DNA from: Pseudozyma flocculosa PF-1
Taxonomy: Eukaryota > Basidiomycota > Ustilaginomycetes > Ustilaginales > Ustilaginaceae
Direction: 5' to 3'
Assembly (NCBI RefSeq): GCF_000417875.1
Contig: NW_006920875.1
Location: 40,538 to 104,537 of the forward strand
DNA: 64,000 nucleotides
The notes beneath the pieces are model-generated. The model made no database searches and was not told the origin of the DNA. It saw only the letters and a list, made by a program, of their open reading frames with translations. Both the position numbers and the translations under genes were made by a program. The first letter of the stretch is position 1, and each line of letters starts with the position of its first letter. Shown piece by piece: positions 1-64,000 of the stretch.

Positions 1-1149
1 CGCCGGCAGCTCCTCGGACGAAGTCGAGGAGCCCACAAAAGGCGACGGCATCGTGTGGCTCGACCCAAACGAGTCCCGCCGCCCGTCGTCGGGGCCGCCG
101 AAGGGCCCGGGCAGCATCAGCGTCGGCCTGCCGGGCGTCGTCTGCCCCGACCCCAGCGGACCGCCTCGGCCGCGGCTGCGACCGATGCTCTGCGCCGTCC
201 TCGGATCGACCGCCTGCATCGGACGCGCGTAGGGCAGACTGCCGGCAGCAGAGGCGTTGATGACCGGGAACGAGGCCGGGCGTCGCAGCTGGTTCGAGTG
301 GTCCGAAGACGAGCCTCGAGGGTCGTCGAGGTGTTCGGCAGCGCGCTTGAGCGAACGCGGTGAATCTGCGGGTACGACGGCGACGCGAGGGTCGAAGAGC
401 GGGATCGTCAGTATCTGCCCGGCCCACGCAGGCAGCAACGGGAGACGGATCCAAGACTCACTGCTGGTCTCTGGGAGGTTGCCGTAACCTCGTAGCTTTG
501 GAGAATTCGCATCCGAGCCGCCCTGCACGCCGACGCCGAGCCCGACCGGACGGCCGGGCTGGCTTCGGGCGACCTGCCTGCCATCATAGTGGCCGGCGGT
601 GGGGAAGCGCGAGCGCGTGGGAGAAACGTCGGCCGAGGACAGCGTGCTACCAGCCAGGCCGGTCCGCTGGTCGCTGTAGGCGCCGTAGTTCTGGAAACTG
701 GTGCCCGCATCGCTGCCTAGGCCCGCGTCGCCCCCAGAGAGGCCGAGCTGGCCGATGGAGCTGGCAAGTGACGTGTGCCGGGTGTGCTGCGGGAAAAAGG
801 CGGACCGCGAAGATTCGCTGCTGCTGCCGCCACTGCCTCCGCCACCGCCATACTGCTGGCCGGTGGCCGCGCCGAGTCCATGCCCGGGTGCGAGTCCGCC
901 GACGTTGCCGAGGTCCTGGTGGGTGTAGCCGGCGTGCGCATGCTGCGACCGCGGCGCCTGCTCGTCGTAGCTGTATGACGACGTCGAGTCGCCCTTCATC
1001 CTGAAGCTGGAGCCCGGGTAGCCGGCGAGGCCGCCAAACGTCGAGCTTGAGCCGGTTGCGGCGTCGGCCGACTGGAACGAGGTCGAGGATGGGATCGTGG
1101 CTGCTGGGCCGTAGTTGAGGGCTGGGCTCTGCGAGGCGCTGCTGGTCAT
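1..1149 (-). CDS. N-terminal part of a low-complexity, probably regulatory protein (partial)
   Basis: The gene begins with ATG at 1149 and runs off the left edge, so only the N-terminal part is visible. The frame stays open once a 96-bp intron (461..366, GTGAGT donor, CTGAC branch site, CCCGCAG acceptor) is removed; its length is a multiple of three. The roughly 350 visible residues are rich in Ser, Gly, Ala and Gln and contain a poly-Gly/Ser stretch, SPTRSR and SPRSLKR motifs and an RGRGG motif. No catalytic or DNA-binding domain is visible. Ser/Gly-rich leaders with SP/TP sites are common in large fungal transcription factors and RNA-binding regulators, and the very long upstream spacer fits such a gene, but this is inference. 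I do not recognise the family. Confidence 0.6.
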   Translation of the reverse strand, partial: MTSSASQSPALNYGPAATIPSSTSFQSADAATGSSSTFGGLAGYPGSSFRMKGDSTSSYSYDEQAPRSQHAHAGYTHQDLGNVGGLAPGHGLGAATGQQYGGGGGSGGSSSESSRSAFFPQHTRHTSLASSIGQLGLSGGDAGLGSDAGTSFQNYGAYSDQRTGLAGSTLSSADVSPTRSRFPTAGHYDGRQVARSQPGRPVGLGVGVQGGSDANSPKLRGYGNLPETSSESWIRLPLLPAWAGQILTIPLFDPRVAVVPADSPRSLKRAAEHLDDPRGSSSDHSNQLRRPASFPVINASAAGSLPYARPMQAVDPRTAQSIGRSRGRGGPLGSGQTTPGRPTLMLPGPFGGPDDGRRDSFGSSHTMPSPFVGSSTSSEELPA

Positions 1150-4100
1150 GGTGCAACGATGCGGGGCGAACCTCTTGCGAGCAACGGGCGTCTCAGAGAC
1201 CGGCGCGGGTCCAAAAGAACTGGGAACTGAGGCCGAGCGAAGGAGAGCCGGGGCTGTCGCCGGTGGCGATGCGTCTGAAGATGTCGCAACAGAATCGGGA
1301 TCAAGAGGGTCGGAGCGGGCGGGTGTCCGGTCGAGTCGAGGAGCGAGCCGGTCGATCGCGACGACGTCGGCGAGGTGGCAGTGGCGGTAGTGGTGGACCG
1401 GGAGTTGAAGGAAGATCCATCCAAGAAGAGCGTGGCGAGGAGAGACAGTGTGCGACCGAGGTCAAGACGTTGAAATAGAGACACCAGTTAGGATCCGGAC
1501 CGGTGAAACGGGATGAGACGAGACAGGTCGTGACGAGAGACAGGTGCGCGTTGGCAGAGGAAGGTGAGATGTCGAGAGACAGGTGCGCGTAGGCAGAGGA
1601 AGTAGGATGAAAGGGTCAGAAGAGAAGGAGAAGGAGGTGAAGGGAGCGGGTCGGATGACATCGATGGTCAGCAGAGCTCGATGGGCCTCTTGTCAGCTTA
1701 CGACGCGCTCCACTCACCACCGGCGAAGGTCTGGCTTCTTGGTTGACTATGTCTCCGTTCCGGACGCCGGATCGAGAGGCAGCCGGTGTGACGCAGAAGC
1801 GAAAAGAGCCGCAGGCAGAACTACCGTGAGACCGCTTGCGGTAGGCTGAGGCCTGAGGGTAAAAGGCAGCGCAGTGGCGAATTAGGCGCGGGATTTCGAT
1901 CGTCGAAGCGGCGCCGAGACGTAATCGCACGAGGCCGACGGGTAGCAGGTCGCAGTTGGCAAGATCCATCCGCACCAGGCGAGCGGGTGGTCACCGGGAA
2001 CGGATCGGGAAGGCCAGGGAGGGGGAAGCGCCAACGCCGAGTCGAGGCAGGGATGGTGCAGAAGGGCAAAGGATGAAGAGGGCGGCCGGACGACCCGGAC
2101 GGTGGTGGTGGTGGTGAGCAAGGGCAGCGAGGATAACGGTAGGTGGAAGAGATAGAGAGACAGAGGGATGGGGGAGACGTCAGCAGACTGAGACAAGCCA
2201 GGGAGGAGGAGGCATGCCGAGCCCAGACTCTTCGCAAGAGGCAGCTGCTCCCAGGGTGAGACATGGAGTGGCACGCAGGGCGCGCCTGCCATAACCGGCA
2301 GGGGCGCGATCTTCCGGCCTCGTGCTCGCTCCGCGCTCGGCCTGGTCTCGCCAGACACCACCGCCGCCACGCTCCCGGCTGTGACCGCGGCCGCGGCCGA
2401 AATGAACAAGGTTCGAGGAACCGACAACGGATGCTGCGCTGGTCTCGATACGCCAAGCGCCTTGCGCCGTCGGCGTGTTACACTCTGCGTCTCGCGGAGT
2501 GAGACTGCATGCTGCACCTTCGTCCTTGACCATCCGGCGTCGCCCCGCTCGACCCAGACAGTCTATCTTGGAAGACGCACGGCGAAGTGCCCCAGGTAAG
2601 ATGCAAGGGCCGGTCGCAAGCGTGGCGCCCGGAGGTGGCCGCGACAGCAGCGGCGGGCCCCGGCCAGGCGAGCCGCCTATCGTGACAACACGGAACGGAT
2701 CCAACACCGTGCCGTCCGGACGCCGGTTCGTGTGACACAACTGCGCAGAGCCCAAGCGCAGAGCCCACTCACCTGTCAGTCGAGCAGCTCGACGAGGACT
2801 GCGGTGCGATGAAGCACAGCGCCGTGTTGATGAGACCGAGGGTCTAGAAATGAAGGGAGGATCGTGCTCGAGCGAAGGCTTTTCCTGCACTGCTAGCGCC
2901 GGGATGGTTTCGCCGAACCGCAGCGCCACGGGTCGTGCGACAATGGGAGAAGGGCGACATGAAGCGAGGCGGTCCGAGGAGGTGCCGAGTGACCAGCACC
3001 GTGGCGCGGTCGGACAGCAGTCGGGGCATCGTGACAATGGCACAGGTGGGTGCCAAGAAGCGTTGCCGGCAAAACCAGCAGGGACGATAAGGAAAGGGAG
3101 GGGCAAAGAAGAACATTCATGGATGTCAGTACGGCCGCCGCTCGATTGCAGGACCACCAGACGGTCTATCGGCCACCCACCTCTGCCTTGGCGAAGCTCG
3201 ACGACCGAGACGAGAAGGAGGTGCCAAGAGGAGTTTGGACCCTTGTAGACGCCTGTGGCGACGTGAGAGCTCAACGGGGGCCGCTGCCGTGCGTTTGACG
3301 AGGAGGAGCGATGTTTCCAGGGGCAAGAACCGATTGCCCCGTGGATGGTTGCGGAAAGCAGGCAGAAAGGGGTCCTCCAAGTCGCAGGAACGGCGACTTC
3401 CGGCTGCGTCGGGAATGGCGACAAGAGGGTCGAAGAGAGTCGGTCGGCCGGGAGAAAAAGGGCGGCCCTGATTGGCGGTGGGGCGGGCTTGCGCGTTGTT
3501 CAACAGAGCCCGGACCACGTCGGTCGAAGGTGGCCGGGTCGCGCACACAAAGGGCGGAGGAGGGACTGATTGGCTAGGTCGCCGCAGTCTGACAGCTTTG
3601 TCGGACGCTGGTGGCGCTCGAGAGCAAGCGACGATACCGACGAGCGAGTCCGCTTGGGCAAGGCTGGCAGAGGTGAGTGGGAGACGGGCTCCTTTGTCGG
3701 AGGTGCTCTGCTCGCAGCCAAAGGATCGAGCTAACTGGTGCAGGCGACCACGATACGACGGCGTCAATCGGCACCGGTGGTGGTGAGAGCGGTGGCGACG
3801 AGATGGTGCTAGCGTAGCGGTGGCGGTAGTAGAGGTGGCGGTGGCGAGGACGAGGCTCGAGGTTGGAAGAAGCAGAGAAAGGGAGACGGGGTAACGGAAG
3901 GGGCCGAAGGGGGGGCGGCTCGAAGGCGACTAGGGGTCGGCACCTATTTGAATCAAAGCTGAGACAAGTCGAGCGTCGAGATGAGACACGCGCGCACGCA
4001 AGCGGCCGCTGCTTCCGCCGCCGGACAGCCACCTGTGGCAGGCGACCGACGGTGCTGCCCCAAGCAGTCGGAAGCCTTTGACCAGGCCGGGTCGACTGGT

Positions 4101-4830
4101 GCTGACCCTTGCCCGCTGCAGGCAGGGCGTCTACCGTACCTGTACGTCCCCTCGCAGCCCTCCAGTGGCGGTTGATGGTCAGCACGCCGCGAGATTGCCT
4201 TGTAGAGCGGCAGCGAATGGCCGGATCCGTCGAGACCAAGAGCGCTGCCAGTCGGCAAGGTTCCGAAGAAACGGCGAAGGGCGGCGCCGGGCCGACCGAG
4301 CCAGTAAGCCAGCGAGCCCTATTGACGTCGTGTCAAAGGAGCGGGAGCGGAATGCACGCCGGCTCGAGTCGTCACCTTCGGCCGATCCGGCGATCAAAGG
4401 GCATCTAGCGTCCTCCCTTCCTCTTCGCCGGAACGCAGCAGGTGTGAGCGGCGCCAGCGGATCCGTCGATCAACGGATCGGGTTCGACGAGGCAGTAGAC
4501 CGTGCCGCCCACAACGTCAGCAGGAGCGGAAAGAGGCGGACGAGGGGGGAGCGGGCGAGGGGGGAGGGGAGGCGAGCTCGAGGGCGGGCGTGTATCGAAT
4601 GCGGGCAGACGCGACCCCTACGACGTCGCCGAAAGAAGCGTCGATGCGGGTGAAGGGAGGCTACCGACGAGGGCGACTGTAGGATGGGCGAGTTGCGCAA
4701 GAAGAGCCAGCCGGGCGAGCGGGGAATGATGGAGATCAGGAGGGGAAGAGCGGGGCAGGAGCGGGCGAGAAGATCGCCCCCGCCTGGAGGAGCGTTCTCT
4801 TGGCTTGGCTCGTCGGAAGGAGGCCGGAAG

Positions 4831-4865
4831 GCAGGCAGGCAGGCAGGCGGGCGGGCGGGCGGGCA
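4831..4865. repeat. GGCA/GGGC tetranucleotide repeat
   Basis: About four GCAG units pass directly into four GCGG units. It lies in the gene-free region, and a longer array of the same family is at 5025-5075. Confidence 0.8.
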
Positions 4866-5024
4866 TGGAGGAGGAGGGGCAGGCCAAGCAGGCAGGCAGC
4901 TTAGGGTGTGCAAGCTCGACCCTGCCGCCTGTCTACAGCAGCTCTGGCCACCGGATGCGGTGCCTCTTCCCCAGCGAGGCGTCGCGAGAGGGCGCAGACC
5001 GGCATGAAGCAAGCGGAAGGCACC

Positions 5025-5063
<39 letters not shown>

Positions 5064-5075
5064 ACAGGCAGGCAG
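5025..5075. repeat. CAGG tetranucleotide microsatellite
   Basis: About twelve copies of CAGG with two CAGA variants near the right end. Shorter runs of the same unit occur near 6045-6062. Not inside any supported coding region. Confidence 0.85.
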
Positions 5076-6605
5076 ACACCAGGCGGCGGCTTGGCTGGGC
5101 AGGAACGACCAACTGACCGACCGACCGACCCGACGGCCTCGACCGACTCCGGCCAAGCCGAGAGAGAGAGGGAGAGCTTAGCGTGCGGAGCTGCCCCTCT
5201 GGCTGGCGGTCTGGCACCCCTCGCCTCTCTCTCGAGCTTGCTCGCCCCTCCGTTCGCTCGCTCTGCCTAGCGCCTCGACCGACTCTGTCCCTTCCCCGCC
5301 TCGAGCTCCACGACATACCACTCTCGCTCGCTGCACCAACGACACGGTCTAGCCGCGCACGCCTGTCCGAGGGGAAGAGTAGCCCTCCGACGACGACGCC
5401 AACCTGGCCTGCTGGGCAGGAGAACGGGTCGTCCCGGGCATTGGGTCCGGACCGAAGGGCGGCACAGAGGCTAGGGCGAGGCCAGCGGGCGAGAAGGCAG
5501 CGCAACGAACCTCCGGCCTCTCCGACCCTCGACGCAGGGTCGTCTGCTTCGACGGGCAGGCCAGGCCAGCCGCGTTGAGTGCCTGCCGCGCCTGCCCGGC
5601 TGGCTGGCTTCTGCAAGCCTGCCTGGCATTTTGTCCGCCTTCCCGGAAGCGGAAGCCCCAGGCACGCAGGCAGGGAGCGGCGGAGCTCGGGAAAACCCGA
5701 AAAGCGGACGAGCTGCCGCAGGGTGGCGCGCGCAGGCTACGTCAGCAGCTGCGAGCCAGGGCAAGCGGCCAGCCTAGCCTGCCCGCCTCTCAACTCTCAA
5801 CTCTACCTAGCTCCCTGCCACCGCACCGTGAGCCAGCCACCGCACAACCAGCAGGCAGGCATCCGCCCTTCTGGATGCGGCAGAGAGGTGCCCTGATCCG
5901 CTGGAGCGTGCAAGCCTCTTCTGCCCTGGCACTTGAAATTGCGCCTGTCCCCGCCGCTACGACGCCGCTGGTCGAGGCGTCGAGCCCAACGGCTAAAGCC
6001 AGGCGAGGGAGGGGTGGCAAAGATGTATGCGGCTTGCCCTCTGACAGGCAGGCAGGCAGGCAAGGAGGGGAAGAGGCGACGTCGGGTTGCCCGGCGGAAG
6101 TCGAGCTTGGCTTGGCCTTGCTTGTTTGGTTGTTGCCGGATGGGCCGCCGTCGAAATGCAGCCGAGAAAAAATCGGCGGAAAAGGCCAGAAAAGCAAGCC
6201 GGTCCTCCAGCCGAGGCCGTCGAGCGGCAGGCCGGGCCAAGCCAAGAGGCGAGGCCTCACAACCAGCCTGCCTCCCCTTTTCAAAGACGAACAAAAAAAA
6301 AAATGGCCGCCGCCGCCGGGCGATTCAACATCCAAGCCCCTCGAGGCAGCTGCCCAGGCTGGCAGGCACGCAGGCACTAAGGCACCGAGGCACGGTGCGG
6401 TGGCTTGCTGCTGCGCAGACCTCGGTGCCTGATCCACGGCCCCCTTGCTGCCTCTCAAGCTGAGCCGGCCTCTGGGCCTCGACCACGCACGCCGACCCCC
6501 CCATCATCCTCGCAGAGCCTGGGCTGGCCTGCCCTACCCCACCGGTCACGCTTCGTAAAGTTATGCTGCTTGTCGAGTCGCCCCCCACCAGGCCGATCCG
6601 GAGGC

Positions 6606-6613
<8 letters not shown>

Positions 6614-6639
<26 letters not shown>

Positions 6640-6640
6640 A
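6614..6640. repeat. GAC trinucleotide microsatellite
   Basis: Nine uninterrupted GAC units followed by GATGATG. It lies in the gene-free region. Confidence 0.8.
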
Positions 6641-9308
6641 TGATGCTGGCCATCAGCTGGAGCATCTGGCATCGACAGAGGATCGCCAGGCCGGGCCATC
6701 AGCATGCTTGAGGATCGGCCCTGTCCGCCATCCGCCAGGTTTAGTGCGTGGTACGGTACATACCTTGCCCCGTCGCGGCACTCGTACTGCTCTCACGCCG
6801 TACCTACGTCCGCTTCTTTGGCGAAGGCAGTTGCCACCGTACCAGCACCGCCACAGCTCGACGGCTTGCATACAGTGGTTTCGATTCTGTCCCTAGCGTG
6901 TGTACCGGTGGCAGGGCAAGGCCAGCCGGCCACCGAGCGCCGCGCCGGCATGGCAGGGGCCCGCGCACCGGTACGCCTCGACGCCGCTCCAGCCCTATCG
7001 GAATCTGTCTCTTGGCCACCTCGTCGACCGAGCTACACCAGCCATGGGCGCATGCCGCCGCTACCCTACGTTACGGAACCCTTCTCCCTCGGTCCTCGCC
7101 TTGGCCCGCTCGACCTGGCAGGTTAGAGGCCGTACGTCGGCGCGACAATGAGCCGGATGGACCCTGTCGCCGAAGCAATCAAGCGGCGCCGTGGATGCTC
7201 ACTACTTCTGCCTGGCGAGCTCGTCTGTTAGCAGCTGACGACCGACGTACTCTTCCTGCCGAGGTCGGCTTCGCCTGCCCGCCTGCCTCTCTGCAGCGGC
7301 CTGGCTTGCCGGACTCCTGGGCTCGCTGCCGGGTCTCTTCTTGGCGGCAGCGGCTGTCGTCGAAGACGGAGAAAGGGGGCCTTGCGAGGCAGACGGGCTC
7401 GATTCTGGCGGCAAAGGCCAAAGAGGAGCATGCATCGCCTTTGGGATGCGCCCTTGATCCGCGAGCTCCTGGCTCACGATGAGCGCCTCTCGGTCGATTT
7501 GAACAGCAAGCTGAGGTCTTTGCTTCAGCCCTTCTGCCGATGGCGATTCGCTCCCGCCGCTTCTCAGGCTAAGAACTTACCATGACGCCGTCGCTGTCGA
7601 CAGAGTTCCGCGCCTACTCGCGTCCCGCTCCAGAACGACTGCAACTCCCGCCTTCTCGAGTCAAGCACCACTCGAGAAGCTCGGCGTATACGAGCAGCGG
7701 TTGGCCTGTCGGGCAGGCGGTACCGCCACCCACGAGCGCGGCCACAGGGTGAGACTTGTCTGAGCCAGCGCAGATGGCCCTGCGCAGAACCAAGCAGGCT
7801 AGGATCGTCTATGTACCTGCCTCGTCGGTCGCTCAGCCAAAGTCTCAGCCGCAGCAGAAGCAGGGCAGGGCTGGGCACGACTTCTGTCGCACGTCGAGCG
7901 CCTGTCCGGCCGAGTCAGACACACCGACTCGTCCAGATCTGACACGGGCTGGCTCGCCACCGGCGGTGGTGGTAGGCCTGCCACGCCATGCTTCACACGA
8001 GGACCCTCTGGATCATTGTGACGCGACGTCTTGACATCGCACAGCAGAGGCTCTCGGTATGGAACGTCGAGAACCAAACGAGGCGCCCCGAGTGAAGATC
8101 GTTCCTGCGGCAAAACCCACTTCCGCACGAGGACCTCGCCCGGCGGTGGCCATCATGGAGCTGGCTCACCGGCCCAACGACCAAGGACCGCATGCGTCGC
8201 CGGGCGAAGAGTACGCGCGTTCGACGATACCCACACACGGCATTCGGAGGTCTCTACTGCGCAGCGGGCAGCGCATCGCCGTCTCTCCGACGAGCCACAA
8301 CTCTCCATCGCCAGCCGAGAGAAGGCGACCCTGAGGACGTGCGCATGCATGCATGCGACGCAGGGTTCCCATGCCGCCCCACCGCCGCCGCTGCAGACAT
8401 CGCCCGAGCGCAACGCCAGCAGCTACATAGGTCACTACTGTAACGCCGCCTCTGGCTGCCCTGATCGCCGCCAAAAAGGAGCAAGGAGGCTCTCGTCCTA
8501 CGCGCAGCAGGCCGATGTCGGTCGGAGATACTGGACTGCGACAGCGTCGGCGACTGCGACTGCGACCGCAGACCAGCGCGGCGCTCTGTCGCCGATGTGA
8601 GGATCGACGTCCGACTCGACCCCCGAGTCGGGCTTTTGAGACGAGCTGTGCATAGTCCGCCAGGACGCTTCGACGGACGAGTCTTCCTTCCAAGGTGGCC
8701 GCCGGCACCAGCGTCGACCGGTACCGCGCCTCGTCGACGTCGATGTCGACGTCGTCGAAGCCACCTTTGAAGTCGCTCGTCGATGCACAGGTCTCGCAAC
8801 GGGACGGTGTTACCTTGCCCTCGACTGCATTCACCTTGCACGCCAAACCCGGGGTCAGGGCCACTACTACCGTCGTTGTTGTTGCAGCAGCAGCAAGTTC
8901 GATGGCAGGACCCACCACTCCGCTTAAACGGGGCACGATTTCGAGCAGCACGCATCGGTCGTGGTTCCTGCGTGGAAGCAACGCTGGTTGAGATCACGGT
9001 CGATCAGGCACCGACCCAACGCGCTGAAGTGCCGGGCATGGACCGGAAGGCCATAGGCCGATCACGTCGCTGCGAAGAGCCACATGGTCGTGGCATGGTC
9101 AGGGCGGCTACTTACAGGAGTCTGACGGACGCCGGTCGATCCCCATCCGACGACTCCGCCTTCAACCTCCGCCACCGCTGCTGCTGCGCTGCCAGCGTAT
9201 GGAACGTGGCGAGGACGGTGCCTGGGGTACGGTACATACAGTACACTAGCGACCTCGCCAGGCCTTCGATGGCACAATAGGCAAAAGGCCAGCCACCAGC
9301 CCGAAGGA

Positions 9309-9338
9309 CCCCCCCCCCCCTCCCCCCCCCGCCCCCCC
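9309..9338. repeat. Interrupted poly-C tract
   Basis: Ten C, one T, ten C, one G, eight C. The minus strand therefore carries three long G runs, which is G-quadruplex-prone and also prone to sequencing-length error. Confidence 0.8.
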
Positions 9339-10100
9339 CGGACGTGGTTCAAGATCCGACGCAACGGCCAGGCGGACTCCGACCGAGTGGGTACACACGG
9401 TACCTGGTTCCCGGGCTGCCACCTGCCTCACGGCCTGCCCTGCCCTGCCCTGCCCTGGCATCACCCTTCGCCCTAGGGAACATCTTCCACGACGCAGGGT
9501 GGCCCTTCGCCGCATTCGAGAGGAGACAAGGTCCCTACAGCAGCGCCACAAAGATAAGGCTCACGGCCGCCCCGACGCCGAGAAGGGGACGCCTACATAG
9601 CAGCGACGCGAAGAGATGCAGCGACCGTCGCCGTCAACGTCGACGGGGTGCCTGCATCGACTCGACGACGCAGGTACCAGACGGCGTCCGCCGAGCCCAG
9701 GCCAGGCCGGGTCGCGTCGGTCCAAGCCGCACCCTGGTCCCGTAACCCAAATCTGCCAACGCCTCGTGCCGTCACCCGTCAAGCAGGCGAACCGCTTGCT
9801 GGTTTCCACCGCGACGACGACGGCGATGGCGACAAAGGGACGCACGACGGCGTCTGGAACCGGGCGCATGGCTCTCACGGTCGCCTGCACACGGCGTGGG
9901 TACGTGGCCGCATGAGCGCCGCCGAGGCACCGCCATTTCCACGGCTCTCGGTCGTCTCGACTCAGCCCCGCCTCGCTGGCGCCTCGCCCGGAAGCACCTC
10001 GTCGAATCCGGGAGAGTCAGAGCGGGGCGGGGGCAGACTCTTCGAGAGACGTAGACACAGGCGTCTTGGTCTCGCTGCAGCCGTCGTGTCGCAACTCCCT

Positions 10101-10200
10101 GTCTCGTCGCAGCCGTCGTCTCGTCGCAGCCGTCGTCTCGTCGCAGCCGTCGTCTCGTCGCAGCCGTCGTCTCGTCGCAGCCGTCGTCTCGTCGCAGCCG
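10101..10200. repeat. 17-bp tandem repeat, about six copies
   Basis: The unit GTCTCGTCGCAGCCGTC repeats exactly from 10101 with a 17-bp period; the sixth copy lacks its last two bases. Exact identity between copies suggests recent slippage. It is not a CRISPR: there are no spacers. A GAGGAC-type six-base repeat lies shortly after it, near 10330-10370. Confidence 0.9.
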
Positions 10201-10866
10201 CCTTGCGCCATCCACACCCAACCTCGGGGCCACCTAGGCCTCCTCTTCTTTCGATCTCGCGTCAACCTTCCGCACCGTCTTCGCCACGCCTGTCCGGATT
10301 TCACCGGCCTCAACTTGGCGTGGCCAGGACGAGGCCGAGGCCGAGGACGAGGACGAGGACGAAGACGAGGACGTCGTTCGGGCCCAGATTTGCGTGTACC
10401 GCCATTCTCGACGATGTGCCTGGCGGTGCGTGGCAAGGCGAAGAGAGGCCAAGCCCACGACAGGCGAAACCCATTGAATGGCGACTAGGATCCCGATGCT
10501 CCGAGCGGCCGACGATCGACGGGACGTCTGGAGCCAGCGGCGCCAAAGGAAGACGGTTCTGTTCGACATCGTCGAGCTCAATCTGATCCGATCCGGTCGG
10601 GCCAGAGCTCTCTTCTCGATCCTCGCCCGACACTCACACGACTTCGTACAGAGCATGTCATCTTCTCCGTCCAGCAGGCATCTCTGCATGCAATTCCATC
10701 TGCGCTGTCGAAGACGAGGCAAACCAAGGTTAAAGCAGAGGATCGTCTAGGCGTCAGCACGCGTCCTTCCCCCGACCATCTATGTACTGTACTGTACTGT
10801 ACATTGGCGATCGACGAGTCGCGTCGAAATAAAGGGCGGGGGGACGGACTCACGTGTCAATCTAGT

Positions 10867-13253
10867 CTATGGATCGAGGATGCCACGTCGGACCTCGGTG
10901 CGCATCGCCTCGTCCCACATGGCGATCTCGAGTCGACATGATCTGTGATGTGGAACAGCCCCGGCGCGACGGCATCGTCGAACAGGGGGAGTGCGGAGGA
11001 TAGGACAGAACGGGGTCGACGTGTAAGCCGATCCAGCCCGAATGTCGTGTTTCGAGATGCAGTCGAGAGAGGAACGGGGGGGAAGGGATACGTACGCGTC
11101 CCAGATTTTCTGGAGCTTTTCGAGGCGGACCGCCGATGGTGGGTCTTGCGATGCGATATCCTCAAGGAGCGCTGCGTGTGCCAGACATACAAGGGCCAGC
11201 ATGGCGGGGACGAAGAGGGCGTCAGTCGACGAGGTGGGTCTCGAGATCAGCTAGGCGGGGGACCGGCCACGCATGTGCGCCACTCACCCATGCCATCACG
11301 CACGGCCTGCTGGAACTCGTCTCCCGCATACCCCTGGATCCAGGTCTGCAGTCCCTCTTCCCTGTCGTCACCACCGTCTGCCTTGATCCCTGCACCGTCA
11401 CCTCCTTCCGTACCTGTCCTCCTCCTGCTCCTTCTCCTCTCGTCCTCGCCGCGTCCGAGGAAGAGTCCAACCTCCCCGTACCCGTACAGGCACGGGGCGA
11501 GGGCGACGATCAGGTCGAGGATGCCCCCGCTCCTCCCCACCCCCTCGACGAAGCGGGTGTACGCCAGCGTAGCCTGGCTTTCGACGGTACCGTGCTCCAA
11601 GTCGTCCTTGTCGACGCCAAAGCGGGCGCAGAGCCCGACGTGCATCTCGGCCTCGTGCACCATCGAGAGCGAGATGCGCGCAAACGTGGCGATCTGCTCA
11701 AACGAGTTGGCCGCAAACGTGGCCGCCAGCGACCAGAGGCGCGCATAGTGGCGGAGGAAGACGTAGTCCTGGCGCAGGAAGTAGACGAACGCCTCGAGCG
11801 GGATGGAGCGGTCCGCTATCCCGAGCACAAACGGGCTGCGCGTAAAGGCGGCCCAGAGCGGGAGCGAGTTGGACACGAGGTGCAGCGTGAGCGGGTGCGG
11901 CGCCTGGCGCGTGGCGCGCGGCAGCGAGCGCGCCTGGATCGGGAAGCCGTGATCCAGCGGGCCAGAGCCCTGGCCCAGGTCCTCGATGCCGCAGGCGATG
12001 GCTCGCTGGACGTAGTCGATGCCGATCGAGACGGAGCGCAGCAGGCTGTGCCCCTGGGCCAGCGATGCGGCCACGGCCGACGACAGCGTGCATCCCGTGC
12101 CGTGCGTGGCGGTTGACGAGACGAATGGCTTGACAAAGAGCGTGTAGCTGCCCTCGCCATCTGCGCCGCCCCGCTCAAAGAGGACGTCGCAGATGACCTG
12201 TTGCTCGTCGTCGTCGGCGGTATCGCCGCCGTCGAACGCGGGCTGTTGGGACGGCGGTGGGGGGTTTCGGAGGATGTCGGCGTAGGGGAACTCGTCGGTG
12301 CGCACGACGGTGATGTTGCCGGACTGGGTGATTGTGGCGCCGTGGAGGCCGGCGAGGGCGGCCAGATCCTGCTGACGGCGGCCGTCGTCTTCGTGGTCGC
12401 TGCCATTGCCGAGGGCGCTCCTAGACGTGCCGCCAATGGCAGAGACGCGTTCTGCTGTCCTATCTGCAAGGTCCGGCCGCGAAGATGTCGGCCTCTGCTC
12501 GAGCGGAGCGATGGGGCGCTGGTCGCGACCGGCGGTGAGCTGCGCGATCTGGGCGAGAACCTGGCCGCGACCGAGTTTGGCGTGGCCGCCCTTGACGAGC
12601 ACGGCCGAGGGGCCGAGGCCTGCAAGCTCGTTTGCGGCCTGGACCATGGCGGGGATGTCGGTCGAGTGCTCGAGGTGGTAGGCGTCGGAGGCGGAGCCGG
12701 TGCCGGTGTCGTTCTGGTCGCCGGTCGGCGCTGATGGCGCTGCGCCGCTGGTGGGTGCTCTATTGGCGTATCTGAGGAGCTGCTTGGCCTCGGGCAGGTT
12801 GGGCGTAAGGAGAGTGCAGAGGGGCAGGAGGTGCTGGATGAGGGAGACGACTGCCGAGTCAGAGAGGAGGAGGGAGCCCGAGGTCGAGACCATGACGGGG
12901 TCGAGGACGATGGGCACGCCGTGGCCGCCGAGGGGCGACGAGGCGTTGCGCGGCTGCTGCTTCCAGCTGGCGAGAGCGTGTGCGAGGGCGACGAGGATGT
13001 CGTGGTTGCACAGCATGCCGAGCTTGACGGCGTCGATGCGGATGTCGCGGGTGACGGCGTGGAGCTGGTCGACGACGAAGCTGGCGGGGGGCGCGTGGAT
13101 GGCCGAGACGCCCGTCGTCGACTGGGCGGTGAGGGCGGTGAGGACCGAGAGGCCGTAGGTGCCCAGCGAGAGAAAGGTCTTGAGGTCGGCCTGGATGCCC
13201 GCACCGCCGCCCGAGTCGGAGCCGGCGATGGTGAGGACGCGCGGCGGCGACAT
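10867..13253 (-). CDS. THI20: Thi20-like HMP/HMP-P kinase fused to TenA thiaminase II
   Basis: Exons 13253..11288, 11171..11096 and 10942..10867; 705 aa. The N-terminal ThiD-type kinase (about 1-440) has the start motif [14 protein letters not shown] and the catalytic loop GTGCTLSS near 385-392. It phosphorylates hydroxymethylpyrimidine and its phosphate for thiamin synthesis. The C-terminal TenA domain (about 450-700) has the nucleophile motif APCLYGYGE (Cys588) and its conserved end is restored only by splicing the two small 3' exons (ALLEDIA, then [11 protein letters not shown]). This kinase-TenA order matches yeast Thi20. Oddity: a low-complexity insertion of roughly 130 residues (about 226-360) sits inside the kinase domain. 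No TPP-riboswitch-like motif was seen upstream. Confidence 0.92.
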
Positions 13254-13933
13254 GGTGAGCGGCGGGGGACCAGAGGGGCGGCCGACGGCTGGCGGCTGGC
13301 GGCTGAGGTGGAAGCGAGCGAGAGAGCAGTGCGAGGTCAGTCAGTCGTGGGTGGAGGCTCGCTGTCGTCGGCACGGCGGGGTCATGGTGTCGGGTTGAGA
13401 AGAATACAATACACAATTGAGAGTGAGAAGAATGGGGTCAGACAGAGGACCGGCCGCCGGCCTGCTGCGCCGCCGCGTCTCGGCTTCTTGCTGCAGCAAG
13501 TTAAGCATCAGCGGGCCACGAGCCAGGACCCTCGCACGCCTTGCTTCCTCAACCTATGTGTGTGTAACCTGCCCCACCTCCCCTCAGAGTGCAAGCAAGC
13601 ACCTGCGACGGTGTGCCCAGGTCTGGTTCGACCAGCTTCAATCAGAAGGGGCTGGGCACTGCCATTGTCGTGTACGCATGCCTCGGTTGACAAGCAGGCT
13701 CAGTCACCCAACTCACGACAGACAGCCATGCATCCCACAACGTAACAGACAGCGACAAGGTGATGGTACAACGTGGTCGCTTGTTGATGAGCAGGCCCAA
13801 CTAGCTCGACTCGACTCACCACGTCTGCTCAACACGACTCTACAGATTCCCGCCCTCAGCTGCAGACGACAGATTGACTGCAGAACAGATGCAAGGGCGA
13901 AGTTCGTAGCAAACGACGGACAGGTTGCGTCTC
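13254..13933. other. Intergenic spacer (THI20 promoter, HST2 3' side)
   Basis: 680 bp between the minus-strand THI20 start and the stop codon of the next minus-strand gene. Nothing gene-like or strongly structured was seen. Confidence 0.5.
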
Positions 13934-15883
<1,950 letters not shown>

Positions 15884-16265
15884 CTGGAAGAGGCGTGTGA
15901 GGTTGTGGATGATGGATCTTGCGGTGATGGGCATGCGATGGTGGCAGTCGGGTCGGTCGAGGGCGCGATGGTGGTACGAAGCCAGCCCGCGCAGAGTGGA
16001 GGAGCGGGGAGCGGGCAGAGGGGAGCGGGATGCGGGTTGCGGGATGCGGGGCAGCGACAAAGCCCGCCGTCTGCCGGCCAAAGGTGCGATCAAGACGCCG
16101 GCTCCGCACTCGACGCCGCCGGGGGGCCCAACAGCGGGCAACAGCGGGCGACAGCGGGCGGACCCTTTGGCAAGCGGGAGGGCGGGCACGCCTTCTTCTT
16201 CTCGCCCACCACCACCACCCTCACCCTCCCCCGCCCCCTCTCGCCACTATCGCCGCACCGCTCCC
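15884..16265. promoter_or_regulatory. Divergent promoter region, HST2 / serine racemase
   Basis: About 380 bp separate two outward-facing start codons. The part before the plus-strand ATG is a long pyrimidine-rich leader. No TATA box or recognisable operator was seen. Confidence 0.4.
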
Positions 16266-17807
16266 ATGGCCGACACAGTCACCTACCGCGACATCCAGGC
16301 CGCCCACGCCCGCGTCGCCCCCTTCACCCACTATACCCCTCTCCTCACCTGCCAGTCCATCGACCACTTCGCCACCGATGCCCTCTTCCCCCTCGCCGAC
16401 GACGCCAAAGCAGCGGGCGAGCAGCGCCGACCCATGGTCCGCCTCGCCTTCAAGGCAGAGCACCTCCAGCGCGTAGGCGCCTTCAAGTACCGCGGTGCCA
16501 CAAACGCCGTCCTGTCCCACCTCGACGCCCTCAAGGCACAGCACCCCGACACCTCAACCTCGCCCTTTGACCCCTCCAGGCTCGTCGTCGTCACCCACTC
16601 GAGCGGAAATCACGCGGCTGCCCTCGCCTGCGCAGCAAGGACCGCAGGCGCCATCGCAGCCGTCGTCATGCCCGAAAACGCTCCCAGGCCAAAGCTCCAC
16701 GCCGTACAGGGCTACGGCGCACGAATCACCCTCTGCAAGCCCACCCTCCAGGCCAGAGAGGAGACGGCCGCAAAGCTCATGGCACAGTACGACCAACAGG
16801 GATACACCGTCCGCTTCGTCCACCCCTTCGACGAGCCCCTCGTCATCGCGGGTCAGGGCACCATGGCTCTCGAGATGCTCGACCAGGCTCCCAGCCTCGA
16901 GCAGCGCGGCGCCTGCTCGGCTGCCGCCGCCGCCGGCCCTCGGCCTGCGCACGCGTCCAACGGCTCCTCGTCATCGACCCCGTCCAGGACGCTGCACGGC
17001 TCCCGAGGCGTCGAATCGGCGGGTCCCAAGCAGGACGGCCTCTGGAAGCCGAGGCGGCCGGACGAGCCCGTGTTCGACATTGTCATCGCACCCGTCGGCG
17101 GGGGAGGCATGCTGAGCGGCGTGTCGACGGCCATCAAGGGCGGCGACGACCGCATCGTCGTCATCGGCGCAGAGCCAGACTGTGAGTAGTCGACGGTCCA
17201 CACGAGCAGCCCCACGCTCCAATCGTACGGCCCGGGCTGACACCCGGTCTGGCAACGCGCTGCTCTCTCTCTCCCTCGCCCCGTGTCCCTCTCCAATCCC
17301 TCCCCTCTTCCCCTTCCCCCCCGAGCTGCCGCTGCAGTGGTCAACGACGCCTTCCACTCGGTCCAGACGCAGACGGTGCAGCAACCGCCGCAGCCGCCGC
17401 GGACCATCTGCGACGGCCTGCTCACGTCGCTGTCGCCGCTGACGCTGGCCCACATTGGCAAGCACGTCGACACGATTTCGACGGCGCGCGAGGAGAATGT
17501 GCTGATCGCGCTCAAGCACCACTGGGAGCGGCAAAAGCAGCTCGTCGAGCCCAGCGCCGCCGTCGGGCTGGCCACGGTGCTGCAGGGCTTCAACCAGGCG
17601 GGGCGCGTGGCCCAGGACGCCCTCGACCAGCCGGACCCGGCCGACCAGAGGTGCTGGGGCGTCAAGCAGTGGGTCGACGAGATCCTGGCGCGGCGGAGGC
17701 GTGCGGGCCAGGACGACGACGAGATCCGGATCGGCATCGTGTGGAGCGGCGGCAACGTCGAGGTGGCAAAGGTGCTGGCGCGGTTCGACGAGCACGGCAT
17801 TCTCTGA
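16266..17807 (+). CDS. Serine racemase-like PLP enzyme (threonine dehydratase fold)
   Basis: Exons 16266..17181 and 17338..17807, 461 aa. Fold-type II PLP motifs are clear: the Schiff-base lysine in GAFKYRGATNA (Lys74), the phosphate/substrate loop SSGNHAAA (112-119), the glycine loop VGGGGMLSG (about 277-285) and the late SGGNVEV motif. The family racemises or dehydrates serine and 3-hydroxyaspartate (yeast Sry1, fission-yeast serine racemase). A Ser/Pro-rich insertion of about 55 residues (212-267) lies just before the last beta strand of the PLP domain, so the protein is longer than usual (about 325-340). Substrate preference cannot be told from sequence. Confidence 0.87.
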
Positions 17808-18014
17808 GGGAGGAAGCGCGACGCACGCGAAGCGGTGCGGCAGTCGACTGTCGCGCGGATGCAGAATCAGATGCGCGAGAATAGACGCTGGCAGCCGCCA
17901 CAGGCGGGGTCGAGGAGGTGCATAGACCACATTCTATTGCTGCGGGGCTCGGCTCGAATGCTCTGGGAGCCCGGTGCCGTGTCGACAGCCCGCGCGAACT
18001 AGGGCGGCAGGGCA

Positions 18015-18740
18015 TCATCGCTTTCCGGCCTTGATGTCTTCGAGCTGCTGCTTCCAGGACTCGAACAGCTCAATGCTGCGTGGGTCGTACGGCCGGCAAG
18101 GATGTAGAAGGGGAGAGGAAAGGGGGGACCTCGGTGCGTCAGCATGGGATGGGAAAGCCAGGCAGCCGGGACGATGGGGGAAGGCGCGGCGCAGACGCAC
18201 CCCTGTTTTCCCTTTGCAAAGTCGCCCTCCTTTCCGAGAGTGTTTTTCTCTGCCTGGAAGAGGCCGATGATTTCGTCGAGGCTGGTTTCGAGGCGGGTGA
18301 GGGCCTCTCGGAGCGCGTAGGGGTTCTCGATGGCGTGGAAGATGGTCGAGGCCGGTTGGTGCACCTCGCGGGGCTCCGGGTCGGCTGTTGGGCGGGCAGA
18401 GGAAGAGAGCAAGAGCGGGGCAGATGGGCGTCAGAGGGAAGGGGTGTCAGGCCACAGACGAGGACGGCAGTGAAGAGCGAGCGGGGTACGTACGCTGTCG
18501 CGTGTCCCTGGGAAAGGCGCCGGCCGGGTTCTCTGCGGACACGCCCGGTCCGCGGAACTCGGTCGTCTGGCCCGGGTACTTGCTGCAAGGGCAGAGTCAA
18601 GGGAGGCAAGGGGTCGGGAATGTCAGTACAGGGAGCGTCGCACCGGCGCGCCTGGCTGCCACGGTTGGGTGGGTGCTACACTGGGCGACTCACGCCTCGT
18701 TCTGGAATGCGACGTTGGGCGTTCCCTCTTGGTCGGCCAT
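18015..18740 (-). CDS. Small conserved-looking protein of unknown function, four exons
   Basis: Exons 18740..18694, 18582..18494, 18384..18201 and 18075..18015; 126 aa. Each junction has a GTGAGT/GTACGT/GTGCGT-type donor and a CAG acceptor and keeps phase. The N-terminus is hydrophilic (MADQEGTPNVAFQNEA), followed by a Gly/Pro-rich part and a helical C-terminal half with NPYALREALTRLETSLDEI and LFESWKQQLEDIKAGKR, which looks like a coiled coil. No signal peptide or membrane segment. I do not recognise the family. The internally consistent four-exon model argues that it is real. Confidence 0.7.
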
Positions 18741-19282
18741 GGTGGGCGGTGGGCGAGGAGGTGGGAGTGTGAGTGTGAGAGTGCGAGTGCGAGTGCGAGT
18801 GCGAGTGCGAGTGCGTGTGCGTGTGCGTGTGTGCAGTGGGCAGGCCGATATAGGCTGTTTTTCGAAAGCGACGATGGCGACGGTGGTGGTGAAGAAGAAG
18901 AAGAAGGAGAAGAGAGGGTGTGGGCCAGGCTGACTACGAGGCGAGCGTCGGACTCAACTGGGCTGCCGCTGCTGATGACGCCGGCGTGCGTGCGTGCGTG
19001 GTTGCGAGCCGTTGCGTTGTGGGGCTGCCTGCCTCCACCTTGGGTCTGCCCCGATTCGCAGCACCGTCTGCTTGCCCCGATCGATGGCTTCGGACAGGCC
19101 CCGCCAGGCCCTGACTCGGGCCCGACTCGGCCCCCGCGGTCCGGAAGAAAGCAGGTCAGCCTGGCGGATGCAGGCGCCGTCCGTGCGCGACTTGGTCCTC
19201 CTCGCCCTCCTCCTCCTCTGCCTCCTCGCCACCACCACCATCACCACTACCGTCACCCGGCTCGGCTCAGACTCTTGCCAAA
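18741..19282. promoter_or_regulatory. Divergent promoter with GAGTGC microsatellite
   Basis: 540 bp between the small unknown gene (minus) and QNS1 (plus). Positions 18771-18838 are a GAGTGC/GTGTGC repeat directly upstream of the minus-strand ATG. No other motif was recognised. Confidence 0.45.
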
Positions 19283-22200
19283 ATGGGCGCGCCTATGTAA
19301 GTTCGAGTCTCGACATGATTCGCGCCCACCTGCTCGCTCACCTCCTCCCCACTCGCCCTCACCCTCACCCTCACCCTGCCCCACCCTCACCCCCACCCCG
19401 CAGCACCGTCTCGACCTGCTCCCTCAACCAGTGGGCGCTCGACTTTGACGGGAACAAGCAGCGCATCCTCGAGTCCATCGCCCTCGCAAAGCATGCCGGT
19501 TCCACCCTCCGCGTCGGCCCAGAGCTCGAGATCCCCGGCTACGGCTGCTTTGACCACTTTCTCGAGCCCGACACCGTCCTCCACTCCTGGCAGGTCCTCG
19601 CAGAGATCCTCGCATCCGACGCCACAGACGGCATCCTCTGCGACCTCGGCATGCCCGTCCTCCACCGCTCCACCCTCTACAACTGCCGCATCCTCGTCCT
19701 CAACCGCCGCATCCTCCACATCCGCCCAAAAATGTGGCTCGCAAACGACGGAAACTACAGAGAGATGCGCTACTTTACCCCCTGGTCCAGGCGCGGCGAG
19801 ACCGACGCCTACACCGTCCCCAGCTTCGTCGAAAAAGTCTGCGGACAGCACGACGTCCCCTTTGGCGACGCAGTCGTAAGCACCCGCGACACCGTCATCG
19901 GCGTAGAGCTCTGCGAGGAGCTCTTTACCCCGGACAGGTGAGCAGGCGGGGCTCCTCCTTGCCACGGGCGACGGGCGACGGACCGAGGTCTGACCGCACC
20001 CGATGACTTCCCATCGCCCTCATCCCCTCTGCAGCCCGCACATTGCCATGGGACTCGACGGCGTCGAAATCTTTACCAACTCGAGCGCGAGCCACCACGA
20101 GCTGCGCAAGCTCTACCGCCGCGTCGAGCTCATCAAGGAGGCCACGCTCAAGGTGCGCCACGTCCCTTGGGGCCCTCTCGCTCTCCTCTCCTCTCCTCAC
20201 CGATCCTGACCCGGCACCGCTATCTGACCGGACCCAATCTGCCTCCCCGCTCCGATCGCCGCGCCCACGCCCAGCTCGGAGGCATCTATCTCTACGCAAA
20301 CCAGCAGGGCTGCGACGGCGACCGGCTCTACTACGACGGCTGCCCGCTCATCGCCGTCAACGGCGCCATCGTCGCCCAGGGCTCGCAGTTCTCGCTCGAC
20401 GACGTGCAGGTGGTCAGCGCCACGGTCGACCTCGACGATGTCCGCGCCCACCGCGCCGCAAAGAGCCGCGGCATGCAGGCCGCCGTCCAGCGCGGCGGCC
20501 CAGAGTGGGGCAACGGCCAGAGCCGCGGCTACCGCCGCATCCCCGCCGACATCGAAATGGGACGCTCGCAGGAGTTTGGCTCCGAGACGCCCAGGACGCT
20601 GGCCAGGCAGCTGGTGCTCAAGGCCACCTCAAAGCCCATCGAGGTCCGGTACCACACGCCCGAGGAGGAGATTGCGTGAGTGCCAATCGTCGTGGCGGCG
20701 GCAACGGGCCGGTATGCCCGACCTATCTGGGCCGATCCTTGGAACGACGGAGGACGTCGGCTGATACCTTCTCGACCCTCCCGGCCGCCTCGACAGCCTC
20801 GGCCCCGCCTGCTGGCTGTGGGACTACGTGCGCCGATCGCGTACCCAGGGCTACTTTATCCCGCTCTCGGGCGGCATCGACTCGTGCGCCACGGCCGTCA
20901 TCGTGTTTAGCATGTGCCGGCTGGTCGTGGCGGCGTGCAACCAAGCCGACGAGCCAGACTCGGCCGCCGCCGCCGCCGCCGCCGGCGGCGGGCAGGGGCA
21001 GGAGGGCGTGCGCTTCCTCGCCACGCCGCCCATCCTCAAGACGCAGACCAAGCAGCAGGTGCTCGACGACGTGCGCCGGATCGCGGGCGAAAAGGAGGGC
21101 TCCACCTGGGTCCCGCAGACGCCGCAAGAGGTGGCCAACCGGATCTTTGTGACGTGCTACATGGGCACCGAGAACTCGAGCGCCGAGACGCGGGGACGCG
21201 CCAAGCAGCTGGCCGAGGACATTGGATCGTGGGTGTCGCCGGCGTCGCGTGGGTCGCCTCGCACTGAGCTGCCGTGGGACGTGGACGAGGCGGCCAAACA
21301 CTGACACTGACACTCGCTGTTCTTTTCCGCCTGACAAACATGCGTTGCCTCCCGCCTTTCCGCGACCCGACGCGCAGCTACCACATCGACCTCAACATGG
21401 ACATTGTGGTGCGGGCGATCCTGTCGCTCTTCACCATGGTGACGTCCAAGACGCCGCGGTTCAAGGTGCACGGCGGCTCGGCGGGCGAGAACCTGGCGCT
21501 GCAAAACATCCAGGCGCGCCTGCGCATGCTGCTAGCCTACATGTTTGCGCAGCTGGTGCCGTGGGTGCGCGGCGGGTGGGGCGGCCTGCTGGTGCTGGGC
21601 AGCGCCAACGTCGACGAGAGGTGAGTGGGCGAGCGGGCGAGCGGCGGGCGAGTGCTTCGTCCAACGACGGCGGTCACCCCCCATGGAGTCACAGGCAAGG
21701 CGAGCTGACACGGGCGGCCGCCACTCGATCCTCGCACCCGTTCCTGCCCGACACCCCCTGCGCTTGACCACCGGCGATCAGCCTGCGAGGCTACCTGACC
21801 AAGTACGACTGCTCTTCGGCCGACGTCAACCCGATTGGCGGCATCTCCAAGACGGACCTGAAGCGCTTCATCGCGTACGCGCGCGACGCATTCGAGCTGC
21901 CGGTGCTGCACGACTTCCTCACTGCCGTGCCCACGGCCGAGCTCGAGCCCATCACAAAGGAATACGTCCAGGCCGACGAGGTGAGTGGCCCCCCTCTCGT
22001 CGCCTCGCCTCGCCTCGCCTCGCCTTGCCCTCGAGCCGGGGGGGTCGACACTGACACTCCCATGTCCCCTTCTGGCGCTGCCGACCAGGCCGACATGGGG
22101 ATGACGTACGACGAGCTGTCCATCTTTGGGCGGCTGCGCAAGGTGGGCAAGTGCGGGCCGTACGGCATGTTTAACAAGCTGCTGCTCGAGTGGGGCCCGA

Positions 22201-22682
22201 CGATGGAGCCGGCGCGCATCGCGGAAAAGGTCAAGCTCTTCTTTTTCGAGTACGCGCGCAACCGCCACAAGATGACGACGCTGACGCCGAGCTACCATGC
22301 GGTGAGTCCATTGCGGCGCAATACGAACTGGCGCAGTGCAGTGCAGTGCAGTGCAGTGCGGGTTCAACTGACGAGTCGATCGGGTCGTGGTCTTCCCCTT
22401 ATCCGTCGCTCGCTCGCTCCTTGTGCGATGTCGCTGGGATGGGCGGAGCAGGAGTCGTACAGCCCCGATGACAACCGTGAGTCGAGGGCGAAAGCTGAGG
22501 GGGCAACGTGTCGATGCAACCTGTGCTGACCTGCCCACTCGGCCCTTGTGGCCCTCTGTCTGTGTGCGAACAACGTGGCAGGCTTTGACCTGCGCCCGTT
22601 CCTGTACCCGAGCCGGTTCCCGTTCCAGTTCCGCAAGATTGACGAGCTGGTCGAGCAGCTGCAGTACACGCCGTCGTCGTAG
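19283..22682 (+). CDS. QNS1: Glutamine-dependent NAD+ synthetase
   Basis: Ten exons: 19283..19296, 19404..19937, 20035..20152, 20275..20675, 20797..21228, 21378..21620, 21782..21980, 22089..22301, 22452..22476, 22582..22682; 759 aa. The N-terminal nitrilase-type glutaminase has Glu45 (VGPE), Lys114 (IRPKMW) and nucleophile Cys175 (VELCEELF). The C-terminal synthetase has the ATP loop PLSGGIDS (378-385) and ends with [16 protein letters not shown], as in the family. It converts deamido-NAD plus glutamine to NAD+, the last step of NAD synthesis. Unusual: a 14-base first coding exon and a 25-base ninth exon, both needed to rebuild conserved sequence. Introns 97-161 bp. Confidence 0.96.
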
Positions 22683-22779
22683 AGGTCCATAAGGTATTTG
22701 TCCACGATCATCTCGGCCTGTACGCACCCCACGGCCGAGCCGAGCCGGGCCGGGCCGGTGCACCTCTTGTACTAAGAAG

Positions 22780-23704
22780 CTAGAAGTGCCTAAACGGAAT
22801 GCGATCCCTATCCTGTCGCAGTCGCACAATCTCGTCGCTATCCTCGTGCGGGACGGGGACGCGGGCGTGGGTATCGAGGAAGCTCTGCCTGAGACGCGTG
22901 TACCGCTCGTCTGCGAGGATGTCATCGAGGTAGCGCCGAAAGATGCGCGCGCTCTCGACCTTGTCCGGATCCTGGTCCGGCGGCGCTAGACGGTCGAGCT
23001 GCCCGCGTGAATGGTCGGCCGGATCGCGGTACTTTCTCCCGCCGCGGTGGTTGGCGTAACGTCTGGAGCGGGTATATCCCATCTGGATGAACTTGCGCGC
23101 CATGTCGCCTGGTCACGCGCGCGCGCGCGCGCTCCCTCGTATCGTCGTCAGCGCGGTTGATCGGATCGGGCAGTCACCGGGTGGGGCCCACAGCACGCCA
23201 CGCCGCCACCGGGCACTCGCTGCACTCACAACCCACAAAATCGCCCTGGTCGAGGTAGACTTCAAACATCCCTCGGATCTTTTCGGCGCTGCACTGCGCC
23301 CGCTGTGGCGTCTTGAAGGTCCAGTGCGGCAGTATCTCATCCTTGTACGGCCGTACCTGCAGAACACCCTGCTCGCCCACCCCCGGTCGGTAGAGGTGCG
23401 GGTGCGCGCGAAGGTCGAGCTGCGACAGCGGAAGGTGATACGGAAACTTGTTGGACTGCCGCGTCTTTGTCGTCGGAGTCGTCGAGGTAGTTGACGGCTT
23501 GGTCCTTTTGCGCGGCGGCTTGGGATCGTCGTCGTCGTCGTCGTTGGCGTTGGCGTTGTCGGTGTCGGCTTTGCTGGGCTGTGGGGTGGATGATGATGCC
23601 GTCGTCTTGGCTTGGTTGCGACGGGTGCGGGTGTCGCCCTTGGCCGCGGCAGTGGCCGTGGTGGCGTGCGCGGGGAGACGCGACTGGGAGCGGGTAGTGA
23701 CCAT
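22780..23704 (-). CDS. DUF4385 family protein
   Basis: Exons 23704..23230 and 23108..22780; 267 aa. The first 85 residues are charged and low-complexity with a poly-Asp run and a KPPRKRTK nuclear-localisation-like patch. The rest resembles the DUF4385 family: FPYHLPLSQLDLR, HPHLYRPGVGEQGVL, RPYKDEILPHW, FEVYLDQGDFVG and, across the intron, DMARKFIQMGYTRSRRYAN. The function of this family is unknown to me. The intron (23229..23108 boundary region) contains a CG dinucleotide run just before the acceptor. The gene is convergent with QNS1, with 97 bp between stops. The family name is from memory of its motifs. Confidence 0.8.
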
Positions 23705-24091
23705 GGTCAAGATGGGCAGCAATCTCGGCATGGATGGAGAGGCGATCGTGGATGGTGGATCCAAGTGTCGATCTGGGATGACGGCCAGGGATGACGATGT
23801 GGAGCAACAAGGGGGCGTCGAGGACGGACAACGACGGCCGATTTGGTCCGATGTCATCGTTGGGTGGTGGGGTGGGGTCGAAGCGTCGACGCGGTCAGCA
23901 TGCCATCGTCGTCTTCCTTTCTTCCGCATCACATCGACTGCAAAGGTGGGGATACTCGTCGCCACCACTCTGCCACGCCTCGCCACGCCTCGCCACGCTA
24001 CGCTACGCACCGCAACGATAGATTCGGGTCCGCAGGTCGGACCATCCCCTCCTCGAGCTCCATCGGCCTCTACATCGCCCGCAAACGACCA
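23705..24091. promoter_or_regulatory. Divergent promoter, DUF4385 gene / MFS transporter
   Basis: 387 bp between opposite start codons. It contains short CGCCACGCCT repeats near 23970-24005. No TATA box was seen. Confidence 0.35.
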
Positions 24092-26077
24092 ATGACGAAC
24101 CAGGCACGATCCCGACATCGATCTCAGCTCCACACTAAACCTGCCAGCCACGACGACCGACGCAGCGACGAATCCGCGCCCCTCCTAACCAACCACGGTG
24201 CCGCCAATCGAATCCGCGACGACTATGGTGCCGCCTCCAGCGCGCCCAGTGGCGAGGATGTCCGCGACGACGACGACGACGCCGACGCCGGCGACGGCAA
24301 CGACAACGCCATCGAGCACGAGATGCTCCAGCGCAAGCGCGCTCAGCCTACGCCTCTTCCCTGGCTACAGCTCTCGGTCCTCTGCCTGATGCGCATGACG
24401 GAACGTGAGCACCAGCTCCCTCGCTCCTCACCCCTCGCCCTCGATGCCCGCCAGAGGGGTTTTACCATCGTCGTGCTAATCACCCTTCCCATCTCCCTTT
24501 TCCTCCTCGACCCACCCCCACGCCAGCCATCTCGTTCACCGTCATCTTCCCCTTTGTCACGCAGATGCTCCACGAGAACCTGCCCGACGTGGCGCCAGAG
24601 CGGCTGGGCTACTACGCCGGCCTGGTCGAGTCCACCTTTGCCTTTGTCCAGTTCCTCACCATCCTCTTCTGGTGCCGCCTCTCGGACGCCATCGGACGCA
24701 AGCCAGTGCTCCTCGTCGGTCTGCTCGGCTCCTTTCTCTCGGTCAACTGCTTCGGCCTCTCGCGCTCCTTTGCGCAGATGGTCCTCGCCCGCTCCATCCT
24801 GGGCCTCATGAACGGCAACATCGCCGTCATCAAGAGCATGCTCGCCGAAATCACCGACGACTCGAACCAGGCCCGCGCCTTTGCCCTCCTCCCCATGTGC
24901 TTCGCCGCGGGCAGCGTCGTCGGCCCCACCCTCGGCGGCTGGCTGGCCCACCCCGTCGAGACCTTCCCGGCCGTCTTTGGCGGTTCCGCCTTCCTCGAGA
25001 CGCATCCCTTCTGGCTGCCCTGCGCCGTCGCCGCCTTTCTCAACCTCCTCGCCATCCTCCTCGGCTTCCTCTGCCTCGACGAGACGCTGCCCAGAAAGGA
25101 ACGCAAGTCGATCCTGCCCGAATGTCTGCGCCGCCGTCGTCGTCATCGTCGCAGCCGAGCCGACAGCAGCGACAACGACGACGGCCACCGAGACCCGGAA
25201 TCGCACCCCTCGTCGTCGTCGTCGTCGTCATCGTCCGGCGCGAAACCGACGCTGCGCAGCCTGATGACCAAGCAGGTGTCGCGCGTGCTGGGCACGCAGT
25301 TCTGCCTCAACTTCCTCAACGCGTGCTACGCCGCCATCCTGCCGCTGTTTTGCTACGAGACGGTGCGCCACGGCGGTCTGGGCTGGTCCAACGTCGACAT
25401 CGGCACCTTTCTCGCCTTCAACGGCGTCGTCGGTGTCGTCAACCAGGTGCTGTTTTTCCCGTGGCTCGAGAGGAGGTGGGGCTCGCCCATGCTCGTCTAC
25501 CGCCGCGTCACGGTCGTCTTCCCGCTCGTCTTTGTCGCGCTCCCGCTCGCCCACGCCGTCGCGGGCGCCTACCCGGGTCGCGGGTGGCCGCCCGTCGTCG
25601 TCATGGCGTGCGGTACCCTCGTCAAGTCGTTTGCCAACATGTCGATCGGTACGTCCCGCGCTCGCCGCCTCGATCGACCCACGATGATCCCCATCTCATC
25701 CCTTTCTCACCTCCCCTTGGCTCCTCTCGCCTCCCTCCGCTCCCCTCGCAGTCTGCTCCGTGATCCTCGTCAACAACACGGCACCTTCGCGCCAGTCGCT
25801 GGGGACGCTCAACGGCGTCTCGCAGATGTTTGGCTGCCTGAGCCGCACCATTGGTCCGACGGTCTCGACGAGCCTGTTTGCATTCAGCATCTCGAACCGG
25901 CGCATCCTCGACGGCCAGCTCGTCTGGATCTGCCTCGTCCTCTTTGCCACCGCAACCTGGTACCTCACCACCCTCGTACAGGCCCCCACCGTCGCCGCTT
26001 GGAGGGTCAGGGAACAGAGGAAACGCGCCGGTCAAGACGAAGGAGACGGCCACGACGTCGGGAGTGGGCGGAAGTGA
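24092..26077 (+). CDS. Major facilitator superfamily transporter (DHA1/TetA-like)
   Basis: Exons 24092..24404, 24527..25648 and 25752..26077; 586 aa. A hydrophilic N-terminal tail of about 90 residues precedes the membrane core. The loop 2-3 motif A appears as RLSDAIGRKPVLLVG; later TM-rich segments include GLMNGNIAVIKSMLAEITD and AAGSVVGPTLGGWLAHP. A long central hydrophilic loop carrying a basic stretch and a Ser run separates the two six-helix halves. The overall layout resembles fungal drug:proton antiporters and ZIFL-like transporters (plasma or vacuolar membrane). The substrate cannot be told. The downstream gene is convergent. Confidence 0.85.
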
Positions 26078-26705
26078 GCCGGCGTCGAGACCGTACCGGT
26101 ATGGCCTAGATTAGCTAGCCTAGTCAGTCAGTCAGTCAGTGTGTCGAATACCATAGATGATTGATGTCGTCTTTCAGAGAAGCCATGTCGACCACGGCTG
26201 TGTGTGCTGGACGAGTGCCTGGCTCAAACAGGGTACGGGGTCAGCGTGATTCGCTCGTCTGGACTCTTGCAGATGGGATGAGGGTTGGGAGGTACAGTAT
26301 CCTGTTTGACAGCGGGGCTCAAGGTTTTCAGACAAGTTGAGATGAGAATCATCCTCTGACTGACCTGAGAGGAGAACCAAACCCCCCGCTCTCTCCCACC
26401 TCGATCTTGCTGTAGAAACTAGGACGACGTCGCTGTGCCGCACAATAGGGGTAGGATGCTGCATCGTCGACCGTCCCAAACCATCACGGGCGGATGCGGG
26501 CCCAAGCCAGCAGCAACCCGGGAGCTGCCCAACCTATATCCCCCGCAGGCGCCAGATAGACGAAACGATCCGACGAGTCGCAGTCGCAGCTACAGTACCC
26601 ACACATCGTACACGCGGTCCCCAACACTGCCGAGGTTGGTCAAATCTGGCGAGATTGGGCTCGATGCATCGATGGGAATGGTACAACGACTACCAACGAC
26701 TACGA
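26078..26705. other. Convergent intergenic spacer
   Basis: 628 bp between the stops of the MFS transporter and mS35. It contains a short TCAG repeat at about 26121-26140. It probably holds both 3' UTRs; nothing else was recognised. Confidence 0.5.
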
Positions 26706-27806
26706 CTACGACTGCGACGACGACGGCTTGGCGGCACCGGCGGCGCCGCTGCCGCCGCCGAGCCAGTGCTGCGGAAAGTCGCGCAGCTTGGGCTTGTCCT
26801 TGCGGGCGTAGGTGCGCTTCTTTGCCTCGCGCACCAGGTCCGGTCTGGGGTCAATGGGGATCGACGAGAGGTCCGGTTGCGGCGCCTGCGTGGTGGTGGT
26901 AGTAGGAAGACGGTGTGCAGAGTGACGGCCGTTAGCACGAGGAAGAGGGGGGACACTCGAAGATGGGGCAGCGACTGGGCCGGCGGGGGCGGGAACGCAA
27001 CAGGCCGGGGACGACTCACGTTTGCCTCTGCGAGGAGCTTGTCAAACGTGTCGCTGCACCACTTCATGTTCTGCCTCTCGTTGGGCATCCGCTCGCAGCT
27101 GATGACAATCTCGCCCTCGATGTCCTCGAGCCGCTCGGTGCCGTCCGGCCCGGCCAGGGAGACGGGGCGGGAGCGGTGGAGGCGCTGGCCGGCGAGGACG
27201 AGGAACTTGTGCTTGGCCGCCTCGGTCTTGAGGTGTCCCGAGGCGAAGAGGGCCTGGACCGAGACGTACAGCACGACCTTGCGCGATGCCGGGTGCGCCT
27301 CGCCCTGGTAGTGCTGGAAGCGGAAGCGGAGGAGCTGCGAGGGCGTTGGTGGCTTATACGGCTGTCGAAGGGCTAGTGGGGCGAGCCGGGCAGGTAGTGG
27401 GAAGCATCAGATGGGCAGTCAGATGGGCAAGGACGCAGGTCAGGTGTCAGCGAAGAGGCAAAGAGGAGCTGCCGGATCGATCTCGCCGCCGCCGACATGC
27501 CTCACCTTCGAGCTTGGGCATTTCGAATTCAATGGTGCGGAGGTACTTGAGCATCTGCCTTCGTCGCTGGAGGATCTGGTGTCCGAGGGTGGGCACGTCG
27601 TCGTAGTTGAACTTTGGCGTCTTGTCGAGCTCCATGGGGTCGTCTGCGCCCTCTCTCCCCCTCCGCGCCTCCTTTGCCGCGACGGTGCACGCAGAGAAGC
27701 ATCGAGAGGATCCGGCGATCGCCGTTGTTGCCGAGCTTGCTGCAGAGGAGGGGGCGCGAAGGGCAGCGCGGGCCAGACGCATGGTCGATGTGGTCGGCAG
27801 GGACAT
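26706..27806 (-). CDS. RSM24: Mitochondrial small-subunit ribosomal protein mS35
   Basis: Exons 27806..27506, 27372..27020 and 26885..26706; 277 aa. The N-terminus is a typical mitochondrial presequence (Arg/Ala/Ser-rich, no acidic residues in the first 40). The mature protein shows the MRP-S28/Rsm24 domain: KFNYDDVPTLGHQ, then across the first intron PYKPPTPSQLLRFRFQHYQGE and HPASRKVVL, and later CERMPNERQNMKWCSDTFDKL. It is a structural protein of the mitochondrial 37S subunit. The last exon is a basic tail with a Ser-rich end. Splicing preserves the domain exactly. Divergent from the P-loop kinase gene. Confidence 0.9.
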
Positions 27807-28251
27807 GATGGCGGATGAGTGCAGGCCGGCGACAGGATCTGCGAGGAGGTTGAGAGCCGTCTGCTAGGGGATGATGAGCGCGCGGCGAAGTCGTGTCGCA
27901 GTCGCCGTGGTCGTCGTCTGTTTGGCGGAGGAGGAAGGCAGAGAGGGTGCGACGGTGATGATGATGGCGGCGAGACGAGGCGTGAGGGCAAGGCCGAGGG
28001 CGGCCCTTTTTTCCCCGCCCGCCGACCCCCCTTTGGCCCGCGGGCTTCTTCGCGCACATTCGGATCCGACCCAAAAGCCACGAGGTTTGCGGATCTCGGC
28101 CAGCGTCGGCGGGCAGCGAACCCCCTTGCTCCGCACTACTACTTTCTGTTTTCTTCTCGCCATCCGTTCCCCGCCGCTCTGCTACCATTCTCTCATCTCG
28201 CTCCTCGCAACTGCCCTGCCTAGGCCCCCCTCCGAAGTGCCTTTCGCGGCC
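27807..28251. promoter_or_regulatory. Divergent promoter, mS35 / P-loop kinase
   Basis: 445 bp between opposite starts. An in-frame upstream ATG for the kinase exists at 27871, but it would overlap the mS35 promoter and add low-complexity residues. No regulatory motif was identified. Confidence 0.35.
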
Positions 28252-29460
28252 ATGGAACCGTCGCAAGTTCAAATACCAATACCGGCGACGGCGCCGGCCG
28301 AGACAGCCACGCCTGCCGCCGGTCCATCGGACGTCGCGCGTGGCACCACTGCCTCAACCACCTCGACTCCCGCTGCCGCTCCATCACAGACTGAGCCGCC
28401 ATCCTCTCCGCCTTCGACCATCGCCGCCGCCGCCGAATCGCAGCACCTCATCGTCCTTTGCGGTCTGATCGGCTCTGGCAAGTCGACGTTTGCGCTGTCG
28501 CTCCAATCGCTGCTGCCCAACTGGGTGCGCTGCAATCAAGACGTGCTGGGCAGCCGCGAGGCCGTCGCCGTGCTGGCGTGGCGCTCGCTGGCAAACGGGC
28601 AGAACGTCATCATCGACCGCACCAACGTCGACGTTCGCCAGCGGCGCACCTGGCTCCAGCTCGGCCGCGACATTCTCGGCTCGCTGCCGCCCGGCCGGCA
28701 GCTGATCGTCTCTTCGGTCACGTTTACCACGCCGTTTGACGAGTGCGAGCGCAGGCTGAGGGCGAGGACGGACCACGAGACGCTGCACGACCCTCAGCAG
28801 GCCGTCGAGGTGCTCCACCGCTTCTGCAGCACCTACACTGCGCCGCGCATCCACGAGGGCTTCCACTGCTGCATCGAGGTGGCGCCGCACGACCTGGACC
28901 TGCAACCGACGCGCGAGCAGGTCGAGGGCGTGGTGCGTCGGATCGAGGCGTGCGAAAAGGCGAGCGGCGCGCTGCCGGACGACGTGCGCGGGTACGGGTG
29001 GGGTGATGCGTCTTCGGGTCGGGGCAGAGGTACGGGCAGGGGCAGGGGTGGATTCAGAGGCAGCCGGAGTAGCGTGGGTCAGAGCGCCCTCTACGCTCCC
29101 CACGGCCAGGCGACGACGACGAACGGCGGCGGGGCCGAAGGAAGGGATGCGGTGCCAACCGCGTTTCGGGGCGGGCCGGCGTGGGGAGCGAGGGGCGGAC
29201 CCAGGCCGAGACCGCCAAGGCAGATGCAGCCGGACGACTATGACCGCACGTCGGGTGTGCCGCCATGGCGCCAGGAGCAGCCGTCAAGGTGGCTATCGCC
29301 TCGGCCGGTCGAGGGTGTGCAGCAGCCGCTGCAGCAACAGGCAGGAGGCGCCGCGATGCAAGGGTTTTCAGCGGCGGTGGGTCGTGGAGTGTCCGCGGCG
29401 CATCCTCCTCCTCGGCCACCTATGGCGCCTGCAGCAACAGCAGCCTCACCGCCGCCATAG
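28252..29460 (+). CDS. P-loop nucleotide/polynucleotide kinase with RGG-rich tail
   Basis: Single exon, 402 aa. The start is at 28252 in good context; longer in-frame starts exist upstream. After a Pro/Ala/Thr-rich leader (1-62), the Walker A motif GLIGSGKST (71-79) follows a hydrophobic strand, then CNQDVLG, the [14 protein letters not shown] loop and a [10 protein letters not shown] lid-like helix. This arrangement resembles the kinase half of polynucleotide kinase 3'-phosphatase and related AAA_33 proteins, without a phosphatase domain. From about 258 the tail is Gly/Arg-rich with repeated RGRG and GRGRGGFRG motifs, then Gln/Pro-rich, which suggests RNA binding or condensate recruitment. 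Substrate unknown. Confidence 0.8.
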
Positions 29461-29967
29461 CGATGCCAGAAGCTGGAAGCGCAATGAAGGGCAGGGGGGC
29501 AAGGTGGGGGCGTCGCCTGGACGGTCGGCGATCGCTGCTATGTATCCGCCAATCAACGACGGTTGTGGATCGGGGCGAGTGAGAGATGCAAGACGATGGT
29601 GGCGGCGATGTAAGATAGGATACCCCGCACGGCGAATGGCGACGAGCAAAGGGAGCGTGGTGGTCGCGTGTGATGGCTGCGAGGGTGGCCCAGCGTCAGA
29701 CGCACGAGGGCAAGGCAAGGCTGCCTTGCCTGCCTCCACTTCTCTGGTGGGGCCAGCCGCACGGTCCAGCCCACCAGGACAGGTCAGACCAGCCTCGCCC
29801 GATGATGGCCGGCTGCGTCCGAGTTGTGAATCGGTCCAGTTGGACCCGCCTCCGTTTGGCCGGCCTGCGTCTCGGCACCATCTACCCATCATCCAACCAC
29901 CATCACCCTGCCTGCCTGCCTGCCTCGTCCCATCTGCCCACCCGCTCTCCGACAAGGTCGCCTCTGC
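29461..29967. other. Intergenic spacer between tandem genes
   Basis: 507 bp between the P-loop kinase stop and the dehydrogenase start. No gene-like frame with motifs. It contains the kinase 3' UTR and the dehydrogenase promoter. Confidence 0.45.
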
Positions 29968-31169
29968 ATGTCGTGCATCCCGCGCCTCACCCTCCTCCGC
30001 CGCTGCATCCCCAAAGCCGCCACCGTTAGCACGCTCCCCATCGCAACTGCACGCCGCGTCCCTCGTAGCTTCGCATCCCCTCGACACCTGCACACCACCG
30101 CCCCACTCCGCCTCAACACCCCACCAGCAGCAACCACCATGTCGGCCGTCTTCAACACCACCCGGCTGCACAACAAGACGGTGCTCGTCACGGGCGCATC
30201 CGGCGGCATCGGCAAGTCGACGGCCATCCTCTTTGCGCGCGCCGGCTGCAACGTCGTCCTCACCGCCCGCCGCGCAGACGCCCTCGCCGCCGCCGCACAG
30301 CAGTGCGCAGACGCCAACCGCGCCGGCCAGTCGGGCGCCGGCGGCAACTTTGCCGCAATCACGCTCGACATGGCCGACCGTGCCCAGCTCGACGGCCTCC
30401 TCGGCCAGCTGCCCGACTGGGCTAGGAACGTCGACATCCTCGTCAACAACGCCGGCCTCGTACTCGGCACCGACAAGGTCGGCGACATCGACCCGGACGA
30501 GATCGACGTCATGCTCAACACCAACGTCAGGGGCCTCATCCACCTCTCCCAGATCTTTGTCCGAGGTGAGTGGCGGGGCGGCACCCAGTGAGGCGCGCCT
30601 CGACGTGCTGTGGCTGATTGTCGCCGGTGTCCCCCCCTCGACCCCTGCAGAGTTCAAGAAGCGCCAGAGCGGACACATCATCAACCTCGGCTCCATTGCT
30701 GGGCGAGAGGGCTACCCGGGTGGCAGCATCTACTGCGCCACCAAGTTTGCCGTCAACGCCTTCACCTCGGCGCTCCTAAAGGAGCTCGTCGACACGCCCG
30801 TGAGCATGCCCTCCTCGTCCAGCCCTTCCATCGCTTGGCCTCCCCATCCGCTCATCCGCCCACTCACCCCCGTCCCTCTGCTTGAACCTGCCCCGGCCGG
30901 CGACACAGATCCGAGTGACCGAGATCCAGCCCGGAATGGTCGAGACCGACTTTTCCGTGACGCGCTTCCGGGGCGACAAGTCGGCCGCCGACCAGGTCTA
31001 CGCCGGCCTGCAGCCCCTGACGCCCGACGACATCGCCGAGGAAATCGTCTGGGCCGCCTCGCGCCCGCCCCACGTCAACATTGCCGAGTCGCTCGTCTTC
31101 CCCGTCAACCAGGCCAGCCCGTACCACTCGTACCGCGGCGGCGCGGCTGGTGGCGCTGCGAAGAAGTAG
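29968..31169 (+). CDS. NADP-dependent short-chain dehydrogenase (YMR226C-like), two possible starts
   Basis: Exons 29968..30565, 30651..30799 and 30909..31169; 335 aa from the first ATG. The classical SDR motifs are present: cofactor loop [12 protein letters not shown], the serine in [14 protein letters not shown] and catalytic YCATK. After PGMVETDFS the protein ends with the [19 protein letters not shown] tail typical of the fungal YMR226C group (3-hydroxy acid / serine dehydrogenases). The first 57 residues are Arg-rich, lack acidic residues and look like a mitochondrial presequence. A second in-frame ATG at 30139, preceded by CAACCACC, would give a 278-residue cytosolic-size protein, the usual family length. 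Confidence 0.9.
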
Positions 31170-31286
31170 GTGCGCAAGGGCCAAGGAGCATCCGAGAAGA
31201 GGGATGAAGGATGGTGTATCGTCGGCGGCAGTCTCGGTCGGATTGATGGATGGAGGGAGATGGAATATGAAATGGCTGCGCCTGCG

Positions 31287-33707
31287 TCATTCGTAGTCGA
31301 CTGCATCCGATCCATCGTGGTCCGATACGCTCTGCTCGCCCTCGCCCTCGTCCGCGTCGTCGTCGTCGTCGTCGTGGTGCTGGACGCGACTCCAATTCCG
31401 ACCCTGCTGTTGCGGTTGCGGTTGCGGTTGCGGTGATGAGGGAGGGGAGCGGTTCGAGAAGCGCAGTCTCAAGGACGGCGCCGATCTCTCCATCCCCTCT
31501 TCCTCCTCGTCCGTGGCCTCGTCCTCATCCTCATCCTCATCCTCTTCTGGCGGGTGACCCCACCCCGATGCGGGGGGTGGAACGAGGCCATGGAGACTCC
31601 TCCATCCTCGAACGCGATACGTTGCCCTTGTGCCCATACCACCACCACCGCCACCCATACCACCACCACCAACACCAACACCGCCACCGACAGCGGATCG
31701 GGAAGCGAGAAAGGGGAAGACGCGATCCCGTTCTTCCTGCAGGTAGACTCTTCGTGCCGTCTCGTACCCTATCCCATCACCCCTCCCCCCTTGCCCTTGC
31801 CCTTCCTCTTCTCCTTCGTCACCATCATCCTCATCCTCGTTCTCATCGGGGTGTTGCGTCTCGCCGAAAGGACGGAACCCTCTCCCCGCCGCCGCCGTCG
31901 AACCTGAACCTGAACCGACTCGAGGAGGGGGCAGCGAGAAGCCATATCGAACGCCATCGGACCGTCGTAGCGCCGCGTCTCGTCGCGATTCGGCTGCGAA
32001 GTCGCTTTCCCGCCGCCGCCGTCGTTGCTGCGTCGTCATCGAGTCGTCTCCGTCGCCGGTGACGGGATGAGGGGAGGGGACGGTGCGGGGCCGGGCATCG
32101 CGGCCCGTCGCTGTGCCCCAGACCCGCGCCGCGTGGCCGCGCACCTCGCGCGCGATACCGCCCAGCCGGTCCAGCGGGTCCGTCTCGCTCGTCCCGATCC
32201 GCCTCGCAAAGCCCGCGTCGGTATCCACGACCCTCTTCCTCTTCCTCTCCCTCTCCCTTCCACCGCTACCTCCCGCACCAGCGTCGATAGCAGCGACGGA
32301 AACATCGTCCGCGTCCCCCTCGCCGTCACCGTGCGGCACCTCATCGACGAGGCTCGCGGGAAACAGGTGCCGCGTCGCGGCCGTGACGCCCAGGTGGCGC
32401 GGCACGAGCTCCTCGAGCGCCAGGTCGGTCCATACCTCGCGCACGATCTTGGCCGAGGCGGGCAGACCGCCCAGCGAGGCGGCTGTGGCGGCCGAGGCGG
32501 GTCCGTCGCCGTGGATGTTGGACGAGGGCCGTAGCAGCGCCGCGTACGACGTCGGTCCCGGCCCGTACCGCCGAAAGGGCCATGTGGGCGGCGCTAGGAC
32601 GGTAGAGGTCGAGGTGCGGAAGAGCAGGAGCGGTGATACGTTGAGCGCCTGGGCGGATGCGATGAGATCGGCGCGCTTCGTACGGCCCGGCGGCCCGGCG
32701 CCGGTGGCCAGGGCGCTCCCTCGGCCCGTGTAGAGGGGCGGAGGTGCGAGTCGACTCGATCCACCGCTCCCGCCGCCACCGCCACCACCACCGCCGGACT
32801 GACCCTCGAACAGCTCTTCGTCGGGATGTGCGGCGTGCGCAGACGACGACGACGACGACGACAGGGCCTCGGCGCCGTAGTCGAGCGCGGCGCCGCCGGT
32901 ACCGACGAGCTTGGTCCTCGAAGCGCGGTTGATCGAGTCGTTCCAGCTGCTGGGCACCGCTCCCCTCCTGCCGCTGCCGCTCACGCCGAGGCCAGAGATG
33001 AGGTCGAGGCCGCCAAGTCGAGCGGGACCGCCGCTTGCGCCGAGGCCCGAGAGGCCGACGGAGCTGGCCCACGACGGCGCCTGTTGGCCCGCACCGGAGC
33101 CGTGGCCAAGGACGGCGCTGTCTGCCGTCAGGGTGCCGTCTGCTGGGCCAAAGAGGTTGCCGAACGGGTAGGAAGCGTGCTGTTCCGAGGGCAGCGTGTC
33201 GCCGTCGAGGTCGAGCGGGGCGGGTACGAGGTCCTCGTTGAGGGCAATGTACTCGTTTGCGATGCGGGGCTGGGGTATGGACGCCACACCGTCCCAGCCG
33301 CCAGCACCAGCGAGCGGTGCCGAGTCGTCGGCATCGTCGTCGTGGCCCGCACCTGCCGCCGCCGCACCGAGCCAGGCGGCCGAGGAAGGGTGTGCGGCCG
33401 AGTCGGAGAGGAAGTGGGATACGAGGCGGGTGAGCTGCGGATGGTGGTGGTAGGTGGATCCGAGCGCGAGGCCACCGGATCCGCCGAGGCCGAGGCCACC
33501 GTCGAGCAGATCCTGGTAGCGCGGATCCTGCGGGTCTAGGTAGAGGGGCGGGAACGAGGATGCGCCGGTACTGTGTGGGCCTACGGCTCGAGCGCGGTGG
33601 TGGCCGCCGCTACCCTCGCCATGTCGAGTGGTGGTGTGGTGCGCTGCGGAGGTGGGGTGGCGGATGGGGTCGCGATGTATGTGGGTGAAGTAGGTGTCGG
33701 ACGACAT
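31287..33707 (-). CDS. Large low-complexity protein of unknown function
   Basis: Single exon, 806 aa from ATG 33707 (MSSDTYFTHIHRDP). An upstream in-frame ATG would add about 97 residues including a His run encoded by a CCA repeat, and is less likely. The protein is Gly/Ser-rich with poly-Ser and poly-Gly stretches in the middle and a more conserved-looking core near LDLISGLGVSG, SWNDSINRASRTKLVG and KIVREVWTDLALEELVP. The C-terminal third has several poly-Asp/Glu runs and an RKRKR patch, suggesting nuclear localisation. No recognised domain. Convergent with the dehydrogenase, with 117 bp between stops. Confidence 0.7.
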   Translation of the reverse strand: MSSDTYFTHIHRDPIRHPTSAAHHTTTRHGEGSGGHHRARAVGPHSTGASSFPPLYLDPQDPRYQDLLDGGLGLGGSGGLALGSTYHHHPQLTRLVSHFLSDSAAHPSSAAWLGAAAAGAGHDDDADDSAPLAGAGGWDGVASIPQPRIANEYIALNEDLVPAPLDLDGDTLPSEQHASYPFGNLFGPADGTLTADSAVLGHGSGAGQQAPSWASSVGLSGLGASGGPARLGGLDLISGLGVSGSGRRGAVPSSWNDSINRASRTKLVGTGGAALDYGAEALSSSSSSSAHAAHPDEELFEGQSGGGGGGGGGSGGSSRLAPPPLYTGRGSALATGAGPPGRTKRADLIASAQALNVSPLLLFRTSTSTVLAPPTWPFRRYGPGPTSYAALLRPSSNIHGDGPASAATAASLGGLPASAKIVREVWTDLALEELVPRHLGVTAATRHLFPASLVDEVPHGDGEGDADDVSVAAIDAGAGGSGGRERERKRKRVVDTDAGFARRIGTSETDPLDRLGGIAREVRGHAARVWGTATGRDARPRTVPSPHPVTGDGDDSMTTQQRRRRRESDFAAESRRDAALRRSDGVRYGFSLPPPRVGSGSGSTAAAGRGFRPFGETQHPDENEDEDDGDEGEEEGQGQGGRGDGIGYETARRVYLQEERDRVFPFLASRSAVGGGVGVGGGGMGGGGGGMGTRATYRVRGWRSLHGLVPPPASGWGHPPEEDEDEDEDEATDEEEEGMERSAPSLRLRFSNRSPPSSPQPQPQPQQQGRNWSRVQHHDDDDDDADEGEGEQSVSDHDGSDAVDYE

Positions 33708-34127
33708 GCGCGCTGGGGCGGGGAGGAAGAGGATCGAGAGGTGGTGGTGGTGGTGGTGGTGGCAAGGCGGAAAGGGAGGGAACGACAGCGTCGCGGCCCA
33801 ACAAACACCAGAGTCGCCGCGGGGCCGCGTGTGGAGTTTTGGGCGGCGCACGCAAAGGCGGGCTGCAACCAACACCGCCGCCGTCGTCGTCGTCTGCGGG
33901 CCACCCAACACCACCACGCCAGCCCTGGCACCACCGCGTGAGGCATCGACAGCGGCGGCCGAGATACACGCCGCAGCACTGCCAGTGGGCAGCCTCATGC
34001 CTCATCATGCCGTTCCATTCCATCCCTAAGCGACGGTACGGCATCCCTCTATGAAGCAATACTCTCTGGCCGATCTCAGGTCACGAGTGGCTCTCAACCC
34101 CCTGCCCGCCTCTCACGCCGAGCTGCC
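33708..34127. other. Intergenic spacer
   Basis: 420 bp upstream of the low-complexity protein and downstream of the NGL2-like gene. It contains a GTG/CAC trinucleotide repeat at about 33741-33765, which would be CCA-rich in the minus-strand leader. Nothing else was recognised. Confidence 0.45.
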
Positions 34128-34281
34128 CTACGACGACGGCGACGGCGACGAGCCACACACCACCTCTGCCGCGATGGCGACGTGGTCAGACGCACACACC
34201 CCCTTGCGCGGCACGCCCGGCTGAAGCGTCTCGGTCCGGTGCGTTCGCAGCAGCCTCGTCACTTGGGGGAAGCGAGCCTGC

Positions 34282-34324
<43 letters not shown>

Positions 34325-36207
34325 CCTCGCCCTGCCCGCTCGATGCGTCGCCGGCCGTCGTAGGAAAGAGGAAGATGTAGTCTGATCGCAGGCAGGGACA
34401 CGGATGGCAAGGAGGGCGGTCCATTGTCAGCACGGGCAACAAGAGGGTGTCTCTTCCAAAGACGACGACGCCGCCGCCGCCAAAGACGACACTCACCCAG
34501 CGTCAGCGAGAAGAGGCTCGAAAAGATCGTCCACATAGGCTCTCTCGATTCGCCCGTGTGCACATTGTCCTGCCCCTGTCTCCACGTCTCGTCGTCGTGT
34601 CGTTCTCGACCGCGGCTCTTGGTCTACGGGCGCGATCCCAGATGGCAGCCGAGGCAGGAGCGTCAGTGGGTGCCCTGACGGACCAAGGAAGCCAGGGAGA
34701 AGCGGCCCGCACTCACGCCGAAAAAGTTGTCGACCTCTTCTGGATCGCACAGCCGTCCGTAGTGGCTGCCGTACGAGCTCATTAGCCCCAGCCGACCGTT
34801 GCCCCGTGCCTGCTCCGCATCGCCGCCGCTCGTCGACGGCTGGGCCGGGCTACATCCAGGCAGCGGCCGCGAGAGGTCGTGGAGCTGCAGCAGCTCGTCG
34901 ATCGTCAGCAGCCCGTCTTCTGGAGTCGCAGCGCGGCAGTTCTTGAGCATCTGGTCGTCCGCGCCGCCCTCTTCTCCCTCTTCTTCCTCCTCGTCGACGT
35001 CCCCTTCCTCGGCGTCTTGCTCTTCACCTTCGCCCCCGTCCCCTTCGCCGCCTTGCTCGGCAGCGGTCTTGTCGCTGTCGACCGCATCTGTCCCGCTCGC
35101 ACCGGGAGCCGCCTGCGCCCGCTCGCGCTTGTCGTCGATGCTCTTGTGGACGACGGTCGAGTTGCGGATCTCCTGGATGCAGTGATCGGTGAGCGGCTTG
35201 CCCGTGAGGAGGTGGTAGGTGGCCGAGTGGGGCTGGTCGTTGAAGTCGCCCGCCAGCACGACGGTGGCCGTGCGCCACTCCTCGCCCAGCGACTGGCGGA
35301 ACGCCTCGAGCCGCCGTACAAGGATGCCAGACTGCCGCGCCCGCTCATAGGCGTGCATCGGATGCCAGAAGAGGTGCGTCGTGGCCACAATGACGCCGGG
35401 AGCGGTCGAAGCGCCTCGCCGCTCGGCAAAGCGGAGCGCGACAAAGAGGCCGATGTTGCGAGTCACCCTCGAGCAGGCGGTGCGGCGACGCCCGCCGTCG
35501 GCCAGGTCGGGCTCGTAAACGCCTTCCTCGTCGAGGTCGACGAGCAGCTTGCGGTGTTCGGCCTCGCCAAACATGGCCTTGCGCCATGCGATCAAGAGGC
35601 CGTGCTGCTTGGTCCTGTAGCCCTTTTCGTAGACGTAGGCGAAGCCGTCGCGCTGCAGCGTCTCGCCGTGCACCTCGAGCCGGTCGACCTCCTGGAAGCA
35701 GCCCACGTCCCAGCCATGTCCGGTGCGGCTGGAGAGCTCGGCCGTCAGCCCGGCGGCACGGTCCTTGAACTTGAGGCAGTCGGAGCCGGGGAAGAGCTTG
35801 CGTCGCACCAGACCCTGGGCGAGGATGTTCCAGCTGAGAAACTTGACCTTGGGCCCGGGGTCGCCGTGGTTGCCGGTACCGTTGTCGCCGCCGCCTCGCT
35901 GCGGGGAAGCTACCTTGCCCCAGGACCGTGGGATGTAGAGCGTGTTTCCCTGCGAGTCGAGGTGTCCGCCTGCGACTCTGCCGTCCGCGTCGCCCGAGTC
36001 GAGGAGCGACTGCCGTATCGCCTCTTGCTTTGCGGCCTTGTCCTCTGCCTCTTTTTGCTTTTTGAGGGCGCGCGCGGCTCGTTTGGCCTCGATCTCCTCG
36101 GGAGAGGGGCGATTCGAACCCTTTGCCTTGGCCTTGGTGGCGGCGCTTGGCTGTGCGGCGTTGGATGCGACTTGTGCGGCTGGCTGCGCTGGGGCCGTCA
36201 TGGTCAT
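34128..36207 (-). CDS. NGL2: Ngl2-like RNA exonuclease (CCR4/EEP family)
   Basis: Exons 36207..34717, 34569..34497 and 34381..34128; about 605 aa. A basic, Lys/Ala-rich N-terminal helix precedes the endonuclease/exonuclease/phosphatase fold: KFLSWNILAQGL, CFQEVDRLE, VIVATTHLFWHP, VVLAGDFNDQP and, after both introns, SLTLDYIFLFP and the catalytic SDHVAIAAE. Ngl2 trims the 3' end of 5.8S rRNA in yeast; that role here is inferred. Two insertions are odd: a long Glu/Asp-rich stretch after the GDFND segment, and an Ala-Thr repeat encoded by CGCCGT units at 34284-34321 just before the last motif. The exon 2 acceptor could lie six bases earlier, in phase. Confidence 0.88.
34284..34321. repeat. CGCCGT hexanucleotide repeat in coding sequence
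   Basis: About six GCCGTC units inside the last exon of the NGL2-like gene. They encode alternating Ala-Thr on the minus strand. Changes in copy number would keep the frame. Confidence 0.8.
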
Positions 36208-36682
36208 GGCTCTAGCCGAGGCAGGCAAGCGGCGGCAGAGGACGAGGAGGGGAGGGAGTGACCGAAGCAGGGGCGACAGAGTGAGGAGCGTCGGAGGGGG
36301 AGGAAAGGTGCGAGGGAAAGAGAGTGATTTGATGAGGACTGTGGTGGTGGCGGGCGGTCAAGAAGAAGAAGCTAAGAAGCAGCGACACTACTCTGATGGC
36401 CGGGCTGCGCGGGGTTGACTCCACTCCACAGGGCTGCTGCGCGCGCACAGACGCTCGACGTCGAATCCTGAACCCAAAGCCGCGCCCTCACCGTCTCTGC
36501 CTCAAACGGAGGCTGGCCTCTTGACCTACTTCTCCCATCTCGACCTCGAGTCAACCCACAGACAGCATCACACACACACACTCTCCCTCTGCGCCTCCGA
36601 CTGTTCATCAACTGCTTGCGATGCCGACGCCGGGAAACAACATGGGGGCCATCTACGCCCCTGCCCAGACCGACCCCGCGCG
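36208..36682. other. Intergenic spacer between two minus-strand genes
   Basis: 475 bp between the NGL2-like start and the stop of the next minus-strand gene. Nothing recognisable. Confidence 0.45.
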
Positions 36683-38191
36683 CTACAGCTTTCCCTCCCC
36701 CTGCGGCGTGGCGCTCGGAAAGGGCACGCGGTCTTCGAGGCTCTGCCCATCCGTCTCTACTCGCTGGCTGTCCTGCTCCTCGGCATCGGCGTTGGCGGTG
36801 CGCGCTGGCGTGTGATCCTGCTCGTGGCTCTGGCCCTCGGGCGCGGCGCTGGGGAAAGGTACCCGCTCCTCGAGGCTCTCACCATCGACCTCGACACGGC
36901 TATTCTGCTCCTCGGCCTCGGCATTGGCCGTACGCGGCCGAGTGCGTTTCGCCCCTGCGCTCTGGCCCTCGGACGTAGCGCTGGGGAACGGCACCCGATC
37001 TTGCAGGCTCTGGCCGTCAGTCTCGACGCGACGGCTGTCCTGCTCCTCGGCATCAGCGTTGGCGGTGCGCGGCGGCGTGCGATCCGACTGCGAGGGCGCC
37101 GGCGGCGATCCCATCTCTTCGGCCGATGCGGGAATGGGGAAGGGCACCCGCTGGTCGAGTTGCTGCTCCTGCTGCTCGTGCTGCTCGTGCTGCTCGTGCT
37201 GCTCGTGCGACTCCTGCTGCTCCTGCGGCTCCTGCGACTCCCGCAAATTCTGCTCCTCCCTCTGTGAACGCCGCTGCTGCAGCTGCTTGTTCCTCAACTC
37301 CATCCTGTAAATCGGGTCCACGGGCAGCACGGCGCCCTCCTGGCCCGAGTCTGTGCGCTCGTAGGCCTCGGAGATCTGCCGGTCGATCCTGCCGACGATG
37401 GCGTCCCAGCCAAAGGGCAGGTAGCGGTCGCGCAGCTGCGAAACGAGCTGGTCCCTCTCGGCGATGAGCTCGACATTGTCGCTGGCTTGCTGGTCGGTGA
37501 GCTGGGCGAGGATCTCGCGAAGGCGCTCCTGCATCTTGCCCGAAGAGGCGCGGAGGCCGCCGACGTCCTTGCGGATCCCTCTGCGGACGGGTGCGCTGAT
37601 GATGACGGCGGGCCAGATGGGGTCGAGTGTGATGCCGAGGGGGGGCTTGTAGCTCGAGGTGCGCACGTAGGAGCCGACCTTGATGACAAAGGAGACGGCC
37701 TCGTTGTAGGTGATGAACCTGTAACGGCGGCTGACAAAGTGGTGACCGGGCTGGGCTCCGGGGGGAGCGTTTGCGGGTGTGTTGTGGGTGCCCGAGAGTA
37801 CCCAGTGGTGTCCAAAGTCTCTGATGGCGACGATGAGTTGGAGGCGGTTGATCTGATGCGGAGTGAGGTCGTGGGCGGAGGGTGGTTCGGGCAGTGGGGG
37901 CTCGAATGTTTGAGCTGCTTGGGCGCGGGCTTGCCGAGCGTTGTGTTGAGAGGTAGAGGCATGGACAGGGTTGTCCTGCTTGGATGCAGCGTGTTTCGGG
38001 CGAATCAAGTTGAAGAAACGCGGGGAAACGGCTCGGGAAGAGTTGTACCTGTGCGTTGTGGGGCCGGGCGAGGATACGGCGGCGGGCAGAGTTGGTTGCG
38101 ATGCGGGCGCGATGCTTGCGTTGGTTGTGCCGACGAGGGAGCGTGCGATGCGGCGAGGTAGTAGCGTGTTTGCCATCCTGACGGGCATCAT
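36683..38191 (-). CDS. Putative mitochondrial protein with C-terminal tandem repeats, unknown function
   Basis: Single exon, 502 aa from the ATG pair at 38191. The N-terminus (MMPVRMANTLLPRRIARSLVG) resembles a mitochondrial presequence. The middle part (about 100-300) is well-ordered in composition, with GHHWVLSGTHNT, RYRFITYNEAVSFVIKVGSY and YLPFGWDAIVGRIDRQI; I do not recognise it. It is followed by a Gln/Glu/His coiled-coil-like run encoded by a CTGCTCGTG repeat (about 37155-37250) and then three tandem repeats of about 45 residues containing RTANADAEEQDS and DRVPFPSAT. Function unknown. Confidence 0.72.
   Translation of the reverse strand: MMPVRMANTLLPRRIARSLVGTTNASIAPASQPTLPAAVSSPGPTTHRYNSSRAVSPRFFNLIRPKHAASKQDNPVHASTSQHNARQARAQAAQTFEPPLPEPPSAHDLTPHQINRLQLIVAIRDFGHHWVLSGTHNTPANAPPGAQPGHHFVSRRYRFITYNEAVSFVIKVGSYVRTSSYKPPLGITLDPIWPAVIISAPVRRGIRKDVGGLRASSGKMQERLREILAQLTDQQASDNVELIAERDQLVSQLRDRYLPFGWDAIVGRIDRQISEAYERTDSGQEGAVLPVDPIYRMELRNKQLQQRRSQREEQNLRESQEPQEQQESHEQHEQHEQHEQQEQQLDQRVPFPIPASAEEMGSPPAPSQSDRTPPRTANADAEEQDSRRVETDGQSLQDRVPFPSATSEGQSAGAKRTRPRTANAEAEEQNSRVEVDGESLEERVPFPSAAPEGQSHEQDHTPARTANADAEEQDSQRVETDGQSLEDRVPFPSATPQGEGKL
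36700..37130. repeat. Tandem minisatellite of about 135-bp units in coding sequence
   Basis: Three to four diverged copies encode a repeated module (RTANADAEEQDSRRVETDGQ, then SLQDRVPFPSAT and a variable linker). Unit length is a multiple of three, so copy-number change keeps the frame. Confidence 0.8.
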
Positions 38192-38942
38192 GGCGAAGGT
38201 GTTGTTGTTGATGGTGGTGGTGGTGGTGGTGGTGGTGGTGGTGGTGGTGGTGGTGGCCTGTACGAGGCCCGTCAAAGGGCGACAGCGGCTGCGCGTCAGC
38301 GACCAGGCGTTGGGGCCACCTTCCAAGGTGGAGGCTGGCCAACCTCTTGCCTTTGTCGGCCGGCTCAGTGATTGATTGATCCACGGCGCTTTCCGCAGTT
38401 GGCTTGCGAGGTTTTCTCTTTTTCTTCGCTTTCTGATTTCCCCACCTCGAGCCAGCCAGAGCGCCAGCCAGAGCGCCAGCCAGCCTCGCGCCCCTCAAAA
38501 AGACGACAACGTTTGCACCTGCTCATCTCTCTGCCCCCCTTTGCCACCCAACCCGCCGCCTCTTGGGCACCTTGCCACCCTCTCTTGTCCCTCGCGGAAA
38601 CGCAGTATACCCAGCCCGACCTTTCCTCCCTCATCGGCGCATCCCTCATCGGCGAGCACCGCCACCATCAGCACAAGCACCATCAGCACAAGCACCATCA
38701 GCAACATCATCATCACCGCCGCCCAACCGCAACGCTTCCTCGCTTCCGTCCCGTCCTTGATTCACACGTCCACGTCCAGCCAGCAAAGTAGCACGTACCT
38801 CCCTCCCCAGAGCTGGCCTCTAGTCTCCCCCTCGTCGTCCGTATCTGGCCTCTCTCGCTCCACACTGTACTGCACCGCACGGCACCCAATCGCGCCACAC
38901 ACACAGCACCGCATCCACTCGCAACCCGCGCCCACGCCCACC
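38192..38942. promoter_or_regulatory. Divergent promoter region with TGG and CACCATCAG repeats
   Basis: 751 bp between the tandem-repeat protein (minus) and DPH3 (plus). Positions 38212-38256 are 15 perfect TGG units 22 bp from the minus-strand start, so they lie in its leader as CCA repeats. Positions 38658-38720 hold CACCATCAGCACAAG repeats, probably in the DPH3 leader. No other motif. Confidence 0.5.
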
Positions 38943-39206
38943 ATGCCCGTCTCGTACTACGACGAGGTCGAGCTCGAGGACATGGCCTACGACGAGGAAA
39001 AGGACCTCTTCCACTTCCCCTGCCCCTGCGGCGACCGCTTCGAAATCACTCGCCAGCAGCTCAAGGACGCAGAAGACGTCGCACGCTGCCCCAGCTGCAG
39101 CCTCATCATCCGCGTCGTCTTTGACCCGCTCGACTTTGAAGACGACGACGACCGCGATGGCACCGTAGTCCCGCACCCCTCCAACACGATCGCCGCAGCC
39201 GCCTAG
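38943..39206 (+). CDS. DPH3: Diphthamide biosynthesis protein 3 (CSL zinc finger)
   Basis: Single exon, 87 aa, start in good context (CCACCATGC). The whole CSL zinc-finger domain is present: [14 protein letters not shown] at the start, [11 protein letters not shown] with Cys27 and Cys29, then [15 protein letters not shown] with Cys49 and Cys52. Dph3 supplies electrons to the Dph1-Dph2 iron-sulfur enzyme in the first step of diphthamide formation on elongation factor 2, and also serves Elongator-dependent tRNA modification. The C-terminal tail is short and Asp-rich. Length fits the family. Confidence 0.95.
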
Positions 39207-40575
39207 ACCATCGTGCCCGGTCGACGCCGACGCCATCCGACCTCGCTCGATCATCATTCAAAGTCCCGCCCTCGCCCTCGCACTGCGACCCGTGAGTCTC
39301 GTTGGGTCAATCTCTGTCTCTGCAAGCCGCTGCCGCTGCCGCTGCCGCTGCCTCGCCGCCCCGCCCCGCCCCGCCCGGCACGGCCTCGAATGATTATAAA
39401 CCTATTCAGTTCTGCTTCCGAATAGAGGCTTCGCAACCTCTTGTGGACAACTCATACCAACTTACCAAATTCATTATGACAATCCGCCACTGCCGGGCGG
39501 AGAGAGGAAGCGGGCAGCTCCACGGGCAGCGCAGCGCGGCGCGGCACGGCACGGCACGGCACAGCTCGGCTGCCATCGTCGCATGTCCTAGACGACTAAC
39601 CGACATCGAACCCACTGCCTGTCCCGCTCCGTCGCCACAGCATAGCTCGCAAGCCAGCCTCCGGCCCCTCGTCCAGCCTGGCTCCTCGCCGCTGGACGCA
39701 CCCGCACCTTGACGCAAGCGACCAGCGTGAGTGTCTAGATCGATCTGTGGCCACCAGCTCGCCGGCCCCGTATCGACGCGCGGGGGAAGGTCCTTTGCTC
39801 GCCCGGGGGCCCTCCGTTCATGATTAAAACTAGTTTATCCATTCTCAGAAGGTGCTGGACCTTCCGCCGTGGTCGTCGGCGGCGGAACGCACTCTGGCAC
39901 GCTTCCCCCACCCGGGGGTTGGGTACAAGTGCACCTCTGCTCGTCTGGCGCACCCCGCCCCGGCGCGTTCTGCCTCCGTCTGCCTCGCGCCGACGGCATT
40001 CGAACCGGTCCTTTTGGGGCATCGCCGCTCGCGTCCACCGCTGCTCTCGAGGGTGGCTTCTTCGGAAGCCTCGCACGTCTAGGCCGCCGGGGGGCGACTA
40101 ACTCGCAGTGGCCGGCCTCGCGTGCCCTTCCTGACAAGGATGCTGGCTCGTGCGGCTCGGACCCACCCTGCGGTATGCGAAAGCCTCCCATCCAAAGGTG
40201 TGAAGCCTTCGTGCCTTGCCTCGGCTGTCGGCGGTGGAGGCAGTGGCCTTGCTTCGGGACCGGGTCGAGTGCCGGCGCACGGGGTCCGGATCGTGGCGGG
40301 ACCGCGCCGGTGGTGCGTTTGCGGATCCAGCGACTTTACGATGCATCAATCTTCTCGATGATACGACCCACCGCGCGCGTCGCCGGGCGAAGGCGTGGCC
40401 AGGTTCAACCGGATGCAGGATACTGATCCTCTCCCGCCGGGACATTGCTCCCCACCTGTCGTCGTCCCCGCAGTCTAAGCGTGATCTTTCGATCAGCCCG
40501 GGTCTGTCCGGCGTGCAAACCAGCGCAAGCACAGCAAAGCCCTCTGGACCTCTGGGAAGCTGCGTGAGTGTCTTC

Positions 40576-40593
40576 TTTTTTTTTTTTTTTTTT
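40576..40593. repeat. Poly-T tract, 18 bases
   Basis: Uninterrupted T run followed by CTTCTTC. It could be a poly(A) remnant on the minus strand or simple slippage; no adjacent retroelement was recognised. Confidence 0.7.
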
Positions 40594-40863
40594 CTTCTTC
40601 TTTCGGCCCTCGGGCGACACTTCGACGACGACGGGACGAGCCGGGAAGAGGAGGGATGTGAGACTCTAGGAGAGAGAGAGAGAGCACCGCGATACAGCCA
40701 CGGTCTCTCTTCTCTGCTAGGAGTGTCGCCCTCCTCGCCTGCTGGCGATGACGAATAAGTTTCCCATAACTTTCATTCCGAGCGGTGAGCCATTGCAGTG
40801 GCAGGGCCGAGATCCGAGCTCAAAATCATGCATCACCAACTGAGCCGCAGCGCACCCCTCGCG

Positions 40864-40865
<2 letters not shown>

Positions 40866-40896
<31 letters not shown>
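40866..40896. repeat. GTC trinucleotide microsatellite
   Basis: About ten GTC units in the gene-poor region downstream of DPH3. Confidence 0.8.
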
Positions 40897-40898
<2 letters not shown>

Positions 40899-42297
40899 CG
40901 CCATAGGCCTTGTCGGTGGTACCGCCCTCCCACCTCGCTGGGATGCGTCCGACTGACCCTTTGTCGTTGCACTCATGTTTCTTGTTTGCGATACTTCAGA
41001 ACGCCGCCGCTCGCCCGACTACCGTCGCGTCGACATGCCAATCGTCGTCGACATCGTTGCGCCTCTTTGATGCGGTGCCGCCCTTCGCCTTCCCTCTCGT
41101 GTCCCTGTACAACATCCTGCCCGTTTCGTCCGTCAATCGACGTACCGTCGTCCGCGCACGATCGCTGTATCCCTATGTACCTCATCCTCGGCCCGCGCAA
41201 AATTATCGAATCTCGCTCGCGTCCCGTCTGTGCCGTTGACGTCTACGTGCTCATCCGGCTCGGTTCGTTATGTCCCGTCTGGAAGCCATGATCGCGTAGA
41301 GAGCGGCAAAAATAATTTCTCCGCTCCGTCAATCACATGGTTTGTTTCCCGCTCGCGTCGGTGGCGCCGCTGAATTCTAGGTGCGTCTGCTTCTCGCCTG
41401 GCACTTGCAGCAGCGTCCAGCCGGCCTTGCCTTGGCAGAGAGGAATGCCGGTGAGGCGCACCTTGACACACCGTCTGCTGGAGTGGACGACGGCATCGCA
41501 CCATGTGCCACCTCTCTCCGCGCCGACGCGATCCTCGAACCGATGTTAGGCGACGAGAGGGAGGGCGCGGGAAGGATGAGGGGCCGGAACGGAGCCTGTT
41601 CCCCGCCCGCTTCGACAAGTTTGGTCCGTCAGCGAGCGCCCGACAGGCTGGCCGGTCTCTCGCGGATACACTGCCGCTTCGGCTCGTGACCACGCAGCAA
41701 GCCGGCTGGCAAAAGTGCCCCGCGCACGTTACGCTCATCGATCCACTCGAGGCTGGTTCAGAGCTTGTCTGGTCTGTGCCCGAACCCTTGAGCCTTTGCT
41801 GACGTACCCGCAGCGGCCCGACCGATCCCTCGTCCGTTCTTTGAGCCCCACGTCGGTCTAGGCCCGAGTGGCGTAAGTGTTTCAAGGTGGGCTCGGTTGT
41901 GATGTTGCCAGCGCACGCCGCGCGGTGGGGCGTCTCGCTGTTCGCCCCTCACAACATACAGTACATCGCCGGCGTCGATCGAATGCACGCAGCAGACAAT
42001 CGACTGAGCTGCGATCCATACTACCGACCCCCACCTGCACCCACAACAGAAAGGCCGCGGCGCGGCGTGCTGTGCGAGGTATGTACGTACGATCCATCGG
42101 ATGTTGAGTTCCGGACGGCATGCCTGCTCGGGAGTGGGTGGGGTGAGTTTAAGAATGGCCGAGGGGCGAGCTGACAGTGTAGGACCTCGGAGCTCCAAGC
42201 GCCTGTCTCGCTGGCATGTGTGTCGGTGAGATGGACGCCGCGCCGACCCTACCCACTCCCCCCCGCGACGTGCTATGAAGTACCGTGTGTGCACAGG

Positions 42298-42304
42298 TAT
42301 AAAA
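42298..42304 (+). promoter_or_regulatory. TATA box of secreted-protein-like gene A
   Basis: TATAAAA lies 160 bp upstream of the presumed first codon at 42464, in the context GTGCACAGGTATAAAA. The same GTGCACA-GTATA arrangement precedes the paralogous gene at 45392. TATA boxes are otherwise not evident in the window. Confidence 0.6.
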
Positions 42305-42333
42305 TGCCGATGCTGCCTGCCGGTAGCCTCCCC

Positions 42334-42375
42334 AACCTCCTCAACTCAATCTCCAACCTCCTCAACTCAATCTCC
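42334..42375. repeat. 21-bp direct repeat, two exact copies
   Basis: Two adjacent exact copies of a 21-bp unit (42334-42354 and 42355-42375) in the presumed 5' leader of gene A. The units are C/T/A-rich with CTCAACTCAATC in the middle. Confidence 0.85.
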
Positions 42376-42463
42376 AACCTCCAACCGACCCCAAGCCTGC
42401 AGCTTCTCCTTTCCGGCCTCTTTTGAACCCACAAACCAATCGTCGTTCTAGCCAGCACCAGAC

Positions 42464-43008
42464 TTGAAGCTCTCTCTCCCCCTCATCGCCCTCGCCACCT
42501 CGGTGTTCACAACCAGCTGCGGCGCCTGGCATGTCGCCGGCTCACCGGATTTCCCGACCCTCTTCTTCCAATACAAATACATCATCAACAATGTCGGCAC
42601 CGTCTACGCAGGCAAGGAAGGCGACGCCCGCGGCAAATCGCTCATCTGCTTCCAGTCGGCCAAGGGCGGCCCGACTGGCCCATGGCAGCTGAACGAATCT
42701 GGGAGTCTCAGCAACACAGCTAGCGATGGCGGTTGTCTGGATGCTGCTCAGAACAGTCAGGCAATTGATCTCTACTCCGATGTGTTGGCGCCGCCGGTCC
42801 CTAAGGGCAAGTACTCCGTCTCCGGTGAGTAGAACAATCTCGCTTCCACAATCATGAATCCAGTTGCCATCGCGATGCGTGTCTAACTCGCACATGCCCG
42901 GACGGATCCGTTTTGAAATTTCTCCTATACCTTCGCGATGTAGTGGGCGACCTCAGTAGTCACCCGCTGGGCCCCTTCAGTCGCTGCAGCAACTTCATCC
43001 ACTGCTAG
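42464..43008 (+). pseudogene. Small secreted-protein-like gene A whose start codon is TTG
   Basis: The frame 42464..42824 encodes an N-terminal signal-peptide-like stretch (KLSLPLIALATSVFTTSCGA) and a mature part with Cys residues, such as KSLICFQSAKGG and DGGCLDAA. Where the paralog-like gene at 45392 has ATG-AGG-CTC-TC, this copy has TTG-AAG-CTC-TC, the next upstream in-frame codons include a stop, and no in-frame ATG follows. A GTGAGT donor at 42825 and a possible TAG acceptor at 42943 would give a second exon ending at 43008. So it is either a start-lost pseudogene, a non-AUG gene, or a base error. Intact open frame and TATA box argue for recent loss at most. Second exon tentative. Confidence 0.5.
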
Positions 43009-44201
43009 GCTCGCACCAGCTCGGAGGCGCGTCAACAGTGTTGGCGTTTGCCAGGGCGCTGGCCTTCTGCCATGCCCTTGTCCTGGTGGTTTGTCATCGC
43101 CCTTCCACGTCGACCGCGCCACCAGTCTCGAAGCTGCGAGAATCTTAGCTGCGTCGGGTCACATCGGCAGTGGCGCACGATCGTAGCGGCTGGGCACTGT
43201 TAAGGGCGCCGTGGTGCGTCGAGCTTTGCTGTTGCCGCTTTTGCAGCAATACTCAGCAGGGCGGATTCCACGCTGTTCGTCGCCCTGTCAGCCCCCTTCA
43301 AGCAACTATCTAGTCAAGTCTGTATCCTCGCCACGGCTTTCCTTGCCTCCCTCGCCGATCTCTCTAGCCGTTTGGATAGACACAGTGCTTGACAGGCGCG
43401 CGAAAGTACGAGCTTTTCTCCTTTCCGCTACTGCTCGATTCCGGGGCAGCGTGCGTTCTGAGCTGACACATGATGGAGTTTGGAGCGACGACGTCTGAGT
43501 TCCATTGTGTGCTGTCGCACCATGGCGCTATATTGCATGGTCTAGTATCCGCTCGATGTGGCGACGAGTCTGACATGCGAGATGTTCCGCCCGCAGCAGC
43601 GCTCGTGAGGGCCTCGTCAGGAGGAAAGGGACAACGCCGCATCAGGATCTGGCGAGGCCCGATGGAGCTCAGCACAGCCGTCCCTGCCCGACCACTATGT
43701 ACATTCGCGCCCGTTTCGGCTTGAGGCGCCGAAACGAAGAAGCCCGGGCTGCGTGGCTCTCGTATGACTGCAGGAGAGCAAAGCAGACGCGTGCCTTTCC
43801 CTTCCATCGGGCCTTTTGTATGGGCCTCATTAACGCTGCAAGTCAGCGGCGCGGCTTTCGACGTTCGTTGGCGATGCAGCCAGCAGATAAAATTCAGAGC
43901 GGACGGATTTGGTTATTGGGTGGCCCTGCCAAGGGGATGTTGGTGGCACCTTGACGGGATCCCAGGCCCACCTTTGAGGAGGCGCCACCAAGGTGCCGCC
44001 AATGTCGCCTAGACGGCCCCGCGGCGGTAGTACCTTCCAAGTAGAGCCTGGATCGCCGCCAAGGTGCCACCAACATCGGCGGCACTTCCGATAGACCTCC
44101 AACCTTGGCGCAACTTCGTTGACACATCTGGAGAGCCCTCGGCGGGACTTGGTGGCAGTACGTGTCTCCGGCAACGGTAAAGCGGGCTGAGCTGCAGGGG
44201 A
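43009..44201. other. Spacer within the accessory island
   Basis: 1.2 kb without a supported gene. The right part, from 43947, holds the first copies of the CCAAGGTG motif array. Some frames are Ala-rich but lack starts and motifs. Confidence 0.4.
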
Positions 44202-44207
44202 TATAAA
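44202..44207 (+). promoter_or_regulatory. TATA box upstream of the small ORF at 44327
   Basis: TATAAA in the context GGGGATATAAACCC, 120 bp before the ATG. The spacing is close to that of the gene at 45392 (108 bp). Confidence 0.5.
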
Positions 44208-44326
44208 CCCACCTTGACCGCCTTTCCTCCTTTCCTCCCACCACCATCTACCACCCTCTCTGCCTTTGCCCCATCGCGCTGGTACGTAGTCCATCAAAGC
44301 GCCCCGCACCTGATCGTGACCTTCAG

Positions 44327-44512
44327 ATGCTGACACTGATCATTTCTTCTTTTGTTACTCTCGCTGCCCTTGGCTACCAGCCCGTTCTTGATGCGGTTGA
44401 CCATCCTGTAGATGCCGTCGCTGGTGGAATCGACGCTTTGCATCGCTCGTTCCATCAGAAGCAGTGGCCCAAGCGGGTGTATGTGTGCAGTTTGCATCCA
44501 AGGTCATGCTGA
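44327..44512 (+). CDS. Possible 61-residue secreted peptide
   Basis: A short ORF beginning MLTLIISSFVTLAALGYQ, a plausible signal peptide, followed by a hydrophilic segment (DAVDHPVDAVAGGIDALH) and a basic C-terminus with two Cys residues. Support comes from the TATA box 120 bp upstream and its place between two secreted-protein-like genes; length alone gives little support. I do not recognise it. It could be a chance ORF. Confidence 0.35.
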   Translation: MLTLIISSFVTLAALGYQPVLDAVDHPVDAVAGGIDALHRSFHQKQWPKRVYVCSLHPRSC

Positions 44513-44660
44513 CATGGTTGTCCGGCCACCTTGAGCTTGGCCGGGCCCACCAAAGGTGCCGCAATAGGGTCCATCGTGGGATGGCCACCAAGGTGCCTAC
44601 AAGCCAACCTTGGTCGACACCGTAATTTGTCTGCTTCGATTCAGTCTGACGATGTTTATA

Positions 44661-44845
44661 CGCTGCTTGACCCATTCGGGCCGGCACAAAGGCGCGCCGA
44701 CTTGCCGCGCTTGATCCAAACGGGTCGGTGACACGGGCGGGGAGGCGAAGGCAGCCTAGCCTGTTCGTTGACGGCTGCCCCTGTGGCGTGAGGTCAAGGT
44801 GGCCGAGTGGCACCCTGCGATGACCCCACCTTGGCCACGATAGCC
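44661..44845. repeat. Left copy of a degenerate segmental duplication
   Basis: This stretch aligns by eye with 46150-46320. Shared blocks include TTGACCCA, GGCCGG-AC-AAGGCGCGC, CCGCGCT, GACAC-GG and GGCACCCTGCG in the same order. A further shared block (GGCTGCACGG-CGAGGT) is at about 44975 and 46392. The offset is about 1.5 kb. Confidence 0.6.
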
Positions 44846-45277
44846 AAACCTTACGCCGGTCAGTCATTACTGTCTAGGGCGCGAGATGCTGCCAGCCTTT
44901 GTTCCTCTAGGGTGACTGCGCGCTCAGTGCCCACCACCTCAACTTCAGCGGCAACTCCTCTGACCCACAGACAGCCGGCTGCACGGCCGAGGTGGGTACC
45001 ACTTCGGAAGTCCGTACGTACGGTGGGTGCGTTTCTCCTCGTCAATCGCTTGCTCGAACCATGCTGACGCCGCAAGAGAGCGGTCAAGCCCCCGGTCCCC
45101 CACCTCTTATTCGATGCCTTACATCGACTTTGGTCACCTTAGGCCCTCATCGCGAGAGGAAATGACACGGAATGCATGGCCGGTCGGTGCGTTGCTGCTG
45201 GAAGCCAACCAGCCAGTGTGAATAGATGCCCAGCTTGGCCCGTGGCAAAGCACCGCGTCGAAGGCCTGGTGCACACG

Positions 45278-45284
45278 TATATAA
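45278..45284 (+). promoter_or_regulatory. TATA box of the secreted-protein gene at 45392
   Basis: TATATAA in the context GTGCACACGTATATAA, 108 bp upstream of the ATG. The context resembles that of gene A at 42298. Confidence 0.65.
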
Positions 45285-45391
45285 GCTTGCGATGCGAGGC
45301 TCCAGCCGAGAAGCAAAGTCCTCTCAACATCCTGCACACAGTGCGAACCACCTCTCCAATCCCTTGGTCGAAACACCCTCCAAGCTCCATC

Positions 45392-45907
45392 ATGAGGCTC
45401 TCAATCGCCCTCCTCACCCTTGCCCCCTGGCTGGTCGCCTGCGACGGCTTCTACATCAACGGTCAGTGGACCACAGGCCTGGTACTGCAGAAAAAGCATA
45501 CGATCCCTGGCATCGGAACGCTCAGCAGCGAGACCAAAGGTGGCAAGACGTACCTCTGCTTCAACTCGATTGCCCCGCATTGGCGCACCTGGACGCTGCA
45601 ATTCACCGACACCGATGGACTCTTTGTCCTGCAGAAGGCCTTGGACTCGGTTCAGATGTACGGATGTGTCGACGGCACTGATCCCACGTCCGATGCTGGT
45701 CGGGCTCTCGGCATCCTGACTCGAGGCCATGGCAAATCCCCCGACTGCACCCTCGTCCGTGAGTCCAGCCGCGAACAGCACGCATCGCCCTGCGTATGCC
45801 ACCCGCGCTCCGCTGCGCAGTCATGGTAGTGACGCTGATTGCCGTCGTGCCAACCTTTCAACCTCGCAGTTGGCACCCAGACCTTCAACATCCCTCGCCT
45901 GAGCTGA
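45392..45907 (+). CDS. Small secreted protein, effector-like, two exons
   Basis: Exons 45392..45758 and 45870..45907; 134 aa. The first 18-20 residues (MRLSIALLTLAPWLVACDG) form a signal peptide. The mature part has four Cys outside the signal and motifs such as GKTYLCFNS and VQMYGCVDGTDP; the second exon encodes LGTQTFNIPRLS. No membrane segment or enzyme motif. The general layout (signal peptide, KSLICF/KTYLCF-like strand, small size, one late intron) is shared with gene A at 42464, so they look like diverged paralogs. Plant-associated fungi often carry clusters of such small secreted proteins; a role in host interaction is inference only. Confidence 0.72.
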
Positions 45908-46797
45908 GCCTCCTGGGCGAGCCGGCGGGCGCATCGCAGTCGCATCGCATCCTGCTGCCCGTATCCTCCTGTCAACCGCCCGCGTCGACAAGCGTGGCTC
46001 GACTCGATCCCGCATGTACGAGTAGAACGAGGAAAGTCTGTACTGAGCGTCGCAAGGACTTTTCCCCGTCGCGGCACCCTGTCGCCTCCGCTAGCTTCCC
46101 GCACAAGACAGAGCGGGTAGAACGCTCTTGTCCGTATCCTCGCTAGTAATTTGACCCACCGTTCTGGCCGGTACGAAGGCGCGCGCGCCCACTTCCCGCG
46201 CTCAGACTCGAGAGGTCAGCGACACAGGTACGGAAGCGTAAGCGGCCTGCTTTTCGGTGCTTATTCCTGCGGCGTAACGACCAGGCGGCGAAGCGGCGGC
46301 ACCCTGCGCCTATTCACCTCGGCCCGCCATTGATTCTTGCCTGAAAGGTGCTCGAAGCCCCTAAGCCGCAGGTCCAGCGATGGACGGCTGGCTGCACGGT
46401 CGAGGTTTGGTCGACCTCAAGAGACCGAGCAGGGATGGATACCTTCAGCGGGTCGACAACCTCAGTCGCCCTCGCCTGGTGGCGGCACGGGCTCGGAGGC
46501 ACTCCCTGTTCTTCGCTGCAAAGACAGAACGCTGCTGGTTCCTGTGCCCCGTCGAGCGTCAAGGAGCGAAACGATGCGTGCGACGTGATGCGTGGGTGCG
46601 TTGATTCTGCGACCTTCGGCGTCCGACGTTCGGGTGTCAGGCTGCTTTGTCGTCAAAGGAACGGCACGTCGTCTCTGGCCGTGACACTCCACCTGGCGGC
46701 TTGGTACTGAAGCCATGACGACAAGCGCACGTCGATGATGCATCTCCTGAGACCAAAGGTATCTGCATTCGCCAACCGTCCCAGCAGCGAAGCCGGC
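45908..46797. other. Spacer at the right end of the accessory island
   Basis: 890 bp. It contains the right copy of the segmental duplication (46150-46320). No supported gene. It reaches the stop codon of the COX16-ERV1 gene. Confidence 0.45.
46150..46320. repeat. Right copy of a degenerate segmental duplication
   Basis: Partner of 44661-44845 in direct orientation; the gene at 45392 lies between the two copies. Confidence 0.6.
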
Positions 46798-47985
46798 TCA
46801 ATCGCATCGCCCGTCCGCCGGACCATCCTTCCACCTCTCGTTCAACCTCTCCTCGCTGCACTCAAACGCGGCCTTTCCCAGGCGGTGGTTGACCTCGTTG
46901 TGGATGCCGCAGAGCCACTTGCGCAGCGCCGGCCCGGACCGCACGGCCTCCTTCATCCTCAACCCCTTTTCCTCCCAGCCCCCGTCGCGCTCCTCGCGCC
47001 GGTACTCTTCCCCCAACGCCTCGGCGCAGCTGTGACACGGGTAGAGGTGCTGCAGCGAGGTGAGGAGGGCGAGCATCGAGCTTTGCTGCACCGACGTCGG
47101 CGACGCGGGGAAGTAGGCGGCGGCACTGTGCAGAAACGTCCAGGTGGACCGGCCGAGCTCGATGCCGTCTGGTGGGCATTCGAGTTGGTCGCTGTCGGCG
47201 GCGTCGTTCGTGGATGCTTGAGAGCCGAGAGCGCTGCCCGCAGTTGCCACTGCGGCCGCGGCACCGGCAGCCTTGGCGCTGCCCTCCTTCTCTCCACCAG
47301 ATGACGGGACCGGGCTGGCAATCGCCGGTTTCGCCTTCTTGAAGGCGGCGGAAAAGGCGAGCTTCGAGTTGCAGGCTCGACAAGGCTTGCCGTCCGGCCC
47401 GAGGACGACGGCTGGGTGCTTGGCGGATGGCTTGATCGACTCGCTCGAGATGCCGGCGTCCCGCTCTGCCTTGACGTCGGCTTGGGAGAGCCCTTCGAGC
47501 GAGATCTTGCCCTTGGAAGTCGACGACTCCGACGGCGACGTTGGCGGGACGCCCCATTCCGGTGTTCCTTCTGGCCTGCTGATGCGTTTCGGCTCCCACT
47601 CGTCCAGCTCGTCGGACTTGGCCTGCAGCTTCTGCACTCGCCGGAGCGGAGAGGAGAGGTGGCAGCAGCAGATGACTTGTCAGCCCTGTCCGCCACGACG
47701 CTAGATACGCGAGCTGGGGCGACTCACAAAGTACTCTTCCCTGAGGTCGACCTTCTTCCTGTCCCTCTTGAGCCGGAGCTCCTCCTCCTTGGTGATGGTC
47801 TGCACCTTTTGCGCGTTGTAGTCGTAGCGGGTCTGGGTGAGGGTGCTAAGTCCGAACGAGGCTCCGACGATGGTGATGATAAAGGGAAGACCAAAGAAGA
47901 GGACCGGGCGCTGTCGGACCTTGGGCGCCAGGCGGCTGAGCGCCGATGGCGGGCGGCGAAGCGGTTTCGATGAGAAGGTGGGCAT
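46798..47985 (-). CDS. Fusion of Cox16 (cytochrome oxidase assembly) and Erv1 (sulfhydryl oxidase)
   Basis: Exons 47985..47728 and 47631..46798; 363 aa. Residues 1-113 look like a complete Cox16: basic N-terminus, one membrane helix (VLFFGLPFIITIVGASFG, 28-45), TRYDYNAQKVQ, REEYF|KLQ across the intron, and the family's last motif DEWEPKRISRPEGTPEWGV. The frame continues without stop or ATG into Erv1: shuttle pair CRAC (170-173), FAD-domain WTFLHSAAAYFP, active site YPCHSCAEAL (Cys285/Cys288), CGIHNEVNHRLGK with the Cys327-Cys344 structural pair, and ERWKDG. Erv1 reoxidises Mia40 in the intermembrane space; Cox16 helps mature Cox1/Cox2. Since Cox16's C-terminus faces the intermembrane space, the fusion would place Erv1 correctly as a membrane-tethered enzyme. 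Confidence 0.9.
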
Positions 47986-48485
47986 GCCGGTGGAGCGTGG
48001 GCTGGATTGGCTAGAAGTCTGGTTTGTCAGTGGCTTGGTGCGAAGGTGGAGAATCTGATGGTAAGCTAGGGCAGAAAGGGAATCGAACGGATGCGGAAGT
48101 GGCGTTGATGTGCTGCTGTAGGTAGCGTCGCAAGGGGTGGCGAGTGGTGACGGTGGTGGTGGAGGCTGCTCGACGGTGGCGGCGGTAAGCATCTTCGGCT
48201 TCGGCCGTCCGAGGGAGCGGGGTCGAGCGTCGAGCATCTTCTGCCTCAAAAAAATCGAGCCCGAGTTCCGAGGCTCGCCCCCCCGCTCGGAGGAGGCCGG
48301 CTGAGCCCACGGCCGCAGAGCTGGTCCCCGCGCCGCCCGACCGCCACTTCGGCCGGGCGTGTGTGACTCGGCGAAAGGTTGTTCATGGCAAGTCCGTGGC
48401 TCATCGAGGGTATAGTACAGAGGGACGAGCGATCTACGAAGAGACGGCATTGACAACACTGCGATGCGACGAGCGGCCGACGACC
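47986..48485. other. Intergenic spacer, COX16-ERV1 promoter
   Basis: 500 bp between the start of COX16-ERV1 and the DUG3 stop, both on the minus strand. An open minus frame crosses it but has no motifs. No TATA box seen. Confidence 0.45.
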
Positions 48486-49915
48486 TCAATGCACCGTCTG
48501 TTGTGCCGCCTGATCCGCTGGCCGGGGGACCGACAGGCCTAGCGTCGGGTCGAGGGCGGGTGGTGACGGCAGATGAGCCTCGCCGAGATGAGTCCCGTTG
48601 ACCGGTCTGGACTGAGAGCTGTTTGATGTGATTGAAGACGAGAGAGATGATGATGAGGGCTGTCCCGTCGCCGCCGTCGTCGCGGCAGCTGCTGCAGAGG
48701 CGGCGGCGGCGGCGGTGGCAAAGCTGCTCAGGCTGCCCGACACCGAGGGCGGGTAGCCCGTTTTGAGCGCAAACGTGGGGCTCCGGACCGTGGTCGAGTT
48801 GTGCGAAAGGTGGTACTCGTCGACGATGGGGAGCTGCAGCACATTCATCCGCGGCGTGATGCAGACCAAGGTGTTTGTCGGGATCTCCATCCAATCGGCT
48901 GGCAAAGAAGACGGGCCGACGCGGGGAAATCGTGTTAGCCAGCGTGTTGCGGCTCGGCGGACGCGGTCCGAGGCTGACGAGCCCGCGCCACTCACCCTTC
49001 TCGAAAGTCAAGGGCTCGCTGGCCACGACGATGATCTTTTCGCGCTTGTCGGTCTTGACCATGCGGTAGGCGCCGGGAGCGTGCTCGTAGAACGAGGTGC
49101 CCGAAGAAAAGTAGAGGCTGGCCGCCTGCTCCTCCTTGCTCGAGACGTAGCGCGTGCAGACGACGCTCTGGCCGTCGGTGACGCAAAAGTTCATGAGGCT
49201 GGGCTCCTTGACGCCGGCCTCCTTTGCCCACTGGTTAAAGTCGCCGATGGTGGCGAGCATGGCGTCGCGGAGCTCCTTGTAGGAGAACTGCTCCTTTTTC
49301 AGCGGGTCGTCGAGATGGCTGAGGAAGACGGCAAAGGCGAACTCGGAGTCGGTGTGGCCCTGGGGAAAGAGGAAAAGGGGCTCGGGGAGCGAGGTGAGGA
49401 CGCGGCGCTTGATCCTGCTGAAGCCCGAGATCTGTCCGTTGTGCATCCACATGAGCCTGCCGTATCTCCAAGGGTGGCAGTTGGTCTCGGAGAGGGCGCC
49501 CGAGGTGGACGCGCGGACGTGGGCAAAGACGAGGGGCGACTTGATCTTTTCGGCGATGCGCTGGAGGTTCTGGTTGTTCCAGGCGGGGGTGACGCTGGTA
49601 AAGATGCAGGGCGCGTCGCCCAGCTCCGGATCCGGCGTCGAGTCGTACCAGCCTACGCCGAAGCCGTCGCCGTTGACGGCGCGGGTGGCGTCGAGGCGAA
49701 GGCGCGAGTCAAACGCCTGGTTGATGATGCTGTGCGCCGGGCGGGTGATGAGGTGCGAGAGCTGGATCGGATCCGCGCCCTTGAAGACTGCAACGGAAGC
49801 GCCAAGGCGTGGCGGTGACGGCGAAAGTTTGAAGCTGGATGAGCAGGTCCGTCTTCGGACGAGGACCAGACAGATCGAAGCCAGTGAAGACCAACTCACC
49901 GAGAAGGCGGCACAT
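48486..49915 (-). CDS. DUG3: DUG3-type class II glutamine amidotransferase
   Basis: Exons 49915..49900, 49787..48996 and 48898..48486; 406 aa. The first exon has only 16 coding bases, giving MCRLL; splicing yields MCRLLVFKGADPIQLSHLI, with the N-terminal nucleophile Cys2 of class II amidotransferases. Downstream come NGDGFGVGWYD, FAHVRASTSGALSETNCHPW, MHNGQISGF and a DSEFAFAVFLSHL helix. In yeast Dug3 works with Dug2 to cleave the gamma-glutamyl bond of glutathione. The C-terminal 90 residues are an Ala/Ser-rich disordered tail. Divergent from the CAK1-like gene. Confidence 0.92.
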
Positions 49916-50585
49916 GGTAGCAGCGGCGAGGCTGTCGGCTTGTCCGACGAGGCGGGGTGCGCAACTGAGCTGAAAAAGAAGGAAGGCAAAGGAGCGAGCG
50001 AGAGGGTTGCAGAGATGGAGGGCGAGTCGGGTTGGACCGAGCCGAGACGAGCGCAGGTTGATGATCGGTAGGTCTGAGCTGGCCAAGTCGGTGATGGTAT
50101 CGAGGCAGGCTGGCAAGGTGTGTTGGGCGAGGAAAGCGGTTAGGCCAGGCCAGGCCGTGCACGCCATTCTTTTGAGCTCGCCCGCGGCCGGGATGTCGCC
50201 GAGCGCCGCGCTCCACATCCCGAGCCGCCCGCCTCTTTTTCCCCCGCTGCAGCTGCAGCTGCAGTTGCACTCGCTGCGCTGCCAGGCCTGCCAGGCTTGC
50301 CGTGCCTGTCGAGGCCTCGTCTGGAACTCGCGCCTTGACTTGGCTCACAACCACCGGCGCCCAACCTTTTTCGCAGCGGAACAATCCCGAACCTGTCCTC
50401 GAGCTCGTCTCTGCGCAGCATCGCCTCGACTCGACGTTCGGACGCGGGCCGTTCCGAACTCCATCGCCGCTCGGCAGCCGGGAAGCAGCGACGCCCTGCA
50501 CCGCCAAGCAGTCCAGACGAGCCAGGCGGACGCGTCTCGGTCTGCTCCTTGCTACATCTTCGAGTCGAGCACTCAACAGCGCACC
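49916..50585. promoter_or_regulatory. Divergent promoter, DUG3 / CAK1-like kinase
   Basis: 670 bp between opposite starts. Open frames here have no motifs. A CTGCAG repeat is present near 50247-50270. No defined regulatory site. Confidence 0.35.
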
Positions 50586-52160
50586 ATGTCCGTCGACGAC
50601 GTCCCAGTCGATCCGACACCGCCGGAAAACACGAGGAGGCTCGTCGGCGGCGTCCTTTTTCGCCGTGGCCAGCTAGGTGTGCACGGCACCGATCCAGCCA
50701 TCGAGCAAGAAGCCGCCGACGACATCGTGACGCTGGCCACCACATCGAGGCTAACGCCACACTCCGGCGGACTGTGCTCTGATGTCTACAGGACGAGCCT
50801 CGCGCTCGACTCAGACAATGGACGCGGCGCTCCGCCGCGATCGCTGCTGGGAGAGCTCGTAGAACGGCACGCGGGCACCCCGGGGCAAATCTGCATCAAG
50901 CGCGTGACGGTCGAGGACCAATGCCGTCCCCACTCGGTCGAGCTCGAAGTGTCGATGCTCGAGCGGCTATCGCACCGCAACATTGTCCTGCTCCTCGCCG
51001 CCGTCGAGGATACCTCGGATCCCTTCGGGACGGTGCTGGACCTACACATGCCCCTCTACCCCGCCACACTGACCGACCTCCTCAACGACCCTTGCTTCGC
51101 ACCGTCCTCGATCGTGGCCACGCTCGACCAGGATCTCGACGTGCAGCGGCATCGACCCGCCCTCTCCCTGTCCCATCTCTGTTCCACGCCGCCTCGACGC
51201 AAGTTCGCCTCGTTTGCCGTCTCGCTCGCCTCGCAGCTCTTCTCGGCCCTGGCGTACCTCCACGACGAGCAGAGGATCGCGCACCGCGACATCAAGCCGG
51301 ACAACATCCTCGTATCGGCCGATGGGACGGTCAAGCTGATCGACTTTGGCACCGCCCTCGACCTCTCGTCTGCGGCACCCTCTGCGGCTGGAGCCGAGAC
51401 CGGGCCTGGACGCGTCGGTCACGCCAAGGAGGGGAGCAACGGCAGCGGAGCGGTGTTCCAGGTGGGCACCGGCTGTTTCCGCGCACCCGAGCTCCTCTTT
51501 GCTCCGACAGACGGGTACGACGCGTTCAAGATTGACATTTGGGCGGCTGGAGTGACGCTGGCCCATCTCTTCACCGCGTTGGAGACGGTCGTCGAGGAGA
51601 CGGAGGAGGACGACGAGGACGACGAGACGTGGGACGACGAGCGAGTACAGGAGGGGGACGATCGACCATCATGGCAACGGGCCCTGTGGGATGACGACGA
51701 CGACGAGGTCACGACGATGGGCAAAGACACCTCCGCACCTCCCTCGGCGATGACAGCACCACCACCACCACCTCCGCGAGCAGCGACAAGGGGAAAGCGG
51801 GGGTACGCACGCGCCCCGCTGTTTGCGGGCTCGTTTGGCGAAATCGGGCTGGCATCGAGCATCTTTTCGCTCCTCGGGCGGCCGCACACGGCGGCCGAGT
51901 GGACCGAGTCGACGACGTTTCAGCCTCCGCTGCACCGTCTTCCCTTTCCGCCCTCGTCGCCGCGCCCCTTTGCGGAGATCGTCGAGGAGAAGCTCGTCTA
52001 CTTCCATCCTGCACTCGACGAACTCGATCGAGGTGGGGAGGGGAAGATGAGAGAGAGGTTGGAAAAGTTGGTACTTGTAGCCATTAGGGAGATGCTGGTG
52101 CTTTCTGCCTCGAAGAGGTGTGAGGCTCGGCGCGTGGTCGAGCTGTTGCAGCAGGAATAA
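50586..52160 (+). CDS. CAK1: CAK1-like CDK-activating protein kinase
   Basis: Single exon, 524 aa. Kinase motifs: QICIKRV with Lys105, Glu120 in [22 protein letters not shown] (233-243), LIDFGTALD with DFG at 253-255, [12 protein letters not shown] and [13 protein letters not shown]. The glycine-rich loop is absent ([13 protein letters not shown] instead of GxGxxG), which is typical of Cak1. These kinases phosphorylate the T-loop of cyclin-dependent kinases. A long acidic and Pro-rich insertion (about 335-400) lies within the C-lobe. A PHO85-type cyclin gene is the next gene downstream, convergent. Assignment to Cak1 rather than another atypical CDK-like kinase is likely but not certain. Confidence 0.82.
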
Positions 52161-53082
52161 AAGTCGTCGTCGTCCCTCTACCCTGCATCGTCTTGCATGC
52201 CCACGACGCAACGACGAGCGAGGGTCGTATAAGTCATAGATGTGTGTTTGTTTCAATAGAGAGTGGAGAGGGAGAGGGAGAGGGAGAGGGGGCGATCCGA
52301 CGGTACAACATGCTCGCAAGCGGGGCGCGACAAGGAAAAAGGGGGTGAGATCAAGAGGGAAGAGCGTGCGTAACTAGAGCGAAAGACCAAGAGGAGCGCG
52401 AGCGCAAAGAGGGACCGGGCAAAGACGGATCCGCACGGCGATGCCAATGGGTCGGCGAGCGGTCCCCGAAGCACAAAAAGGGTGCGAGGTACAGCGAGGA
52501 AAAGAGAAGAGCAAAAGAGGAAGGGGTAAAGCAACGGTGACACAGTCGAGGAGTCGACTGGAGGCCTAGGAAGTGGGGGTTGCGGCGATGGCGGCGGAGG
52601 TGGTGGTACAGAGCTGGGGGTGGAGAGAGGGCGAGAGGACTGCGCGTGACGAGGACGGCAGAGGTTTCCACCGGTGAGCAGCTCTTTGTCGTCTCGGCTA
52701 CCCGGCATAGAGCAGGCGACCGAGAGACGGCATATGGAAGGGGGAGGAAAGCGGGTGGCAGTGGCGAGAGTCGCGTGCGGGAGAATGCCGGAGTTGGGAT
52801 GTCGGTGGTGGTACAGGATGTGGGTGGGCGGGCGAGCGGCGGGCGATGGGGATCATGCAGGTCTGCAAGCGTGGTGGTACACGATGGACAGTGGAGGGTA
52901 TGAGGGGGATGGGGATAGAACATGTGAGGGGGGGAGAGGGCAGGCCTATCCGAGGTCGTCGTGTCCGCCCCTGGACCTTGGATAGGTGAGCCGGTGCGAA
53001 GGCGGCGGGCCACGGGAGCGATGGCGCTCGCGGCCATCAGCCGTCAGCCTTCTGGAGGCGTTTGCAGCGGTAGCGGCCCCGC
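52161..53082. other. Convergent spacer with GAGAGG repeat
   Basis: 920 bp between the stops of the kinase and cyclin genes. Positions 52259-52292 are a GGGAGA-type repeat. Purine-rich on the plus strand, compatible with a long cyclin 3' UTR. No gene seen. Confidence 0.5.
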
Positions 53083-54650
53083 TCAACGCTGGATCGGGTA
53101 CGGCAACGACATCTCCGAGGCGGCGACGGCGGCGACGGCAGCGGCCGCCTCAGACGACGACAGCGCCGACACAGAGGTGGCAGCCGGGGCAGCGACATCG
53201 ACGAGGCGATACTTTGGATGGACCTGGCTGGGCACCTGCGGGCTGGCGGCGCGCAGCTCGGTGTCGAGGGGAAGCGCAGCGCCGGTGACGTTGTCCGAGA
53301 CCGAGCGGGCAAAGCTGCCGCGGCCAGCGCTGCCGGTCGAGGATGCAGCGACGGGGGCCGGCGCCGGGGTGGCGGTGGGCTTCATGAGCTCCGACACCCA
53401 CGCCTCCCACTCAGACTCGCCGACGACGAGGCGGTAGTCGATGGCGGCAAGAAATGCGCGCTCGATGCGGCCGAGCTCCTTGACGGGCAGGCCAGAGATC
53501 TTGCACCACGCCCGGTTCGAGTAGGTGCGGTCCTGCACGAACTTGGACGACACCATGACGGCGGCAAGAAACATCCTGCGCGGGCAATTGAGCATCTTAG
53601 CAGTCTCGCGCGCCTTGGCGACGTCCTCGGCGGACGAGGTCGGGGCGGGCGAGGCGGCGAGCGCCTTGGCCCTGTCGATGGCGTCCCTCAGCCGCACGCA
53701 ATAGAGCAGCGCGGCTTGGAGGGTGGAGCACGAGGTGCGACCGCGTCGGAGCGTCTCGCGCACGAAGATCTGCAGCGGCAGGCCAGTCTGCTTTTCGCCG
53801 AGGTCGCACGAGGTGGAGCCACCGGTGACGGAAGCGTTCCAGATCGCGTCGAGCGTTCTGACGGCGGCATCTAGAAGGAGCGAGAGCCAAGGAGGGCAAA
53901 AAGTGGCCGCGGCGCGAGGGCAAGCGTGAGCGGGACCGTGGCTGAGGAAATCTCGTGCAATGAACCACCACGGCAACACAGTCGGGCATGCACGCGACAA
54001 GGACAGGCGCAACCCGGAAGTCGTGCATGACTGCATCCCTCGACAACGGCGTGAAACTCACCGACCAGGTTGTCGACAAAGGTGACCTTGCCCTCGCTGC
54101 TCGACGTCGAGCTGGGACTGCAGGTTGAGGCGTTGGACGCCGTGGGCAGATGTCGCTGCGAATCGCAAGCGGCGCCGGTGGGAACAACGACCTCGACAGT
54201 GCCGGCGTCGGGTGCGGGGATCGTTGGCTGCGGTGCCAGAGGTGCGGGCACTGCAACGACGCTGGCGCCCTGGATACCCTTGAGCTTCTTGCAGACACGT
54301 GCGACGTCGAGGTTGGCAAGAGACGATCGCCACGCGGCGAGGCCGTCGAGGTGCTGCTGCGACTCGCCCGACGATGCCTTGCGCGATCGCGGCGAGTCTT
54401 CGACGCTGGTCTGCGAGTCGTAGCCCGAGTCGGCCAGCTCGTTGTCGAACGAGAAGACCGAGGCGTAGCTGGAGGGCGACGAAGGCGAAGACGGCGAGGC
54501 GTGGGAGTTGGACCGCGATCTCTTGCCGCAAAGCGAGGCGGGCAGGTTCAAGGGGCCGCGCGTGGAATGTTGTCCAAGCACCTGCTGCTGCAAGGCGGTG
54601 ATGTGCGAGGCGAGGTTGAGGTGATTGAGAGGCTGGAGATGGAGGTCAAG

Positions 54651-54681
<31 letters not shown>

Positions 54682-54770
54682 GTATGAGAAGCGGCGGCTC
54701 CGGCCATCTCGGTGAGGCGAAGTTGAGGAGGGCAGCCCGCGACGGGGCGCATGTCGTGTACGGCTCGCAT
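53083..54770 (-). CDS. PHO85-type cyclin (PCL family)
   Basis: Exons 54770..54062 and 53870..53083; 498 aa. The N-terminal 230 residues are low-complexity with a nine-Gln run (CTG repeat near 54652-54680), a Ser/Pro cluster and DSGYDSQTS. The cyclin box begins across the intron (VDNLVDAAVRTLDAIW) and continues with PLQIFVRETLRRGRTSCSTLQ, ALLYCVRLRD, LNCPRRMFLAAVMVSSKFVQDRTYSNRAWCKISGL and LGRIERAFLAAIDYRL, the pattern of PCL/Pho80 cyclins that partner Pho85/Cdk5-like kinases. The C-terminus is Ala/Ser-rich. An alternative ATG lies at 54752. A Pcl1/2-like morphogenesis role is possible but cannot be assigned. Confidence 0.88.
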
Positions 54771-56130
54771 CCTTGGCGCTGGTGCTGGCGGCAAAGTCTA
54801 GAGGCTAGCTCGGCGAGAAGCTGGCCGCGAGACTTTGGGTTGACGGCGCGCGCGGTGGATGCAAAGGCTGCGAAGAGATGTCTTGGTGAAGATACTTCCT
54901 CGGGGCCAGTGTGCTCGTTGGACGGTGCGCAGGTGTCAAGGTGGGCGCGCGGGTAGAGCGAGTTGTGTTTTTGTGTGGTTGACCAGTGCGACGAGGACCA
55001 ATACGCGTAGATGAGGACCGGGGGATGGCGACGGTGAGGTTCGCTATCGTGGGGGGTGTGGGTTCGACGCCCTCCGTCACAACAGACCTGGTCGAGAAGG
55101 TCGGCTGTGAGGTGAGGAGCAGCGATGAGACTTGTGCGAGCAGGGACGGCTGTGGTTGGCCGGCGACCGTTCGCACTGCAGTGGAGTGTGGGAGGGGGGA
55201 GGTGGGGCGTTGAAGCTGTTTGGGAGCGGGCGAAGTTTCAGTCGAGGCCGGTGAGGGCGTGGGTAGCGAGGGTGGAGTAGAGCTTGCGGAGAGAAGTCTG
55301 CCGTGCGTCTTTTCTCGCGCTAGGACGAAGAGAGACGGGCGGACAGACAGGGACCTTGGTAGGTGCTGTACGGTGGTTGAAGACCGGGGACCGACTCAAA
55401 GTCCCCAGGCGGGGATGACGACGAAGGCAAACATGGGGAAGGGTGGTGTGTGTGGTTGTGGTGGCAAGGTGCGGCGCTGAAGGTGGAAGCTATGAGAGCC
55501 AGGACCTGTTGGAGGCGACTATTTGGCAGACAGGCTTGTCGCGAATTCCGGAGAGAGCGAGGGAGGGATGGCAGTGATAGGTGTGGCGTCGGGCAGAGGT
55601 CGACTGAGCCTGGGAGCGGGACTCGGGTGACTCGTCGAGAGCTGAGCAACGAGCTCAAAAGCGGGAGGCGACGATGACGATGGGTGGCTGAGCTTCCATG
55701 GAGAGGGTTTTGACCCGTCGGAAAAGGAGGGGTCGATGGAAGGCAAGGCTCGTCGGCGACGAACGCGATGCGGCTCAGCGGGTGCTGGGGGCTGGTTTCC
55801 GTGGGATGTTGGATGGGGTTGCCTTGTTGCGTGAGTGTGCGTATGTGTGTGAGGTGCGTGGTTTGCGTTGATGGATGTGCGATGGGTGGATGTGTGGATG
55901 TGGGTGGTGGCGGGTGGCGAAAGAAGGATATCGAGACGAGAATGTATCCTCGATGGCTGCAGCGGCGGCGCGGGTGGCGAGCGAGCGGCTGTGTGCGTGT
56001 GTGTGTGGCGGGGGCGAGTCACTTTGGGGCGGTGGTGGCAAACGGGGGTCCAGGCCAGGCCAGGCCAGGCAGGTCGAGCCCAGCCCCTACAGAGAGTAGC
56101 CCAGCGCAGGGTGCGGCTGCTGTCTGTCCA

Positions 56131-56172
56131 CCTGCCCGCCCGCCCGCCTGCCTGCCTGCCTGCCTGCCTGCT
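56131..56172. repeat. CCTG/CCCG tetranucleotide repeat
   Basis: Three CCCG-type units followed by about six CCTG units, the complement-type relative of the GGCA repeats near 5 kb. Confidence 0.8.
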
Positions 56173-56229
56173 GTGGCTGCGCTCTGTGGAGCGGCGGGCG
56201 CGGCGGCCGGTGTGCCGACACTCTCTCTA

Positions 56230-56366
56230 GATGGGCGGGCGCCGCGGGGCCAGAGGACGCCCGCCCAGCTGGTCCCTCTGCGCTGGCGCNNNNNNNNNNN
56301 NNNNNNNNNGATGGGCGGGCGCCGCGGGGCAGAGGAGCCCGCCCAGCTGTCCCTCTGCGCTGGCGC
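56230..56366. other. 20-N assembly gap flanked by the same sequence on both sides
   Basis: Positions 56290-56309 are N. The 60 bp before the gap (56230-56289) and the 57 bp after it (56310-56366) are the same except for three single-base length differences (extra C, extra C/G, extra G in the left copy). This is the pattern of an unmerged contig overlap with read errors, so the gap is probably not a real gap. Confidence 0.85.
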
Positions 56367-57255
56367 TGGCTGGGCGATTTTCGATGGGCCGCTATCAGCA
56401 GGCCGGCGTGGAAAAAGGCTGCGATTTCGAATCGAGCTCGAACAGCTCCGTCCGATCTGGCGGCCCCTCTGACTGCTCTGGTGCCTCGACGCTGCCTCCA
56501 CACTCCTCTCTTGGCCTTGATTCCCTCTCCTGCGCTCGAGCTGCTGGCGGGCGTCTGCTGCGCGTGTCAGATACCGCCACCGCCGCTCTCTTTGTCGTCG
56601 CCACCGCTTAGTCGTCCGCAGCTAGCCTGCTGACCTGGCCTAGGATGGCACAACGAGCGAAATGCGACGGACGAGTGGGCGTATGGCAGGGCCGCACGTA
56701 CGGACGACATTGCCGCAGCCAGGACCGGCGGTTGCTCCTTTTCTCTGGCTCCTTTTGTGCGAGGCAGCGAGATGGCGGCGGCGGCAGCAGCGGACGGAAG
56801 GTGACTCGCCGCGAACAGCGGGCAAGCTAGGAATGGCAGGCCCAGGCCAACGACGAGAGGGCGTGACTCGTCGGTGCGCCGTGGTCCGACAGCGAACCCT
56901 GCATCCGTGGGCTGCCGCCGTGCCTAAAGCCGACTTCGGACTGCCTCGCCTTCGGCTTTGGCGATCCGCGCCCCTCGGCCACCTTTGGCCCAGCTCGGCC
57001 TGACTCGATCCGGCCCGTTCTGCGAAATCGGATCCGAGCTGACCCTCCTTTCGCCTGCCTGCTTAGCTGAGCGGCTCCGAGAGGCGCTCCACTTGGCAGC
57101 CGGCCCGCCTGTCAGCTCCAGCTTGAGCTTCTTCCAGCCAGGCTGCTGCCACACGTTCGCCAGGGCAACAACCACCACCACGTTGCGCCCATTCCAACAC
57201 CAATACCAACACCAGCTGTCACCTTCAGCGAGCGCCCAAGATCGCCGCTGCAGTC

Positions 57256-60200
57256 ATGACGAGGCTCGCCGCTCGACAGGCTGCAAGCCATGCTCGCGCC
57301 GCACTGCGCACACCTCGAGCCGGCGTCGAGGCCATCCCAACGTCCGGCCGCCGCATCACCACCACCCGCGGCCGTCCTATCGCCTCTACGTCGAGTGCCC
57401 TTCTTTCGCGATCAGCACCTTTGAGAGCCTGCTCCTCGGTCCGCTCTTATGCCACCGCCTCGCCCGGCCAACCTCGCCACGCCGCGGTGACATCCCCGCT
57501 CCTCGACTCGACTGTCGTTGACGCCGACATCGTCATCGTCGGTGGTGGCGTCGTCGGCCTCGCCCTTGCCTGCGGCCTGGCCAGCACTGCGGGTGCTTCG
57601 CCGTCAGCCTCGACGACCTCCCGCGTAGCCTCGCCGAGCATCGCGCTGGTCGAGGCTTCCGACCTCGCCAGGTCGCGCGCCTGGGCGAGCGACAAGCAGC
57701 AGCGTTACCAGGACCCCTCGTCGCACTCGGACAACATTGACTGGGAGAACCGCGTCATCTCGCTCACCTCCGAAAACATGCAGTGGCTCAGAGGTGAGTG
57801 CTCTCGTGCACGCGTGGGCTCACTGCTTGGCTTGTCGCCACTTCTGACGCCTCCGTGTTTCCCCCCCGCTCGCAGACATCGGCGTCCACCGCTACCTTGT
57901 CCAACATCGCCTGCGACCCATCGAGTCCATGCGGGTCTGGGACGGCCTGTCCGGCGCCACTCTGGACTTCGACTCGGCCGAGCTCCGTGACGTCATGACT
58001 GGACCTGCCGGCTCGTCTGGCTCGTCTCAGATCAGCGTCATGGTCGAGATCTCCAATCTCCAGCAGGCCTTTCTGCGCTACCTCGAAGAGGGCGCTGGCC
58101 GCGGCCACGTCGCGATCCGCGATAAGAGCAAGGTCCAGAGGATCGTCCCGGGTCTCGAAGCACTCGACCCTGCTGCCGACGCGCCGCACTTGAACGCTGC
58201 CGAAGCCGACCGGGACCCCTGGCCGGTGCTGGAGCTGTCGTCGGGCAGTACCTCTGCACAGCCCGCGTTGCTTCGGGCGCGTCTCCTCATTGGCGCCGAT
58301 GGGCCAAACTCGCCGGTCCGGATGTACGCCGGCATCGGCAGCTACGGCTGGCCCTATGACCGCAAGGGGCTCGTCGGGACCCTTCGCTGCGCAGGACCGC
58401 AGGTCGGCGAGCCGCCTGTCGGCAAGACGGCGTGGCAGCGCTTCTTGCCAAGCGGCACGGTGGCCTTCCTTCCGCTGAGCGAACAGACCGGGTCGATGGT
58501 CTGGGCTCTAGAGCCCGCAGTGGCCGAGGCACTGACGACGCTTCACCGCGAGACGGCCGGCAGTCCCGTCGAGCCGCTGGCGAGGCTGGTCGACGCTGCC
58601 TTCCGGCTGCCCTGGTCGCACCTCGAGAGGCTGTTCGCCAGCATCGTCTCGTTTGCCCGCCAGCCTGCGGCAGAGGGGCGCGAGCGTGACTGGTCCTGGG
58701 TCCTCGACATGCTGCCGTCCGAGTTCGAGTTCAGCGAGCGTGGCGGCGCCCCGTTGCCGGAGTCGTCGACGGGCGACGTGCCGCCCAAGGTCGAGTCCGT
58801 CGACGTCAAGAGCGTCGCCTCTTTTCCTCTTCAGCTCAAGCACGCCGACGCCTACCTCGGCTCTTCGCTCAATGGCTCGCCCCTCAGCATCTCGGGCCTG
58901 CTGGCCGGCGCGCTGTCGGTCGTTGGGTTCGCCGCCGAGGGCGCCGGCCAGGGCGGTGGCCGGGCGAGGACCGCGTTGGTCGGCGACGCTGCGCACACCA
59001 TCCACCCTCTGGCGGGCCAGGGCCTCAACCTGGGTATAGCCGACGTGCGATGCCTGACCGAGGTTCTCAACGAGGCGCAGGCGGCCGGCGCCGATCTCGG
59101 CTCGTTCAACGCGCTCAAGAACTACCCGCGCCGGCGGTACTGGGAGAACCAGAAGATGCTGTCGGCCGTCGACCATCTCCACTGGCTGTTTGCCGGCATT
59201 CCGGTGCCCCTGGCCCAGCAGGCCGACGGCGGACAAAGGCAGATGCAGCAGGATGGCCTGCTCCGCGGCTTGGCCAAGGAGGGCATCGCCAGGGGCACGA
59301 TCTGGGCACGCAGTACCGGCCTCGAGGTGATCAACGAGCTGGGCTTTGCCAAGAACGCATTCATGCGTCAGGCTGGCTCGACGACGGGAACGGCCAGGAG
59401 GTCCGGGCCGTCGTCGGGAGCATTCGGCGCCGGCAGCCGCGGCCTTACGACGCTCGCCGCAAGGTCACCCCGATCGAAGGCAGCGTTGCCCCTGTCCACC
59501 ATCTCGTCGATGCAGATGCAGATGCGCCACCACTCGAGCCACAGCACGGGTCCTCTGGCATCTGATGCCTATACGAAGGGCACCGGTGCAGGTCTTGCCA
59601 CGACGGGAACTCCCTCGCTGGCCTCGCTGACGCCGGAGCAGCGTCGCGCGCTCGACGACATGCTTCGCGTCGACCACTCGGGCGAGGTGGCGGCAAACAC
59701 CATCTACGAAGGGCAGGCGGACGTCTTCGGCGCGCTGGGCGACGTCAAGAACCGCGACATGGCGAGAGAGATGTGGTTGACGGAGAAGAAGCACCTCGAG
59801 GTGATGCGGGTGCTGCTGCGGCAGCACAACGTGAGGCCTTCCGCTCTGCTGCCGCTGTGGGCGGTGGCTGGCCGCGTGCTGGGCGGAGTCACTGCCCTGC
59901 TGGGCCCGCGCAGCGCCATGGCGTGCACTGAGGCGGTCGAGACGGTCATCGGAGAGCACTACGACGATCAGCTCGCCGCGCTCTCGTCGATCCTGAAGCA
60001 AGAGGTCGCCGCCGGCGCAGTCACATCAGCGCAGGTTGCCGAGGCCACGACGGCAGACGGCGCACCATCAACGGCAGCGGCGACAGCTGCGGCTTCAGCT
60101 TCGGCTCCAGCCTCGGAGGCCCGAAACGAGGTGCACCCGTCACTGCCGCTGCTCTCGGAAATCATCAAGGAGTTCCGCGACGACGAACTCGAGCACCTCG

Positions 60201-60307
60201 ACACGGCCGTCGAGCACGAGAGCCAGCAGGCGGCGGGCCACGCGCTGCTCAGCGCCGTCGTGGCCGCCGGCTGCAAGGGCGCCATTTGGGTGGCCGCCAA
60301 GGCCTAG
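57256..60307 (+). CDS. Fusion of Coq6 (flavin hydroxylase) and Coq7 (di-iron hydroxylase) of ubiquinone synthesis
   Basis: Exons 57256..57793 and 57876..60307; 989 aa. An Arg/Ser/Thr-rich presequence (1-70) precedes Coq6: FAD loop DADIVIVGGGVVGLALACG (89-107), LLIGADGPNSPVR (about 317-329) and GDAAHTIHPLAGQGLNLG (549-566), ending near 680. A linker (about 680-762) is Arg/Ser-rich without acidic residues around 698-738 (LTTLAARSPRSKAALPL, MRHHSSHSTG), like a second presequence. Coq7 follows (about 763-989) with di-iron ligands in DHSGEVAAN (Glu783), TEKKH (Glu816/His819), AVETVIGEHY (Glu868) and DDELEHLD (Glu950/His953). Coq6 hydroxylates ring C5, Coq7 C6, both in the matrix-side CoQ synthome. 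No stop or splice signal separates the halves. Coq7 also carries an Ala-rich insertion (about 890-930). Confidence 0.93.
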
Positions 60308-60740
60308 GCTGGAGCGCCATGTCCTTGTTTTGTTGTCGCAAAGCCTGTCCTGACTTTGTTCGCTGCACCGTCTTGTCTAATGCTAGTTGTTTGCCAGCCG
60401 ATGGCGTTGCAGTGCAGAGTCGGCCGTGGTGGAAGAGGGGCTCGAGTCTTGGTGTATGCTGAGGCAAGCGGGCCGTTGGTGGCCGATACCTCGGATCCGA
60501 AGGGCTAGAAGGAAGCGCCCCGAGATGTGGGCAGCCGGGCGGGCGGATGCGGGCAGCACCGCGTTTTTTCTGAGCGTTGGGCCCTCTCGACCCCCGATCT
60601 TCTCAGAGTGCGAGACACTCGCTCACCATCACCGCGACCGACCCACCCGCTACCTGATCGCCGTTCCGCCACCTTCCAGCCGTTGTCTTCCGCTGCATCT
60701 CCTTACGTTACAGCTCTGCCCCCTCTGTTCGGCAACGAGA
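60308..60740. other. Spacer between COQ6-COQ7 and mS29
   Basis: 433 bp between tandem plus-strand genes. It contains an in-frame open upstream extension of mS29 without motifs. No defined regulatory site. Confidence 0.45.
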
Positions 60741-62493
60741 ATGGCGTCGCACCAGCTCGCACGCGGCGCGCGGCACCTCGTCCAGCAGGCCGTCGCATCC
60801 TCCAGCAGCATCGCCGCCGGCGCCAGCGCCAGCACCAGTACGGGCACCAGCTCCGCCTTTGCGTTCGCCTCGGCGGTGCCGCACTCGTCCCTGCGATGCT
60901 TTAGCGCCTCCGCGGCACAGTCGGCGGCAAAGGCCAAGGCCGTGACGCCAAAGAAGAAGTCGACTGTCAAGAAAAAGACCCATACCGGTCCCAGAGGCAT
61001 GGGTGGACCCAAGAGGAAGGGCGGTCTCGATGTGAGTGTCCGATGTCGGCGCTGGCATTGGCGCGGCGGGAAGGCGAGAGCAGTCAGAGGAGCGGATAGG
61101 CTGATCATTTGCGGGTGCAACTCGAACGCTGCTCTGCCTCTTCACCCCGCTCAAACGCAGGCGGGACCCTCGGCGTCCAAGACGTCCGAGTTCCACCAGG
61201 ACGCTCCGGACATGTCTTCGCTGGGCGTGTTCAGCTCCGAGAGCATCACCAAGGCCGTCGTGGGCAAGCCGCTGGCGTGGAACGACAAGGCGCTGAGCGC
61301 GTTCAAGCACTTTGGGCTGCCGCGCGACCTGCAGAGGGAGCTGGCGGCGCAGCCGCGGCCGCGGACGCTGGTGCGCGAGCAGACGCTCAAGGTGCTCGAC
61401 CGGCTCGACGCGGCGGCCAAGAGCGGGCAGACGCATAAGCTCGTCCTCACCGGCTCGCCCGGGTGCGGCAAGTCGACGCTGCTGGCGCAGAGCGTGTCGT
61501 ATGCGCTCGACGAGGGGTGGGCCGTCGTCTACGTTCCGCAGGCCATCGACCTGATCAATTCGTCGACGACCTACTCGTACAGCCCCTCGCAGCTCGCCTA
61601 CCTCCAGCCCGAGGTGACGCGGAGCATGATCTCTGCCATGCTGCAGCTCAACCAGGCCATTTTCAAGCGCATCGCCACGGCCGAGGCCGTCGAGCTGGAG
61701 CGGTCCGCCACGCTCGAGGCGGGCACGACGCTGGACAAGGTGGCCCGCCAGGGCATCGACGAGAACCTCAACGCCGCCGCGCGCCAGCAGGTGCTTGACC
61801 TGATCCTCCAGACGCTCGCCCGCCAGACCGAGGTGCCGGTGCTGGTGGCCGTCGACGAGGTGCAGGCCCTCTTCCGCACCTCGCTCTACCGCGACCCGGA
61901 CTACGCGGCGCTCGAGTCGTACGAGCTGGGCGTGCCGCGCTCCCTCCTGGCTCTGCTCGAGGGCAAGGGCAGCTTTGCATCGCAGCGCCTCGTCTTTGTC
62001 GGAGCGCTCAGCAGCACCCAGACAGAGTACCCGACCCCGACAGAGCTGCAGGTGGCGCTCCAGGACAGGGCGGGCGGCCCCGACGCCATCCCGGCCCTCG
62101 GACGCGCGGCACACGCCTACGTCCGTCTGCAGCAGCGCCACCTCGCCAATGCCCACGCCGCCGCCCTCGAACCCGTCGACGTGTCCGACCCGCTCACGAC
62201 GTCCGAGGCCGCCGCCCTCTTTGCGCAGCTCAAGGGCGAACGCAAGCTCTGGTCGCGTGAGTCCCCTCTCCTTTTCCTTTGGTTCCTTGTCGTCTCCCTC
62301 CCTCCCTTGCCTCTGTGCACCAGACGGCATCCGGTATCTGACACGACCTCCCTCTTGCCTCTCGCCACCCCGCGTCTCTCTTTCTTTCCATAAACCTGCA
62401 GCGGCCAACGACGAGCTCTTTGTCGCCAAGTTTGTCGAGAGCGCGGGCAACCCGCGTCGCTTTAGCCGCAGCCTCACCTCGACCCTCTTGTGA
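60741..62493 (+). CDS. RSM23: Mitochondrial small-subunit ribosomal protein mS29 (DAP3 family GTPase-like)
   Basis: Exons 60741..61031, 61161..62256 and 62402..62493; 492 aa. The N-terminus is a Ser/Ala-rich presequence followed by a very basic stretch (KAVTPKKKSTVKKK). The DAP3 P-loop is LTGSPGCGKSTLL (about 194-206), after LVREQTLKVLDRL. Later come the VVYVPQAIDLINSSTTY strand, a VLVAVDEVQALFRTS Walker B-like segment and a C-terminal FVAKFVESAGNPRRFSRSL. Rsm23/DAP3 is a GTP-binding structural protein of the mitochondrial 37S subunit. Intron 1 (129 bp) is frame-neutral and could be read through by naive ORF calling. Confidence 0.92.
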
Positions 62494-62802
62494 GGCGGGT
62501 CCGGCCGCCGTTCGACTTCGATGTCCATGGAATCAGAATATCAGCGTTCGCAGATTCCCGGAACCCAGAAACAACTCGACTCGCCTGCGCGATGTCGTCT
62601 CCTGTCGATGCGCTGTGCAACTGACCCGGTCCAACTTACGCCGCGCTCCATAGTAACACTGACACGGGGGATGGGACGGGATGGGATGGGATGGGATGGC
62701 AGGGATTCCGTCGGGTGCTCGATGATAAAAATACAGAAAAGGCGCCGTCGGACGCGGCACACCTCGTCGTCGCGGGCTGGCTCGCACCACGACGATACGC
62801 AG
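62494..62802. other. Convergent spacer with GGGAT repeat
   Basis: 309 bp between the stops of mS29 and the CSL factor. A GGGAT pentanucleotide repeat lies at about 62669-62698. Otherwise unremarkable. Confidence 0.5.
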
Positions 62803-64000
62803 CTAGATGATTCGGACGCTCCAAGCGCCGACTTTGGGCGGACCTGCAATCTGGCCCAGGCCGAAACCGAGCTGGCACAAGGTCTCGGCATCGGCCTCGT
62901 GGCCCGCGGCGTGCATGAGCTGCACCAGGTCCTCGCACACGACGTGCCGCCCCGAATGAAAAGCCGTCCCGTCGGAATCCTTGACAAAGACGAGCGGAAG
63001 CAGAAAGTGCGCAGGTACTTCCGCTGCCCCCGCCGCCGTCGGTTGGGTCGTCCGGTCTGTGGTGGTGGCGCTGGACGACGACGACGAGGATTGGACCAGC
63101 GTCAACATTTTTTCGACGGGTGGTAGCTTGACGCTGACCAACATCTCGCTCCCCTCCTCCCCCGCCGCCGCCGCCGCTGCTGCGGATGGCGTATTCGGCG
63201 TCGTCGGAGGCGCGACGGGCGAATGTTGACAGGAACACGGTCCCAGCGGACCGATCCACACCTCGAGCGGCACTTTTGCCTCGCTGCCTCCGCTCCCGCC
63301 GCCGCCTGCGCCCAGGTCGAGGAGGCCGCCGACGGCGCGCGGCACGACAAAGTTGGCCACGGTGAAGCTGAGAGTGTGCGTGTGCTGGTCGTAGGTCGGC
63401 ATCGACGTGATGAGCGGAAACGGCCCGATGGGTACCTCGCTTGGCCCTTCGTCCTTGGACGCCTCGGTGGCGCTCGTGTCGAAAAATGAAAACTCGAAGC
63501 GCGCTGTCGGGGCCACCAGGCAAGAGCAGAGCAGGCAGGGGTCAGCAGCGTAAGCAGCCTCTTCGGTTGGATATGCACGACGCGCGCGCGCCCTACTCAC
63601 AGACACCAATGACGGACCAGGCAAACGTATCGTCGACCTCGTCGACGACCTTCATGCCTGGCCCGTGCTCCTTGGCCACGACCTTGGTCTTGGGGCTGAC
63701 AAACGTGAGCGAGTTGCCGTCGCCGTCGCTGTGGTGGTCGAACGGCGCCAGGTCATCGACGAGCATCGGCGAATCGAGCCCGTTGGTGTGGGCGTTGACG
63801 TAAGATGTCGCGAGCGGCTCCTGCCCCACGGCCTCCGGTGGCGCCTTTGCCTTCCACCGTTCCGGCGGCACCGCGCATAGGTAGCTCCGGGGCGAGGTAA
63901 AGTCCGACTCGAGGTGCTCCGAGTCGCCGTAGATTCGATCCGTCTCGGATCGCGGGACGAAACGCATCAAGGCCACCTTCTGCAGCTGCCCAACGGGTCC
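62803..64000 (-). CDS. C-terminal part of a CSL (Su(H)/Lag-1-like) transcription factor (partial)
   Basis: Visible exons 64000..63601 (continuing beyond the edge) and 63503..62803, joined across a 97-bp intron with a GTGAGT donor. The right-edge reading PVGQLQKVALMRF matches the beta-trefoil segment of CSL proteins, followed by SYLCAVPPERW and, across the intron, DTFAWSVIGVSRFEFSFFD. Then comes the C-terminal Ig-like domain: PFPLITSMPTYDQHTHTLSF, PLEVWIGPLGPCSCQ, MLVSVKLPPVEKML and LPLVFVKDSDGTAFHSG. Fungi have Notch-independent CSL factors (Cbf11/Cbf12) that bind GTGRGAA-like sites and affect lipid metabolism, adhesion and cell cycle. Several Ser/Ala-rich insertions. The family call is from motif memory. 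Confidence 0.75.

What the first reader, a model, noticed from the sequence alone, without database searches (positions are those of the whole stretch)
57256..60307. COQ6 and COQ7 encoded as one 989-residue precursor with an internal presequence-like linker
One open frame (after one early 82-bp intron) contains all Coq6 flavin motifs and then all Coq7 di-iron ligands. These two enzymes catalyse different ring hydroxylations of the same pathway, normally from separate genes. The linker (about 698-738) is Arg/Ser-rich, lacks acidic residues and ends RHHSSHS, like a mitochondrial presequence; this suggests either import as a polyprotein cut by the processing peptidase, or a recent gene join that kept the old Coq7 targeting signal. 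A permanent fusion would fix a 1:1 ratio and could channel the quinone intermediate. I know of no described Coq6-Coq7 fusion, but could not search.
Basis: partly seen in the sequence, partly recalled or inferred. Interest (0 to 1): 0.9.

Follow-up and report, generated by a model that had tools for sequence, protein, structure and literature searches.

The report
Smut Coq6–Coq7 joined precursor gene
In smut fungi and their yeast relatives, two enzymes that make coenzyme Q are encoded as one joined protein whose connecting stretch still looks like the second enzyme's old mitochondrial address label and cutting site, so the cell probably imports the pair as one chain and cuts it in two.

Summary
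The window is Pseudozyma flocculosa PF-1 (PFL1_02464). It is no gene-model accident: 26 database proteins carry both domains; the 14 named rows (13 species, 8 genera) are all Ustilaginomycetes. Five are already named "COQ6 and COQ7". Tilletia, Malassezia, Exobasidium and Tilletiaria have separate proteins. Fused Coq7 domains form one clade (100/97).

The linker holds the old Coq7 presequence: stand-alone Tilletia Coq7 reads R-x-H-S...LASDAY, fused linkers typically R-x-H-S-S...LASDAYT. R-x-H-(S/A)-(S/T) occurs in 26 of 27 linkers; the published Icp55 motif in 20 of 27, against 0-1 in control stretches. Seventeen of 27 linkers have no Met, so separate translation of Coq7 is unlikely.

Best reading: import as one precursor, then internal cleavage by the processing peptidase, as for yeast Arg5,6. 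Cleavage is inferred, not shown; Violaceomyces lacks the site. Direct channelling is not supported: Coq5 acts between them.

The parts
57256..57793 (+). exon 1 of the COQ6-COQ7 gene (presequence and start of the Coq6 domain)
   Evidence: spliced translation; identical to P0001
57794..57875 (+). 82-bp GT-AG intron
57876..60307 (+). exon 2: rest of Coq6, linker, whole of Coq7, stop codon
57256..57450 (+). N-terminal presequence, residues 1-65, with an R-x-Y-A-T site (RSYAT, 63-67) at its end
   Evidence: motif; disordered 12-81 in the AlphaFold2 model; cleavage inferred
57514..59380 (+). Coq6-type FAD monooxygenase, residues 87-681 (contains the intron)
59381..59533 (+). linker residues 682-732: basic, no acidic residue, mostly disordered (688-736); carries the former Coq7 presequence
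59438..59452 (+). upstream R-x-L-T-T motif (RGLTT, 701-705), counterpart of the R-x-F/L/Y motifs in other fused proteins
   Evidence: not an exact match to the published motif
59525..59539 (+). RHHSS, residues 730-734: conserved R-x-H-S-S site, predicted new N-terminus at S733
   Evidence: 26 of 27 fused proteins; cleavage inferred
59534..59647 (+). N-terminal tail of Coq7 (residues 733-770) with the GPLASDAYT block shared with stand-alone Tilletia Coq7
59648..60295 (+). Coq7 di-iron hydroxylase domain, residues 771-986; ligand positions E783, E816, H819, E868, E950, H953

Best explanation
The gene is a single-origin fusion of COQ6 and COQ7 shared by the Ustilaginomycetes sampled. It makes one precursor with two presequences: the usual one at the N-terminus and, between the enzymes, the retained presequence of the former stand-alone Coq7. 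The N-terminal signal takes the chain into the matrix. There the mitochondrial processing peptidase (MPP), trimmed by Icp55, cuts after the N-terminal signal and again at the conserved R-x-H|S-S site (H732/S733 here), and possibly at the upstream R-x-F/L/Y motif. This releases separate Coq6 and Coq7, made and imported in equal numbers, which join the CoQ-making complex as elsewhere. Shown by sequence: the single frame, the conservation, the homology of the linker to the Coq7 presequence, and the site-like constraint. Inferred: import order, cleavage, and the separate mature enzymes.
For: Single frame. 26 proteins with both domains. One Coq7 match, and no other strong Coq6 match, in the genome. 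Fused Coq7 one clade, 100/97, 14 chosen fused rows. Linker aligns with the N-termini of stand-alone Tilletia Coq7: R-x-H-S...LASDAY. R and H invariant in the 26 linkers that align there, with seven kinds of residue between them, although the stretch before is a median 27% identical to this linker (n=24). Published motif RX(F/Y/I/L)(S/A)(S/T) (PMC8847149 passages) in 20 of 27 linkers, shuffle mean 1.69 and maximum 6; in 14 of 18 N-terminal presequences; in 1 of 20, 0 of 26 and 0 of 27 control stretches. R/K 173 against D/E 13 in 1194 linker residues; 77/112 and 80/140 in two control inserts; 20 of the 26 linkers with a site have no acidic residue before it. Linker disordered like the presequence. 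No Met in 17 of 27 linkers. M16-type and aminopeptidase-P-type families, to which MPP and Icp55 belong, are in the genome.
Against: No proteomic, transcript or biochemical data. Violaceomyces palustris (P0023) has a 57-residue linker with no R-x-H site and 4 acidic residues; its gene model is truncated, so it may be wrong. His before the cut is not in the published Icp55 motif, and P. flocculosa itself has no exact match to that motif in its linker; no N-terminal presequence has the His form (0 of 18). Seven of 18 stand-alone relatives do not show R-x-(H/Y/F) at the place (by eye). Hydrophobic moment did not set linkers apart from their shuffles, nor true presequences from theirs. Related sequences are not independent, so shuffle counts overstate the evidence. 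The R-x-H block might be kept for another reason.
Confidence: 0.66

Rival explanations
1. Permanent bifunctional enzyme: the chain is not cut, and Coq6 and Coq7 stay tethered by a flexible linker of about 60 residues inside the CoQ complex, fixing a 1:1 ratio; the old presequence is a relic.
For: Both domains complete in one frame; linker disordered, as a tether would be; the Violaceomyces linker has no site but the fusion persists.
Against: A relic without function should drift, yet R and H are kept in 26 of 27 linkers while the stretch before is a median 27% identical; acidic residues stay rare.
Confidence: 0.27
2. Coq7 is also made on its own, from an internal promoter or start codon in the linker; the joined frame is partly a by-product.
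For: P. flocculosa has three Met codons just before the site (residues 725, 727, 729), and 10 of 27 linkers have at least one Met; two short unnamed database proteins start at the later Met of MLRVDHSGE (P0035, P0036).
Against: 17 of 27 linkers contain no Met before MLRVDHSGE, and a start there would cut into the first Coq7 helix (766-799 in the model). P0035 is contained in fused P0012, and P0036 matches the end of fused P0020 at 172 of 175 residues, so both look like partial gene calls.
Confidence: 0.05
3. Artefact: an assembly or gene-model error joins two neighbouring genes.
For: There is a 20-base N gap at 56290-56309, but it lies outside the gene.
Against: The same join appears in 26 proteins, 14 of them from 13 named species, with a conserved in-frame linker.
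Confidence: 0.01

Closest known systems
Arg5,6 tandem precursor of Saccharomyces cerevisiae
   Same: Two matrix enzymes of one pathway in one precursor; N-terminal presequence plus internal MPP site (PMC8847149 and PMC8835746, passages seen).
   Different: Arg5,6 cleavage by MPP has been shown by experiment, according to those reviews; here it is inferred. Other enzymes, other fungal class.
Etp1 and Rsm22-Cox11 of Schizosaccharomyces pombe, and Atp25
   Same: Composite mitochondrial precursors in which internal targeting-like sequences and MPP motifs were found in silico (PMC8847149 passages).
   Different: Unrelated protein pairs; here the internal signal can be traced to the stand-alone form of the second enzyme.
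Stand-alone fungal Coq6 and Coq7
   Same: Same domains, flavin motifs and metal-ligand positions; Tilletia Coq7 shares R-x-H-S and LASDAY.
   Different: Two proteins, each with its own N-terminus.
Database entries 'related to Ubiquinone biosynthesis protein COQ6 and COQ7' (Sporisorium, Ustilago trichophora, Melanopsichium)
   Same: Orthologues of this gene; five rows.
   Different: Only the names were seen; no analysis of origin or processing appeared in the searches made.

Membership tests
Coq6 (UbiH/UbiF/COQ6 flavoprotein monooxygenases) | three flavin-binding motifs | tested here: met
   residues 96-101, 319-326, 549-566; among P0001-P0026 the first motif is in 19 of 26, the 7 others being entries that start inside or after it
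Coq6 (UbiH/UbiF/COQ6 flavoprotein monooxygenases) | score over the curated subfamily cut-off (TIGR01988) | tested here: met
   271 against 224.65 bits
Coq6 (UbiH/UbiF/COQ6 flavoprotein monooxygenases) | score over the narrower equivalog cut-off (TIGR01989), an annotation threshold | tested here: inconclusive
   278.9 against 489.3 bits, not reached; but 6 of 6 stand-alone basidiomycete Coq6 controls miss it too (265-402 bits), so it does not discriminate here; in the quick tree the fused rows sit beside Tilletiaria Coq6 (SH-aLRT 84)
Coq6 (UbiH/UbiF/COQ6 flavoprotein monooxygenases) | ferredoxin-dependent ring hydroxylation | not testable with these tools
   needs an assay
Coq7 (di-iron hydroxylase) | six carboxylate and histidine ligands | tested here: met
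   E783, E816, H819, E868, E950, H953 by alignment to 7ssp (human numbering recalled); the four motif blocks are in 26 of 26 fused proteins P0001-P0026
Coq7 (di-iron hydroxylase) | score over the Pfam cut-off | tested here: met
   197.6 against 23.5 bits; the equivalog NF033656 is missed (49.4 against 180), as by 4 of 4 stand-alone basidiomycete Coq7 controls (62-68 bits)
MPP-processed mitochondrial tandem precursor (Arg5,6 kind) | two complete enzymes in one frame behind an N-terminal presequence | tested here: met
MPP-processed mitochondrial tandem precursor (Arg5,6 kind) | internal presequence-like stretch with an MPP/Icp55-type motif | tested here: met
   R.[FYILH][SA][ST] in 26 of 27 linkers, exact published motif in 20 of 27; in this protein only the form with His (RHHSS), which the published motif does not list
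MPP-processed mitochondrial tandem precursor (Arg5,6 kind) | cleavage into two mature enzymes | not testable with these tools
   needs N-terminal proteomics or immunoblot

The most novel reading that the evidence does not exclude
The chain is not cut: smuts use a permanently joined Coq6-Coq7 hydroxylase in which the Coq6 half docks Coq7 on the CoQ complex and takes over part of the work of Coq9, which three family searches did not find in this genome (their sensitivity in a fungal genome was not controlled). In yeast Coq9 is needed for full function of both Coq6 and Coq7 (PMC11495197, passages).
Probability: 0.06. Interest if true: 0.8.

Novelty: new member of a known kind. Interest (0 to 1): 0.55.

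Why it matters
It is a clean natural case of how a mitochondrial polyprotein arises: stand-alone relatives, a sister lineage in which the two genes may be linked, and a fused class in which the second enzyme's targeting signal has become an internal linker. It also fixes synthesis of two CoQ hydroxylases at 1:1, which can be used to study stoichiometry of the CoQ complex. It warns annotators that naming such a protein only 5-demethoxyubiquinone hydroxylase hides its Coq6 half.

Tried and rejected
Hydrophobic-moment scan for an amphipathic helix: linker percentile mean 0.55 (n=26), true presequences 0.57 (n=18); it does not discriminate, so it is not used. First Coq7 tree: my pattern dropped all 11 outgroup rows, and one short row of the fused kind (P0036) was labelled stand-alone; rebuilt with outgroups from a chosen subset of 14 fused, 13 stand-alone and 11 outgroup rows. 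The Coq6 tree used 13 fused, 15 stand-alone and 7 outgroup rows and the quick method. P0005 was left out and of alignment A1. P0155 (frame broken after the linker, no Pfam Coq7 match) is counted only in linker statistics. In one search the counts for the stretch after the site (17 R/K, 45 D/E in 767 residues) are incomplete, because my pattern ended early in P0006, P0018 and P0022; they are not used as evidence. Foldseek against PDB returned only flavoprotein matches, that is the Coq6 half, in the 50 rows shown (best 4k22, UbiI). The Tilletiaria contig could not be fetched with the tools on hand. Channelling from Coq6 to Coq7 was rejected on the reaction order in PMC7615680 (passages). Ten paper searches ran; no listed title or abstract start describes a Coq6-Coq7 fusion. 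The listings are capped (for example 20 of 48, 12 of 87), only open-licence papers are held, and of the papers I saw passages of seven only. None of those passages mentions it.

Full report
WHAT IS THERE. The frame is as described. Exon 1 (57256-57793), an 82-bp GT-AG intron (57794-57875) and exon 2 (57876-60307) give 989 residues and a stop. The product is identical to PFL1_02464 of Pseudozyma flocculosa PF-1 (P0001). The C-terminal part is Coq7 (Pfam COQ7, residues 771-986, E 1.5e-58) with all six metal-ligand positions (human numbering recalled). The N-terminal part belongs to the UbiH/UbiF/COQ6 flavoproteins (TIGR01988, 271 bits, over its cut-off) with the three flavin motifs. It misses the narrower COQ6 equivalog cut-off (278.9 against 489.3 bits), but so did all six stand-alone basidiomycete Coq6 proteins that I scanned, so the cut-off does not discriminate here. 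The whole genome held (23.0 Mb, 33 contigs) has one Coq7 match. Of its eight Coq6 matches, three are pieces of this gene; the five others score 21-38 bits.

HOW WIDE IT IS. A search with the Coq7 part among proteins of 544-1730 residues gave 34 hits; 26 (P0001-P0026) carry both COQ7 and FAD-binding domains. Fourteen of the 26 rows have species names, 13 species in 8 genera: Pseudozyma, Sporisorium, Ustilago, Kalmanozyma, Melanopsichium, Testicularia, Thecaphora and Violaceomyces. Each genus was looked up through one taxon and lies in Ustilaginomycetes: Ustilaginales for six, Urocystidales for Thecaphora, Violaceomycetales for Violaceomyces. Five rows are named 'related to Ubiquinone biosynthesis protein COQ6 and COQ7'. 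Twelve rows have no name. The other eight of the 34 hits are Coq7 next to unrelated or no named domains. The search scored only the 7993 candidates sharing most words, so fusions in distant groups are not excluded. Searching with Coq7 alone (best 120 of 1476 listed) gave stand-alone Coq7 in Tilletia, Ceraceosorus, Exobasidium, Tilletiaria, Malassezia, Meira, Jaminaea, Parajaminaea and Sympodiomycopsis, and in no named Ustilaginomycete. Seven of these nine genera were looked up and lie in Exobasidiomycetes or Malasseziomycetes; the other two are recalled. Two unnamed smut-like pieces (P0035, P0036) start at the Met of MLRVDHSGE; P0035 is contained in fused P0012, and P0036 matches the end of fused P0020 at 172 of 175 residues, so they look like partial gene calls. 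Stand-alone Coq6 occurs in the same outside groups (best 120 of 3587 listed).

ORIGIN. In a Coq7 tree of 38 chosen rows, the 14 fused rows form one clade (bootstrap/SH-aLRT 100/97), with Violaceomyces branching first (the program warns that its bootstrap had not settled). In a quick Coq6 tree of 35 rows, the 13 fused rows form one clade (SH-aLRT 89), next to Tilletiaria and two unnamed rows (84). Coq6 of that sister group stops 2-4 residues after the AGx where the linker begins. For Tilletiaria, the Coq6 and Coq7 entries show the same longest-contig length, 260,435 bases; of 11 species with both proteins listed, it is the only such case. This hints that the genes were linked before they fused; I could not read the contig.

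THE LINKER IS THE OLD COQ7 PRESEQUENCE. Three named stand-alone Tilletia Coq7 proteins begin with a basic presequence and then R-C-H-S-H, R-L-H-S-S or R-A-H-S-T, followed by (G/A)PLASDAY. Fused linkers typically show R-x-H-S-S followed by GPLASDAYT. By eye in the alignment, 11 of 18 stand-alone rows have R-x-(H/Y/F) at this place; seven do not (Ceraceosorus twice, Exobasidium, Meira, Jaminaea, Parajaminaea, Sympodiomycopsis). In the fused set R and H are invariant in the 26 rows that align there, the residue between them takes seven forms, and the two following Ser are kept in 26 and 25 of 27 rows. The stretch before is a median 27% identical to the P. flocculosa linker (range 16-38%, n=24).

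A CLEAVAGE-TYPE MOTIF UNDER CONSTRAINT. A review gives the Icp55 consensus after MPP cutting as RX(F/Y/I/L), then the cut, then (S/A)(S/T) (PMC8847149, passages). I tested it with controls in the same proteins. It is in 20 of 27 linkers (shuffle mean 1.69, maximum 6 in 1000), 14 of 18 N-terminal presequences, 1 of 20 Coq6 inserts, 0 of 26 Coq7 inserts, and 0 of 27 stretches after the site. With His allowed before the cut it is in 26 of 27 linkers; the His form itself is in none of the 18 presequences. P. flocculosa has only RHHSS and a near match, RGLTT. Linkers up to the site hold 173 R/K and 13 D/E in 1194 residues; the N-terminal part 198 and 54 in 1697; the Coq6 insert 77 and 112 in 1022; the Coq7 insert 80 and 140 in 580. 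Twenty of the 26 linkers with a site have no acidic residue before it. Shared descent makes these counts non-independent. Violaceomyces is the exception: a shorter linker, no site, four acidic residues, from a truncated gene model. A hydrophobic-moment scan told nothing, as it did not pick out true presequences either.

STRUCTURE. An AlphaFold2 model on a 78-row alignment (mean pLDDT 79.4, pTM 0.68) gives two well-folded parts. Segments under 50 are the presequence (12-81), the linker (688-736), the Coq7 insert (907-928) and two very short ones (1-3, 551-555, the latter inside a flavin motif). Foldseek's best PDB match is the C5-hydroxylase UbiI, 4k22.

MECHANISM. Seventeen of 27 linkers have no Met before MLRVDHSGE, so in those Coq7 cannot be started on its own with a targeting signal; it must come from the joined chain. 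The favoured account is one import event, then cutting by MPP and Icp55 at the linker site, as reported for yeast Arg5,6 (MPP) and suggested in silico for Etp1 and Rsm22-Cox11 (reviews PMC8835746 and PMC8847149, passages). Artificial polyproteins with MPP sites have been used in yeast (PMC10450427, passages). The genome holds M16-type and aminopeptidase-P-type families, to which MPP and Icp55 belong (subunits not identified). Cleavage itself is inferred. The main rival is a permanent tether.

CHANNELLING. In the reconstituted human pathway COQ6 starts the ring changes and, as shown there in vitro, also does the C1 hydroxylation; COQ5 methylates that product, and COQ7 acts after COQ5 (PMC7615680, passages). 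So the product of Coq6 is not the substrate of Coq7, and direct hand-over between the fused halves is not supported. The fusion would matter for stoichiometry and assembly instead.

LITERATURE AND VERDICT. Ten paper searches showed no title or abstract start describing this fusion; listings are capped and most subscription papers are not held. The fusion is real, old, and already visible in database names; the traced presequence and the constrained site are the part I found nowhere in those searches. I rate it a new member of the known kind of mitochondrial tandem precursors.

Noticed in passing
60742-62000 and beyond, + strand: The next gene downstream encodes DAP3/mS29, a mitochondrial ribosomal protein (Pfam DAP3, E 1.1e-57, on two exons that I joined by guess). 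Two nuclear genes for mitochondrial proteins lie head to tail.
   Followed up: partly
whole genome G000: Coq9, the partner of Coq7, was not found with PF08511 or TIGR02396, and PF21392 gave only a chance-level match (E 0.52), while Coq4 was found at 2.5e-41. Either Coq9 is too diverged or split by introns for this search, or it is missing.
   Followed up: partly
P0155 (unnamed ncbi protein): A fused relative whose reading changes just after the linker, so that Coq7 is no longer recognised; sequencing error, gene-model error or decay cannot be told apart.
   Followed up: no
56230-56329: A 20-base N gap (56290-56309) with two exact copies of a 20-base GC-rich word, at 56230 and directly behind the gap at 56310; perhaps an unresolved repeat in the assembly.
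   Followed up: partly
P0027-P0034: Coq7 in long proteins next to unrelated or no named domains in single species (Marasmius, Phenoliferia, Nowakowskiella, Hanseniaspora and others); they look like gene-model joins but were not checked.
   Followed up: no
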